A stretch of DNA of 50,378 nt from Acidimicrobiaceae bacterium (lineage in GTDB: Bacteria > Actinomycetota > Acidimicrobiia > Acidimicrobiales > Palsa-688). The stretch spans positions 1 through 50,378 of the forward strand of contig PMHH01000113.1 of the NCBI GenBank assembly GCA_003156595.1. Direction: 5' to 3'. The position numbers were made by a program, and so were the translations under genes. The notes beneath the pieces were generated by a model. That model was given only the letters and a program-made list of their open reading frames with translations, was not told the origin of the DNA and searched no databases. The first letter of the stretch is position 1; each line of letters starts with the position of its first letter. This document shows positions 1 through 50,378 of the stretch, piece by piece.

Positions 1-15
1 ACGGGGCGGGGCGGG

Positions 16-3000
16 TCACGGGGCGGGGCGGCGCCAGCGCTTCGCCAGTTCGTACACCGGCTCGGTCAGCAGATCGACGATCGGCTGCTCCCCGAGACGG
101 TGGTCGTCGAAGGTCGGCTCGGTCTCTGTGACGGCGTCGCGGAGCGCGGAGTAGCGGTTGCGGTAACCGCTGAGGACCGCCTTGGCCGCGTCCGACGACA
201 GGCGATCACGAAAACGGACATGCAGCAGCGTCATCCCCGTCACCTGCGTCCCCTTCGCCTCTGGCACGAGAACCACGGTACGGCCGTCGCTGGCGCCGCG
301 AACCACCGTGACTTCCCGTTCGTCCGCGGCCCGGTGCTTGCTTCCGAGCAGCCGGGGATCGGACCCCGTTCGAGACGCCGGCATGGACAGGACCACCCCA
401 CCCTGATCGACGACCGCGATCGTAGGAGCAGCCGAGGGCGCCCAATCGATGCGGTAGCGGGTGAAGCCGGCGACCTCGGCCACTGACGGGTCCAGCGCGC
501 CAAGAGTGCGCAACGCCCGGTACCCGAGGGTGTCGGGAGGGGCGCCGACGGCCAGCGTGGCTTTGACGAGGGGCACCCCGAAGAGGGCATCCTCGCTGCG
601 GGAGATCCCGACGGTGACGGTCTTGGCCTGGTGCTTGATGGCATCCACCGGGCGGGTCAACTCGTCAATGCCGGCGTTGAGGGCATCCAGCAGATCGGCG
701 ACCAGCGCGCTCGGCACCCCTATCTTGCCCGACTCCAGCTCGTAGCCCTCCAGAGGCAGCACGCCGGTCGCGTAACGCAGCAAGGACACCAGTTGCACGG
801 CAGTGGCGGCTTCGAGGTTTCCGTTGTAGCTGCCGTCGCGCAGGCCGTCCAGGAATGGCTGCGTCAGCCGCTGCAGGTCCGGCCGCAGGCGGTCGATCAG
901 ATCGTCGGGCCCGGTGCCGACCGCCGCTTCGATGGTGGCCCGGGCCTCCCGCAGCGGCCGGGCCTGCGCATCGATCGAGACCGCCGCCTCGTAACCGAAA
1001 AGGTGGCCGACCATGGCCGACAACACGAACGCCAGGCTGGCATCGGTCTCCGGCACCGTGATCACGTCCTGAGCCCAGGCCCGGAAGCGGTCAGCCTCGC
1101 CCTCGGTCGCCACCACCACAGGCGCGGCTTTGTGGGCCCGGTAGATGGCGATCTCCTTCGCCACGTCGTCGGCGTTCGGGCCGCGCAGCCCAGCCGCGCA
1201 GACCAGGATCAGTGGTTCGCAAGACAGGTCGATGTGCTTCTTGTCCTCGGTGGCGTCGCTGGATATGGAGCGGTAGCACAGCTCCGACAACTTGATGCGA
1301 ACCTCCGCCGCGGCGATCCGGTCCGGACCGTTGCCAACCACGGCCCAGTACCGCCGCGGCGGCGCCACGGACGCGGCAATCCGGCCGATCTCCTCCCGGC
1401 AGCCCAGCACCTGCTCCATGGCGGCGGGCAGTTCCCGCAAGGCCCGCAGCACCCGGTCGATCTCGGCCGCCGCGGTTGGTCCGCCCCCAATGTCGACTGC
1501 GGCCACCTGCGCCAGCGCCCCGGCCAGCAGCCACCCGGCGGCGACCTGGGCGTAGAACGCCTTGGTAGACGCCACGCTCATCTCAACGTCGCGGCCGTCG
1601 GACGTGTGCAGGACCCCGTGCGCCTTGGCGGCCAGATCGCTGTTGCGGCGGTTGACCACGGCCACCACGTGGGCGCCACGGGTGCGGACCAGGTCGACGG
1701 TGCGGTTGGTGTCGGTTGTGGTCCCGGACTGGCTGATGGCGACGACCAGGGTGTCGCTCATGTCGTCGGAGAGCCCGAAGCCGGAGAGTTCGGTGGCGGG
1801 AAGCGCCGAGACCGACAATCCCGGCAGGCAGCGGGTGATGGCTGCGGCCACCGCCTGCCCGGCCACCGCCGCGGTGCCTTGCCCGATGACGAGCACCCGC
1901 TCGAGCGTTCCGCCGGCGAGGGCAGCGACCAGGCTGGGCGGGATGGTGTCCTCGCCGACCCGGACCACCAGCCGGCCGTCATCGCCGGTCCCGATCCTTC
2001 CCCGAAGGGTTTTGCGGAACGACGTGGGGGCCTCGGTCAGCTCCTTCAGGAGGAAGTGGTGAAAGTTCGCCCGGTCGATGTCCCTCGTGGTGATCTCGGC
2101 GGTGACCACGTCGTGCGGGTCGAGCGGGAGGGCGCCGCTGTCGTAGCGGGACCGGGTCAATGCCCCCAGGCTGCCGGCGCCTTCCCGGCGCAGGACCATC
2201 ACCTGGCCCCGAGTGGTCTCCCCGTCCATCCGCACGTACTGGGCGGTCTCGTCGACGAGCCCGTACGGCTCGCTGGCGACCACGAAGGCGTCCTCGGCCA
2301 GGCCGACATACAGCGACTGGCCGGACCCGCAGAGCGCCAGATACAGCTCGTCGGGTTCGGCCGCGGCGGAGGCGGCGATGGCCACCGACCCCTCGAAGCG
2401 GGCAACGCTGGCGCGGAACGCCTCCTCCATCGGGGCGCCTGCTCCGAGTCGACGGGACACCATGGCCGGGATGACCTTGGCATCGGTGGTGATCTCCGGA
2501 GCGAAAAGCAGGCCCTCCGAGAGCCGGAGGTCGCCATGGTTGTCGACGTCGCCATTGAGGGCCGCGATCACGTACGGGCCCTCCACCCGGTCCACCTCGT
2601 CGGAGTTGAGGGGATGGGCATTGGCCTCGGAGATGATGCCAACGCTGGCCCACCGGGTATGGCCGATGACGGTGGCACGGGCGCCCGGTCCGGCCAGCGC
2701 CCGAGCCAGGAGGCGGTCGGCGTGAATGGCAGCGCGAAGAACCTTGACGTTGTCGCCGAGCTCGCCGATTTCGGCGGCGGCCTTGTACACCAGGCTCAGG
2801 CAACCGTCCACCGTACGCACAGCGCCGGACCCGAAGAGAGGGTCAGCGGCGCGCCCGTCGACCAGCGCCCGCACGGCGTCATCGGTGAAATCCAGCCCGT
2901 GGCCAGTGATGGACACATGGATCCCGGCCGAGTCCCGGCCCCGTACTTCCAGCCGGTCGATGGCTGCCAGGGCGACCTGGATGGACCACCAGCCATCCAG

Positions 3001-3462
3001 GGCTCCGGGCCCGTCGGGTAGCGGAGGCGATCCTTCCGGCAGTAGGGCGACCACGGCGCGGGCCGTGCCGAGCCGGTCGCGGTCGATTGCCCACCAGGCG
3101 TCCTTGAGGGCGATCAGCTCCGCGTTGACGCGTTCCTGCGCGGGCGGATCGAGATCGAGGGCGCCGCTATCCATCTGCGTTTCCAACCGGGACAAGGCCG
3201 CGCCGATCCGCTCGGTCAGCGCCGCGATGCGGTTGACCGTGTCGGGGGCCGCGAGCAGGCTGCGCAGACCAGGAGTGCCCCGCAGGACCCGGTCGACCTC
3301 TTGCAGGTTGGAGAGGGCCGACCCGAGACGGATCAGGCCCGCCTCATCGGCTGCGGGTGAGGCCAGCAGCTCGACCACACCTTCGAGAGCGGCCAGGATC
3401 TGGCTGGGGTCGGGAGCCGGCCGGGACGACGGCTGGCGGAGGACGGCAACGATCCCGCACAT
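16..3462 (-). CDS. Large GlmS-like protein: N-terminal class II glutamine amidotransferase (Cys2) with long insertion, tandem SIS domains, about 280-aa C-terminal extension
   Basis: 1148-aa ORF starts MCGIVAVL (Cys2 nucleophile), has RGRDSAGIHV, GHTRWASVG, NAHPLN and SIS-type 'VVAISQSGTTTDTNRTV' and 'VASTKAFYAQ' motifs. Confidence 0.88.
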   Translation of the reverse strand: MCGIVAVLRQPSSRPAPDPSQILAALEGVVELLASPAADEAGLIRLGSALSNLQEVDRVLRGTPGLRSLLAAPDTVNRIAALTERIGAALSRLETQMDSGALDLDPPAQERVNAELIALKDAWWAIDRDRLGTARAVVALLPEGSPPLPDGPGALDGWWSIQVALAAIDRLEVRGRDSAGIHVSITGHGLDFTDDAVRALVDGRAADPLFGSGAVRTVDGCLSLVYKAAAEIGELGDNVKVLRAAIHADRLLARALAGPGARATVIGHTRWASVGIISEANAHPLNSDEVDRVEGPYVIAALNGDVDNHGDLRLSEGLLFAPEITTDAKVIPAMVSRRLGAGAPMEEAFRASVARFEGSVAIAASAAAEPDELYLALCGSGQSLYVGLAEDAFVVASEPYGLVDETAQYVRMDGETTRGQVMVLRREGAGSLGALTRSRYDSGALPLDPHDVVTAEITTRDIDRANFHHFLLKELTEAPTSFRKTLRGRIGTGDDGRLVVRVGEDTIPPSLVAALAGGTLERVLVIGQGTAAVAGQAVAAAITRCLPGLSVSALPATELSGFGLSDDMSDTLVVAISQSGTTTDTNRTVDLVRTRGAHVVAVVNRRNSDLAAKAHGVLHTSDGRDVEMSVASTKAFYAQVAAGWLLAGALAQVAAVDIGGGPTAAAEIDRVLRALRELPAAMEQVLGCREEIGRIAASVAPPRRYWAVVGNGPDRIAAAEVRIKLSELCYRSISSDATEDKKHIDLSCEPLILVCAAGLRGPNADDVAKEIAIYRAHKAAPVVVATEGEADRFRAWAQDVITVPETDASLAFVLSAMVGHLFGYEAAVSIDAQARPLREARATIEAAVGTGPDDLIDRLRPDLQRLTQPFLDGLRDGSYNGNLEAATAVQLVSLLRYATGVLPLEGYELESGKIGVPSALVADLLDALNAGIDELTRPVDAIKHQAKTVTVGISRSEDALFGVPLVKATLAVGAPPDTLGYRALRTLGALDPSVAEVAGFTRYRIDWAPSAAPTIAVVDQGGVVLSMPASRTGSDPRLLGSKHRAADEREVTVVRGASDGRTVVLVPEAKGTQVTGMTLLHVRFRDRLSSDAAKAVLSGYRNRYSALRDAVTETEPTFDDHRLGEQPIVDLLTEPVYELAKRWRRPAP

Positions 3463-3519
3463 GGAGCCAGGCTACCGGTCCGAGGGCCTGCCGATCCGGA
3501 CGCGAGCAGCCCGGCTGGT

Positions 3520-5067
3520 TTACCCGCCGGCCATGTTGCGCACGGCGAGTACGCCGAACACCACGCTGGACCCGATCGGCGAGCCGGGCCCGGGGTAGCA
3601 GTGGTTGGTCCACGACGCCATGGTGTTGCCCGCCGCGTACAGGCCTGGCAGGACGGAGCCGTCCTCTCGAAGCGCCCGGGCGGAGCCGTCACAGCGGACC
3701 CCGCCCTTGGTGCCCAGGTCGGCCGGCATGACCTTCCAGGCATAGAAGGGCGGGGTGGAGACCGGCCCCAGGTTCGGATTGGAACCCTGGGTGGCGTCGC
3801 CGAAGAAACGGTCGAAGTCCGACTCGCCCCGATGGAACTGCTCGTCGGTGCCGGCCTCGGCAAACCGGTTGAACTCTTCGACAGTGGCCGCCAGGGCTGC
3901 CCCGGGGATTCCGATCGCGCCCGCCAGGTCCCCCAGCGAAGCGGCCTTGGTGATCGCACCGCTGTCGAACCACTCCGGCCCGATCTCGCGGCCGGGTCGG
4001 GTCGCCGCGAACCCGTACCGGTCGACGTGAGCCTGGTCGACCACGAACCAGCACGGGATGTGGGATATACCGCCGGCGTGGCCCTCGACCATCGCCCGCC
4101 CGAGGCGGTCGTACGGCCAGGACTCGTTGGCGAAGCGAAGCCCGGCTCCGTTGACTATGAGCCCGCCGGGCTTACCCCGCTCGAAGAGCCGGAACGCCAC
4201 TGTCTGGTCGGGCAGCAAGAATCCGGGGGCCCACCAGCACTCCTCCAGCAGCTCGGTGTCGGCTCCCGCGGCCACGGCGGCCCGGAGGGGCCCGCCGGTG
4301 TTGCCCGGCGCGCCGAGGGTCCAGTCGGCCCCTAAAGGTGACTGGTAGCGCCTGCGCAGGTCAGGGTCCTGCTCGAAGCCCCCGGCGGCCAGCAGCACGC
4401 CGCGCTCGGCCCGGATCCGGACGAGCTCGTCGCCGGCGCGTGCCTCCGCACCTACGACGCGACCGTCCTCGGTGACGAGCGACTCGAGCGCGGTGTGGCG
4501 CTGCAGCACGGTGTCCGTTTCGGACAGGGCGACCAGCAGGCGAGACAAGAAGGCCCGGCCGCCAATGACGGTAGGAGCGGGCTCACGCCACCCGCCTCGC
4601 TCGGCGGAGAGGGGCTGGCGCAGGTTCTCGAGGACCTTCTCGTGTCCGGTGGCGTCGAAGTCGAGGGCGTAGATGGACCGACCGGCGGGCAGGGCACCGG
4701 GGACTTCACAGAAGTAGTCGGGGAAGGGACGCCACTCGAATTCCAGCCACGGGCTGGCTTCCAGGTCGGCGATGATCCCAGGCCCGGCTGCCAGGTACGC
4801 GTCGCGAAGCTGGCGCCGAGCGGTTCCGACAGTGGCATCCAGGTACCGTTCGACCAGGTCGGCGGAGTCGACCAGGCCGGCTCGTGCGTTGGCGGGGTTG
4901 AGAGGGATCCACATGCCGCCGCCCGAGTAAGCCGTGGTGCCGCCGAATAGGTCGGTCTTCTCGATGACCACCGTACGCAACCCCGAAGTGGCCGCCGTGA
5001 GCGCGGCCGCCAAGGCTCCGCCGCCGCTGCCGACGACGAGCACGTCGCATTCCTGGTCCCATCCCAT
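3520..5067 (-). CDS. FAD-dependent oxidoreductase, 3-ketosteroid delta1-dehydrogenase / fumarate-reductase flavoprotein-like
   Basis: MGWDQECDVLVVGSGGGALAAALTAATSGLRTVVIEKTDLFGGTTAYSGGGMWIP (Rossmann GxGxxG, KstD-like); C-term GLYAAGNTMASWTNHCYPGPGSPIGSSVVFG. Start moved to internal ATG at 5067 to avoid overlap with TetR. Confidence 0.88.
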   Translation of the reverse strand: MGWDQECDVLVVGSGGGALAAALTAATSGLRTVVIEKTDLFGGTTAYSGGGMWIPLNPANARAGLVDSADLVERYLDATVGTARRQLRDAYLAAGPGIIADLEASPWLEFEWRPFPDYFCEVPGALPAGRSIYALDFDATGHEKVLENLRQPLSAERGGWREPAPTVIGGRAFLSRLLVALSETDTVLQRHTALESLVTEDGRVVGAEARAGDELVRIRAERGVLLAAGGFEQDPDLRRRYQSPLGADWTLGAPGNTGGPLRAAVAAGADTELLEECWWAPGFLLPDQTVAFRLFERGKPGGLIVNGAGLRFANESWPYDRLGRAMVEGHAGGISHIPCWFVVDQAHVDRYGFAATRPGREIGPEWFDSGAITKAASLGDLAGAIGIPGAALAATVEEFNRFAEAGTDEQFHRGESDFDRFFGDATQGSNPNLGPVSTPPFYAWKVMPADLGTKGGVRCDGSARALREDGSVLPGLYAAGNTMASWTNHCYPGPGSPIGSSVVFGVLAVRNMAGG

Positions 5068-5131
5068 GGGCTGGACGGTACCAACCAGAGTGCCCGCCGG
5101 CCCGATCAGGCCCGATGTGCACAGTGTGCGT

Positions 5132-5150
5132 GTTTGCACAACGTGCAAAC
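5132..5150. promoter_or_regulatory. Candidate TetR operator: perfect inverted repeat GTTTGCAC-AAC-GTGCAAAC
   Basis: 8-bp perfect arms, 3-nt spacer, in the 5067/5173 divergent intergenic region just upstream of the TetR start. Confidence 0.7.
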
Positions 5151-5172
5151 TTTTTACTAGAGTGCTCGATCG

Positions 5173-5832
5173 ATGACCGTCGAGCTGGCCCCGTCGCGGC
5201 GAGAACGCAAGAAGCAGGCGACCCGCCAGGCCATCCACGAGGCCGCCTTCACCCTGGCCGAGGAGGATGGGCTGGTAGGGGTGACCGTCGAGGCCATCGC
5301 GGCGCGGGCCGACGTGGCGCCCCGGACGTTCTTCAACTATTTCCCCTCCAAGGAGGAGGCCATCCTCGACTGGGACGGAGAGCGGCCCGAGAGCATGCGT
5401 CGGGCCCTCCTAGCCCGCCCGCTGGCGGAGGACGCCCTCACCGCCCTGCGCCGGGTCATGGAGGACGAGGTGGCTCAGCGGGTCCTTGACGCCGAGCGGG
5501 CCCTGCGCCGGATGCGCCTCATACGATCGGAACCCCACCTGCGGGCGGCCATGGCCGCCTGCTCCGAGGACATGGAGCGCGCCCTGGTGGCCGGCGTCGC
5601 CGAACGGACCGGCCAGGACGTCGACGCCGACCTCTACCCGGCCCTGGTCGTGAGCGCGGCGTGGGGGGCATTCAAGGTCGCCCACCTGCGTTGGAGCGAC
5701 CTCGGCGGGCGCGTCTCCTTCGAGGCCCTGCTGGCGTCCGCCTTCGACACCCTCGCCAATGGCCTGGCCCCACCCGCAATCGACCGACACCCGCACGACC
5801 GCCCCCCGACCCACGAAAGACATCGCCGATGA
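5173..5832 (+). CDS. TetR/AcrR family transcriptional regulator
   Basis: RKKQATRQAIHEAAFTLAEEDGLVGVTVEAIAARADVAPRTFFNYFPSKEEAI is a canonical TetR_N HTH. Confidence 0.93.
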   Translation: MTVELAPSRRERKKQATRQAIHEAAFTLAEEDGLVGVTVEAIAARADVAPRTFFNYFPSKEEAILDWDGERPESMRRALLARPLAEDALTALRRVMEDEVAQRVLDAERALRRMRLIRSEPHLRAAMAACSEDMERALVAGVAERTGQDVDADLYPALVVSAAWGAFKVAHLRWSDLGGRVSFEALLASAFDTLANGLAPPAIDRHPHDRPPTHERHRR

Positions 5833-8276
5833 CCATCGCTCCCGAGGCTCCGGCCGCCCCCTCTACCGAATACACCCACCGCCAGATCATGCTGGTCATG
5901 TCCGGGCTGATGATGGGCATGTTGCTGGCCGCCCTCGACCAGACCATCGTCTCCACCGCGCTCACCACCATCAGCCGGGACTTCCACCGCCTTGACCTCT
6001 ACAGCTGGGTCGTGACCTCCTACCTGCTTACCTCGACGGCCAGCACCCCGTTGTACGGGAAGATCAGCGACGTCTTCGGGCGCAAACGGATCTTCCAATT
6101 CGCCATCGTGATCTTCCTGATCGGCAGCGCCCTATCCGGTCTCAGCCAGAACATGTACCAGCTGATCATCTTCCGGGGCGTGCAGGGGCTGGGGGCGGGC
6201 GGGCTCATGACCCTGGCCATGGCCATTGTCGGCGACGTCATCCCGCCCCGGGAACGGGGCCGCTACCAGGGGTATTTCGGGGCGGTCTTCGGCGTGGCGA
6301 GCGTCATCGGGCCGCTGGTCGGTGGGTTCCTGGTCGACGAGGCCTCGTGGCGGTGGGTGTTCTACGTCAACCTCCCGATCGGGGCAGTGGCCCTGGTGGT
6401 GATCAACCGGGTCCTCCAGCTCGACCACACCCCCCGTCGCAGCAAGATCGACATCCTCGGTTCGGCCCTCATCGTGTCGGGGGTGTCGTTGCTGCTCGTC
6501 GCCGTGCAGGACGCCGGCTCCGCCGCCCGGATCACCACCGCGGCGTGGGCCTACGGCATCCCGGGCGTGATCCTGATCGTGGCGTTCGTGTGGTGGGAGA
6601 CCAAGGCCGAAGAGCCCATCATCCCCTTGCGCTTGTTCAGGAACCGGGTGTTCAGCGTGGCCAACGTCCTGGCGTTCATCACGGGCGCGGTGATGTTCGG
6701 GGCGTTGATCTTCCTGCCCCAGTACTTCCAGCGCGTCCGCGGCATCAGCCCGACCCTGTCGGGCCTGCGGCTGCTACCGATGCTGGCAGGGATGCTCATC
6801 ACCTCGATCAGTTCGGGTCGGCTGATCTCGAAGCTGGGTCGCTACAAGGCGTTCGTGGTCGCCGGGACCGGGATCCTGGCCGTGGGGCTCGGCTGGATGA
6901 CCACCATCGGTTTCCAGACCAGCGGCTGGCTGCTGTCCGCCATGCTGTTCGTGGTGGGCGCCGGCCTCGGCCTCTTCGCAGTCGCCAGCGTGGTGGCGGC
7001 CCTATGCACGGACGTCGGCGAGCTCATCGCCGTCCGCTTCGCCATGGGCGCCGCGGCCGCCCTGATCTACCCGACCACCCTGTCGATCATCACCAACACC
7101 TTCCCGGACCGCCGGGCCCGGGCCGCCGCGATCGGAGCGTGGGGAGCGGTGACCGGGCTCGGGGTCGCCACTGGCCCGGTGATCGGGGGCGCGCTGCTCG
7201 AACGGTTCTGGTGGGGATCGGTCTTCTTGGCCTTGATCCCCGTCGCCATCGTGGCCCTGGTGGGCGCCTGGCTCGTCGTGCCCCGATCCCGTCTGGCCGA
7301 CCGCGCGCCCCTCGACCGCACCGGCTTGGGGCTGTCCGTGGTGGCCCTCGGCAGCCTGGTGTTCACCATCATCGAGGCGCCTGATCACGGTTGGCTCAGC
7401 CCTCGCAGCATGGCCGGCTTCCTGCTGACCGCCGGCGTGGTGGTCCTGTTCGTAGGCTGGGAACGCAGCCGCCAGGACCCCATGCTCGACGTCGGCCTCT
7501 TCACCAACTTGCGGTTCTCTGCGGCCAGTGGCTCGGTGACCGTCGCATTCTTCTCGCTGTTCGGGTTCATCTTCCTGATCACCCAGTATTTCCAGCAGCT
7601 GCGTGACTACAGCCCCCTGTCGACGGGCGTGCGGATCCTCCCGGTGGCATTCAGCATCGCCGTCTCTTCCATCGTCGGGTCCCGCCTGCTCGTGCGACTC
7701 GGCAACAAGGCCGTCGTAGCCGGCGGGCTGCTGTCCCTCGCGGCCGCCTTCGCCTGGATCGCCATGTCGGCTTCCTTGGTGAAATATGACCTGATCGCGG
7801 CGCAGATGGTTCTCCTCGGAACGGGCATGGGGCTGACGTCCGCTGGCGCCACCGAGTCGATCATGGGAGTCGTCAAGCCCGAGCAGGCCGGCGCCGGCAG
7901 CGCAGTCAACGACGCCACCCGCGAGATCGGTGGAACCCTCGGTGTCGCCGTTCTCGGCAGCGTCTATTCGACTCTCTACGCCCACAGCCTGGACCGGTCC
8001 TCCGCCGTGCCGGCCGCGCTGCTCCATCGGGCCACGACCAGTTTCGGGGCCGGTCGGGCCGTCGCCACCCACTTGCAGGGCGCCGCCGGGGTGGCCTTCG
8101 GCCACGCGGTCACGCAGTCATTCATGGTCGGTCTGCACGCCGCGTGCTTCGTGGCTGCCGGCGTGTGCCTGACTGGCGCCGTCGCCGTCACGGCCCTTCT
8201 CCCCAGCCGCCCGGGTCAGGCGCCCGCTCTCGCCGCCGCCTCGGCCTCCGCTCCCCCGTGCCCCGCGACGGTGTAG
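5829..8276 (+). CDS. DHA2-family (EmrB/QacA-type) MFS transporter, apparent in-frame fusion of two MFS copies
   Basis: ATG overlaps TetR stop (ATGA). MTIAPEAPAAPSTEYTHRQIMLVMSGLMMGMLLAALDQTIVSTALTTI is a DHA2 start; a second set of MFS motifs (RFAMGAAAALIYPTTLSIITNTFPDRRARAAAIGAWGAVTGLGVATGPVIGG) begins at about residue 385. Confidence 0.88.
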   Translation: MTIAPEAPAAPSTEYTHRQIMLVMSGLMMGMLLAALDQTIVSTALTTISRDFHRLDLYSWVVTSYLLTSTASTPLYGKISDVFGRKRIFQFAIVIFLIGSALSGLSQNMYQLIIFRGVQGLGAGGLMTLAMAIVGDVIPPRERGRYQGYFGAVFGVASVIGPLVGGFLVDEASWRWVFYVNLPIGAVALVVINRVLQLDHTPRRSKIDILGSALIVSGVSLLLVAVQDAGSAARITTAAWAYGIPGVILIVAFVWWETKAEEPIIPLRLFRNRVFSVANVLAFITGAVMFGALIFLPQYFQRVRGISPTLSGLRLLPMLAGMLITSISSGRLISKLGRYKAFVVAGTGILAVGLGWMTTIGFQTSGWLLSAMLFVVGAGLGLFAVASVVAALCTDVGELIAVRFAMGAAAALIYPTTLSIITNTFPDRRARAAAIGAWGAVTGLGVATGPVIGGALLERFWWGSVFLALIPVAIVALVGAWLVVPRSRLADRAPLDRTGLGLSVVALGSLVFTIIEAPDHGWLSPRSMAGFLLTAGVVVLFVGWERSRQDPMLDVGLFTNLRFSAASGSVTVAFFSLFGFIFLITQYFQQLRDYSPLSTGVRILPVAFSIAVSSIVGSRLLVRLGNKAVVAGGLLSLAAAFAWIAMSASLVKYDLIAAQMVLLGTGMGLTSAGATESIMGVVKPEQAGAGSAVNDATREIGGTLGVAVLGSVYSTLYAHSLDRSSAVPAALLHRATTSFGAGRAVATHLQGAAGVAFGHAVTQSFMVGLHAACFVAAGVCLTGAVAVTALLPSRPGQAPALAAASASAPPCPATV

Positions 8277-8283
8277 CGGCCCG

Positions 8284-8451
8284 TCAGGTTGGGGGGCCGG
8301 CCCAATCGGAGTGAGGGTCTGACGCCGGGAACGAGTCAGCCTCTTGCTCGTCTAAGTAGTCGTCGGCTGCGACACCGAAGGCTTTCGGCTCGCTCCTCTG
8401 GTCCACTGGCGCGGTATCGGCAGGGTCGTGGTTGGGTCTCGGATCGGCCAT
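8284..8451 (-). CDS. Small conserved acidic protein, 55 aa, with ESFPASDP-like motif
   Basis: Hand-translated (below ORF-track cutoff): MADPRPNHDPADTAPVDQRSEPKAFGVAADDYLDEQEADSFPASDPHSDWAGPPT*; the FPASDPxxxWxG tail resembles a recurrent small-protein motif. Confidence 0.55.
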   Translation of the reverse strand: MADPRPNHDPADTAPVDQRSEPKAFGVAADDYLDEQEADSFPASDPHSDWAGPPT

Positions 8452-8542
8452 GGGCACTCCTGGAGGCGGCGCGTACCGATCGACGCTAGCCGGTCCCTTG
8501 ATCGATCCGGCGGGCTGTCGTAGTGTTTCTCAGGAGCCAACA

Positions 8543-9020
8543 TTGTTTCAAGAAAGTAAACTCACTGCGTTTCCGATCGACGTAGCTCAAGTAGACGACC
8601 CCACGGCTGTCGGTGCCTGGTTGGAGCGACACGGCATCGAGGCGGTCCACATCGGCGTGTTCGACGCCACGGGAACGCTCGCGGCAGAAACGGTTCCCGG
8701 CCCACTCGGCGATCGACGCTCACCGCCGTGACCGCGCCCACTGTCAACTCCTACCGCCGCTTCGCGGACGCCGGTTTCTGGGCCCCGGTCTTCGCCGATT
8801 GGGGCTTCCAGAATCGCACCACGGCCGGCAAGACGGTAGCGCGCATCCTGTCGACCCTCGGGGAAGCCCTCGACGCCCTCGAAGCCGACCAGATCGTCAA
8901 AGCGGCTCTGCCGGGCGAGATGTACCGGGTATTCAGTCACTACAAGCGGGACGAGTGGGAACGCTTCATCGCTACCATCAGCGACTGGGACATCAGGAGT
9001 ACCTGGACATCCTCCCTTAA
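8543..9020 (+). pseudogene. Glutamine synthetase (GlnA/GlnT-like) remnant with large internal deletions and frameshifts
   Basis: N-term 'VDDPTAVGAWLERHGIEAVHIGVFDATGTL' then frameshift to 'RQKRFPA'; C-term 'LTAVTAPTVNSYRRFADAGFWAPVFADWGFQNRTT' joined to 'AGKTVARILSTLGEALDALEADQIVKAALPGEMYRVFSHYKRDEWERF'; final EYLDILP* only in another frame. Confidence 0.8.
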
Positions 9021-10441
9021 GCTCCCGCCGGCTGACTGATGGGCAACCTGACCTGGAAGCGGGTATCCCCTGGCACCGACTCCACCCGGATGTCGCCGTG
9101 GTGCCGGCGAACCACGATGCGGTAGCTGATGTCGAGTCCGAGCCCGGTGCCCCGTCCAACGTCCTTGGTAGTGAAGAAGGGTTCGAAAATGCGCCGTTGC
9201 AGCTCAGCGGGAATCCCCGGGCCGGTGTCGCCGATCTCGACTACCGCGCAGTCCGCCTCCCGGAACGTGCGGATAGTCAGCGTTCCCTTGCCCTCCATGG
9301 CGTCAATGGCGTTGTGGATGATGTTCGTCCACACCTGGTTGAGCTCGCCCTCCCGGGCGCAGATGGTGGGCAGGGTGCGATCGAAGTCGCGTACCACCTT
9401 TACGCCTTCTTTGAGCTTGTGGGAGAAGATGACCAGAGTGCTCTCCAGCCCGGCGTGAATATCGATGTCGTCGAGCGGTGCTTTGTCCAGGTGGCTGTAA
9501 TCCTTCATGGCCCCGACAAGTTCGGAGATGCGGCCGGCCGAGTTGCGGATCTCGTTGACCAAGCTCTCGATGTCCAATCCAAGCGATATCCAGCGGACGG
9601 CCAAGGCCGCGCCTGGGCCGGCGGCCGCTTGCACTCTCTCCAGCCACGTATCGTCGAGGCCGGCGGCGGCCAGGGCCGGAGCGAGCTGCCACGGGTCGTC
9701 CACACCGGCGTCCTGCAAGCTCTTCGCCAAGGCGTCCTCGAGATCGCCGGCTTCCAGGGTCGAGAGGGACGGAGCAGTCCGGGCCCGCCCGATCGCTTCG
9801 TTGAGCAGGTCGAGCAACTTCGAGAGGTCGTCCCTTCCGATCATCGGGGCCAGGTCGACCATGGCCAGGCGGGCTTCCCGAAGCCGGTCGCCGACGGCCT
9901 CCGCAGCTCGGACCTCGGCGGCGGCCGGGTTGTTGAGTTCGTGGGCCAAGCCGGCGGAAAGGGAACCAAGGGCAATCAGTTTTTCCCGTTGTCCCACCAG
10001 GGCTTCCGAGTTGGTCATCCCCAGGAACAACCCGTCCAGGAGGTGCACCGCCATCGGAAACCAGGTGTTCAGCAGCTGAGCGAAGTCCTCGGCCCGCAAC
10101 TGGAACAGGCGCGCATGCGTCACTGTCCGCAAAGTGTTGGCATAGGTCTGATCGCCCGACGAGCTGACAAACGCTCTGGTCGCCCCGCTGTAGGCGCCCG
10201 CCTGGCTGGCCGTGGTCCTGACCACGTCGGCGCCGTCCAGACGCTTCACCAACTGGATCTCTCCGTCCAGGAGGACGCAGAACCAGTGGGCCGGCTGTCC
10301 CTCCACGAAGACGTTCACGCCCGCTTCGTAGGTCTCGACGGTGCCATGCCCTACCAACCAGTCCAGCTGTTCGTCGCTCAGACTCTCGAAAAGGAAACAG
10401 GCCCCCAGCTCCGCCCTGAGGTCCGTCGACGCCGAGCTCAC
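9017..10441 (-). CDS. Sensor histidine kinase with N-terminal cyclic-nucleotide-binding domain
   Basis: CNMP-type region ETYEAGVNVFVEGQPAHWFCVLLDGEIQLVKR; H-box LSAGLAHELNNPAAAE; N-box NIIHNAIDAMEGKG; G-boxes IGDTGPGIP and GRGTGLGLDIS. GTG start overlaps the stop of the upstream gene (GTGA). Confidence 0.87.
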   Translation of the reverse strand: MSSASTDLRAELGACFLFESLSDEQLDWLVGHGTVETYEAGVNVFVEGQPAHWFCVLLDGEIQLVKRLDGADVVRTTASQAGAYSGATRAFVSSSGDQTYANTLRTVTHARLFQLRAEDFAQLLNTWFPMAVHLLDGLFLGMTNSEALVGQREKLIALGSLSAGLAHELNNPAAAEVRAAEAVGDRLREARLAMVDLAPMIGRDDLSKLLDLLNEAIGRARTAPSLSTLEAGDLEDALAKSLQDAGVDDPWQLAPALAAAGLDDTWLERVQAAAGPGAALAVRWISLGLDIESLVNEIRNSAGRISELVGAMKDYSHLDKAPLDDIDIHAGLESTLVIFSHKLKEGVKVVRDFDRTLPTICAREGELNQVWTNIIHNAIDAMEGKGTLTIRTFREADCAVVEIGDTGPGIPAELQRRIFEPFFTTKDVGRGTGLGLDISYRIVVRRHHGDIRVESVPGDTRFQVRLPISQPAGA

Positions 10442-12102
10442 AGCAACTCCAGGTAACGGTGCACGAGGGTCACCGCCATCGCCCCTTCTCCGACCGCGGA
10501 CGCCACCCGTTTGACGGATTGGCCGCGCACGTCCCCCGCCGCGAACACCCCTGGCGCGCTCGTTTCCAGGAAGTAGGGCTGTCGTTCGAGGGGCCAGTCG
10601 GGCGGCAGCTGCCCGTTGGAAAGCAGGTCGGGACCGGTCAGTACAAACCCGTTCTCGTCCCGTAGCACCTCTTTGCCCAGCCAGTCCGTGCAGGGGGCGG
10701 CCCCGATGAAGATAAACAGCCATGACGCGTCGACTTCCTCGACCGTGCCGGCAGCTCGGTCGGCCAGGGACAACCGCTCCAGGTGGTCACTGCCGCTGGC
10801 GCCCACCACCTCGGTGCGAGTGCGCACGTGCACGTTGGGAAGGGCTGCGATCTGCTGGATCAGGTAGTGAGACATCGACTCTTGCAGGCCGTCACCCCGC
10901 ACCATGATGGTGACGTTGCGGGCGAAGCGGGAGAAGAAGACGGCCGCCTGCCCAGCCGAGTTGGCGCCGCCAATGATGTACACGTCTTCGTCCCGGCACG
11001 TCTGCGCCTCGGTGGTTGCCGCGCCGTAGTAGACGCCCCGGCCGGTGAATTCCTCCACTCCGGGCGCCGGCAGTCGACGGTAGGCGACGCCGGTAGTCAG
11101 GACCACCGCGTGAGCCGACAGCTGGGTGCCGTCAGCCAGCCGCACCACCCGCGCCGATCCACAGAGCTCGAGACTCGACACCTCTGACACCAGCAGCATC
11201 TCCGTCCCGAAGCGACGGGCCTGGGTCGCCGCTCGGCGGGCCAGATCACCACCTTTGATGCCAGAGGGAAAGCCCAGGTAGTTCTCGATAAACGAGCTCT
11301 GGCCGGCCTGGCCACCGACCGCCTCTCTCTCGACCAGCACTGTGCGCAAACCCTCGGAGGCCCCGTACACCGCGGCACCCAGTCCGGCCGGACCACCTCC
11401 GATGACGATGAGATCGTAGAACGGTAGGGAGGGCGTCGACGACAGGCCGAACGCCCTGGCCACGTCGACGATCGTCGGCTCGACCAGGGTCTCGCCCGAG
11501 TCGGTCAGAACCACTGGCAGGTGATCGGCGCTGCCGCCACTGGCGGACAAGAGCCGGGCCGCCTCCGGGTCGTGCTCGATCTCCAGCCATTTGAACGGCA
11601 CCTGGTTGCGGGTCAGAAAGTCCTTGACCTCATGGGACTGGGCCGACCAACGGTGGCCAATCACCTTGGTGCGCTCGTCTGACGTGAGACGGTCCTGCAT
11701 CTTCCAGTCCTCGAGAAGGTCGTCAAGGACAGGGAACAGTTTCTCCTGGGGCGGGTCCCAGGGTTTGAGCAGGTAGTAGTGCACATCCGCCTTGTTGATG
11801 GCGGCGATTGCTGCATCGCTGTCCGCGTAGGCGGTCAGGAGCACCCGGCGGGCTTTCGGATAGAGCTGGCGGGCTTGCTCGAGAAACTCGACACCGGTCA
11901 TCGCCGGCATGCGATGGTCCGCCAGCAGCAACCCGACCTTTTCATCTCGGAGCTTCAGCTCCTTGAGGGCATCCAGGGCCGCCTGGCCAGACTCGGCCCG
12001 GCGGATCCGGTAGTCCTCGGCGTATTGTTGGCGTAGGTCCCGGGCCAGGGCACGGGACACTTCCGGATCGTCGTCGACCGTAAGGAGTATCGGAGGCGCC
12101 AT
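10438..12102 (-). CDS. Response regulator - glutaredoxin-like - thioredoxin reductase-like FAD oxidoreductase fusion
   Basis: MAPPILLTVDDDPEVSRALARDL...LLLADHRMPAMTG...YYLLKPWD (REC); middle RWSAQSHEVKDFL...; then DLIVIGGGPAGLGAAVYGASEGLRTVLVE...GVFAAGDVRGQSVKRVASAVGEGAMAV (TrxR fold). Confidence 0.9.
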   Translation of the reverse strand: MAPPILLTVDDDPEVSRALARDLRQQYAEDYRIRRAESGQAALDALKELKLRDEKVGLLLADHRMPAMTGVEFLEQARQLYPKARRVLLTAYADSDAAIAAINKADVHYYLLKPWDPPQEKLFPVLDDLLEDWKMQDRLTSDERTKVIGHRWSAQSHEVKDFLTRNQVPFKWLEIEHDPEAARLLSASGGSADHLPVVLTDSGETLVEPTIVDVARAFGLSSTPSLPFYDLIVIGGGPAGLGAAVYGASEGLRTVLVEREAVGGQAGQSSFIENYLGFPSGIKGGDLARRAATQARRFGTEMLLVSEVSSLELCGSARVVRLADGTQLSAHAVVLTTGVAYRRLPAPGVEEFTGRGVYYGAATTEAQTCRDEDVYIIGGANSAGQAAVFFSRFARNVTIMVRGDGLQESMSHYLIQQIAALPNVHVRTRTEVVGASGSDHLERLSLADRAAGTVEEVDASWLFIFIGAAPCTDWLGKEVLRDENGFVLTGPDLLSNGQLPPDWPLERQPYFLETSAPGVFAAGDVRGQSVKRVASAVGEGAMAVTLVHRYLELL

Positions 12103-12249
12103 CCGGCCCATTCTGGCACCGTTTGCCCGCTTATCCCTCAACTCGGAGGCTCCAGACGTCGATAGCTACTCCAGTCGATGAGGAGGATGAAGCATGAACG
12201 ATGACAGCGCTTTCGTGGAGGCTGTCTTCGGTTTGCGCCAGGGCCCCGG

Positions 12250-13476
12250 GTGCGCTCCGTGACCTTGTCGACTTGGGTACGCCGGGGCTTCCACCGCACT
12301 CCTCGCGACGCCGACGATGTGGTCGAGCTGGAGCTGGCCGCGCGCCCGACGGGAGGCGAAGAGGGCAAGAGTGAGCCCCGAGATGATCTGCCCGCGGCTG
12401 ATCTGCCGGACCTCGGGGATCGCTTTGGCCTCAAGGATCGTCTCGAGCAGGCCCTCGCCGACGCGCCTCTGAGCGGTCCGATGCCAGCCCTGCTGCTCCT
12501 GGATCTGGACGAGTTCAAGACGGTCAACGACAGTCACGGTCGCTCGGCGGGCGACGAAGTGCTCCGCCTGACCGGCAGCCGCCTATTGACCGCCGTCTTA
12601 CTGCACGGAAGCGCCTTCCGGGTCGGAAGCGACCAGTTCGTCGTCTTGCTCGACCGGACGACTCCGGACGAAGCCGTCTCCATTGCCAGTCGGGTCCTGA
12701 CCGCCGTCAGAGAGCCAATGCAGGCTCACGGGACGACCATAGAGGTCACCGCGTCGATCGGGGTCGTCATGCTCGGTGATCGTCGTCGAGCAGACGGTTT
12801 GCTCAGGGACGCGGATGTCACCATGTACCGGGCCAAGGCGGAAGGCGGCAACCGGGTCGACATCTACAGCCGGGAGCTCGACGACTGGGCGCTCAGTCGC
12901 AAGAGGGACGTCGATAGCCTCGCCAAGGAGGTCGACGAGCTCCGGCTGGAAAACCAGATGCTCACCGAGGCGACCATCACCGACACCGGAACCGGCCTGC
13001 CCAACTCGGCGGCTTTCGAAGCCGACCATCTCCAGCTGCACGCCCGCCACACCCGTTCGCGCGAGAAGTATGCCCTACTGGTGGCCGAGATCGATCACCT
13101 CCACGACAGCAACCAGCGCTTTAGTCTCCCGGCCGGGCATCAGGCGCTTCGGGCTGTGGGCCAGACCCTCAACGGCACGGTACGACAGGGTGACCGCGCC
13201 TATCGCTACGGCGAGGCGGAGTTCGCCGCCCTACTCCCCGGCGCAGGTATGCGGGAAGCAGTCATTGCCGCGGAACGGATCCGGTCGAGCGTCGAGAAAC
13301 TCGCCATCGCGCATCCTGCTAACCCGCTCGGAGTCGTCACCGTGACCGTCGGCGTGATCGAGGTGGGCTTCCGCCACCCAACCGCCAAGGATGTCCTGGT
13401 GGAACTCAATGCTCTTCTCCAGGAGGGCAAGCACACCGGGCAGAACAGGATCGTCTGGCCCGGCAAGGTCCAGTGA
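12250..13476 (+). CDS. Tandem GGDEF-domain protein with both signature motifs degenerate
   Basis: LLLDLDEFKTVNDSHG...AFRVGSDQFVVLL (GSDQF) and LLVAEIDHLHDSN...AYRYGEAEFAALLPGAG (GEAEF). Start codon uncertain. Confidence 0.75.
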   Translation: MRSVTLSTWVRRGFHRTPRDADDVVELELAARPTGGEEGKSEPRDDLPAADLPDLGDRFGLKDRLEQALADAPLSGPMPALLLLDLDEFKTVNDSHGRSAGDEVLRLTGSRLLTAVLLHGSAFRVGSDQFVVLLDRTTPDEAVSIASRVLTAVREPMQAHGTTIEVTASIGVVMLGDRRRADGLLRDADVTMYRAKAEGGNRVDIYSRELDDWALSRKRDVDSLAKEVDELRLENQMLTEATITDTGTGLPNSAAFEADHLQLHARHTRSREKYALLVAEIDHLHDSNQRFSLPAGHQALRAVGQTLNGTVRQGDRAYRYGEAEFAALLPGAGMREAVIAAERIRSSVEKLAIAHPANPLGVVTVTVGVIEVGFRHPTAKDVLVELNALLQEGKHTGQNRIVWPGKVQ

Positions 13477-13500
13477 CCCCAAAGAGGTCTGCAGTGACGG

Positions 13501-14193
13501 TCAAGCGTCCGGTGTCTGGCCTGACCTAAGTAGGCGCTCGATCTGGTTGTAGAGGGCTGTCAGGGTTTCGATCCGGGCGATCTCCGTAACCGTGAAGTCC
13601 ATGGTGACGGGACGGGCCACGAAGACCACAGCGACCCCGCTGGAGCCGTCAGAGTTCGGCACCGCCAGCAGGCAGACCTCCCCCGGCAGCCGCGTGGCGA
13701 AAGGTTCGGGAAGCGTGCTGGTGCGCCGGAAAACGGCGCGGTTGCCCTCTAGGGCGGCCCGACCGGCGTCATACCGGATCGCCTCATCGCGGCTGCTCAC
13801 CCATGCGACCGGCGACGAGCACAGGTCAGCGATGCCCTCGGCCAACGTGTCAGCCGAGTGGCCACGACCGGCCTCTAAGATCGCGGCCACTCGACCCATA
13901 TTGGCCACGACAGGGTCCTCCGCGTCCGTCGCCTGGTAGGACACCAGAGAGGTTGCCGCGTTCATGGCGAGGTCATCTCGCAGATCCTGCAGATCCGGCT
14001 CGTCGGAGAACTCGACGACGAGGTCGTCCACGGCGGACTCCCCACCCGTGCGGTGCACGTCGATCGACAAGATGTTCCCTCCGTGGATGCCGATGATGGT
14101 CGCAACCTGCCCGAGCGCGCCCGCCCGGTCGGTCAGAGAGATTCGCAGCCGAATGATGTGACCCACGAGCGGGACCGTAGCATCATGGTTCAC
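13501..14193 (-). CDS. ACT domain-containing protein
   Basis: IIRLRISLTDRAGALGQVATIIGIHGGNILSIDVHR is a canonical ACT domain. Confidence 0.8.
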   Translation of the reverse strand: MNHDATVPLVGHIIRLRISLTDRAGALGQVATIIGIHGGNILSIDVHRTGGESAVDDLVVEFSDEPDLQDLRDDLAMNAATSLVSYQATDAEDPVVANMGRVAAILEAGRGHSADTLAEGIADLCSSPVAWVSSRDEAIRYDAGRAALEGNRAVFRRTSTLPEPFATRLPGEVCLLAVPNSDGSSGVAVVFVARPVTMDFTVTEIARIETLTALYNQIERLLRSGQTPDA

Positions 14194-14650
14194 GACCGAG
14201 AGGCGGACTGGGCGGCCCCGGCGGTGCTGAAGAGCCGCCGCGCCTCGGTCGGGAGCGGGTGTCGATGACGCGCCACGGGCCGGAGCGAACCGTCTGCACC
14301 CGCCGGGCCAGCCGGTGGCCGGCCGCCCGGATGACGAGGTGGCGCACCGGGCCGATCATGAGCAGCAGACCGACGGCATCGCCAATGAACCCCGGCACGC
14401 AAATCATCACTCCGCCGATGAGCACTACCAATCCGTCTAGCAACTCCCGGGTAGGCACTTCGCCCCGAGCCAACCTCTCCCGGGTGTGGGCCAGCACCCC
14501 GACCCCGACGCGCCGGACGACTAAGGGCCCGAGCGCGCTCACGACGATCAGGATCGCCAACGCCCAGAGGAAGCCGATCTGCTCGGCCACGACCACGAAC
14601 GAAGCGATCTCTGCGGCAATGAACAGCAGCACACCGAGAAAGAACACCAC
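14183..14650 (-). CDS. fxsA: FxsA family membrane protein
   Basis: VVFFLGVLLFIAAEIASFVVVAEQIGFLWALAILIVVSALGPLVVRR...LLDGLVVLIGGVMICVPGFIGDAVGLLLMIGPVR; start (GTG) estimated inside a longer ORF. Confidence 0.72.
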   Translation of the reverse strand: MVFFLGVLLFIAAEIASFVVVAEQIGFLWALAILIVVSALGPLVVRRVGVGVLAHTRERLARGEVPTRELLDGLVVLIGGVMICVPGFIGDAVGLLLMIGPVRHLVIRAAGHRLARRVQTVRSGPWRVIDTRSRPRRGGSSAPPGPPSPPLGREP

Positions 14651-14733
14651 TAGCAGGGTAAGGGAGCGGACCGATGTTGAGGCCGCGGTTCTTTGAAAGC
14701 TGACCGCGGCGGCGGCCGGGACCGCGAGCAGGT

Positions 14734-15711
14734 TCAGCCGGCCGGTTCTGCCTCGGTCGCCACTTCCATGGTCAGTGGGTTGATGCCGACTCCGGCGTGG
14801 TCGTAGGCGGCCTCCGGGTCGGCGCGAACATGCACGTCGAGCCGGTGGGCGTCGTCGCCGACGAGGATTCGCCACTTCCCAGCGCGCACACCGTCCAGGA
14901 TGATGGTCGCGGCGCCGGCTGCACCGAGAGGGGCGCCGTCGCGGAAACCTTCTTCGAGCATCTTGACCGTCCCGCGCAACTGGTCGGCGGAGAACTCGGC
15001 GACGGGGAGGCCCCGCCGAACCATCTGCTCTCGAGTCGTGACAAGATCCGCGTCCGTCAGGGCATCGGGCTCGGGGCGGCCGAAGTAACGCCGGGAGTTG
15101 GCCACGATGTCCGTGCCGATGTGACCTGGCATCACTACCGAGACCTGGACATGGGGAGCGTTCACGCGCAGGTCCTCGATCAGCGCCTCCGAGAATCCTT
15201 TGACCGCGAATTTGGCGGTGCTGTAGGCGGTGTGCGGGATCCCCGGACCAAGCGAAGCCCAGAAGCCATTTACGCTGCTGGTGTTGACCAGCCGGGCCTC
15301 CTCGGCGGCCATCAGATTGGGCAGGAAGGCCCGGGCGCAGTAGTACACGCCCCACCAGTCGACAGCGAAAGTTCGCTCCCAGACCTCTCGACTGTCGGCG
15401 ACAAAGCTGCCTGCGCCTCCGATCCCGGCATTGTTGAACAACAGCTCGATCACGTTCCCGTGCGCGTCGACTACCCCGTCTCGGAATGCCAGGACGGCGG
15501 CCTCGTCGGAGACGTCGCACTCATAGGTCGTCACCTTCGTCCCGGCCGGAGCCTCAGTCTCAGCCCGAGCCTGGGTCTCAGCGAGGCCAGTAGGGTTGAC
15601 GTCACAAGTAGCGACGGAGCATCCCTCCGCAGCCAACTGGATGACCAATTCCCGGCCCATCCCGGACCCGCCGCCGGTGACGACGGCCCGCTTACCCCCG
15701 AAAGACTCCAT
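14734..15711 (-). CDS. Short-chain dehydrogenase/reductase (SDR)
   Basis: VVTGGGSGMGRE (TGxxxGxG), NNAG, S...YSTAK catalytic motifs. Confidence 0.93.
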   Translation of the reverse strand: MESFGGKRAVVTGGGSGMGRELVIQLAAEGCSVATCDVNPTGLAETQARAETEAPAGTKVTTYECDVSDEAAVLAFRDGVVDAHGNVIELLFNNAGIGGAGSFVADSREVWERTFAVDWWGVYYCARAFLPNLMAAEEARLVNTSSVNGFWASLGPGIPHTAYSTAKFAVKGFSEALIEDLRVNAPHVQVSVVMPGHIGTDIVANSRRYFGRPEPDALTDADLVTTREQMVRRGLPVAEFSADQLRGTVKMLEEGFRDGAPLGAAGAATIILDGVRAGKWRILVGDDAHRLDVHVRADPEAAYDHAGVGINPLTMEVATEAEPAG

Positions 15712-15779
15712 GCGTACGGAACTGTATCCGTCTTCTATCGTGTGTGCCGCGGCCGAGCTGACAAATAAGGAGCGTCGCC

Positions 15780-17537
15780 ATGCTGGATGTCCTGGTCAAA
15801 GGTGGAACCGTTGTGAATGGCACCGGTGCTACTCCCTTCACGTCGGATGTCGGTATCCGTGACGGCCGAGTGGTCGAAGTCGGAGCTATCTCGGATTCGG
15901 CCCATGAGGTGATCGACGCGGACGGTGCCATTGTCACTCCCGGATGGATCGACGTCCACACCCATTACGACGGCCAGGTCACCTGGGACGACGCCCTCGA
16001 GCCGTCGGCGTCCAACGGGGTGACCACCGTGGTCATGGGCAACTGCGGGGTCGGTTTCGCTCCGGTGCGGCCCAGCGATCACGACGCCCTGGTCGACCTG
16101 ATGGAGGGCGTGGAGGACATCCCCGGGTCGGCCCTCACCGTCGGGATGCCCTGGGGTCAGTGGGAGACCTTCGGCGAGTATCTCGACCTTCTCGCCGAGC
16201 GCAGGTACGCCCTCGACATCGCGGCCCAGGTGGCGCATGGGGCGGTGCGCTTCTACGTGATGGGAGAGCGGGGCGCCGCCAACGAGGACGCCACCGCGGA
16301 CGACCTGGCCGCCATGGCGACCCTCGTCGAGGAGGCCCTCCGGGCGGGCGCGGTGGGCTTTTCGACCTCGCGCACCATCGGCCACCGGGCTCGTTCCGGC
16401 CGGCCGGTGCCCGGGACGTTCGCGCCCGAGGAAGAGCTGGTCGCCCTCGCCGGCGCCTTGCGTGCCGCGGGCCACGGCGTGTTCGAGGCGATCATGGCCG
16501 GGACCATCGGCCAACTCCCCCGGCTGGGCGGTGAGCGGGCCAAGCTCATCGACGAGGTACCCCTACTCGAAGCCGTCTCTCATGCGTGTGAGCGGCCCGT
16601 GACCTTCACGGTGGCCCAACTTTTTGAAGACTGCGATCACTGGCGGGAAGTGATCGATGCCGCCGCTGCAGCCAACTCACGCGGTGCCGACCTCCGGCCC
16701 CAGATCATCCCCCGTTCGGTCACCATCATGACGAGCCTGGACACCTACCACCTCTTCATGGCCCGCCCCACCTACAAGAAGATCGCCCACATGCCGCTCG
16801 CCGAGCGGGTGGCCGAGATGCGCCGGCCCGAGGTCCGCCAGGCGATCCTGTCCGAGTCCAATGATGCGCCGGCGCCGGGCGATTTCACGTCCCTCGTCGT
16901 GGAGCTGTTCGAGCCGGCGCTGCCGCTGACGTTCCCCTTGACCGAGCCGATCAACTACGAGCCCCGGCTCGACGAGTCCGTCTGGGCCCAAGCCTTCGCC
17001 GCCGGCCAGGACCCCACCACTCGGATGTACGACCTTTTGCTCGCGGATGACGGCCGGGCGTTCTACGCCTTGTTCGGTTCCAACTTTGTCGGCGGCACCC
17101 TGGACGCCTGCCGGGAGATGCTCCTCGAGCCGCACACGGTGACCGGCCTCGGTGACGCCGGGGCTCATGTCAACCTGATCTCCGATTGCTCGGCCTCGAC
17201 GTTCCATCTCACCCACTGGGCCCGGGACCGCAGCCGCGGTGAGCGGCTTCCGATCGAGCTCCTGGTGCGCAAGCTCAGTGCAGGCAACGCCGACCTCTAC
17301 GGCCTCTCCGACCGAGGTGTCATCGCCGCCGGGAAGCGGGCCGACATCAACGTCATCGACCTCGATGGGCTCCGCATCTGCCAGCCCGAGCTGCGCTACG
17401 ACCTCCCGGCCGGTGCCAGCCGGATCCTCCAACCCGCGAAGGGGTACCTGGCCACCTTGGTGCACGGGGTCGTCACCCGCCGCCACGACACCGACACCGG
17501 CCAAAGGTCGGGACGTCTGGTGCGGGGCGCCGCCTGA
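15780..17537 (+). CDS. N-acyl-D-amino-acid deacylase-like amidohydrolase
   Basis: VKGGTVVNGTG...GWIDVHTHYDGQVTWD...GVTTVVMGNCGVGFAPVRP; C-term ADINVIDLDGL. RBS-like aaggag upstream. Confidence 0.9.
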   Translation: MLDVLVKGGTVVNGTGATPFTSDVGIRDGRVVEVGAISDSAHEVIDADGAIVTPGWIDVHTHYDGQVTWDDALEPSASNGVTTVVMGNCGVGFAPVRPSDHDALVDLMEGVEDIPGSALTVGMPWGQWETFGEYLDLLAERRYALDIAAQVAHGAVRFYVMGERGAANEDATADDLAAMATLVEEALRAGAVGFSTSRTIGHRARSGRPVPGTFAPEEELVALAGALRAAGHGVFEAIMAGTIGQLPRLGGERAKLIDEVPLLEAVSHACERPVTFTVAQLFEDCDHWREVIDAAAAANSRGADLRPQIIPRSVTIMTSLDTYHLFMARPTYKKIAHMPLAERVAEMRRPEVRQAILSESNDAPAPGDFTSLVVELFEPALPLTFPLTEPINYEPRLDESVWAQAFAAGQDPTTRMYDLLLADDGRAFYALFGSNFVGGTLDACREMLLEPHTVTGLGDAGAHVNLISDCSASTFHLTHWARDRSRGERLPIELLVRKLSAGNADLYGLSDRGVIAAGKRADINVIDLDGLRICQPELRYDLPAGASRILQPAKGYLATLVHGVVTRRHDTDTGQRSGRLVRGAA

Positions 17538-17563
17538 CCTGCCGTCTAACACACTCCACACTC

Positions 17564-17932
17564 TTACGGCCGGCGAAGAACGATCCGGCAGGGCACCTCG
17601 ATCTTCTCATCGAGGTGATAGCTGGCGCAGATCCGGTGGTAGCCGTCAGCGACCCATAGCGGTACACCGTGGACGAGTAGAACTGGAGACAGCTTCTCGC
17701 CAGCCTTGACCTTCTTGAGATCGGCCGCGACCTCGGAGTCATCCGAGCCGAGGAGCGGCAGGTTGGCGGCCCGCAGGATATCTTTCGCCGCGTAAAACTT
17801 GAGCGACTGCTTTTTACGCAAACGCTTGACCAGCTTGGCCGCCGCGTCCGGCCCGACCAGCAACGACAGATAGGACTCGGCCGCTGGGAAGTCCTGCGAC
17901 TCGGGCTCGTCTTTCCAATGTTCGGTAGCCAC
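17564..17932 (-). CDS. Conserved hypothetical protein with ParB/sulfiredoxin-like C-terminus
   Basis: LSPVLLVHGVPLWVADGYHRICASYHLDEKIEVPCRI resembles ParB-type 'DGxHR' segment. Confidence 0.6.
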   Translation of the reverse strand: MATEHWKDEPESQDFPAAESYLSLLVGPDAAAKLVKRLRKKQSLKFYAAKDILRAANLPLLGSDDSEVAADLKKVKAGEKLSPVLLVHGVPLWVADGYHRICASYHLDEKIEVPCRIVLRRP

Positions 17933-18026
17933 AGATCTGGACGCTACTCCTCACAGGGCGGCTCATTGGGGTGAGGCGAGAGCGGCGTGACGTCATCTGT
18001 GCGCCACACGCGCCGCGGCATCGAGC

Positions 18027-18551
18027 ATGCTGACTGTCATGATCGCGCCGCCATTTCCGGATCCGAGCATTCCTGTGGCGTCAAGAGCGGAAGTGCTCGT
18101 CGGGTACCTCGATTACTTCCGCTATCGGCTCATAACCAAGATCAGGGGACTGCCCGCCGGCGAGCTGCGGAGAAGTCGGCTGCCGTCGGGCTGGACGCCG
18201 ATCGAATTGTTCAAGCATCTGATCTATGACGAGCTGCGCTGGGTCGAATGGCGCTTCGAGGGTCGTGACGTCGCTGATCCCTGGGGCGACGATCGCGACG
18301 ACCGCTGGTACGTCTCCCACGAAGAGACCCTCGACGACCTGGTAGCCGCCCTCCACGCCCAAGCGGCGCGAACTCGCGCGGTCATCGAGACCAACGATCT
18401 GGCCCAGATCGGCAAACCAGGACCCGGTTGGAATGGCGCCGACCTCCCGACCCTCGAGCGCATCCTGCTTCATCTGATCCAGGAGTACGCCCGTCACCTC
18501 GGTCACCTCGATATCGTCGCCGAGCTCGCCGATGGTCAGGTCGGCGAGTAG
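18027..18551 (+). CDS. DinB-like / DUF664-family protein
   Basis: YFRYRLITKIRGLPAGELRRSRLPSGWTPIELFKHLIYDELRWVEWRF...LLHLIQEYARHLGHLDIV. Confidence 0.75.
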   Translation: MLTVMIAPPFPDPSIPVASRAEVLVGYLDYFRYRLITKIRGLPAGELRRSRLPSGWTPIELFKHLIYDELRWVEWRFEGRDVADPWGDDRDDRWYVSHEETLDDLVAALHAQAARTRAVIETNDLAQIGKPGPGWNGADLPTLERILLHLIQEYARHLGHLDIVAELADGQVGE

Positions 18552-18632
18552 GGGCCGGGCGACGTTGGCCGGCTGACCTCTCCCGTCACCGTCATGGTCA
18601 GAAACCAGGGTCGGGAGAGATACTGTGACGGA

Positions 18633-19613
18633 ATGACCCGTCTCGGTTACCAGATCCCCAACTTCACCTACCCTGGCGTCAGCCAGTTGGACCTGTTCCC
18701 GACAGTCGTGCAGCAAGCTCGGGCGGCCGAGGCCTCAGGCTTCGACACCGTGCTGGTCATGGACCACTTCTACCAGCTACCGATGCTGGGGCCACCCGAG
18801 AACGAAATGCTCGAGTGCTACACCCTCCTGTCCGCGTTGGCCCAGCACACCGAACGGGTCCGGCTCTCCGCTCTAGTGACGGGCAACGCCTATCGCAACC
18901 CCGCCCTGCTGGCCAAGGAAGTCACAACGCTCGATCACGTCTCCGGCGGCCGGGCCCAGCTCGGCATCGGCGCCGGCTGGTACCAGCTCGAGCACGACAG
19001 CCTCGGCTTCGAATTCGGGACGTTCACCGACCGCTTCTCCAAACTGGAGGAGTCTCTCCAGATCATTCGCGGGATGCTTGCTGGCGCCCGTCCCAGCCTC
19101 AATGGCCGCTGGTATCGGGTCGACGACGCCATCAACTCGCCCGCACCGCTCTCGAAGATCCCCATCATGATCGGGGGCGGCGGGGAGAAGAAGACTCTCC
19201 GGCTGGTGGCCCTCTACGCGGACGAGTCGAACATCATCTGCCAGCCGAACGAGATAACCCGCAAGCTCGACGCCCTGGCTGGGCACTGCGAATCAGTCGG
19301 GCGGGACCGCTCCGAAGTGGTCGTGACCATCTTGACCAACTGCTGTGTAGCCCCGACGCACGAGCAAGCCATAGCCGAGGCCGACGCCTTCCTGGCTGCC
19401 AGGGGAATCGACATGTCGTCGCTGAGCGAATCCGACGCCAGCCAGATCCGGTCCCTCATAGTCCTGGGCGACCCCGACGAGGTAGGAGAGATCTTCTCCA
19501 GCCGGATGATCGACGGCCTAGACGGTTTCATCGTCAACGCCCCCGCCAACGGCCACATCGATGGCCGGGTCGAACTCCTCGGTGAGGTGCTCCGCAAAGT
19601 CATCGACGTCTAG
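18633..19613 (+). CDS. LLM class (F420-type) flavin-dependent oxidoreductase
   Basis: MTRLGYQIPNFTY...AEASGFDTVLVMDHFYQ...LSALAQHTERVRLSALVTGNAYRNPALLAKEVTTLDHVSGGRAQLGIGAGW. Confidence 0.93.
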   Translation: MTRLGYQIPNFTYPGVSQLDLFPTVVQQARAAEASGFDTVLVMDHFYQLPMLGPPENEMLECYTLLSALAQHTERVRLSALVTGNAYRNPALLAKEVTTLDHVSGGRAQLGIGAGWYQLEHDSLGFEFGTFTDRFSKLEESLQIIRGMLAGARPSLNGRWYRVDDAINSPAPLSKIPIMIGGGGEKKTLRLVALYADESNIICQPNEITRKLDALAGHCESVGRDRSEVVVTILTNCCVAPTHEQAIAEADAFLAARGIDMSSLSESDASQIRSLIVLGDPDEVGEIFSSRMIDGLDGFIVNAPANGHIDGRVELLGEVLRKVIDV

Positions 19614-19638
19614 CGGGAAGGACCGACAAGGGCCACGA

Positions 19639-22455
19639 TCAGGCGTTGCCCAGGTAAGGGGCGTCTCCGAAGGCCCAGATATGTCCTGTGGCGTTGATCA
19701 GGTAGTACCCGTTGCCGTCAACACTGGTAGCGATCGTGGTGACTTGGGGGTCGGTGACCTGATCGGCCGGCAGGCTGCCGTAATAGGTTGCGTCGCCGAA
19801 GTCGAACACTCCGCCGTCGGAGCCGACGAGCCGGTAGCCGCGGCCGCCGGGCTGGGTCGACATACCGACGATTGGGGCGGCCAGGGTTATCTGGCCCAGG
19901 CTGCCGTAGAACTGCGCATCACCGAAACTGAAGATGCCTCCGTCGGCGGCAACGACCCAGTAGCCGGCGCCAGCGGATGCGGGGGCCATGCCGACGACCG
20001 GTTTGTTGATGACGAGGTTGCCGGTGGAGCCGTAGAAGTGGGCGTCACCGAAGGTGAAAATCCCGCCGTCTGAGGCGACTAGCCAGTAGCCGCCGCCATT
20101 AGCGGTGGCGGCCATGCCGACGACCGGTTTAGTGAGGTGGACGTTGCCGGTGGAGCCGTAGAAGTGGGCGTCACCGAAGGTGAAGATGCCGCCGTCGGCG
20201 CCGAGCAGCCAGTAGCCGTTGTGGTCGGGTGTGGCGGCGATGCCGATCATGGCGGCGTTGAGATGCACTGTGGACATGTCGCCCAACCATGGTGCAGCCC
20301 CGATCGCGGTAACGCCACCAGTACGGGTTACTACCCAATAGCCGGCGCACGATCGTCCTTCGATTGTGGTTGTCATGGACGCGACCGCCCAAGGCTCCCC
20401 CGAGGCTAAGTGGGAGATGCCTGTGGGGCAGGACGGGGGGCTAGAAACGGTCTGGGTGATGGTTGTGTCCGACGGCCCGTAGCCCGGGGCGCCGGAATAT
20501 GCCGCTTCGATCTGGTGGCTGCCGGCGCCGGAGAACGTCATCGTGCAGGAGAGGGTGGCGGAGCTCGGCGAAACAGCCGAGGGTGTGCAGTCGGCGGGGA
20601 TAGCTCCGTCGACGGTGATGGCGAGTATTCCGCCTTCGGCGGCAGGGCTGAGCGACGCCCGGTAAGTGACCGGCTGGTCTACCTGGACAGGGTTGGCGGA
20701 TGCCGTGAGGGAGACGTACGTGCCCGCTGGCGACACCACGTTCTCGGTCAGGACTGGTGATGGCCCGCTCTCGGCGAAGGAGGAGTCGCCGAAGTAGATC
20801 GCGGTGATGTCGTGGGGCCCGGTTCCCGGATTGGTCGTCTCGGTCGTGTAGGTGATGGTGCACTCCGCCTGCCCGGTGGCCGGATCGACAGATTGGTCAC
20901 CGCAACCCGGAACGACTGATCCGCCGTCGAAGAACGTGACTACACCGCCGTCGGGAGTAGGACCCACGGTCGCTGTGTAGGTGACCGGGGTCCCTGCCAC
21001 CGCCGGGTTGCGCGACGATGCAACCTCGACTGCGGTGGACGCGCCGCCGTACTGCGCGAACTCAACTAGGGGTCCGGCGTCGAGGGTGCCTCCCGCGATG
21101 GCGCACCAGTCGGCCGATACACAGCTGACGTCGCCGAGAGAGGAGTAGTTGACGGCCGCGGTCTCGGTCCACGCGCCGTTCGCCAAGCTCAGCATGAGCC
21201 CCCCGTAGACATCTGGAGAGGGGTACTCATAAGAGGCGGTGGCGGTGCAGTTGCCGGCGGTGTAGCACTGGATGGCGCCCGGCGTGCTCTGCTGGGTGTT
21301 GGGTGGGTTTGGTGTCGTGATCGCGCTCCAGGTGCCACCTGACAGGGTCACGGCCTCCACTCGGATCATCTGAGCGCTGTCATAGTCGTACGACCCGAGA
21401 GCCACGCACGAATCGACGGCTCCACAGCTGACCCCTCCGATCTCGGCGAAGATGGCGGCACCGGACGGGGCATCGGATGCCACAGGTGCATCGGTGAAGG
21501 TCCACGAGCCGCTCGCGAACTGCGCGAGGCCAAAGTGGTCATAGCCCGACCCGTCGAGAAAGTCGCCGTCGAAAACGCACCACCCGGCGGACGGGCAGGA
21601 GAGGCTGCCGGCACTTCGTAGGCCCAGTTGCCAGTGTGCTGGTGTCACGTCAGTCCATGTGCCGCTCACCAGTTGTGTCGCCGCCATCTCCTGGTAGCCC
21701 GACGTGTCGTCGTACAGGGCCACGGCCATGCACCAGCCTTCTTCGGGACAGGAAACCGCCTGGATGTCGAATGAAGGATTCGCGGAGGCATCGCTGGGCA
21801 GCGGAGCGCTGACCGAGGTGAACGAACCGTCAGATTCGGTCAGTAACCATCCGTCAGCCTCGCCTCCGCTCGTGTAATACAAACCGCCGTAGCCGCACCA
21901 GTCGGTCGTCGGGCAGGACACGCTCGTGAGAAGCCCGGACAGGCCGCCGGAGGGGGTACCGATCGCGGCGACGTGCCACGCCGAGCCGGAGGTTGTCGAC
22001 CAGATCAGGGGAGTCGGATTGTTCCTGGTTGTGTCGAAGTAGCTGCCAACGGCGATGCACTCCTCCACGGCCGGACAGTCGATTGAACTGACCGATCCGC
22101 CGGATTGATTGCTCGCTGCCCCGGCAGGTAACGGTGCCACTGTGGCCGTCCAGTCCCCGGCCACCCCGGTATAGAGAGTCGAGACTGTGGAACCGTCCGA
22201 TCCTCCGGAGGCTCCGCACCAAGTCGTCGCCGGGCAGCTGATCGTTTGAATCGCATTGACCCCCAGGTCGGGAGCCGATGGCGGTGTGAAGGAAACGACC
22301 GCCGGGCCGATGACCGCCGCGTACGCGTCCGGTTCGTGGCCAGCGCTGGACGTCGCAAGAAGGGCCGCCATAACGACCGTCGCCACCACACATGCTGTCG
22401 GGGCGCGATTCCTGAGCCAGGGAACAACGGCGCGCAATTGCCAGACAGCGTTCAA
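19639..22455 (-). CDS. Secreted multi-repeat protein: N-terminal SCPxxxWC repeats, Ig-like domains, C-terminal 42-aa GYWLV/FGDA repeats
   Basis: Signal peptide-like N-term; SCPATTWCGA, DCPAVEECIAVG, SCPTTDWCG, SCPEEGWCMAV, SCPSAGWC; two Ig-like 'VTYTATVGPTPDGGVVTFFDGG' type domains; GYWLLGADGGIFTFGDAHFYGSTG repeated. Confidence 0.82.
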   Translation of the reverse strand: MNAVWQLRAVVPWLRNRAPTACVVATVVMAALLATSSAGHEPDAYAAVIGPAVVSFTPPSAPDLGVNAIQTISCPATTWCGASGGSDGSTVSTLYTGVAGDWTATVAPLPAGAASNQSGGSVSSIDCPAVEECIAVGSYFDTTRNNPTPLIWSTTSGSAWHVAAIGTPSGGLSGLLTSVSCPTTDWCGYGGLYYTSGGEADGWLLTESDGSFTSVSAPLPSDASANPSFDIQAVSCPEEGWCMAVALYDDTSGYQEMAATQLVSGTWTDVTPAHWQLGLRSAGSLSCPSAGWCVFDGDFLDGSGYDHFGLAQFASGSWTFTDAPVASDAPSGAAIFAEIGGVSCGAVDSCVALGSYDYDSAQMIRVEAVTLSGGTWSAITTPNPPNTQQSTPGAIQCYTAGNCTATASYEYPSPDVYGGLMLSLANGAWTETAAVNYSSLGDVSCVSADWCAIAGGTLDAGPLVEFAQYGGASTAVEVASSRNPAVAGTPVTYTATVGPTPDGGVVTFFDGGSVVPGCGDQSVDPATGQAECTITYTTETTNPGTGPHDITAIYFGDSSFAESGPSPVLTENVVSPAGTYVSLTASANPVQVDQPVTYRASLSPAAEGGILAITVDGAIPADCTPSAVSPSSATLSCTMTFSGAGSHQIEAAYSGAPGYGPSDTTITQTVSSPPSCPTGISHLASGEPWAVASMTTTIEGRSCAGYWVVTRTGGVTAIGAAPWLGDMSTVHLNAAMIGIAATPDHNGYWLLGADGGIFTFGDAHFYGSTGNVHLTKPVVGMAATANGGGYWLVASDGGIFTFGDAHFYGSTGNLVINKPVVGMAPASAGAGYWVVAADGGIFSFGDAQFYGSLGQITLAAPIVGMSTQPGGRGYRLVGSDGGVFDFGDATYYGSLPADQVTDPQVTTIATSVDGNGYYLINATGHIWAFGDAPYLGNA
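19988..20239 (-). repeat. Two near-identical 126-bp (42-aa) tandem units within the 938-aa gene
   Basis: 'atgccgacgaccggttt' begins at 19988 and 20114; 'ttgccggtggagccgtagaagtgggcgtcaccgaaggtgaa' is shared exactly. Confidence 0.85.
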
Positions 22456-22871
22456 CTATCCGACGCCGTCGACTCTTGGTTCAGAATCTCGCGCTTGAGC
22501 TGTTGGAACTCATCGGCTGTGACGTCTCCGCGGTCTCGTAGCTCGGCTAGCCGAGCGAGCTCCTCGGTCTTGCTACGATGACCGCCCGAGGCGTGCTGGG
22601 CGTAGTGGCGGAACATGGCTTCCTGGTCAGTTACCGCTTGGACCTGATGAGCTCGCATCTTGTCGCCTCTGAAGATGAGATAGGCGAGTATCCCGATAAT
22701 GGGGAAGATGATCACGAAGATCACCCACGCCGCTTTCGCCCAGCCCTTGAGATCGTGGCTACGGAAGATGTCGATGAAGATGGAAATCATCAGCCAGATC
22801 TCGACGAAGAACAGAAAAAACCAAAGGATCGAATACGCGACCTGTCCAGCCCCGAACGATGCAGCAATCAC
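22452..22871 (-). CDS. PLDc_N-like / SHOCT domain membrane protein
   Basis: GTG start with AGGAGG 5-6 nt upstream; AAWVIFVIIFPIIGILAYLIFRG and C-term LARLAELRDRGDVTADEFQQLKREIL (SHOCT). Confidence 0.82.
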   Translation of the reverse strand: MIAASFGAGQVAYSILWFFLFFVEIWLMISIFIDIFRSHDLKGWAKAAWVIFVIIFPIIGILAYLIFRGDKMRAHQVQAVTDQEAMFRHYAQHASGGHRSKTEELARLAELRDRGDVTADEFQQLKREILNQESTASDS

Positions 22872-23109
22872 TGTTCCTCCTAGGTCAGTCCAAGAATCTA
22901 GAATGCTTACTTGGCGCGGCACGACGAACGGCCTCGGATGCTTGCCCTCGAGGAGGCAACGTAGCGCTCCTCGCTCGTCGCTGCCGACGGTGCTCGGTCG
23001 ACCGAAGGAGACGAGAGAGTACTCGCCGCCATCTCTGGCCGGATGGCCCGACTGTGGGCGTGACTGGGCCCGCCGGAGGCAGAAGGAGCTGACTACCCGG
23101 AGTGCCGCC

Positions 23110-23571
23110 TCAGGGGTAAGGCTCGTTGAGCGTCGACTGCAGGAAGTCACCCGGCGAGCTGCTGGCCCGCGTGCGCTTTGATCCGAACTTCCACACGACG
23201 GTCTCGACCGGAAAAGTCCCGCCCGAGATGTCGATCGATTTGATCGAGGCGTTGTCGAGCACGTCCGCGACCCCCTCACCGCTTCCGTTAGCCAAATTGA
23301 TGATCAACCGGTGAGCGACGCCGTGCTCCAAAGCGAACTTGGCGTCGTCGGTCGTGTACTGGTCGTTCACACGGGTAATCGTCACCTGGTCCGATCGAGC
23401 ATCGAATTTGATCTGCGTGAAGGGCACGTGCCTCGAGAGGGCCGCCGTGGCTGACGACACTGACGCGCTCGCGGCAGTCGGGGCGAACGCCGCCGACATC
23501 AGTCCCCCCAGCACGACAGAAGCAATCGCCATCGACGTTCGGCCACGACCGCAGCTACCTCGCTGCCGCAC
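23110..23571 (-). CDS. Secreted hypothetical protein
   Basis: Signal peptide-like MAIASVVLGGLMSAAFAPTAASASVSS; consistent coding frame. Confidence 0.55.
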   Translation of the reverse strand: MRQRGSCGRGRTSMAIASVVLGGLMSAAFAPTAASASVSSATAALSRHVPFTQIKFDARSDQVTITRVNDQYTTDDAKFALEHGVAHRLIINLANGSGEGVADVLDNASIKSIDISGGTFPVETVVWKFGSKRTRASSSPGDFLQSTLNEPYP

Positions 23572-24243
23572 CGTTTGCCATCCTTTCCCTCAGCTCATCC
23601 ACCACAATATTCGAAATCGCCGCCCAGGTTTCGGAGGCCGGATCAGATGCGCTGACGGTCTTCGCTGTCAGCCCGGAAGCGAGCGACCCAGTGGCGTCGT
23701 ACTCCTCCAGGCAACACTGCAGCCGGGGTGCGGAACCGCAGCGGCGCCCGGCAACGTCGTCGTGACCGTGAGCGGGCTAAGTCCCACACGAGCCTCGCGC
23801 CAGGTCCGTACCATCAACGGCTACCGGATCGTGTCTCCCCCGTACAACGGGGCAGGCCCTCGGGTCTACGGGGTGCCAGCTCTGGGCGTCGTGGTTACCA
23901 TCACCGGTCCGGCCCCCGCCGCCATACTCGACAGTCTTGGGCCGTCACCGCGCTACATCGTGCTCGGCGCCGGTCGGGCGCAACCGGTTCCGCCCACCTG
24001 GAGGACCGTGATCTACGAGGGTGTAAGCGTTGCGGTGCCGCCAAGTTGGCCGTCCAGTGCCGGCGGCGACACCGCTCCCTGCCCCGGAGATCCGTTCCTG
24101 CGGCCTCCCACCGTCTTCTTGGGCCCACCTAGTGCCGTCCGAGGCGCCCTTTGCCTCCCGACAGTGGCTACCACCCAACAGTCCAAAGACAGCATCTGGC
24201 TGCAAGCCGGCGGCGGGCCGCCAAGCAACACCAGCCCAGTCAA

Positions 24244-24839
24244 GACCCCGTCCGGACAGACCGTGCTGGTGACCGAGGCCGAACTGCCCAGCCCGATACT
24301 GCAGATCTGGTACCACCGTGTGTCAATCCAACTCGGCATCGGCCCCGACCCGACGGTGGCCAGAGCCATCCTGGACTCGATCCGCTACTCCACACTGCAC
24401 ACCGAAGAGCGCGACCACAGCAACGACGAAGACCGACGCGGCCACCCAATTGGAGACCAACTTGCAAATCCCCGCCACCTGGACTCATACCCCTTACGGC
24501 TGACCAAACTGTCACGACCGGCGCCATCGACGGACACCCCGCGTGCACCGGGCGACGTTCGCCTCCACCTCCTCGACGAGCCGAGCGGGCAGCTTCGACC
24601 CTGCGGCGGTGACGGCCGGATCGGTTGCAGCGGCGACCAGGGCGGGGACGACAGCGTCGGCGAGCGTCTCGATCCTGGCCGGGGTGGCGTCGGGGTCGAG
24701 ATCGGCCCATTCGGCGACATCGCCCAGTCGGCCCGACCATGCCTATCTCATAGTGCTCACCGATTCGCATCGCCATCCGCGGGTACCGATTGACCCCGTC
24801 CGGACAGACCGTGCTGGAGACCAACGCCGAACTGCCCAG
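24244..24839. repeat. Direct repeat pair: 24244-24291 and 24792-24839
   Basis: gaccccgtccggacagaccgtgctgg is identical in both; followed by t/agacc...ccgaactgcccag with few mismatches. Confidence 0.8.
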
Positions 24840-24906
24840 CTCGAGCGTCATGAGTCGCCCACGGAAGTCAACGGTGGATCGCGTCCGGTTAGGGTGGGTC
24901 TTCGGA

Positions 24907-25270
24907 TTAGCCGGGGACGGTGGAGACGTTTTCGGGCGTCGAGAGTCGTCTGATCTCTGCCGCGAGCGCATCGAGGGTTTGTCGCGAGTGGCTGGCGATG
25001 TCGGTGTTGAGGGCGGCCGCTCCGCCAAGATTACCGGCGGCTGCGAGTTCCTCGAGAGAGCGTGCAGTGGCGGCGAGGAGGGTGGCTCCCATATTGGCGC
25101 TGCTGCCGGCGATGCTATGAGCGGTTTTTTTTTGCTGCGGGCAGGTCTTGATGCAGGAGAGCATCGTCTAGCTGGGAGCGGAGCGTGTGGAGGTCGTCGT
25201 CGTATAAAGCCACGAGCTCCCTAAGGAGTTCGAGTCCGCCGACTTGAAACAGCTCGATCTAATCGCCTGA
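24907..25270 (-). pseudogene. Histidine phosphotransfer (Hpt) domain gene interrupted at an A9/T9 tract
   Basis: Frame 1: ELFQVGGLELLRELVALYDDDLHTLRSQLDDALLHQDLPAAKK; frame 2: AHSIAGSSANMGATLLAATARSLEELAAAGNL...; joined if the A9 tract were A8. A second frame break is likely near 25260. Confidence 0.75.
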
Positions 25271-25589
25271 TCGACGGCAGGTTCGGTGCTACGGGTGGGA
25301 TGGTCATCGTCTCGCGGCGGATTCCTGCGGGGGACGGCGGGGTCCTCTCTGTCAATCGTTCGACGGGCCGCGACGAACATGGCATTGATGTGTTCTGCCG
25401 CGGTCTTGCGTGTCCCATCACGCTGAACTCGGCCACCCTCCTGTAGCCGCCCCGGCTCGGGCGACGCGGCGACCAATCCTGCGGAAACGACATCGGAGGC
25501 CGGCGCTGGTCCCACAAGAATAGCGCCACGGACCGCGGCCGCAAAAGGGGTCGGGAATGGGACCGCACTCTTGCATTGAAATGATGCGG

Positions 25590-25601
25590 CGTAACGTTAC
25601 G
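25590..25601. promoter_or_regulatory. Perfect 12-bp palindrome CGTAACGTTACG
   Basis: Self-complementary, 170 bp upstream of the hybrid kinase start. Confidence 0.45.
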
Positions 25602-25661
25602 AAACCGCGGGAAGCGGGATCCCCGTTATGCTGTGGTCTGGTTCGGATTTGAGCCACCGCG

Positions 25662-25704
25662 CCCCCGCCTACGGGGGAGGATGGGGGGTTCCCGATGGGA
25701 ACCC
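25662..25704 (+). promoter_or_regulatory. Two adjacent hairpins in the leader of the hybrid kinase
   Basis: CCCCCG-CCTA-CGGGGG (25662-25677) and GGGTTCCC-GAT-GGGAACCC (25686-25704), both perfect stems. Confidence 0.6.
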
Positions 25705-25770
25705 GGCTTCTTAAGATTATCGGTTGGCGAGGCGGGCCGTGATGGGAGCTACCTCCGACGGAATGGATCG

Positions 25771-27333
25771 ATGACGGTTGAACCGGAGCCGAGGAACGAG
25801 CCCCGATCCGCCTGGCACGCCTTGGCGGCCTCTTTGGCCGCGATCATCGACTCTTCCGAAGACGCCATCATTGGCAAGGACCTCGACGGCACCATCACGA
25901 GTTGGAACCTCGGTGCCGAGCGCCTATACGGATACACAGCGACCGAGATCGTCGGGCGGAACATCTCGGTTATCACTCCGAGCGACCGCCTCGATGAACT
26001 CGCGGACGTGCTCAGGCGGATTGAACGCGGAGAGCGTATTGAGCACCACGACACTCAGCGCCTCCGCAAGAACGGGAGCGTGCTCGATATCTCGGTGACC
26101 ATCTCGCCGGTCCGCGACTCGACAGGGACCGTCATCGGAGCATCTGCGATCGGCCGAGACATCACCGATAGATTGTCTTGGGAACGCGAGCGAAAAGCAA
26201 TCGACGTCCGCCTTCGACAATCGGAGCGGTTGGAGAGTTTGGGACAACTCGCGGGCGGCATCGCCCATGACTTCAACAATCTGCTCGCGGTCATTTTGAA
26301 CTCTACGACCTTCATCAGGGATGAACTCGATGACAAGGAGGCAGCTAGCGCCGACCTCGACCAGATTTCTCTAGCAGCCCAGCGCGCCGGTACCCTTACG
26401 CGGCAGCTGCTCTCCTTTTCTCGTCGAGAGGTTCTGAAGCCGCAAATTGTCAACCTGAACGACCTTGTGACCGGCCTCGAAGAGATGCTCCGACGGACGA
26501 TAGGCGAACATATCGAGCTCGTCACCGCTCCCGCACATGACCTGTGTTCGGTCGAAGTCGATCCTGGTCAGCTTGAACAGGTGCTCGTGAATCTCACGGT
26601 GAACGCCCGCGACGCCATGCCCGATGGTGGCCTGCTGACCATCGACACTGACAACATCGACATCGACGCAGGGTACGCCGAAATGCATTCCGGATTGGCA
26701 CCAGGTCGGTATGTGCGCCTCAGGATCAGCGATACCGGAGTGGGCATGGAGCCATCTGTGCTAGAGCACATCTTCGAGCCGTTCTTCACCACTAAACCCC
26801 AAGGAGAGGGCACCGGCCTCGGGCTGGCAACGGTGTTCGGGATCGTTGGACAGGCGGCCGGAGAGATCCAGCTTTACTCAGAACCGGGAATAGGAACAAC
26901 CTGTCGGGTACTTCTGCCCGCTACGGACCGGACGCCGCCGGATGTTCGACCTGCCGGCATGGCGCAGGATCTTCGTGGCACCGAGACGGTCCTCGTCGTC
27001 GAGGACGAGGACGCGCTACGTGAAGTAACGCGGAGGATCCTGGCCAAGAACGGCTACCACGTGCTCACCAGCGCGAACGGTCCCGAAGCTCTCGCCCTCG
27101 TGAAAGACCACGAGGTATCGATCGATCTCCTCCTGACCGACGTAATCATGCCCCAAATGTACGGGAAAGAACTCGCCGCCCGACTGCAAACTCTCCGGCC
27201 CGGTCTTGCCGTTCTGTACATGTCGGGCTACGCACAGCCGGTGCTCGGCCCAACCTTAGGGCACGACGCAATGCTGTTGGAGAAACCATTCTCCGAAAAT
27301 CTCCTGCTAACGAAGATTCGTGCTGCTCTTTGA
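25771..27333 (+). CDS. Hybrid sensor histidine kinase: PAS - HisKA - HATPase - REC
   Basis: PAS SLAAIIDSSEDAIIGKDLDGTITSWN; H-box LAGGIAHDFNNLL; NARDAMPDGG; ISDTGVGMEP; EGTGLGLATVFGI; REC VLVVEDEDALREV...LLLTDVIMPQMYG...LEKPF. Confidence 0.93.
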   Translation: MTVEPEPRNEPRSAWHALAASLAAIIDSSEDAIIGKDLDGTITSWNLGAERLYGYTATEIVGRNISVITPSDRLDELADVLRRIERGERIEHHDTQRLRKNGSVLDISVTISPVRDSTGTVIGASAIGRDITDRLSWERERKAIDVRLRQSERLESLGQLAGGIAHDFNNLLAVILNSTTFIRDELDDKEAASADLDQISLAAQRAGTLTRQLLSFSRREVLKPQIVNLNDLVTGLEEMLRRTIGEHIELVTAPAHDLCSVEVDPGQLEQVLVNLTVNARDAMPDGGLLTIDTDNIDIDAGYAEMHSGLAPGRYVRLRISDTGVGMEPSVLEHIFEPFFTTKPQGEGTGLGLATVFGIVGQAAGEIQLYSEPGIGTTCRVLLPATDRTPPDVRPAGMAQDLRGTETVLVVEDEDALREVTRRILAKNGYHVLTSANGPEALALVKDHEVSIDLLLTDVIMPQMYGKELAARLQTLRPGLAVLYMSGYAQPVLGPTLGHDAMLLEKPFSENLLLTKIRAAL

Positions 27334-27428
27334 CGCGTCCAGAGGCGAACACTGGCGGCAGTCCCCTGATCGAAATGGCGGACGCTCGCGGCGCCGGCTG
27401 GCGGGGTCAGCGGCGGGGTCGGTCATCC

Positions 27429-29105
27429 TCAGTTCCCGGCGGCTGTCTCGATGAGGCCGTCGCGGGTCGCGGCGGCGACAGCCTCGAGTTTCGAGTGGAC
27501 GTCGAGTCGGGCCATGAGGCTCTGGACGTCGCGGTGGACCTGGTTGGCTCGAAGCCCAAGGTGTTCGGCGATCTGGTGGTTGTCGAGACCCTTGGACGAG
27601 AGGGAGAGTATCTCCTGCTCGGTCTCGGTGAGGAAGATCTCAAGTGTCCTGTGGTCGGCCCGGGGCAGCATCGGAACGAGACGTTGCAGTTCGGCGGGAG
27701 CCATCACGATCTCTCCGGCGTGGGCCAGGCGGATGGCGCCCACCAACTCGACGGAGGCCCGAGTCTTGTCGAGATAGCCTGAGCAGCCGGCGTCGATGGC
27801 GTCCAGAAGCACTTCGTCGCTGCCATAGCCGGTGACCAGCAGGACCCGCACATCGGGGGCGATCTGGCGCAGCACTCGCGCCGTAGTGACACCGTCACTG
27901 TCAGGAAGCCGGTGGTCCAAGAGGATGACATTCGGGACAATGACGCGGGTCACATCTACCGCCGCCTTGGCGGTCTCGACGACTGCGGCTACGAGCATGT
28001 CGTCTTCCCGTTCGATCAGGCGGGCCAGGCCCTCGGCTACCATTCTGTGATCGTCGACGATCATCACCGTGATCGGGCTGTCCTTGTCCGTCAGATGGCC
28101 CTGGACCGCGCTCACTCGATCGCGGCCCGCCGCCTTGCCGGCGTATAGAGCCGCATCGGCGGCCCGGACCAGAGCGCCGGGGTCCACGGTCAGGCCCGAC
28201 GCAAAACCTATGGTCACCGTCATCCGCATCCGCCCATCGGGTCCGTCGACCACGGACTCTTTCACCCGAGCGCGAATTCGCTCTGCCAGTTCGAAGGCTC
28301 CTCGTTCGTCGGTATCGGGAGCTACCAGGAGGAACTCGTCCCCGCCGAGCCGGCCGATCACGTCCTCGATGCGGACCGTGTCGTGGAGCAGATCGGCCAA
28401 CCACCGCAAAGCGGTGTCACCAGCGGCGTGGCCGAAGTGGTCGTTGATCTCCTTGAAACGGTCGACGTCAATGACCATGACTGTGAGCGTGCTGTGCCAG
28501 CGGCGGGCCCGGCCGGCGACGCGGACCAACTCCCGGTAGACGTAAGCCCGATTCGGGAGCCCGGTGAGCCAGTCGATGGACCCGGACTGCTCGAGTTGCG
28601 CATTGCGACGCAGCAGATCGGCCCGCTCGGCCTCTGCGAACTGCGCCTGGTGGATTCGCATCAGAAGCTCGACCGGTTCGAAAGGCCTCAGTGCGAAGTT
28701 GGTCGCCCCATGGTGGAGTGCCTCGGTGATGACCGAGGGGCTGTCGTCGCTCTTGAACAACAACACCGTCGTTACGGGCGCGCCCGCCTGCTCTCGGAGA
28801 CCTTTGAGGACCTCGAGCCCGGTCGGATCGACGAGGTGGTAATCGAGTAGCACGACGTCGGCGTCGAGCTTCTGCGCGAGCAGCAGGCCGGTATTGCCGT
28901 CAGGCGCGACAGCGACCCGATACCCCGCCGTCGTGAGAATCTGGGCGAGGAGGTCCCGCGACGAGTAGTCGGCCTCGATCACCAACATGAGGGCGGGCTG
29001 ACGCCGGCGCCCTGCCCTCGCGTTCGGACCGGGTACTTGCGCCGTCGAGCCGTTCGCCTTCAAAGAATGTCCAGACTCTCCGCCGGACATGCACCCACCT
29101 CCCAC
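27429..29105 (-). CDS. REC - GGDEF - REC - LuxR-type HTH multi-output response regulator
   Basis: Degenerate REC (MLVIEADYSSRD...LLDYHLVDPTG...FALRPFEP); intact RLGGDEFLLVAPD with RIED 5 residues upstream; second REC IVDDHRMVAEGLARLIE...LLDHRLPDSDG...YLDKT; HTH FLTETEQEILSLSSKGLDNHQIAEHLGLRANQVHRDVQSLMARLDV. Confidence 0.92.
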   Translation of the reverse strand: MGGGCMSGGESGHSLKANGSTAQVPGPNARAGRRRQPALMLVIEADYSSRDLLAQILTTAGYRVAVAPDGNTGLLLAQKLDADVVLLDYHLVDPTGLEVLKGLREQAGAPVTTVLLFKSDDSPSVITEALHHGATNFALRPFEPVELLMRIHQAQFAEAERADLLRRNAQLEQSGSIDWLTGLPNRAYVYRELVRVAGRARRWHSTLTVMVIDVDRFKEINDHFGHAAGDTALRWLADLLHDTVRIEDVIGRLGGDEFLLVAPDTDERGAFELAERIRARVKESVVDGPDGRMRMTVTIGFASGLTVDPGALVRAADAALYAGKAAGRDRVSAVQGHLTDKDSPITVMIVDDHRMVAEGLARLIEREDDMLVAAVVETAKAAVDVTRVIVPNVILLDHRLPDSDGVTTARVLRQIAPDVRVLLVTGYGSDEVLLDAIDAGCSGYLDKTRASVELVGAIRLAHAGEIVMAPAELQRLVPMLPRADHRTLEIFLTETEQEILSLSSKGLDNHQIAEHLGLRANQVHRDVQSLMARLDVHSKLEAVAAATRDGLIETAAGN

Positions 29106-29698
29106 TAGCGCTCATGATACGGCTCATTCGACGTTTGCCGTCATCGCCCGGCTACCTGCCGCCTGACGCTAACTCAAAAGCGGAGCGGTAGCGTTCTTGT
29201 AACGCCTCGGTGCTGCGCTCGGCGGCTTAAAGGCGGTCACGTCCCAGGCCACGACCCCGCTCTGCCGGGCAACGGGACGTTGCAATCTTGTCCCAAAGAC
29301 TTCCTTCTTTGTAACACATAGATCGGTCATCGTGTTGTGATCTTTCCTGACGGTAGTTCGAAATCTGTGGTGGTCGATAGGAGTCACGCTGGGATGTGGT
29401 GGTGTGCGTTTCCGGATGAAGGTGTGACGGTTAAAGCCAGCAGTTGTAGGCGCAATTCCTCTAGGCCGTGCTCTCCGGTACGTCCCGAGCGAGCGGGATC
29501 AGGCGCTACCGTCGCTCGACAATATGTCTCGTCCAGAATATGTAGACAGCCTACGGTGTCCACGTTCTCATGAAACGACAAAGCGGCCTATTTGCAGGTA
29601 TATTGGAGCTCAGAGCCGGAAGAGTACGGGACCGACGAGCTGCGAGGATTCCCCCCGCAGATGGGTCGACTTCCGAGTAGGCCGGAGATAGCCTGGTA

Positions 29699-31477
29699 GT
29701 GATGGCCTCATTCGCCCGAGATGGGGCGCTTCACGGTACCGCCCCCGCAGACGCCGACGCGATCCAACGGGCTCGGGCGGTGATCTGGATCAACCTGGGG
29801 TGCGTCGCAGTGTGGATCATCATCCAGATCGCAGCCGGCTTGGGTTTCCACAACGCTCGACCGCTCGGTGTCGCGGGCGCCGGGCTCGGGATGGCGATCT
29901 GCTGGTCGGCCGCGCTGCGCCAGATCTCCACGGGTCGTATGGCACGCGGCGTCGCGACCTACACCATCTCGGGCCTGCTCCTGCTGCTTGCCATGGGTAT
30001 GTTCGTTCCCGAGCTCTCGTTGCTGTTCACGTTGGCAACCTTCATCTTCCTCGCCTTCGGGCTTTCCTACATGAGCGGCACGGCTTCGCTCAGGATCGTC
30101 GCACTGACGCTCGTCGTCGCGTTGATCCTGCTGGTCACGTCGGTCGCCCTGAAGTGGACAAGCGGTGTGCCTGTTGGGACGTTCAGGTGGATCAACCTGA
30201 TCGGCATGCTGATGGCTCTTTCCATCGACGCGACAATGTTCATTATGCTGCGCCGCACGCTAGAGGCCCGCGCTGATCGTCTCGTGGCAGCGGAGCGGGA
30301 GGCCGTCCAGTTGCAGCAGCGAATCGCCCAGCAACAGCGGCTCGAGAGCGTCGGGCTGCTCGCCGGGGGGATCGCGCATGACTTCAACAACCTCCTAGGC
30401 GTCATCATGGGCTACGCCGCATTTGTCTCCGCAGGGGCGGCGGACGCGGCCACGGTGCGGGCCGATGTCGAGAAGATCCAGGCCGCGGCCGAGCGCGCCG
30501 CTCGGCTGACCAAGCAGCTGTTGATCTTCGCTCGACGCGAGACGGTCGAGTCTGACCTGTTGGATATGAACGTCATCGTCACCGAGGTCCATGACCTCTT
30601 GTCGCGCACGATCGGCGAGCACATCGAGTTCAGGGTCGAACTGCTCGAGAACCTCCCCGCGGTCTGGGCCGACCGCGGCCAGCTCGAGCAGGTGCTCCTC
30701 AACCTCGCGGTCAACGCTCGCGACGCGATGCCCGATGGCGGGGCGTTGACCGTTGCGACGCGCGTGGCAGATTTCCGCGAGGGCGACGCAGGGCTTCATA
30801 GCGATGTGAGCTCGGGCCGCTATGTGGAGCTGGCTGTCGGCGATACGGGGACCGGGATGAGCGCGGAGGTCGCCCAGCGTATCTTCGAGCCGTTCTTCAC
30901 GACCAAACCCAGGGGTCAGGGCACGGGCCTGGGCCTGGCGACCGTGTACGGCATCGTCACTGGCGCCGACGGCGGCATGACCGTCGAGTCGGAGGAGGGC
31001 CGCGGTACGACCTTCCACGTTTACCTTCCCGCCCGAGAGCCGGCGACGTCCCTCGACGCGATTGTGGCGGCACCACGGACCGATGGGCAGGGAGAGACGA
31101 TCCTAGTCGTCGAAGACGAGCTCGATGTGCTCGAGCTGACTTCCAGGATCCTCCGCCAGGGCGGCTACGAGGTACTCGAGGCGTGCACCTTCGAGCGTGC
31201 CCTACACCTCGCCGCATCGACCGACTTCCAGCTGCTCCTCACCGACTCGATCATGCCGCACATGTCGGGCCGCGTCCTCGCGGCGCGCGTCGCAGAGTTG
31301 AGACCGGGCACGGCCGTCCTCTACATGTCCGGTTACAGCGAGGGTGTGCTCAACCCCGAGCGGGCCCTTCCCGACGGGGTCGCGCTGATCCAGAAGCCGT
31401 TCACGGCTCGGACCTTGCTCGAGTACGTCCGCAACGCTTTGGGGACGGGACCCGGCGCTGCGGGAGCCGCGGCCTAA
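29699..31477 (+). CDS. Membrane hybrid sensor histidine kinase with C-terminal REC
   Basis: About 6 hydrophobic segments then LAGGIAHDFNNLLGVIMGYAAFV...NARDAMPDGGALT...GDTGTGMSAE...GQGTGLGLATVYGI...ILVVEDELDVLEL...LLLTDSIMPHMSG...IQKPFT. Confidence 0.93.
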   Translation: MMASFARDGALHGTAPADADAIQRARAVIWINLGCVAVWIIIQIAAGLGFHNARPLGVAGAGLGMAICWSAALRQISTGRMARGVATYTISGLLLLLAMGMFVPELSLLFTLATFIFLAFGLSYMSGTASLRIVALTLVVALILLVTSVALKWTSGVPVGTFRWINLIGMLMALSIDATMFIMLRRTLEARADRLVAAEREAVQLQQRIAQQQRLESVGLLAGGIAHDFNNLLGVIMGYAAFVSAGAADAATVRADVEKIQAAAERAARLTKQLLIFARRETVESDLLDMNVIVTEVHDLLSRTIGEHIEFRVELLENLPAVWADRGQLEQVLLNLAVNARDAMPDGGALTVATRVADFREGDAGLHSDVSSGRYVELAVGDTGTGMSAEVAQRIFEPFFTTKPRGQGTGLGLATVYGIVTGADGGMTVESEEGRGTTFHVYLPAREPATSLDAIVAAPRTDGQGETILVVEDELDVLELTSRILRQGGYEVLEACTFERALHLAASTDFQLLLTDSIMPHMSGRVLAARVAELRPGTAVLYMSGYSEGVLNPERALPDGVALIQKPFTARTLLEYVRNALGTGPGAAGAAA

Positions 31478-32057
31478 GCCGGAGGCCTCTCCGGAGGCAC
31501 GGGACAGCTGTCATCTCGGTCTCCGACCACACCAGGACCGTCACTATGGGACTGGGATAGACGGGTCATCGCCTACTAGGACGTCTATGCGAACACCACC
31601 ACCACGGGGTGGAAGGGAATCGGTGATCGGGCGGCTCTTATCGTTCCTGCCGGGTCCTTTCAGGTATCGAGCGGGGCGCCTTTGGCAGGTCCGGTGGCTT
31701 GCGAGTCGCCTCAGGGCCGGCGACATCGGAGAACAGATCGATGACGAACCAGGCGATCGCCAGCGACACCTCGATCTCCTTCGTGAGACACCTTTCGTCA
31801 ACCTGTACACTCACACCGTGTTGGGCGAGTAGCAGCCGACCGCGATGGTGCTGCTCGTCATCGCCACCAACGACGGTCCCCCGCAGGATTCAACCAAAAC
31901 TAGGCTGGCGACCAGCGCGAACCCGACTGCGGCGGCCGCAGTCGTCCGCCTCCTCTTCATCGTGGTGAACCGCTGGTCCGGCTACCGACTGGTGGTGTCC
32001 GGGACCTGACCCACCGGGTCATGCCGGTGGACTGACGGGGCCGCGTAGTGTGCGGCG

Positions 32058-33398
32058 GTGGTTTTAGGGTTGTCGCGGCTGGAGCCGCCGCTGAGATCTC
32101 CGCGTGATCGTAAGGACCGGTTCGTCAATTACGCGGGGACGGTGACCGTCTCACCGGCTGGATGGGAGTCGCCATCGACTGAAGAAGAGGTGTCAAAGTG
32201 CGTGCGTGCGGCAGCGGCGTCCGGACGGCGTATCCGGGCCGTAGGAGCCGGGCATTCGTGGAGTGCCATAGCGGCGCCGGAGGACATCGCCCTCACCTTG
32301 GACCGTATGAGTGGAATCGTGGCCCGAGGCCCAGGCTGGGTGCGGGTTAAGGCGGGGACTCGCTTGCGGCAGCTCAACCGGGCCCTGGGCGCGGTAGGGG
32401 AAGCGTTGCCTGTCGTCGCTTCGATCGCACAGCAGAGTGTGGCCGGGGCGGTGGGGACGGGTACCCACGGGTCAAGTCTCAGCCACGGGAATCTCTCGAG
32501 CCTGGTCTGCGGCGCCCGTCTGGTCGCGGGTGACGGTTCAGTGCTCGAGATCGGAGAGGATGACGAGAGGCTCGACGGAATACGGGTTCACCTCGGTGCT
32601 CTCGGCCCGGTTACGGAGCTGACCCTCCGGACCACCGCTCGTTTCAACCTGTCCGAGACCATCGAGCCGGTTCCAGTGGAGCAGGTGGCCTCCCGAGCAG
32701 AGGAGCTGGGGCGGAGCGCCGAGTACGTCAAGGTGTGGTGGATGCCGCAGACGGCCAACGTGCTGGTGTTCCGGTACGAGAGAACCGACGAGTCGATGAC
32801 CCGACTGCCGTCACCTGAGACTCAGCGGCTGCTCGAAAACTGGCTCCCCCGAGCCATCCTTCCCGCCCTCTACGCGTGGCAGCAGAACCACTCCAGCGGA
32901 GTGCCGCGTTTCAACGAAGTGGCCACACGATGGTTGACCAAGAAGCGACGGGTGGGGCCAAGCACCTTGCTGCTCACCACCCCTGAACCCATCCGCCATT
33001 ACGAGACCGAGGCTGCGGTGGCGCTGGCTGCCGGAGGCGAAGCCTTCGACCGCACGGTCCGATTGTTCGACCGGGACGATCTGCACGCCAACTTCATTCT
33101 AGAACTTCGCTACAGCAAGGCCGACACCGGTTGGATGAGCACCGCCTACGGAGGCGACGTCGTACACCTCGGGGCGTGCACGGCAATACGCGGACTCAAG
33201 CGTCCCTACTTCGACGGGTTCTGGGGGGCGCTGCGCCCGCTTGGCGCGCGCCCGCACTGGGCCAAGGAGACGGTTCACGAGAGCCCCGACGTGCTGTCCC
33301 TGTATCCGATGGCTGATCGCTTCCTCGATCTGCGTAACCAGATCGACCCCCAACGGATGTTCGCCAACGGCTTCCTCGACCGGATGTTGGGACCCTGA
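32058..33398 (+). CDS. FAD-binding D-arabinono-1,4-lactone / L-gulonolactone oxidase family protein
   Basis: NYAGTVTVSPAGWESPSTEEEV...IRAVGAGHSWSAIAAPED...GTGTHGSSLSHGNLSSLV; C-term IDPQRMFANGFLDRMLG. Confidence 0.9.
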   Translation: MVLGLSRLEPPLRSPRDRKDRFVNYAGTVTVSPAGWESPSTEEEVSKCVRAAAASGRRIRAVGAGHSWSAIAAPEDIALTLDRMSGIVARGPGWVRVKAGTRLRQLNRALGAVGEALPVVASIAQQSVAGAVGTGTHGSSLSHGNLSSLVCGARLVAGDGSVLEIGEDDERLDGIRVHLGALGPVTELTLRTTARFNLSETIEPVPVEQVASRAEELGRSAEYVKVWWMPQTANVLVFRYERTDESMTRLPSPETQRLLENWLPRAILPALYAWQQNHSSGVPRFNEVATRWLTKKRRVGPSTLLLTTPEPIRHYETEAAVALAAGGEAFDRTVRLFDRDDLHANFILELRYSKADTGWMSTAYGGDVVHLGACTAIRGLKRPYFDGFWGALRPLGARPHWAKETVHESPDVLSLYPMADRFLDLRNQIDPQRMFANGFLDRMLGP

Positions 33399-33429
33399 CG
33401 CCCTTCTTCGAGCGTCTCCTCAACCCAAG

Positions 33430-33680
33430 GGCCGGGCCGCGGTCAATGCCGACCAGTACTGCTGCCGAGAGGAGGACCTATCGGGCTCCCGGAGCGCGAA
33501 GCGCGCCCTGAAGCGCGCAACCAAACGGGTCGTGCTCGCCCGCTACGGCCGCAACGACCGTCTGGCCGATGCGATCTACCTGTGGGCCTTCGCTACCCTA
33601 AAACGCCTCCCCCGGAGCCCGGGCCTTCTACGACACCCGCCGGGCCGCTGGCGACATCCACGTAGTCCGTGGCCCCAGAG
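33430..33680 (+). mobile_element. IS110-family transposase C-terminal remnant (frameshifted)
   Basis: RSAKRALKRATKRVVLARYGRNDRLADAIYLWAFATLKR, then in the next frame AFYDTRRAAGDIHV, the typical IS110 C-terminal segment. Confidence 0.65.
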
Positions 33681-33721
33681 TGAGAGACCTCGGACGAGAG
33701 GGTCACCGGTTGCCGACCGCT

Positions 33722-34846
33722 CTAGGAGCCGGCGAGGGTTTTTCCGGACGGGACGACCAAATTGCCACTGGGGTCTACGTGCGCCGATCCGGGGTGGGCG
33801 ATGGGGATCAGCGGTCCCGGGCAGGCGTAGCTGGTTCCCGGTCCACACAGACCATCGGTCAGGTAGGACTTGCTCACGATCGACTTCGGCCAGGCTCCCT
33901 GGTGGACTCCGAAATATTGAGCCGGCAGGTTGTAGGTGATCATGAACAGCAGGTTCAGGGCGCCGATGAGGCCCAACAGCCGGACGCCTGTCCGCTTCCA
34001 ACCGGTGACACGGAGTTTCTCCAGTCCCCGCTCGGCGAACGACTCGCCTTTGTCGTTGCGGAAGTAGTGGAGGCAGGTCCAGCTGGCCCAAGTGGTGCCG
34101 AAGAGGATGGCCTCATACAGCGGGAACTGAAAGTAGCTCCCGGAAAAAATGGTGACCCCGTGTATGGAACCGGTGTAGACATATATCCCCATCCAGTTGA
34201 AGCACGTCTCCAGGACCGCGTCGAAGATCCAGAATCCCACGAACAGGGTGACGACGGTGCCGAGAGTGCCCATCTGTGGGTGGCGAGCCTTGAAGCGCCG
34301 CAGTAGCCACGTGGCCAGGAGCACCATCCCGAGGCAGCAGTAGACGTAGATCGGCCAGACCCAGACGAGTGGCTCGGGCATGCGATTGGCGTTGGGTAAC
34401 AGGTGCCCGGGGACGTTCCCGAGCCATGACCCGAAGTTGATCATCCCGGCGTTGTAGGTAAACCACGCGCCGCTGGCGTCACCCAACGGGTCCTGCCAGT
34501 ACAAGGTCAGGAAAGCAATGACCAGCAAGCCGTCGGTGGTTATATGCCCTTCCCTCCGCCACGGTCGGACGAGAAAGAACCAGACGAACCCGGCGAACAC
34601 AAACAGACCGCCGATCTCCCACACCAGGAACTCGACGTGCATCCAATGGGGCAGAGGATTGGTGCCCACATGGACCGTCTTGGCCTTACCCGAGGTGATC
34701 CACGCCGTCCACAGATAGGCGAAGCACAACAACGACACCACCCCGAGACAAGCCCAGATCTTCACCGCTGGCGTCTGCCGCTCCGTGACGACTGGCTCGC
34801 GCGACGTGATGCCTTCGGAAGCCGCCGGTTGGATGGTTGTCGTCAT
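33722..34846 (-). CDS. Spirocyclase AveC-family-like integral membrane protein
   Basis: Polytopic; HWMHVEFLVWEIGGLFVFAGFVWFF...DPLGDASGAWFTYNAGMINFGSWLGNVPGHLLPNANRMPEPLVWVWPIYVY...ETCFNWMGIYVYTG; recalled family resemblance, not searched. Confidence 0.7.
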   Translation of the reverse strand: MTTTIQPAASEGITSREPVVTERQTPAVKIWACLGVVSLLCFAYLWTAWITSGKAKTVHVGTNPLPHWMHVEFLVWEIGGLFVFAGFVWFFLVRPWRREGHITTDGLLVIAFLTLYWQDPLGDASGAWFTYNAGMINFGSWLGNVPGHLLPNANRMPEPLVWVWPIYVYCCLGMVLLATWLLRRFKARHPQMGTLGTVVTLFVGFWIFDAVLETCFNWMGIYVYTGSIHGVTIFSGSYFQFPLYEAILFGTTWASWTCLHYFRNDKGESFAERGLEKLRVTGWKRTGVRLLGLIGALNLLFMITYNLPAQYFGVHQGAWPKSIVSKSYLTDGLCGPGTSYACPGPLIPIAHPGSAHVDPSGNLVVPSGKTLAGS

Positions 34847-35505
34847 CGTGTGCCTGCTCCTTTATCATCGAGGATTCCCTCGAGCACTATCCGAGCCAAC
34901 TGGGCTTCTGCTTGCAGGGCATCCATGCCCACCTGGTCCAGGAAGTCCTGATTGGTCACCTGGTAGGCGAGGACCTCCAGAGCCTTAGCGACCAAGCGCG
35001 GTTCGACAGGCCGGAAACGCCCCTCGCGAACGCCGGCGGCGACCACCTCTGCCAGGAACTCGGTACCGATAGCCAAGTGGTCAGCGAAGAGCCGTTTGGC
35101 TGGTCCGTAGGCCTCCACGTCCCGGATGAAAGCGTCCCACGGCGGCCTGAACTCCCGGGCACCTTCCCGCATGAAGATCTCGATCCGATCTGCTGGGTCG
35201 GCCGTGTCGACCATCAACCGGCGGGCTCGGTCACCCACCCGGGCCCACATCCGGTTGAGGACCAGAAGGAAAAGCTCCTCCTTGGTGGGAGCAATCCGGT
35301 AAAGAGTTCGCAAGGAACACGACAGCTCAGCAGCTAGTTCGCCCATGGTCACGGAGCGAAAACCGTCACGCAGGAAGATCGTCTCCAGCGACTGCAAGAT
35401 CTCCACCTGGCGCGGCGCCAGATCACGTGGCAGCCCCATCAGTGAGCCCACCCGTTCGACCGACCGGGTGGCGGCGCTCTCTATCCGGGCCAGGGAGTCC
35501 GACAT
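34843..35505 (-). CDS. TetR family transcriptional regulator
   Basis: APRQVEILQSLETIFLRDGFRSVTMGELAAELSCSLRTLYRIAPTKEELFLLVL; stop overlaps the AveC-like ATG (ATGA). Confidence 0.88.
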   Translation of the reverse strand: MSDSLARIESAATRSVERVGSLMGLPRDLAPRQVEILQSLETIFLRDGFRSVTMGELAAELSCSLRTLYRIAPTKEELFLLVLNRMWARVGDRARRLMVDTADPADRIEIFMREGAREFRPPWDAFIRDVEAYGPAKRLFADHLAIGTEFLAEVVAAGVREGRFRPVEPRLVAKALEVLAYQVTNQDFLDQVGMDALQAEAQLARIVLEGILDDKGAGTR

Positions 35506-35534
35506 CGGTAATATCCAATCACTTATGTTACCGA
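35505..35534. promoter_or_regulatory. Candidate TetR operator TCGGTAA-N16-TTACCGA
   Basis: 7-bp perfect inverted arms abutting the TetR start codon. Confidence 0.55.
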
Positions 35535-35685
35535 AAGTCCAGAGGGACGTCAGTGGCTCCAAGCGAGTCCTGCCCCTGTCCTCCTTGTGTGAATGCGATT
35601 CGCGGTTTAGGTTGTCTGGCATGGGATCTCTGGACAATTCGGAGGGGTTCGCTCGCAGATACGTCTTGGCGGTGGGGTTCGGGGG

Positions 35686-36648
35686 ATGACGCCGCGCCGG
35701 CGGTCTGGGTCAGTACGGCGGACTACCACTCATGACTCGTTCAGGCCGCATGGGATCCGGGGGGATATCCAGCTCGTCGGCACGGGACGCGACCTGCTGA
35801 CAGGTAGTGACGGTGAGCCGAAGGTGCTCGACGCGGCCCGGCTCGAAGCTCGCATTGATTACTTGGGGGGTCGGCGGATCCTGGCTATCGAGACCGGGCC
35901 CACCCGGACTGCGCTGACGGAACTCGTCGGTTGCGCCGCGGCCGGTGGATATCGGGCAGCGCTCGACGCCGCGCTACCCGGCGAGCGGGAGCGCGGCAGA
36001 GTCCTCTACCAGTTGCTCGACGATATCCCCAGTACCATTTTGGTCAACGGTTACGCCATGGCTGTCGGCTTGCCGCCGACCGAGCATCTCGAGATCCGCC
36101 GGCAGGCATCGCTCAAACGCAGCCAGGCTGACGTCTGCGCCGGATGGCGGATCGGCGGTTCGATGCTTCGTAGCGTTGGGGAGACGGGCCTTCCCGAACT
36201 GCGGCGGGGACCGAGCGCTTCTGAACCTCTCGTTACAGATGACCCGCTGGCTTGGCACGCCCTCCCTCCGTTGCCTCCGGGGTCAATGCGCCGTGCCCGC
36301 AGGATCGACGCCTGGCGCGTAGATGGCGGAGTCGTCGGAATCGAGGCCTTCTTTCGCGACACCTTCGTCTCCGACGATGAGACTGAAGAGATAGTTCACG
36401 AGTACACCGTCGTGGCCTCTGTCGACCCTGGGACGTTGCAGTTCCTAGCCATCAGGGCGGATGTCGGCCCCCTGCCGTCGTCCGACTGCGGTGACGCCGC
36501 GCTAAGTGCCACGCGTCTGTCGGGCCTCTCGTTGTCTGACCTGCGCGCCCACGTCAGCACCAACTTCAAGGGGCCGACCACCTGCACCCACCTCAACGAC
36601 GTGCTTCGTGGACTTCAGGATCTTCCCGCTCTACTCGCGTGCATGTAG
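35686..36648 (+). CDS. DUF2889 domain-containing protein
   Basis: RRTTTHDSFRPHGIRGDIQLVGTGRDL...C-term GPTTCTHLNDVLRGLQDLPALL typical of DUF2889. Confidence 0.78.
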   Translation: MTPRRRSGSVRRTTTHDSFRPHGIRGDIQLVGTGRDLLTGSDGEPKVLDAARLEARIDYLGGRRILAIETGPTRTALTELVGCAAAGGYRAALDAALPGERERGRVLYQLLDDIPSTILVNGYAMAVGLPPTEHLEIRRQASLKRSQADVCAGWRIGGSMLRSVGETGLPELRRGPSASEPLVTDDPLAWHALPPLPPGSMRRARRIDAWRVDGGVVGIEAFFRDTFVSDDETEEIVHEYTVVASVDPGTLQFLAIRADVGPLPSSDCGDAALSATRLSGLSLSDLRAHVSTNFKGPTTCTHLNDVLRGLQDLPALLACM

Positions 36649-36782
36649 TTAGCTCGCAACGAACAACTCATCAGTGGTGCGGACGAGCTGATCGCTGAGC
36701 ACTTCGCCGGCAAGATCCGGCGACGTCACCCAGGGTCGCGCGCCATCATCACCACATCCGTCACGCATGGGCCCCGACGTGA

Positions 36783-37724
36783 CTAGCTGTTGAACATCAG
36801 CGCGTTGAACGCTTCCTTCTTGGCCATCGTGGTGCCGTCTTCGTTGAAGATGACGATCTGCCCGCTGTTGAACCACACGCCGGTCTGCGACGTGTCGGAA
36901 GTCCCCCCGATTCCCTTGGGGTTCCAGTTGGGAGTCTCGAGCACGAACGCGTTGGCATCGCCGTTGGTGACCTCGTTGTTGATGTGGGTCGAATTCCCAC
37001 CGGTGTTGGTGCTCCTCGCGACCTGGGTGATCGCCTTGCCCCCGCCGGTGGCGGTGGTGCCGACCAGGATGTTGAACGACACCCCCACGGTCATCGGCGC
37101 GCCGTCCTCGTTGAAGACCGCCCACTCGCCGGCGGTGGTGTTGTAGGAGACCCCGATCGGGTGGTTGTTGTACATAGTGCCGGTACCGATGGTCTGCGTG
37201 GCCTGCAGGATGGCGTCGGGGTTGTTGTTGGTGGCCGGGTTGTCGATGAGGGTGGAGGTGCTGTCGGTGCCCCCGATGCTCTCGCTTGTTGCCGTCACCA
37301 CGAAGGCGTTGGCATCGGCAACCGGTTCGACGAGCACGTTGAACGCAGCGTCGGTCGGCATGGCCGACTCGTTCTCGTTGAAGATCCCCCACTCGTCGTT
37401 GGTCCCGTAGAACACCCCGATGGGGGATGTGTCGACGACGCAGCTGCTCCCTCCGTTGATGCACACACCGCCCGGGCTGTAGTTCGGCGTCACGAACAGA
37501 AGCGCGTCGGGGTAACCATTGGTGGCGCCATTCTTGATGTACGTAGCGCTGGTGTCGTTGTTCGACGTTCTCGAGACCTGGATAAAGTGCGACGCCTGGG
37601 TATCAGCGTTGGCTGCGGCGGCCGGCAGGACGGTCACGGCAAGTGCGACCGAGATGCCTACGGCGCCGGCCCATCGGCGTGACCTGCCATTTCGTTCGCG
37701 CACACCGTTCTGGTCGACAGTCAT
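36783..37724 (-). CDS. Secreted protein with three about 80-aa repeats
   Basis: Signal peptide WAGAVGISVALAVTVLPAAAANADT; repeats containing (N)xxPIGVxYNxxxxEWxxFNEDxxxMxxxxxFNxLV at three positions. Confidence 0.75.
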   Translation of the reverse strand: MTVDQNGVRERNGRSRRWAGAVGISVALAVTVLPAAAANADTQASHFIQVSRTSNNDTSATYIKNGATNGYPDALLFVTPNYSPGGVCINGGSSCVVDTSPIGVFYGTNDEWGIFNENESAMPTDAAFNVLVEPVADANAFVVTATSESIGGTDSTSTLIDNPATNNNPDAILQATQTIGTGTMYNNHPIGVSYNTTAGEWAVFNEDGAPMTVGVSFNILVGTTATGGGKAITQVARSTNTGGNSTHINNEVTNGDANAFVLETPNWNPKGIGGTSDTSQTGVWFNSGQIVIFNEDGTTMAKKEAFNALMFNS

Positions 37725-37857
37725 TGTGTTACCACCTTCCCGATTGCGCAGGGGTCCCCTATGGCCCGTGTCCTGCCCCGACAGTCGCCGGAGAACGATC
37801 TCCGAACGCTTCGCGACCGTAGTCACTGATCCGGCGACTTGCAACCATCTCGGTCGT

Positions 37858-38229
37858 ATGCTCTCATTCAGCGGCAAACCCTCGTCGTGGGTGGTGTACT
37901 ACTGGGTAGCCACCCCGCAGTCCGGTGGCGTCACCCAAGCCCGACGACTCGACCAACTACCGGCGAGACTCGCTGAGGTCATCCACCTCATGACCGGCAT
38001 CGACGTCGACCCCTCCGACATCGACTTGGACATCCGCTACGACGACGACATCGGCCGCCAGACCGCGGAGCTCCGCGAACGACGGGCCGATCTCGAAGCC
38101 TCAGAGAAAGAACTCGCCACGCTCACCGCCGCAACCGCCCGAGCCTTGCGCACACGCGGGATGGACCTCCGCGACATCGGCACCCTAACCGGCGTCTCCT
38201 ACCAAAGGGTCCACCAACTGGTCAGGTAG
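37858..38229 (+). CDS. Small helix-turn-helix protein, possibly HicB-like/antitoxin-like
   Basis: C-term ATARALRTRGMDLRDIGTLTGVSYQRVHQLVR looks like an HTH; acidic N-terminal half. Confidence 0.55.
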   Translation: MLSFSGKPSSWVVYYWVATPQSGGVTQARRLDQLPARLAEVIHLMTGIDVDPSDIDLDIRYDDDIGRQTAELRERRADLEASEKELATLTAATARALRTRGMDLRDIGTLTGVSYQRVHQLVR

Positions 38230-38239
38230 GCCTGGTTAC

Positions 38240-39559
38240 CTCCTCTGCGAGAATAGGCAAAGACCCCCGTGCAATCGACGGTGGGACATCGTCGCGGCTT
38301 GAACGTCGGGCACAGGGTCCAGCAGGTTGAGTCCGGAGTCTCCCTCACCTGGAAGAGCTGCTGGCGGTCGGGTTGGTCGTGGGCGGCGGCGTGGTCACGC
38401 TGTCTTTGGAGAGTGGGCAGGAACTCGATGTCGGTTTGGAAGAACCCGCAGCCTTCGCAGACCGACTCGAAGTGGCAGTCGAGTTCTTTTGGGTCTGGTG
38501 CACCAGCCGTTGCCGAGCATCCGGCGATACTCGAGACGAAGCCGTCGCATGGCCGGTGTTTCTTGGTCGTCGTCGGGATCGGCGTAGAGGGCGTCGACCT
38601 TGTCGGAGACCATCTGGAACTGGTCGGCAACGACCCGGTTGGAGATGCGGGCGTAGGCCATGGTCATCCTCAGGTTCCGATGGCCGAGCAGCTCGGCGAC
38701 GGCTTCGAGGCGCATGCCCCGGTTGATGGCCTGGGTGGCCAGGGTGTAGCGCAGCTGGTGGGGACGGACGTGTCCGACACCGGCTTTGCGTCCGACCCGA
38801 CGCACCAAACGAGCGACGGCGTGGTCGGTCCAAAGCGACTCCGGCGGCGGTAATCAACCTGGTGCTGTGATGGTGGTGCTGCTGCGAGGCGTCGAGCAGT
38901 TCGATCAGGCGGGGGTGGAGCGGGATGTAGCGGTCGTTGCGGAGCTTGCCGATCGGGACGCGTAGCCACCACGCTCCTGACCGGCACGACACCGTGTCGG
39001 CGGGAAGGTCGCAGAGTTCGCTGACGCGCATGGCGGTGCGGGCCAGCATCTCCACGCACAGCCGGGTGAGCGGATCGGTCTCAGCGCGGGCGGCGGCCAG
39101 GAAACGGGATGCGGCTGCGTCGTCGAGGGCTTTGGGCAACGGTTCGGGCACCGGCGGCATGTCGGTCCCGTAAACCCGGGCCCGGGCGGGGGTGTCGTCC
39201 CAGCCCCACTCGACGGTGCGGTCGAAGAACACTTTGAGCAGTCCTAGATGGGCCCGCAAAGTGTTCGCCTTCAACGGTCCCCGCGCGGTGCGCCGGGCGG
39301 CCAAGGCCAGCTTGAACGACTCGATGTGGGTCCGCTCAATGTCCGCGAAGCAGGCCACGTCGGGATGGTTGGACAGCAGATGCTGGCAGAACCCGGCCAG
39401 GACCTGCTCGGTCTTGATGACAGTATTGGGCCGCAAGGAGATCTCGATCTGATCCAAGAAACGGCAAGCGGTGGCCGCCAACTGGGGCCGCACCCCGGCG
39501 ATCGGCTCCCATCCGGGCCGGACCGAACCAGCACCATCAGGAACGAGGAGGTGGGTCAT
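38240..39559 (-). pseudogene. Tyrosine recombinase/integrase, frameshifted
   Basis: N-term MTHLLVPDGAGS...AMRVSELCDLPADTV; frame switch near 38850 to HVRPHQLRYTLATQAINRGMRLEAVAELLGHRNLRMTMAYARIS (R-HxxR-H-Y); second switch to ELDCHFESVCEGCGFFQTDIEFLPTLQRQRDHA. Confidence 0.82.
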
Positions 39560-39770
39560 CGGGCCACCGCCTGCAGCATGGACGCGTCGATCAGCGCGGC
39601 CGCTCGCTGGTATTCGTCGGCCAGCCAGTCATTCGATAGGTGCAGATACAGCCTGGTCGTCTCGATCGAGCGGTGCCCGGCCTGGGCCTGGATCGCTTCG
39701 AGTGCCATCCCGGCCTCTCGCAGCCGGGTGAAACCGTGGCGCCGGGTCTCGGTGTAGGTGGAGGCAGGGC
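39556..39770 (-). pseudogene. C-terminal remnant of a second tyrosine recombinase
   Basis: YTETRRHGFTRLREAGMALEAIQAQAGHRSIETTRLYLHLSNDWLADEYQRAAALIDASMLQAVAR*, whose TGA overlaps the next recombinase ATG (ATGA). Confidence 0.75.
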
Positions 39771-39774
39771 ACGC

Positions 39775-40608
39775 TCACGATGAGCTAGTCGGCGGTCTCC
39801 CTTGGCCGTAATCACCCTGGGTCCCGGGCGCTGACCACCCTTGTTGCCACAAGCGGGGGTCCTGCGGCGAGGGATGAGATGGTGTACTCACGGGCGGCTG
39901 CCAGTGCGATCCGCCAGGGTCCTTCTCGGTTAGCACGACGGTGCCTGCGACCTTGTCGTGCAGGCACTGGCTAGCGTCGTCCCACAGACACCACAGAGGG
40001 TCGAGGACCGAGGCGAAGGCGCAGATGTAGATGGCCCCTACACGGCCGAACGAGCGCCCTAGGCTCAAACGTGCGCCGTCCGGTGTCGCCGGCCGGATGC
40101 CCATCCACTTCTTGCCCAGGGTGCGCCCGTAACGGGCCGTCAAGCCGCCCTCGTAGAGAACGCTCACTAAGACGAAGAACAACGACCACAACGCAAAGGT
40201 CCCGAAGAAACCAGAGAAGGCCTGATTCAGCTGCTGCTGCGAGATGGTGGGATTCGGGTTCGCCGGCGTGGGTTGCGGCGGAATGAGATTGTGGGCTTGG
40301 TGGAAGAACCAAACGACCATGACCACGTAGAAGGCGATGTACAAGGGCGACAGTACAACGAAGTCGAGCAGACGAGCCGCCAAGCGAGAACCTGGACTGG
40401 CTACTGACCCCGGGCCGTAGCGCGGGAGGCCGAACCTCGCCCCCTTCCACATTCCGTAGCGCGGGTCCGGATACCAGTTCATCGGTCCGGGAGCGCCGGC
40501 TGTCGACCAGGCGGTCCAGGCAGTGCCGTCGAAGTACCGCTGCCCCCCAGACCCGGCCGGATCCGGATACCACCCCGGAGGGGTTCCCGTACGCCATCCC
40601 TCCATCAT
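39775..40608 (-). CDS. DUF2510 - RDD family membrane protein
   Basis: PPGWYPDPAGSGGQRYFDGTAWTAW (DUF2510); SRLAARLLDFVVLSPLYIAFYVVMVVWFF...GGLTARYGRTLGKKWMGIRP (RDD). Confidence 0.85.
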   Translation of the reverse strand: MMEGWRTGTPPGWYPDPAGSGGQRYFDGTAWTAWSTAGAPGPMNWYPDPRYGMWKGARFGLPRYGPGSVASPGSRLAARLLDFVVLSPLYIAFYVVMVVWFFHQAHNLIPPQPTPANPNPTISQQQLNQAFSGFFGTFALWSLFFVLVSVLYEGGLTARYGRTLGKKWMGIRPATPDGARLSLGRSFGRVGAIYICAFASVLDPLWCLWDDASQCLHDKVAGTVVLTEKDPGGSHWQPPVSTPSHPSPQDPRLWQQGWSAPGTQGDYGQGRPPTSSS

Positions 40609-40959
40609 TCCTGATCGAAAGGACCGACGATGGACCCATATGGACACGACTCGGGAGCGGCGCCCGAGATCTACCGTTATGGGTCGATGAACTCGAAGAG
40701 ATACTCGTGGAGCCCATCGCCGACGAGATGTCCGTCGTTGCCTGTCAGGAAGACTGCTCGCCCCTCGTCGGACAGCGTTGTGCCGCCATCGAGGATCACC
40801 AAAATGGAGTGGGCGAGACCGGTCAATGCCACGGCCATAGCTTGACTCATCCGTCGACCTCTGGCGCCGCTCGAAGCCGCCCAGAGCGATTCCGTCGTCG
40901 TCCCTTGCAGCCACATGGTCGGGGGAGGGTGCGGGAGCCTTTGTTGTTATGCAGCAGGC

Positions 40960-41181
40960 TTAGGCTGGCTTCGAGTCGTCCTCTACGACAACCACCTGCT
41001 CCTCGCTAAAAGGGATCTCCGGGTAGCCGTCTACTCGCACGACCTCTCGTCCCCAGGCCACCTGGACGCCGCGGAATACTCGTCCGTCGGCCAACGTGAC
41101 CCTCACCGTCTGGACCCCGTAGTGCGTCTCCGGGAAGGTGCCGACCTGCTCTCTGGTCGCTTCTGGGAGGTAGACAGCCAC
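40960..41181 (-). CDS. Conserved hypothetical protein, 73 aa
   Basis: MAVYLPEATREQVGTFPETHYGVQTVRVTLADGRVFRGVQVAWGREVVRVDGYPEIPFSEEQVVVVEDD; consistent coding composition. Confidence 0.5.
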   Translation of the reverse strand: MAVYLPEATREQVGTFPETHYGVQTVRVTLADGRVFRGVQVAWGREVVRVDGYPEIPFSEEQVVVVEDDSKPA

Positions 41182-41284
41182 GCGTTGAGGGTAGCCACAC
41201 GAGTGCCGATTCGGTATCTGTCAAGGGGCTCGGCTACTCCCAGGTAGATAGCGCCTTACAGAATATTCGGCGGCCGTTGATAGG

Positions 41285-41653
41285 TCAGCCGTGGCGGCGG
41301 CGTAGTAGTCGGATGATATCCTCTTCAACGTCGAGGCCGGAGGCGGCTTTGACCAGGAGCGCCGCAAACTCTCGGTCATCGGCAGGCAGGAAAGCAGCGC
41401 CGTCTTCATCGTTGCGGTCCAAGACCCACTTGGCTAGCAGGAATGCTGTCCGCTTGTTGCCTTCGCCGAACGCCTGGGGCCTCGCCACCCGAAAAGCAAC
41501 GACCGCCGCCGCGGTGATCGGGTCATCGATGCTGCCGATGGCGTCGAGAGCCCGTTGCAGCCGGTCGAGCTCGTCCGGCTCGTCAAACCACTCATCGTCA
41601 TGGCGAACGAGACGATTGATTGCGACGGCCAGTTCAAGGCTCGGTCGTCTCAA
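41285..41653 (-). CDS. Fic/Doc (death-on-curing) family toxin-like protein, variant Fic motif
   Basis: ARPQAFGEGNKRTAFLLAKWVLDRNDEDGAAF; Fic core HxFx(D/E)GNxR is QAFGEGNKR here. TTG start. Confidence 0.8.
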   Translation of the reverse strand: MRRPSLELAVAINRLVRHDDEWFDEPDELDRLQRALDAIGSIDDPITAAAVVAFRVARPQAFGEGNKRTAFLLAKWVLDRNDEDGAAFLPADDREFAALLVKAASGLDVEEDIIRLLRRRHG

Positions 41654-41775
41654 TGGTCGTGGAGGTAGGTGAGCAGCTCCCGGTAGGTATCCAACTGCTT
41701 TTCGAGCCAGGCGCGCTCCTCCGAGGGCAGGTCCTCAAGGACCCTCTCAGCCGCGACGTGCTCGGCCTGACTCAC
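41650..41775 (-). CDS. Putative 41-aa antitoxin partner of the Doc-like protein (not in ORF track)
   Basis: Hand-translated GTG start: (V/M)SQAEHVAAERVLEDLPSEERAWLEKQLDTYRELLTYLHDH*; stop overlaps the Doc start (TTGA). Confidence 0.6.
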   Translation of the reverse strand: MSQAEHVAAERVLEDLPSEERAWLEKQLDTYRELLTYLHDH

Positions 41776-41965
41776 ATCTCAAGAATACCGGGTCCAGGCG
41801 CCACCCGGCCTGAGGCCGGAACATTCTGGGCACAGCGCCCGACTGTTGCGGACGCGACCAACCCGTCCGAGATCGCCGACTCGGGGCGGTTGGGCAGTGG
41901 CAAGCCGTATTCGGATGCGCTCATGTTCTGTATCTGATACCTGGTCAGCCCGCGCTGACCGTGGA

Positions 41966-42460
41966 CTATTGATCGACCGTGAAGATCACGGAGCGACCGC
42001 GCGTGGCGGCCGTTCGCCAGAAGTCGGCAAGAGCTTCGAACCAGCCGGCTGTGTACTCCCGGTCTGTCTCTCCATACTCAGGGGCGTAATCGGTGGGGAC
42101 CTTGGTCGAGTACGCACGTCGAATCCAATCGGAGTCAATCTGCGAGACCGCTTCGGCCACTATTGAAACGTCGGCGGCCCTCGTGAGGCCCACAAAATAG
42201 TTGGTGCCGGCATGTAGCCCCTCTCGGCCGAACACAGCTGCGTTGAGTGGGTACTCGCCAGCATCGGGGTCGAGTGATCCATCCGTCAAACAGCGGTGGA
42301 TCGCGTCCCACGCCTTGTCAAGCTCGCACAGGTTGTCGCTGTCCCAGCGGTCTTCGATGACCTCGATCATGTAGTCAACGAGCGCGGGCGACCTGTCGCG
42401 CTCAAGGAGCGCAGCGAGATCTTCCTCCGTGATGGCGAACAGGACGGCACGACTGGGCAC
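41966..42460 (-). CDS. DUF1877 family protein
   Basis: FAITEEDLAALLERDRS...ELDKAWDAIHRCLTDGSLDPDAGEYPLNAAVFGREGLHAG. Confidence 0.78.
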   Translation of the reverse strand: MPSRAVLFAITEEDLAALLERDRSPALVDYMIEVIEDRWDSDNLCELDKAWDAIHRCLTDGSLDPDAGEYPLNAAVFGREGLHAGTNYFVGLTRAADVSIVAEAVSQIDSDWIRRAYSTKVPTDYAPEYGETDREYTAGWFEALADFWRTAATRGRSVIFTVDQ

Positions 42461-42698
42461 CAGGTGAGGGTACGCGGACTGCGTAAAGCTAGTGATTCTG
42501 CGCTGGGAACAAGCCGATCATCCGTCTCTGAGAGGCGTCCATGCCGATTCGGATCGGCTTCGGATTGGCACCCTAGAGCCTGTGGGCCGCTCCGGATAGA
42601 GCGTTACGTGCTCACGGCCTCCAGCGCTAGTTCTGGCCTGTTAGGTCCTGGTTGACGACGGAATGCTCGGACCCGACTTTGGGGGCGGGTATGTCGGC

Positions 42699-43523
42699 CT
42701 ACGAGATGGCAACGATCGGACGGGGAAGCGACGCGCTTGTCTCATCGCCGAAGAACTGTGCAGTGCCGAACTGATAGACCGAGCCGTTCGCGCCGGCCAG
42801 CCAGTAGCCGCCACGGCCAGGCGCCGCAATCCCCACGATGTCGGTTACACCGCGGCAACTCGCCTGCGCCCCGGAACAGGAGCCGTGGCGACGAACGTTA
42901 CCAAAAGCGAATACCTGCCCGGTCCTGCTGACGAGCCAGTATCCCCCGGTATCGGGGCTGGCGGCACCGACAATGTTGGTCAGACCGTGACAGGCCGAGC
43001 CTACCTGGCTGCAGCTGCCGTGACCTTTGGCGTCGCCAAAGGTGTAAACGGACCCATCAGCTCCCACGAGCCAGTAGCCCCCAGAGTCGGGACTCGGTAT
43101 GGCTACGATGTCGGTCGCTCGGGCCCCACCAAACGATCGGGCATCGCCGAATGAATAGACGGTGCCTGTCGAGGAAACCATCCAGTAGCCGCCGAAGTCT
43201 GCTGTGGCGGCCATTCCAACGATGTTGTCAACCTTGATTCCCCGCCCAGGTAGAGACCCGTACTTTTGTGCGCTGCCGAAGACGAAGATGCCACCGGTCG
43301 ACTGCACCATCCAGTAACCGTCCTGCGCTGAGGCCAGGCCCACGAAGTTGTAAACACGGAGGCCCAACCCAGGCGGGCTGGGGAAGCCGACCGACCCACG
43401 ATATGTGGCATGGAAGGCGTAAAGCGACCCGTCACCGCCCTCCAGCCGGTAGCCGGTCGAGGCGCTTGCCGCGGAGGATTGTCCGATCCCGACGATGCCG
43501 GTGGCGACGATCGATGCGAACAT
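42699..43523 (-). CDS. Secreted repeat protein with GYWLV/FGDA repeats (same repeat family as 19639-22455)
   Basis: GGYWMVSSTGTVYSFGDARSFGG, GGYWLVGADGSVYTFGDAKGHGS, GGYWLVSRTGQVFAFGNVRRHGS, GGYWLAGANGSVYQFGTAQFFG; signal peptide-like N-term. Confidence 0.8.
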   Translation of the reverse strand: MFASIVATGIVGIGQSSAASASTGYRLEGGDGSLYAFHATYRGSVGFPSPPGLGLRVYNFVGLASAQDGYWMVQSTGGIFVFGSAQKYGSLPGRGIKVDNIVGMAATADFGGYWMVSSTGTVYSFGDARSFGGARATDIVAIPSPDSGGYWLVGADGSVYTFGDAKGHGSCSQVGSACHGLTNIVGAASPDTGGYWLVSRTGQVFAFGNVRRHGSCSGAQASCRGVTDIVGIAAPGRGGYWLAGANGSVYQFGTAQFFGDETSASLPRPIVAIS

Positions 43524-43919
43524 GAGGACGACCGCGATCTCGGCTCGACGCCACCTTCCCCTCGATCGCTTAGGCCCGTACCGATCCGTCCGTCGGCTGA
43601 ACCCTATCTCTCACCTCCCGCGGGCTAATCTCGCAAACCCTGTATACATCCCGGCCATTAACTAGCTCAAGACGATCTCTCTGATCGGCCTGTCCTATGT
43701 GTTGGGTTGCTCCATGTCAAGGAGCGCTGACCGAGACTCTGCAAGCAGAGCATCGAGGAAGTCAGCAGCCGGGCGACTTAGGGCAGCACACTCACCATCT
43801 TGAGTACGACTTCTGTGGGATGGGGGGGTCCGATCGGGCTGCCCTCGGTGGATGCGTCCAAGGTTTCGGCTGTCTTGAGCGATAGCACCGAGCACCTCGC
43901 CTACGGCGATGTAGTCCGG

Positions 43920-44380
43920 TTATCCGAGGCTTACGTCGCCTGAGATTCGTTCGAGGGCGGCTTCGACCACCTGACCGAAGTCCCTGTTGATACCGTAAGC
44001 CCCCGCCACCGTACCGATGGGATCTGCTAACTGAGTCAGGAGAGCGAGGGCCTCGACGCCTCCTTCGGACCGGTGGCCACGACGCCGACTCGGTCATCTG
44101 TGACCAGCGTGGCGAATCACTTCACCACGGGACAGGCCGAGCAGATCGACGACGGTGCGCTCATCGATCGTCGACCCCTCGCGTCGGCGGCCGCTCCGAA
44201 CATGCGGCCCGGATCGTCGAGGAAACCCGTTGAAAGTTCTGCTCGCCTCGGTCCGGACCCAGCCTGGAGACCGACATGCCCGTGGCCGATTCGGTCGCGA
44301 GACTCGTCGGTGAGGGCCCAGGGGTGGGCACGGTCCGCACGCGCGTTCGGCGCTCCTCGCGGGAGCGGCGGCGGGAGACA
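43920..44380 (-). pseudogene. Possible degraded CDS with in-frame stop
   Basis: ERTVVDLLGLSRGEVIRHAGHR*PSRRRGHRSEGGVEALALLTQLADPIGTVAGAYGINRDFGQVVEAALERISGDVSLG*. Confidence 0.3.
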
Positions 44381-44471
44381 AAGGGAGCTTGAGGGTCTGG
44401 CTAAGTGCTAGCGTTAATCAAGGTTACGGGGCTATCCTTTGATAAGTGGCGGACTTGGGAAAGGATCGTTG

Positions 44472-45584
44472 ATGGATACGGTCACCGTCACTTGGAACGG
44501 TCTCCAAGTCGAGGCCGTTGATCCGCCTCTGATAGCTGACTGGGACCCGGCCCTGTCCGCTGCCACAGTGAGGTCGACCGAACGCGCCGCCGGAGCGATT
44601 CTACGTTTCGGTGATCGAAGCGCCGGACCCGCCGAGGTCATCGCCCGCCTCCTGCTGCGAGCCGAGGGTTTGGCGTCGAGCGCCATCGAGGGGCTCCGTG
44701 CCACGGCGGCCGACGTCGCCTTCGCCGAGGCCACCGAAGAGGACCAGAGCATCGCCGCCTGGGTAGCAGACAACCTGGCCGTGGTCGCGCAGGCGCTATC
44801 AACCCCGGCGCCGCTCACACTGGAGGTGTTGCTCGACTGGCACACCCGACTGATGGAGCACAGCCCCAGCATCGCCGACCACCACATCGGTGCCTGGCGT
44901 GGCGTGCTCGGATGGGTCGGGGGTCAGAACCCCAAGCTGGCTGCTCATGTTGCGGCGCCTGCCGAGACCATCCCGAAGCTAATGGCCGATCTCGTCGTCT
45001 TCAGCAACCGGGGTGATCTTGATCCGATCACCCAGGCGGCCATCGCCCACGCCCAGTTCGAGACCATCCATCCCTTCGCTGACGGCAATGGGCGGATAGG
45101 CAGGGTCCTCATCGGCTGGATAGTCAAGACCCGGCTCGGGATCGCGGTTCCCCCGCCGGTATCGCTCCAGATCGCCAGGGACATCGGCGGTTACCAGGCC
45201 GGCCTGACGCTCTACCGCGAGGAGATGGTCGAACATTGGGTCCGCTGGTTCGCCGAGGCCATGGAGAGATCCGCAGAAGACTCCAACATCGTCATGGGAC
45301 TGATCGAGGACATCCAGGCCGCGTGGCGTGAACAGGCGAAGGATCTACGCTCCGACTCGGCAGGGCGGAGACTCGTCGAGCACTTACCCTCCATACCGGT
45401 CGTATCCGCCGCCATGGCGGCAAAGGCCCTGGGCGTCAGCAATCAGGCAGCCAGGTTGGGCCTCGAAGCTCTCGCCGCTCGCGGGATCGTGAACGAACTG
45501 GAGAGAATATCGGCCACTACAGGCAGGCCAACCCGATGGTGGGCGGCAGAACAACTCCTCGACGTGATCGGCCGACCCCGCTAA
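44472..45584 (+). CDS. Fic family protein with intact Fic motif and N-terminal inhibitory motif
   Basis: HPFADGNGRIGR; SSAIEG fits (S/T)xxxE(G/N) inhibitory helix; C-term winged-helix-like. Confidence 0.93.
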   Translation: MDTVTVTWNGLQVEAVDPPLIADWDPALSAATVRSTERAAGAILRFGDRSAGPAEVIARLLLRAEGLASSAIEGLRATAADVAFAEATEEDQSIAAWVADNLAVVAQALSTPAPLTLEVLLDWHTRLMEHSPSIADHHIGAWRGVLGWVGGQNPKLAAHVAAPAETIPKLMADLVVFSNRGDLDPITQAAIAHAQFETIHPFADGNGRIGRVLIGWIVKTRLGIAVPPPVSLQIARDIGGYQAGLTLYREEMVEHWVRWFAEAMERSAEDSNIVMGLIEDIQAAWREQAKDLRSDSAGRRLVEHLPSIPVVSAAMAAKALGVSNQAARLGLEALAARGIVNELERISATTGRPTRWWAAEQLLDVIGRPR

Positions 45585-45811
45585 TCCACCCGAGCAATCA
45601 GGATGAGCAGACCGCTAGGAAATCCTTGGCAACCAGATCGTGCATGATTGTTGAGGCTTGGGGTCGGAACATTCGGCACCTCCTGTGGCCAGGCGAGCGA
45701 GGTCCGACAACTCGCCCAGTACGCCGAATCCGTATCAATCCTTGCGCACGCAACTACGGTCCGGGCCGATGTTCTGCGCCGTAAGCGATCTCGTCCGAGC
45801 CCCCCGTTACG

Positions 45812-46003
45812 ATGGAAGACGTGGCTCGCCATGCATCAGACCTTCCCAGCGATCCAGCCGTCGTTGTCACCAACCCCGACGATGACGTGACGGCTGACAC
45901 CTTCCGCGCCTGGCTGGACCGTCGGCACGCCGCCGAGCCAGCCTCTCCCGGGGTTCGCGCTGCTGACACTTTGGCTGAACTTCGCGCCCTCGACGAGGCG
46001 TGA
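45812..46003 (+). CDS. VapB-like antitoxin
   Basis: 63-aa ORF directly upstream of a PIN-domain toxin with 4-nt GTGA overlap. Confidence 0.6.
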   Translation: MEDVARHASDLPSDPAVVVTNPDDDVTADTFRAWLDRRHAAEPASPGVRAADTLAELRALDEA

Positions 46004-46396
46004 CACCCGTCGTCATCGACGCCTCCGCTGGCGTCGAACTGGCAGCCGACACCGTACGAGGCCGCGCTCTGCGCGGGCTTCTTCCCTTCGACGCTGTCCC
46101 ATGGGTGCCCGACCATTTCTTCGAGTGCGGGGCCGTGCTTCGAAAGTGGGAAATCAACGGGGTCCTGACCCCCCGACGAAATAGCCACGGCGGTCGCCGA
46201 ACTCCTGGCCTGGCCGCTGCACATAGTTCAGATCCGCGGCCTGTTCCACGACGCCTGGCGTCACAGGCACAACGTCACCCTCGCCGACGGTCTCTACGTC
46301 GCTCTAGGCGAACACCTCAACGCCCAGCTGCTCACCGACGACCGACGGCTCGCCAACTCGCCAGGGCTCACCGTCCGAACCCTCATCCTGCCCTGA
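46000..46396 (+). pseudogene. VapC-like PIN-domain toxin, frameshifted at a C6 tract
   Basis: MTPVVIDASAGVELAADTVRG...KWEINGVLTP, then next frame DEIATAVAELLAWPLHIVQIRGLFHDAWRHRHNVTLADGLYVALGEHLNAQLLTDDRRLANSPGLTVRTLILP*. Confidence 0.8.
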
Positions 46397-46531
46397 CCGT
46401 TCCCGATGTTCGGCGCTACCAAGCCTGATGCGAATCTCCCTGGCCCCGTGCTTCGGGACCGGGGGTCGAAACCAAACAGGGGCCCCAATGTTTCCCTTGC
46501 GGTGGGAGGTGCCTCGTTCTACGTTCGATGT

Positions 46532-47107
46532 TCAGCGAGGTGTGCTTGGTTCCGGCGCTGGGGTGGTTTGGTCGGCGTGTGAGCGGAGGAGGATCAGGAA
46601 GCGCTCCATGGCGTTGTCGATTCGAGCGCGATCGTTGGTGGTTAGAAGATCGAGCAAGAGGCCTGTGACAGTTGCGATGGCAAGCGTGGCCGATATGTCG
46701 TCGACGGCAGCCATGGGTTCGTCAAGCCAGTCATGGACGGTGTGACCTAGGAAGTTGGAATACCGGTTGGGGTGACGAAGTGCGAGCCCGTATACCTCGA
46801 AGAAGAGACGCATAAGCTGGCCTTGGTCGGGGTGAGACACCCAGGCCCAGACCGCCCCAAGCCCAGAGCGGTATTGATCGGATTCGGCTTCACGCCCAAG
46901 TGCTCGCAATCGATCCCGGACGCGATCCAAGATCTCGACAACCAGTTGCTCCTTCGATCCGAAATGGTGCAGCAGGACCGGCGCTTGCGTTCCAAGCGCC
47001 ACGGCTAAAGGTCTCAGCGACATGTCCGCGATGCCATGCGCCACCACATAGTCGACAGCGGCATCGAGAAGCTCTAGGCGGCGTTCTGGCTCGGGCGGTC
47101 GGGCCAT
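46532..47107 (-). CDS. TetR family transcriptional regulator
   Basis: RRLELLDAAVDYVVAHGIADMSLRPLAVALGTQAPVLLHHFGSKEQLVVEIL. Confidence 0.88.
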   Translation of the reverse strand: MARPPEPERRLELLDAAVDYVVAHGIADMSLRPLAVALGTQAPVLLHHFGSKEQLVVEILDRVRDRLRALGREAESDQYRSGLGAVWAWVSHPDQGQLMRLFFEVYGLALRHPNRYSNFLGHTVHDWLDEPMAAVDDISATLAIATVTGLLLDLLTTNDRARIDNAMERFLILLRSHADQTTPAPEPSTPR

Positions 47108-47172
47108 CACTGATCCTCGTCGTGGCGACGATGTGGCAGAGGGGCCTGTTGACAATGAGGCACAACATTTAC

Positions 47173-47188
47173 TATAACACTCGTTATA
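47173..47188. promoter_or_regulatory. Candidate TetR operator TATAAC-ACTC-GTTATA
   Basis: Perfect 6-bp arms in an AT-rich divergent intergenic region (47108-47219). Confidence 0.6.
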
Positions 47189-47219
47189 CTAATCACTTGG
47201 CACCAGGAGCGGATCTGAC

Positions 47220-47963
47220 GTGACAATCGACTACGGGTCCATCATCGCTGACGAAACGGCAGGGATCGTCAGCGCGTACGAAGACGATCGACGTGCGGCC
47301 GTTCCGTGGTCAGACCGCTGGACCGTCGGTACAGTGGCTCGACACGTGGCATCGACGCACCATGTGGTGGGCCAGATTGTCAGAGACCGACCAGACGCCG
47401 ATTTTGGGCTTTTCGCCACGCTCGAAGTACCGCCGAAGGACGCGCCAGAGTTCGTAGATTGGTTTCGGGCCGGCACGAGTTCGATGCTCGATCGACTATT
47501 GAGCGTCCCCGCCAGCGACGAATGCTGGTCATGGTATGCAGACGGGCGTACTGTCGGGTGGTGGGCTCGCCGCATGGCGTACGAAGCCGTCGTGCACCGC
47601 TGGGACGTCGATGCGGCGAGGGGCAAGGTGCACCTGATTGCACCCGAGGTCGCCGCCGACGGGATCGATGAATATCTCGACGTGTTCGTCCAAGCATCAC
47701 GAGCCGGGCACAATGCTCCACCTGGACCTACGATCAGGTTCCAGTCCAGTGATAGCGGTGACCAATGGTGGCTTGACCTCTCCGAGCAGGGGGGCCGAAC
47801 TGTGAGCCCCGAACCTCGCCAGGCCGATGTGCAGATTTGCGGCCGTGCTCAACAACTCCTCCTCATCGTCTGGGGACGCCTTCCCACCTCCGCCGCAGGA
47901 GTGGACATTACCGGGGACACCACCCAGTTGGATGGTTGGTCCGAACTCATCCCACCCATGTGA
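47220..47963 (+). CDS. Maleylpyruvate isomerase-like (MDMPI/DinB-fold) protein
   Basis: WSDRWTVGTVARHVASTHHVVGQIV...GRTVGWWARRMAYEAVVHRWDVDAA. Confidence 0.78.
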   Translation: MTIDYGSIIADETAGIVSAYEDDRRAAVPWSDRWTVGTVARHVASTHHVVGQIVRDRPDADFGLFATLEVPPKDAPEFVDWFRAGTSSMLDRLLSVPASDECWSWYADGRTVGWWARRMAYEAVVHRWDVDAARGKVHLIAPEVAADGIDEYLDVFVQASRAGHNAPPGPTIRFQSSDSGDQWWLDLSEQGGRTVSPEPRQADVQICGRAQQLLLIVWGRLPTSAAGVDITGDTTQLDGWSELIPPM

Positions 47964-48014
47964 GGGTCTGCTGCGCATAGGCCAGTCCCCCAAGTCCCCT
48001 AGGGGAAGTCGTTG

Positions 48015-48398
48015 CTAGTCCCCTGTCGAAATCTCCTCGGTCTCGTTGGCCCATCGGCGAGCCCATTGGTCTAGCGGGTCCAGTGCGCTACCAAGTGCTC
48101 GTCCGATCTCGGTGAGCTCGTACTGGCCGTCGTCGTTCTTTACCAGGAGGCCGGCGTGTCCAAGCTCTCTGAGTCGCTCGTAGAGCACGCTCGGGGACAT
48201 GCCGTCGCACCGCTCGCGAAGGGCGCGGACACCGACTGGTCCATCCCGCAACTCCCACAGGACGCGGAGCGACCAGCGACGGCCGAGAAGGTCCAGGGCG
48301 GCCATGATGGGCCGGCCGCTCGACGAGCCGCGGACCGGCCGGCCAGGCCGGGGCACAGCTTGACGTTTCGGATTCCGTAACGTACTCTTTCCATTCAT
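48015..48398 (-). CDS. HxlR family transcriptional regulator
   Basis: ALDLLGRRWSLRVLWELRDGPVGVRALRERCDGMSPSVLYERLRELGHAGLL. Confidence 0.9.
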   Translation of the reverse strand: MNGKSTLRNPKRQAVPRPGRPVRGSSSGRPIMAALDLLGRRWSLRVLWELRDGPVGVRALRERCDGMSPSVLYERLRELGHAGLLVKNDDGQYELTEIGRALGSALDPLDQWARRWANETEEISTGD

Positions 48399-48414
48399 GG
48401 TTACTGAAAGAGTA
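48383..48414. promoter_or_regulatory. Inverted repeat TACTCTTTC-N14-GAAAGAGTA spanning both divergent start codons
   Basis: 9-bp perfect arms; ATG codons of the HxlR (-) and CMD (+) genes lie within the spacer as CATG. Confidence 0.7.
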
Positions 48415-48984
48415 GCACCGAGGTTGGCTCCGCTGGAGCCGCCTTATTCCCCGGAGATCGGGGCGCAGCTGTCGAAGATGATGCCTCCCGGCATTCCCCC
48501 GATCGCCCTATTCCGTACGTTCGTTAGGAACCTTCCAATGGCCGAGGCGATGGGCGCGTGGGGGAGTTACGAGCTCAGCCGCAGGCTCTCTCTATCGATG
48601 CGTGACCGCGAGATCGTCATTGATCGTACGTGCGCACGTTGCGGCTGCGAGTACGAGTGGGGCGTCCACGTTGCTTTCTTTGCTCAGCGAGTAGAACTTG
48701 ACCATCGGCAGATCGCCTCGTTGACAACAGGCAGCAGCGACGACGCCTGCTGGATCGACGAGCGCGACCGCTTGCTCATTCAAGCCGTGGACTCACTGCA
48801 CGACCAAGCCGATATTTCGGACGAACTGTGGGAAGCGATGGCGGGGGTTTTCAGTGACTCGAACCTGCTCGATCTACTCCTACTCTGCGGTTGGTATCAC
48901 GCGATCAGCTTCGTCGCGCGGAGCACGCGACTGCCTCTCGAGCCCGGCTCACCAACCTTCGCTTCAGTCGCCAACCGGCTGTAG
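48397..48984 (+). CDS. Carboxymuconolactone decarboxylase-family protein
   Basis: REIVIDRTCARCGCEYEWGVHVAFFAQRVELDHRQIASL...DERDRLLIQAVDSLHDQADISDELW. Confidence 0.85.
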   Translation: MVTERVAPRLAPLEPPYSPEIGAQLSKMMPPGIPPIALFRTFVRNLPMAEAMGAWGSYELSRRLSLSMRDREIVIDRTCARCGCEYEWGVHVAFFAQRVELDHRQIASLTTGSSDDACWIDERDRLLIQAVDSLHDQADISDELWEAMAGVFSDSNLLDLLLLCGWYHAISFVARSTRLPLEPGSPTFASVANRL

Positions 48985-49158
48985 GTTCAGCGCTCCCGAG
49001 CTTGTCTCCAAACGAAGGTTCATATCTAGCTGAAGCATGGCCCCAATGCCGGTAAAGGCCACTCTGTATCGGCCCCTAGTTGCGCCCAGTACCGCCGCCG
49101 TGGCAGCGAGCATTCGGAGCGGTGCGCGGCCGATACCCTTGACGGGGCAGGACCACGC

Positions 49159-49965
49159 TCAGACGGCCCGTGGCCAGGGTGTCGCGTCGGGCCACAGGGT
49201 GTTCTCGAGCAAGGTAAGGAGTTTTTGGTCGCCTTCGACGGCTAGGTCGAGCTCGGCGGGCTTGCGACCCCATAAGACTAGAGGTCGGTGATCGGCTCGC
49301 ATGGCCAGGATCACATCGGCGTCGACCCTTTCGGGGAGGATCTGAAAGCGCGAACCTGCCTGGCTGAGAGTCAAGGCGATGTCAGGTTGGTTCGCGGTTC
49401 GAAACACGATGGTCACAGGCGCTGTCCTGGCGGTTCGGGCGCCGAGAGCCTGAGCGGATTCATTTAGAACCGGCATGTTGTCCAACACCCAGACGGCGTG
49501 GCTGGCCAGCTCGGGCTGGGAGAGCAACGTTTGGGAGGTCTCGTCGTCGCCGGTTATGTCCCAACGATGCAACGCCGCCTCGCTGCGGGAGTGCAGCTCG
49601 GACTTCTCCTTGGTGAGCCGAGTGCCGGTGAACGCGATCGACGGGTCCTCGGAGGCGGCTAGTTCCTCGTACGCTCGCTGCTTGCGACCGATCTCGTCGA
49701 CCAAGCGGCCCATGAGCGTGTCGTGGTCGAGGGCCCGGAACGGCAGTTCGCGCTCCTCGAAGCCTCGGGTGGCGCGCTCGGGATGGCCCGACAGGCGGTG
49801 TTCGATGAGATCGGCGTGTTCCATGGCGCCCGCGGCGAGATGGGCGACTATGTCGTGAGCGGACCACGCCGAGCATGCGGTGGAGGAATCGGGTCGCACG
49901 TCTTCGAGCGTGTCCATCAGGGCTGCGCTCTCGGCGCTGACAGTTCGGACTGGCTTCGACAGCAT
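49159..49965 (-). CDS. Maleylpyruvate isomerase-like (MDMPI-type) protein
   Basis: CSAWSAHDIVAHLAAGAMEHADLIEHRLSG...SEAALHRWDITGDDE. Confidence 0.75.
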   Translation of the reverse strand: MLSKPVRTVSAESAALMDTLEDVRPDSSTACSAWSAHDIVAHLAAGAMEHADLIEHRLSGHPERATRGFEERELPFRALDHDTLMGRLVDEIGRKQRAYEELAASEDPSIAFTGTRLTKEKSELHSRSEAALHRWDITGDDETSQTLLSQPELASHAVWVLDNMPVLNESAQALGARTARTAPVTIVFRTANQPDIALTLSQAGSRFQILPERVDADVILAMRADHRPLVLWGRKPAELDLAVEGDQKLLTLLENTLWPDATPWPRAV

Positions 49966-50215
49966 GGAGCTCCTCGCGGTCTGCGTGGTCAGGGACGACG
50001 GTCACGACAAAGTCATCTACCACCTCAACGTGGTGCATGACCGGTTCGTGAGGTCGTCCGCCTTCCAGTTTGTCGAGCGCTCGGCTGACATGCTGGCCAG
50101 AACCGGACACTACTGATCAACTCAGGTTGATGCGAGACCGTCGGAAACCGACAGCTTGTACACCACGCGTTGGGACTCGACCCGACCCCAACCATGTTGG
50201 CATGCCCGATCCCGC

Positions 50216-50280
50216 TGTCCGATCCACTGTCCGATCCCGCCTGTCCGATCCCGTGTCCGCACACGTGTCCGATCCCGCCT
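50216..50280. repeat. Short direct-repeat cluster, TGTCCgatcc(c) x5 at 12-14 nt spacing
   Basis: TGTCC starts at 50216, 50228, 50242, 50254 (variant), 50266. Confidence 0.7.
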
Positions 50281-50378
50281 GCATCCGAGCTGACTGACAA
50301 ATTCCTGAGCCTCTGTGGGACAATGGCGACGGTCGTGACCGTCTGACCTGCACCTTCTCCGAGCGGACGACGGGATTC

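Follow-up and report, generated by a model that had tools for sequence, protein, structure and literature searches.

A REC-GGDEF-REC-LuxR response regulator between two hybrid histidine kinases, beside a putative frame-broken Hpt copy, in a draft Acidimicrobiaceae genome

The window analyzed here is the whole stretch of DNA under study: bases 1 to 50,378 of contig PMHH01000113.1, which is 77,270 bases long, from the draft genome of an Acidimicrobiaceae bacterium (4.12 Mb in 185 contigs, 76.6% complete). A gene for a 558-aa response regulator is flanked by genes for two hybrid histidine kinases, HK1 and HK2, in the orientation HK1 (+), regulator (-), HK2 (+). The regulator gene converges with that of HK1 at a spacing of 95 bases and diverges from that of HK2 at a spacing of about 0.6 kb. 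An initial annotation of the locus had described these three genes together with a stand-alone Hpt gene; the two hybrid kinases and the REC-GGDEF-REC-LuxR protein are present as described, but the Hpt gene is not. The features are as follows.

24888..25374, minus strand: Hpt remnant, consisting of linker and Hpt domain, in which the frame shifts near 25250 and again near the run of nine A
25125..25133, minus strand: run of nine A (T on the plus strand) at an Hpt frame break, read from the sequence; absent at this point from the intact paralogue
25633..27333, plus strand: HK1, a PAS-HisKA(HDFNN)-HATPase-REC hybrid kinase (Pfam and motifs), with a possible ATG start at 25771
27429..29105, minus strand: dual-output response regulator REC1-GGDEF-REC2-LuxR, 558 aa (Pfam; open, stop-free frame of 560 codons)
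27474..27632, minus strand: LuxR/GerE helix-turn-helix (Pfam, 37.3 bits)
27732..28067, minus strand: REC2, canonical, with the full residue set (D351 D352, D397, T425, and K447)
28116..28577, minus strand: GGDEF domain (Pfam, 128.6 bits; aligned with PleD structures 1w25/2wb4)
28653..28991, minus strand: REC1, degenerate when aligned to CheY and to ten REC-GGDEF relatives
29106..29698, no strand: intergenic region shared by the divergent regulator and HK2 genes, without an Rfam match
29699..31477, plus strand: HK2, with a hydrophobic (membrane) N terminus followed by HisKA(HDFNN)-HATPase-REC (Pfam)

A search around these genes for riboswitches (e.g., of the c-di-GMP class) found none. Elsewhere in the window, 10438-12141 (minus strand) encodes a fusion of a response-regulator receiver with a pyridine nucleotide-disulphide oxidoreductase, and 33722-34846 (minus strand) encodes an AveC-like (spirocyclase-like) protein near a TetR-type regulator (34843-35637).

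The H-box of CckA is HDFNN. HK1 and HK2, which are 51% identical across kinase and REC, both carry this H-box along with an intact N-box, GTGLGL motif, acceptor Asp, and KPF motif, and Pfam places a REC at the C terminus of each, as the initial annotation had stated. The intact H-box and the C-terminal REC with its acceptor Asp, which are prerequisites of a relay, are thus present in both proteins, and their motifs suggest that they are CckA-like hybrid kinases. The end of beta4 in each REC reads LYMSGY, a variant of the FxSGY-type (FATGUY) motif in which the first aromatic residue is Y, not F. The motif is known from RECs of the relay type, the REC of CckA among them, and the authors who described it regard its significance as unresolved (PMC9981736). 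Its occurrence here agrees with the earlier view of the kinase RECs as relay type.

The regulator contains REC, GGDEF, REC, and GerE domains in a single frame, as proposed, but its first receiver is degenerate. REC1 keeps the acceptor Asp (D88), with E44-A45 replacing the acidic pair, K118 in place of Ser/Thr, and R140 in place of Lys. An acidic-pocket Asp, the Thr of the switch, and the conserved Lys have thus been lost from this receiver. In the ten REC-GGDEF relatives, which come from the order, these positions carry the usual residues in every case where they fall within the aligned segment. REC1 does not provide the phosphorylatable receiver that precedes GGDEF in PleD and WspR. The GGDEF motif (residues 254-258), the motifs for catalysis and for substrate and metal binding, and the RxxD I-site (RIED, 245-248) are intact, so the domain is predicted to be an active enzyme. 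REC2 has the intact site of a terminal-regulator REC and is followed by the GerE helix-turn-helix, the arrangement of NarL/FixJ (REC-LuxR) regulators. Given the degeneracy of REC1, only REC2 looks phosphorylatable. In the AlphaFold model, REC1 retains a (beta-alpha)5 fold and is connected to GGDEF by a long helix (144-173). REC1, REC2, and the helix-turn-helix are modeled confidently and GGDEF poorly, probably owing to HD-GYP rows aligned onto GGDEF, and we therefore draw no argument about domain arrangement from the model.

What had been read as a stand-alone Hpt-like gene is not a single gene. One frame holds only the tail of the domain, Pfam Hpt positions 31-83 (29-30.6 bits); the first helix is read in a second frame as far as the run of nine A, the linker ahead of it is again in the first frame, and no intact Hpt module is left at the locus. 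By far the closest relative of the remnant is the Hpt domain of a hybrid kinase of the same genome (C56; 68% amino acid and 76% nucleotide identity), which is intact, 1091 aa long, and organized as PAS-HisKA-HATPase-REC-Hpt-REC. The nucleotide alignment of window positions 25374-24888 with L088:7645-8126 scores 274 (shuffles, ≤47.5); it takes in the linker and the Hpt but not the REC on either side. From this comparison, the remnant appears to be a frame-broken copy, of about 0.49 kb, of the C56 linker and Hpt domain. We also considered and rejected the duplication of a larger part of the C56 hybrid around the Hpt, as homology ends within the linker on one side and with the Hpt on the other. 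A single frameshift, possibly programmed on the run of nine A, was rejected as the main reading, as a second break outside that homopolymer is needed. Codon differences between the Hpt tail and its paralogue fall mostly at third positions (28, compared to 12 at the first position and 8 at the second). This implies constraint on the copy or its partner over much of the time since they diverged, and the frame breaks seem to postdate the duplication. The two breaks occur within about 130 bases, one of them outside any homopolymer, whereas none of the assembly's 57 REC matches contains an in-frame stop; general indel error is thus not easily blamed. Beside the remnant, a 53-nt direct repeat (window 24244-24296 and 24792-24844, 92% identical) lies in frames without a family match and would be consistent with a rearranged stretch.

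The kinase-regulator linkage recurs in related genomes. With the kinase and REC core of HK1 as the query against 397 genomes of the order, 30 loci were fetched, one of which is the window itself. A REC-LuxR-type regulator directly adjoins the kinase at 13 of the other 29. Seven of these regulators are plain REC-LuxR proteins (six co-directional with the kinase, with 8-41 nt between the matched parts, and one convergent like HK1), and six are REC-HD-GYP-REC-LuxR proteins encoded directly downstream (Pfam on representative proteins). No Hpt motif was detected beside the kinase at any of the 29 loci in flanks of about 1.5 kb, a motif search that a very divergent Hpt could escape. The synteny expected of the locus is therefore found for the kinase-plus-regulator pair and not for the four-gene set. 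The proposal of one circuit gains from the recurrent link between this kinase family and REC-LuxR regulators, but not with Hpt as a working member, and the four-part relay as first written does not hold at this locus.

The nearest relative of HK2 (tree support, 99/92) adjoins a REC-HD-GYP-REC-LuxR gene in genome G299. The closest relatives of HK1 (55-60%) mostly have no REC-LuxR-type regulator directly adjacent, and in G173 about 2.5 kb separate a near relative of HK1 from the closest relative of the regulator's REC-LuxR half. Elsewhere in the genome under study (C65; L090, 3682-7244), a second CckA-like kinase gene abuts a REC-HD-GYP-REC-LuxR gene, whose product has the same layout with the opposite type of c-di-GMP enzyme (HD-GYP, degrading).

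In a tree of REC-LuxR segments, the six HD-GYP fusions all group in a single clade (100/99), and the window protein stands apart with L099, L101, and L107 (87/84), the innermost pairing being weak. We infer from these separate positions that the GGDEF fusion arose independently of the HD-GYP fusion. The HD-GYP clade is spread over several families; the GGDEF fusion was found once. Searches for a full-length REC-GGDEF-REC-LuxR protein in 397 order and 397 phylum genomes (partly overlapping sets, together nearly 800) gave half-length matches only; a pattern scan of 84,980 species, insensitive to distant relatives, likewise gave half-length matches only. As the fusion is known from this one assembly, it is possible that an assembly join lies behind it. 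No account of the exact architectures was found in the open-licence literature. The L107 locus (G263:C39) encodes a PAS-repeat protein ending in REC-LuxR, the REC of which has neither the canonical acidic pair nor the acceptor Asp (VDPD, VNLD); this protein is possibly a phosphorylation-independent sensor-regulator.

We consider it somewhat probable that the dual-output regulator is driven directly by CckA-like hybrid kinases and that the neighboring Hpt is uninvolved. Upon a signal, a kinase would autophosphorylate on the histidine of its HDFNN motif and pass the phosphate directly to REC2, with the kinase's own C-terminal REC holding or draining phosphate. Phosphorylation of REC2 would alter DNA binding by the LuxR-type domain and probably also the oligomeric state, and hence the activity, of GGDEF. 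REC1 would no longer be a phosphate switch but a dimerizing or sensing pseudo-receiver joined to GGDEF by the long helix; pseudo-receivers can bind c-di-GMP, as in ShkA (PMC7010744). The Hpt remnant would be a decaying duplicate from the C56 hybrid kinase, with no part in the circuit. The partner is most likely HK2, the divergent neighbor, and possibly HK1, the convergent one. Direct transfer to REC2 is our leading reading because kinases and REC-LuxR genes are linked in relatives without Hpt and because the alpha1 segment of REC2, HRMVAEGLARLI, is similar to HRMFAESLARLL of kinase-linked regulators. The initial annotation had assumed that kinases ending in a REC need a separate Hpt, but this is not obligatory, since the DNA-binding regulator DigR receives its phosphate directly from the hybrid kinase SgmT, which can do without its own REC (PMC3509222), and the hybrid kinase CrbS works with the LuxR-type CrbR (PMC5715377).

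Against direct transfer, the FxSGY-like motif in both kinase RECs would fit an Hpt- or ChpT-like partner, as would be found in a true phosphorelay that runs in trans from the RECs of HK1 and HK2, through a stand-alone Hpt (C172) or the Hpt domain of the C56 kinase, to REC2. Such an Hpt is present: the genome encodes an intact protein of 132 aa (L089:4663-5061, 48.8 bits). Its gene, however, lies between those of an OmpR-type regulator and a PAS-HisKA-HATPase-REC hybrid kinase (L089, 3810-7325), a likely dedicated set that is an intact version of the relay set first sought at the window locus. A further point in favor of a relay in trans is that a sister REC-LuxR gene in genome G339 follows, on the same strand, a gene for an HK-REC-Hpt hybrid, the sole case of this kind. 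It was found from the REC-LuxR side; among the loci from 278 genomes searched for Hpt-bearing hybrids adjoining REC-LuxR, there was none. Kinase/REC-LuxR pairs in related genomes have no adjoining Hpt, and no ChpT-type phosphotransferase (PF10090) was found above the Pfam cut-off in an assembly that is 76.6% complete. Taken with this evidence on its two sides, a relay in trans seems unlikely, although it is the alternative that we take most seriously. Separately, the G339 locus (L184, G339:C65, 5401-10327) is a same-strand array of two hybrid kinases (one of them REC-Hpt) followed by REC-LuxR and REC-REC genes.

It is also conceivable that the genes belong to no common circuit and became neighbors by chance or duplication, with HK1 especially being an orphan that has another partner. 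The lack of a directly adjacent REC-LuxR gene beside most of the nearest HK1 relatives, which also counts against direct transfer from HK1, the mixed gene orientations (+,-,+), and the failure to find the four-gene synteny all speak for this. The adjoining partner at 13 of 29 related kinase loci, the regulator beside the sister of HK2, and the proximity of the two relatives in G173 argue the other way, and we regard the lack of any common circuit as quite improbable. That the neighboring Hpt is functional after all, its frame breaks being sequencing or assembly errors, is very improbable, as the past constraint on its codons and the location of one break at the run of nine A are outweighed by the second, non-homopolymer break, the stop-free REC matches, and the lack of a conserved adjoining Hpt in relatives.

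With direct signaling from kinase to REC2 as the preferred reading, the locus can be set beside known systems. It resembles CckA-ChpT-CtrA of Caulobacter (PMC9981736) in the HDFNN H-box, the ED acidic pair, and the C-terminal REC with an FxSGY-type motif, but differs in having no ChpT above cut-off, in an output that combines REC-LuxR with a c-di-GMP enzyme rather than an OmpR-type regulator, and in that the kinase gene often directly adjoins the regulator gene in genomes related to this one. The REC-long helix-GGDEF part, with its intact GGDEF motif and I-site, is like PleD, WspR, and DgcR, and its best solved structural relatives are PleD (1w25/2wb4) and a REC-GGDEF protein (6zxm); in contrast to these, REC1 has lost its pocket Asp, switch Thr, and Lys, and a second REC and a LuxR DNA-binding domain follow GGDEF. 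The pairing of a hybrid kinase with a LuxR-family response regulator recalls CrbS/CrbR, whereas here an enzyme domain (GGDEF, or HD-GYP in the C65 paralogue) and an extra REC are fused in front. SgmT-DigR of Myxococcus shares the C-terminal-REC hybrid kinase, the DNA-binding regulator, and the freedom from Hpt, but there GGDEF is on the kinase, as a c-di-GMP receptor, and the regulator is of the HTH_Xre type.

The novelty of the locus, as judged from sequence, would be one of architecture within known two-component designs. Because the genomic partners of these hybrid kinases are DNA-binding regulators and not Hpt proteins, the locus bears on the purpose of the FxSGY motif (PMC9981736). We tentatively suggest, as a possibility short of our leading reading, that a REC-X-REC-LuxR chassis served by CckA-like kinases has independently received opposite c-di-GMP enzymes, that one genome holds both, and that each is controlled by one phosphorylation event free of Hpt, even though the kinase RECs are of the relay type. 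If this is true, gene expression and the level of a second messenger would both be set by a single phosphorylation event, and one genome would carry c-di-GMP-making and c-di-GMP-breaking versions of one kinase/regulator module.
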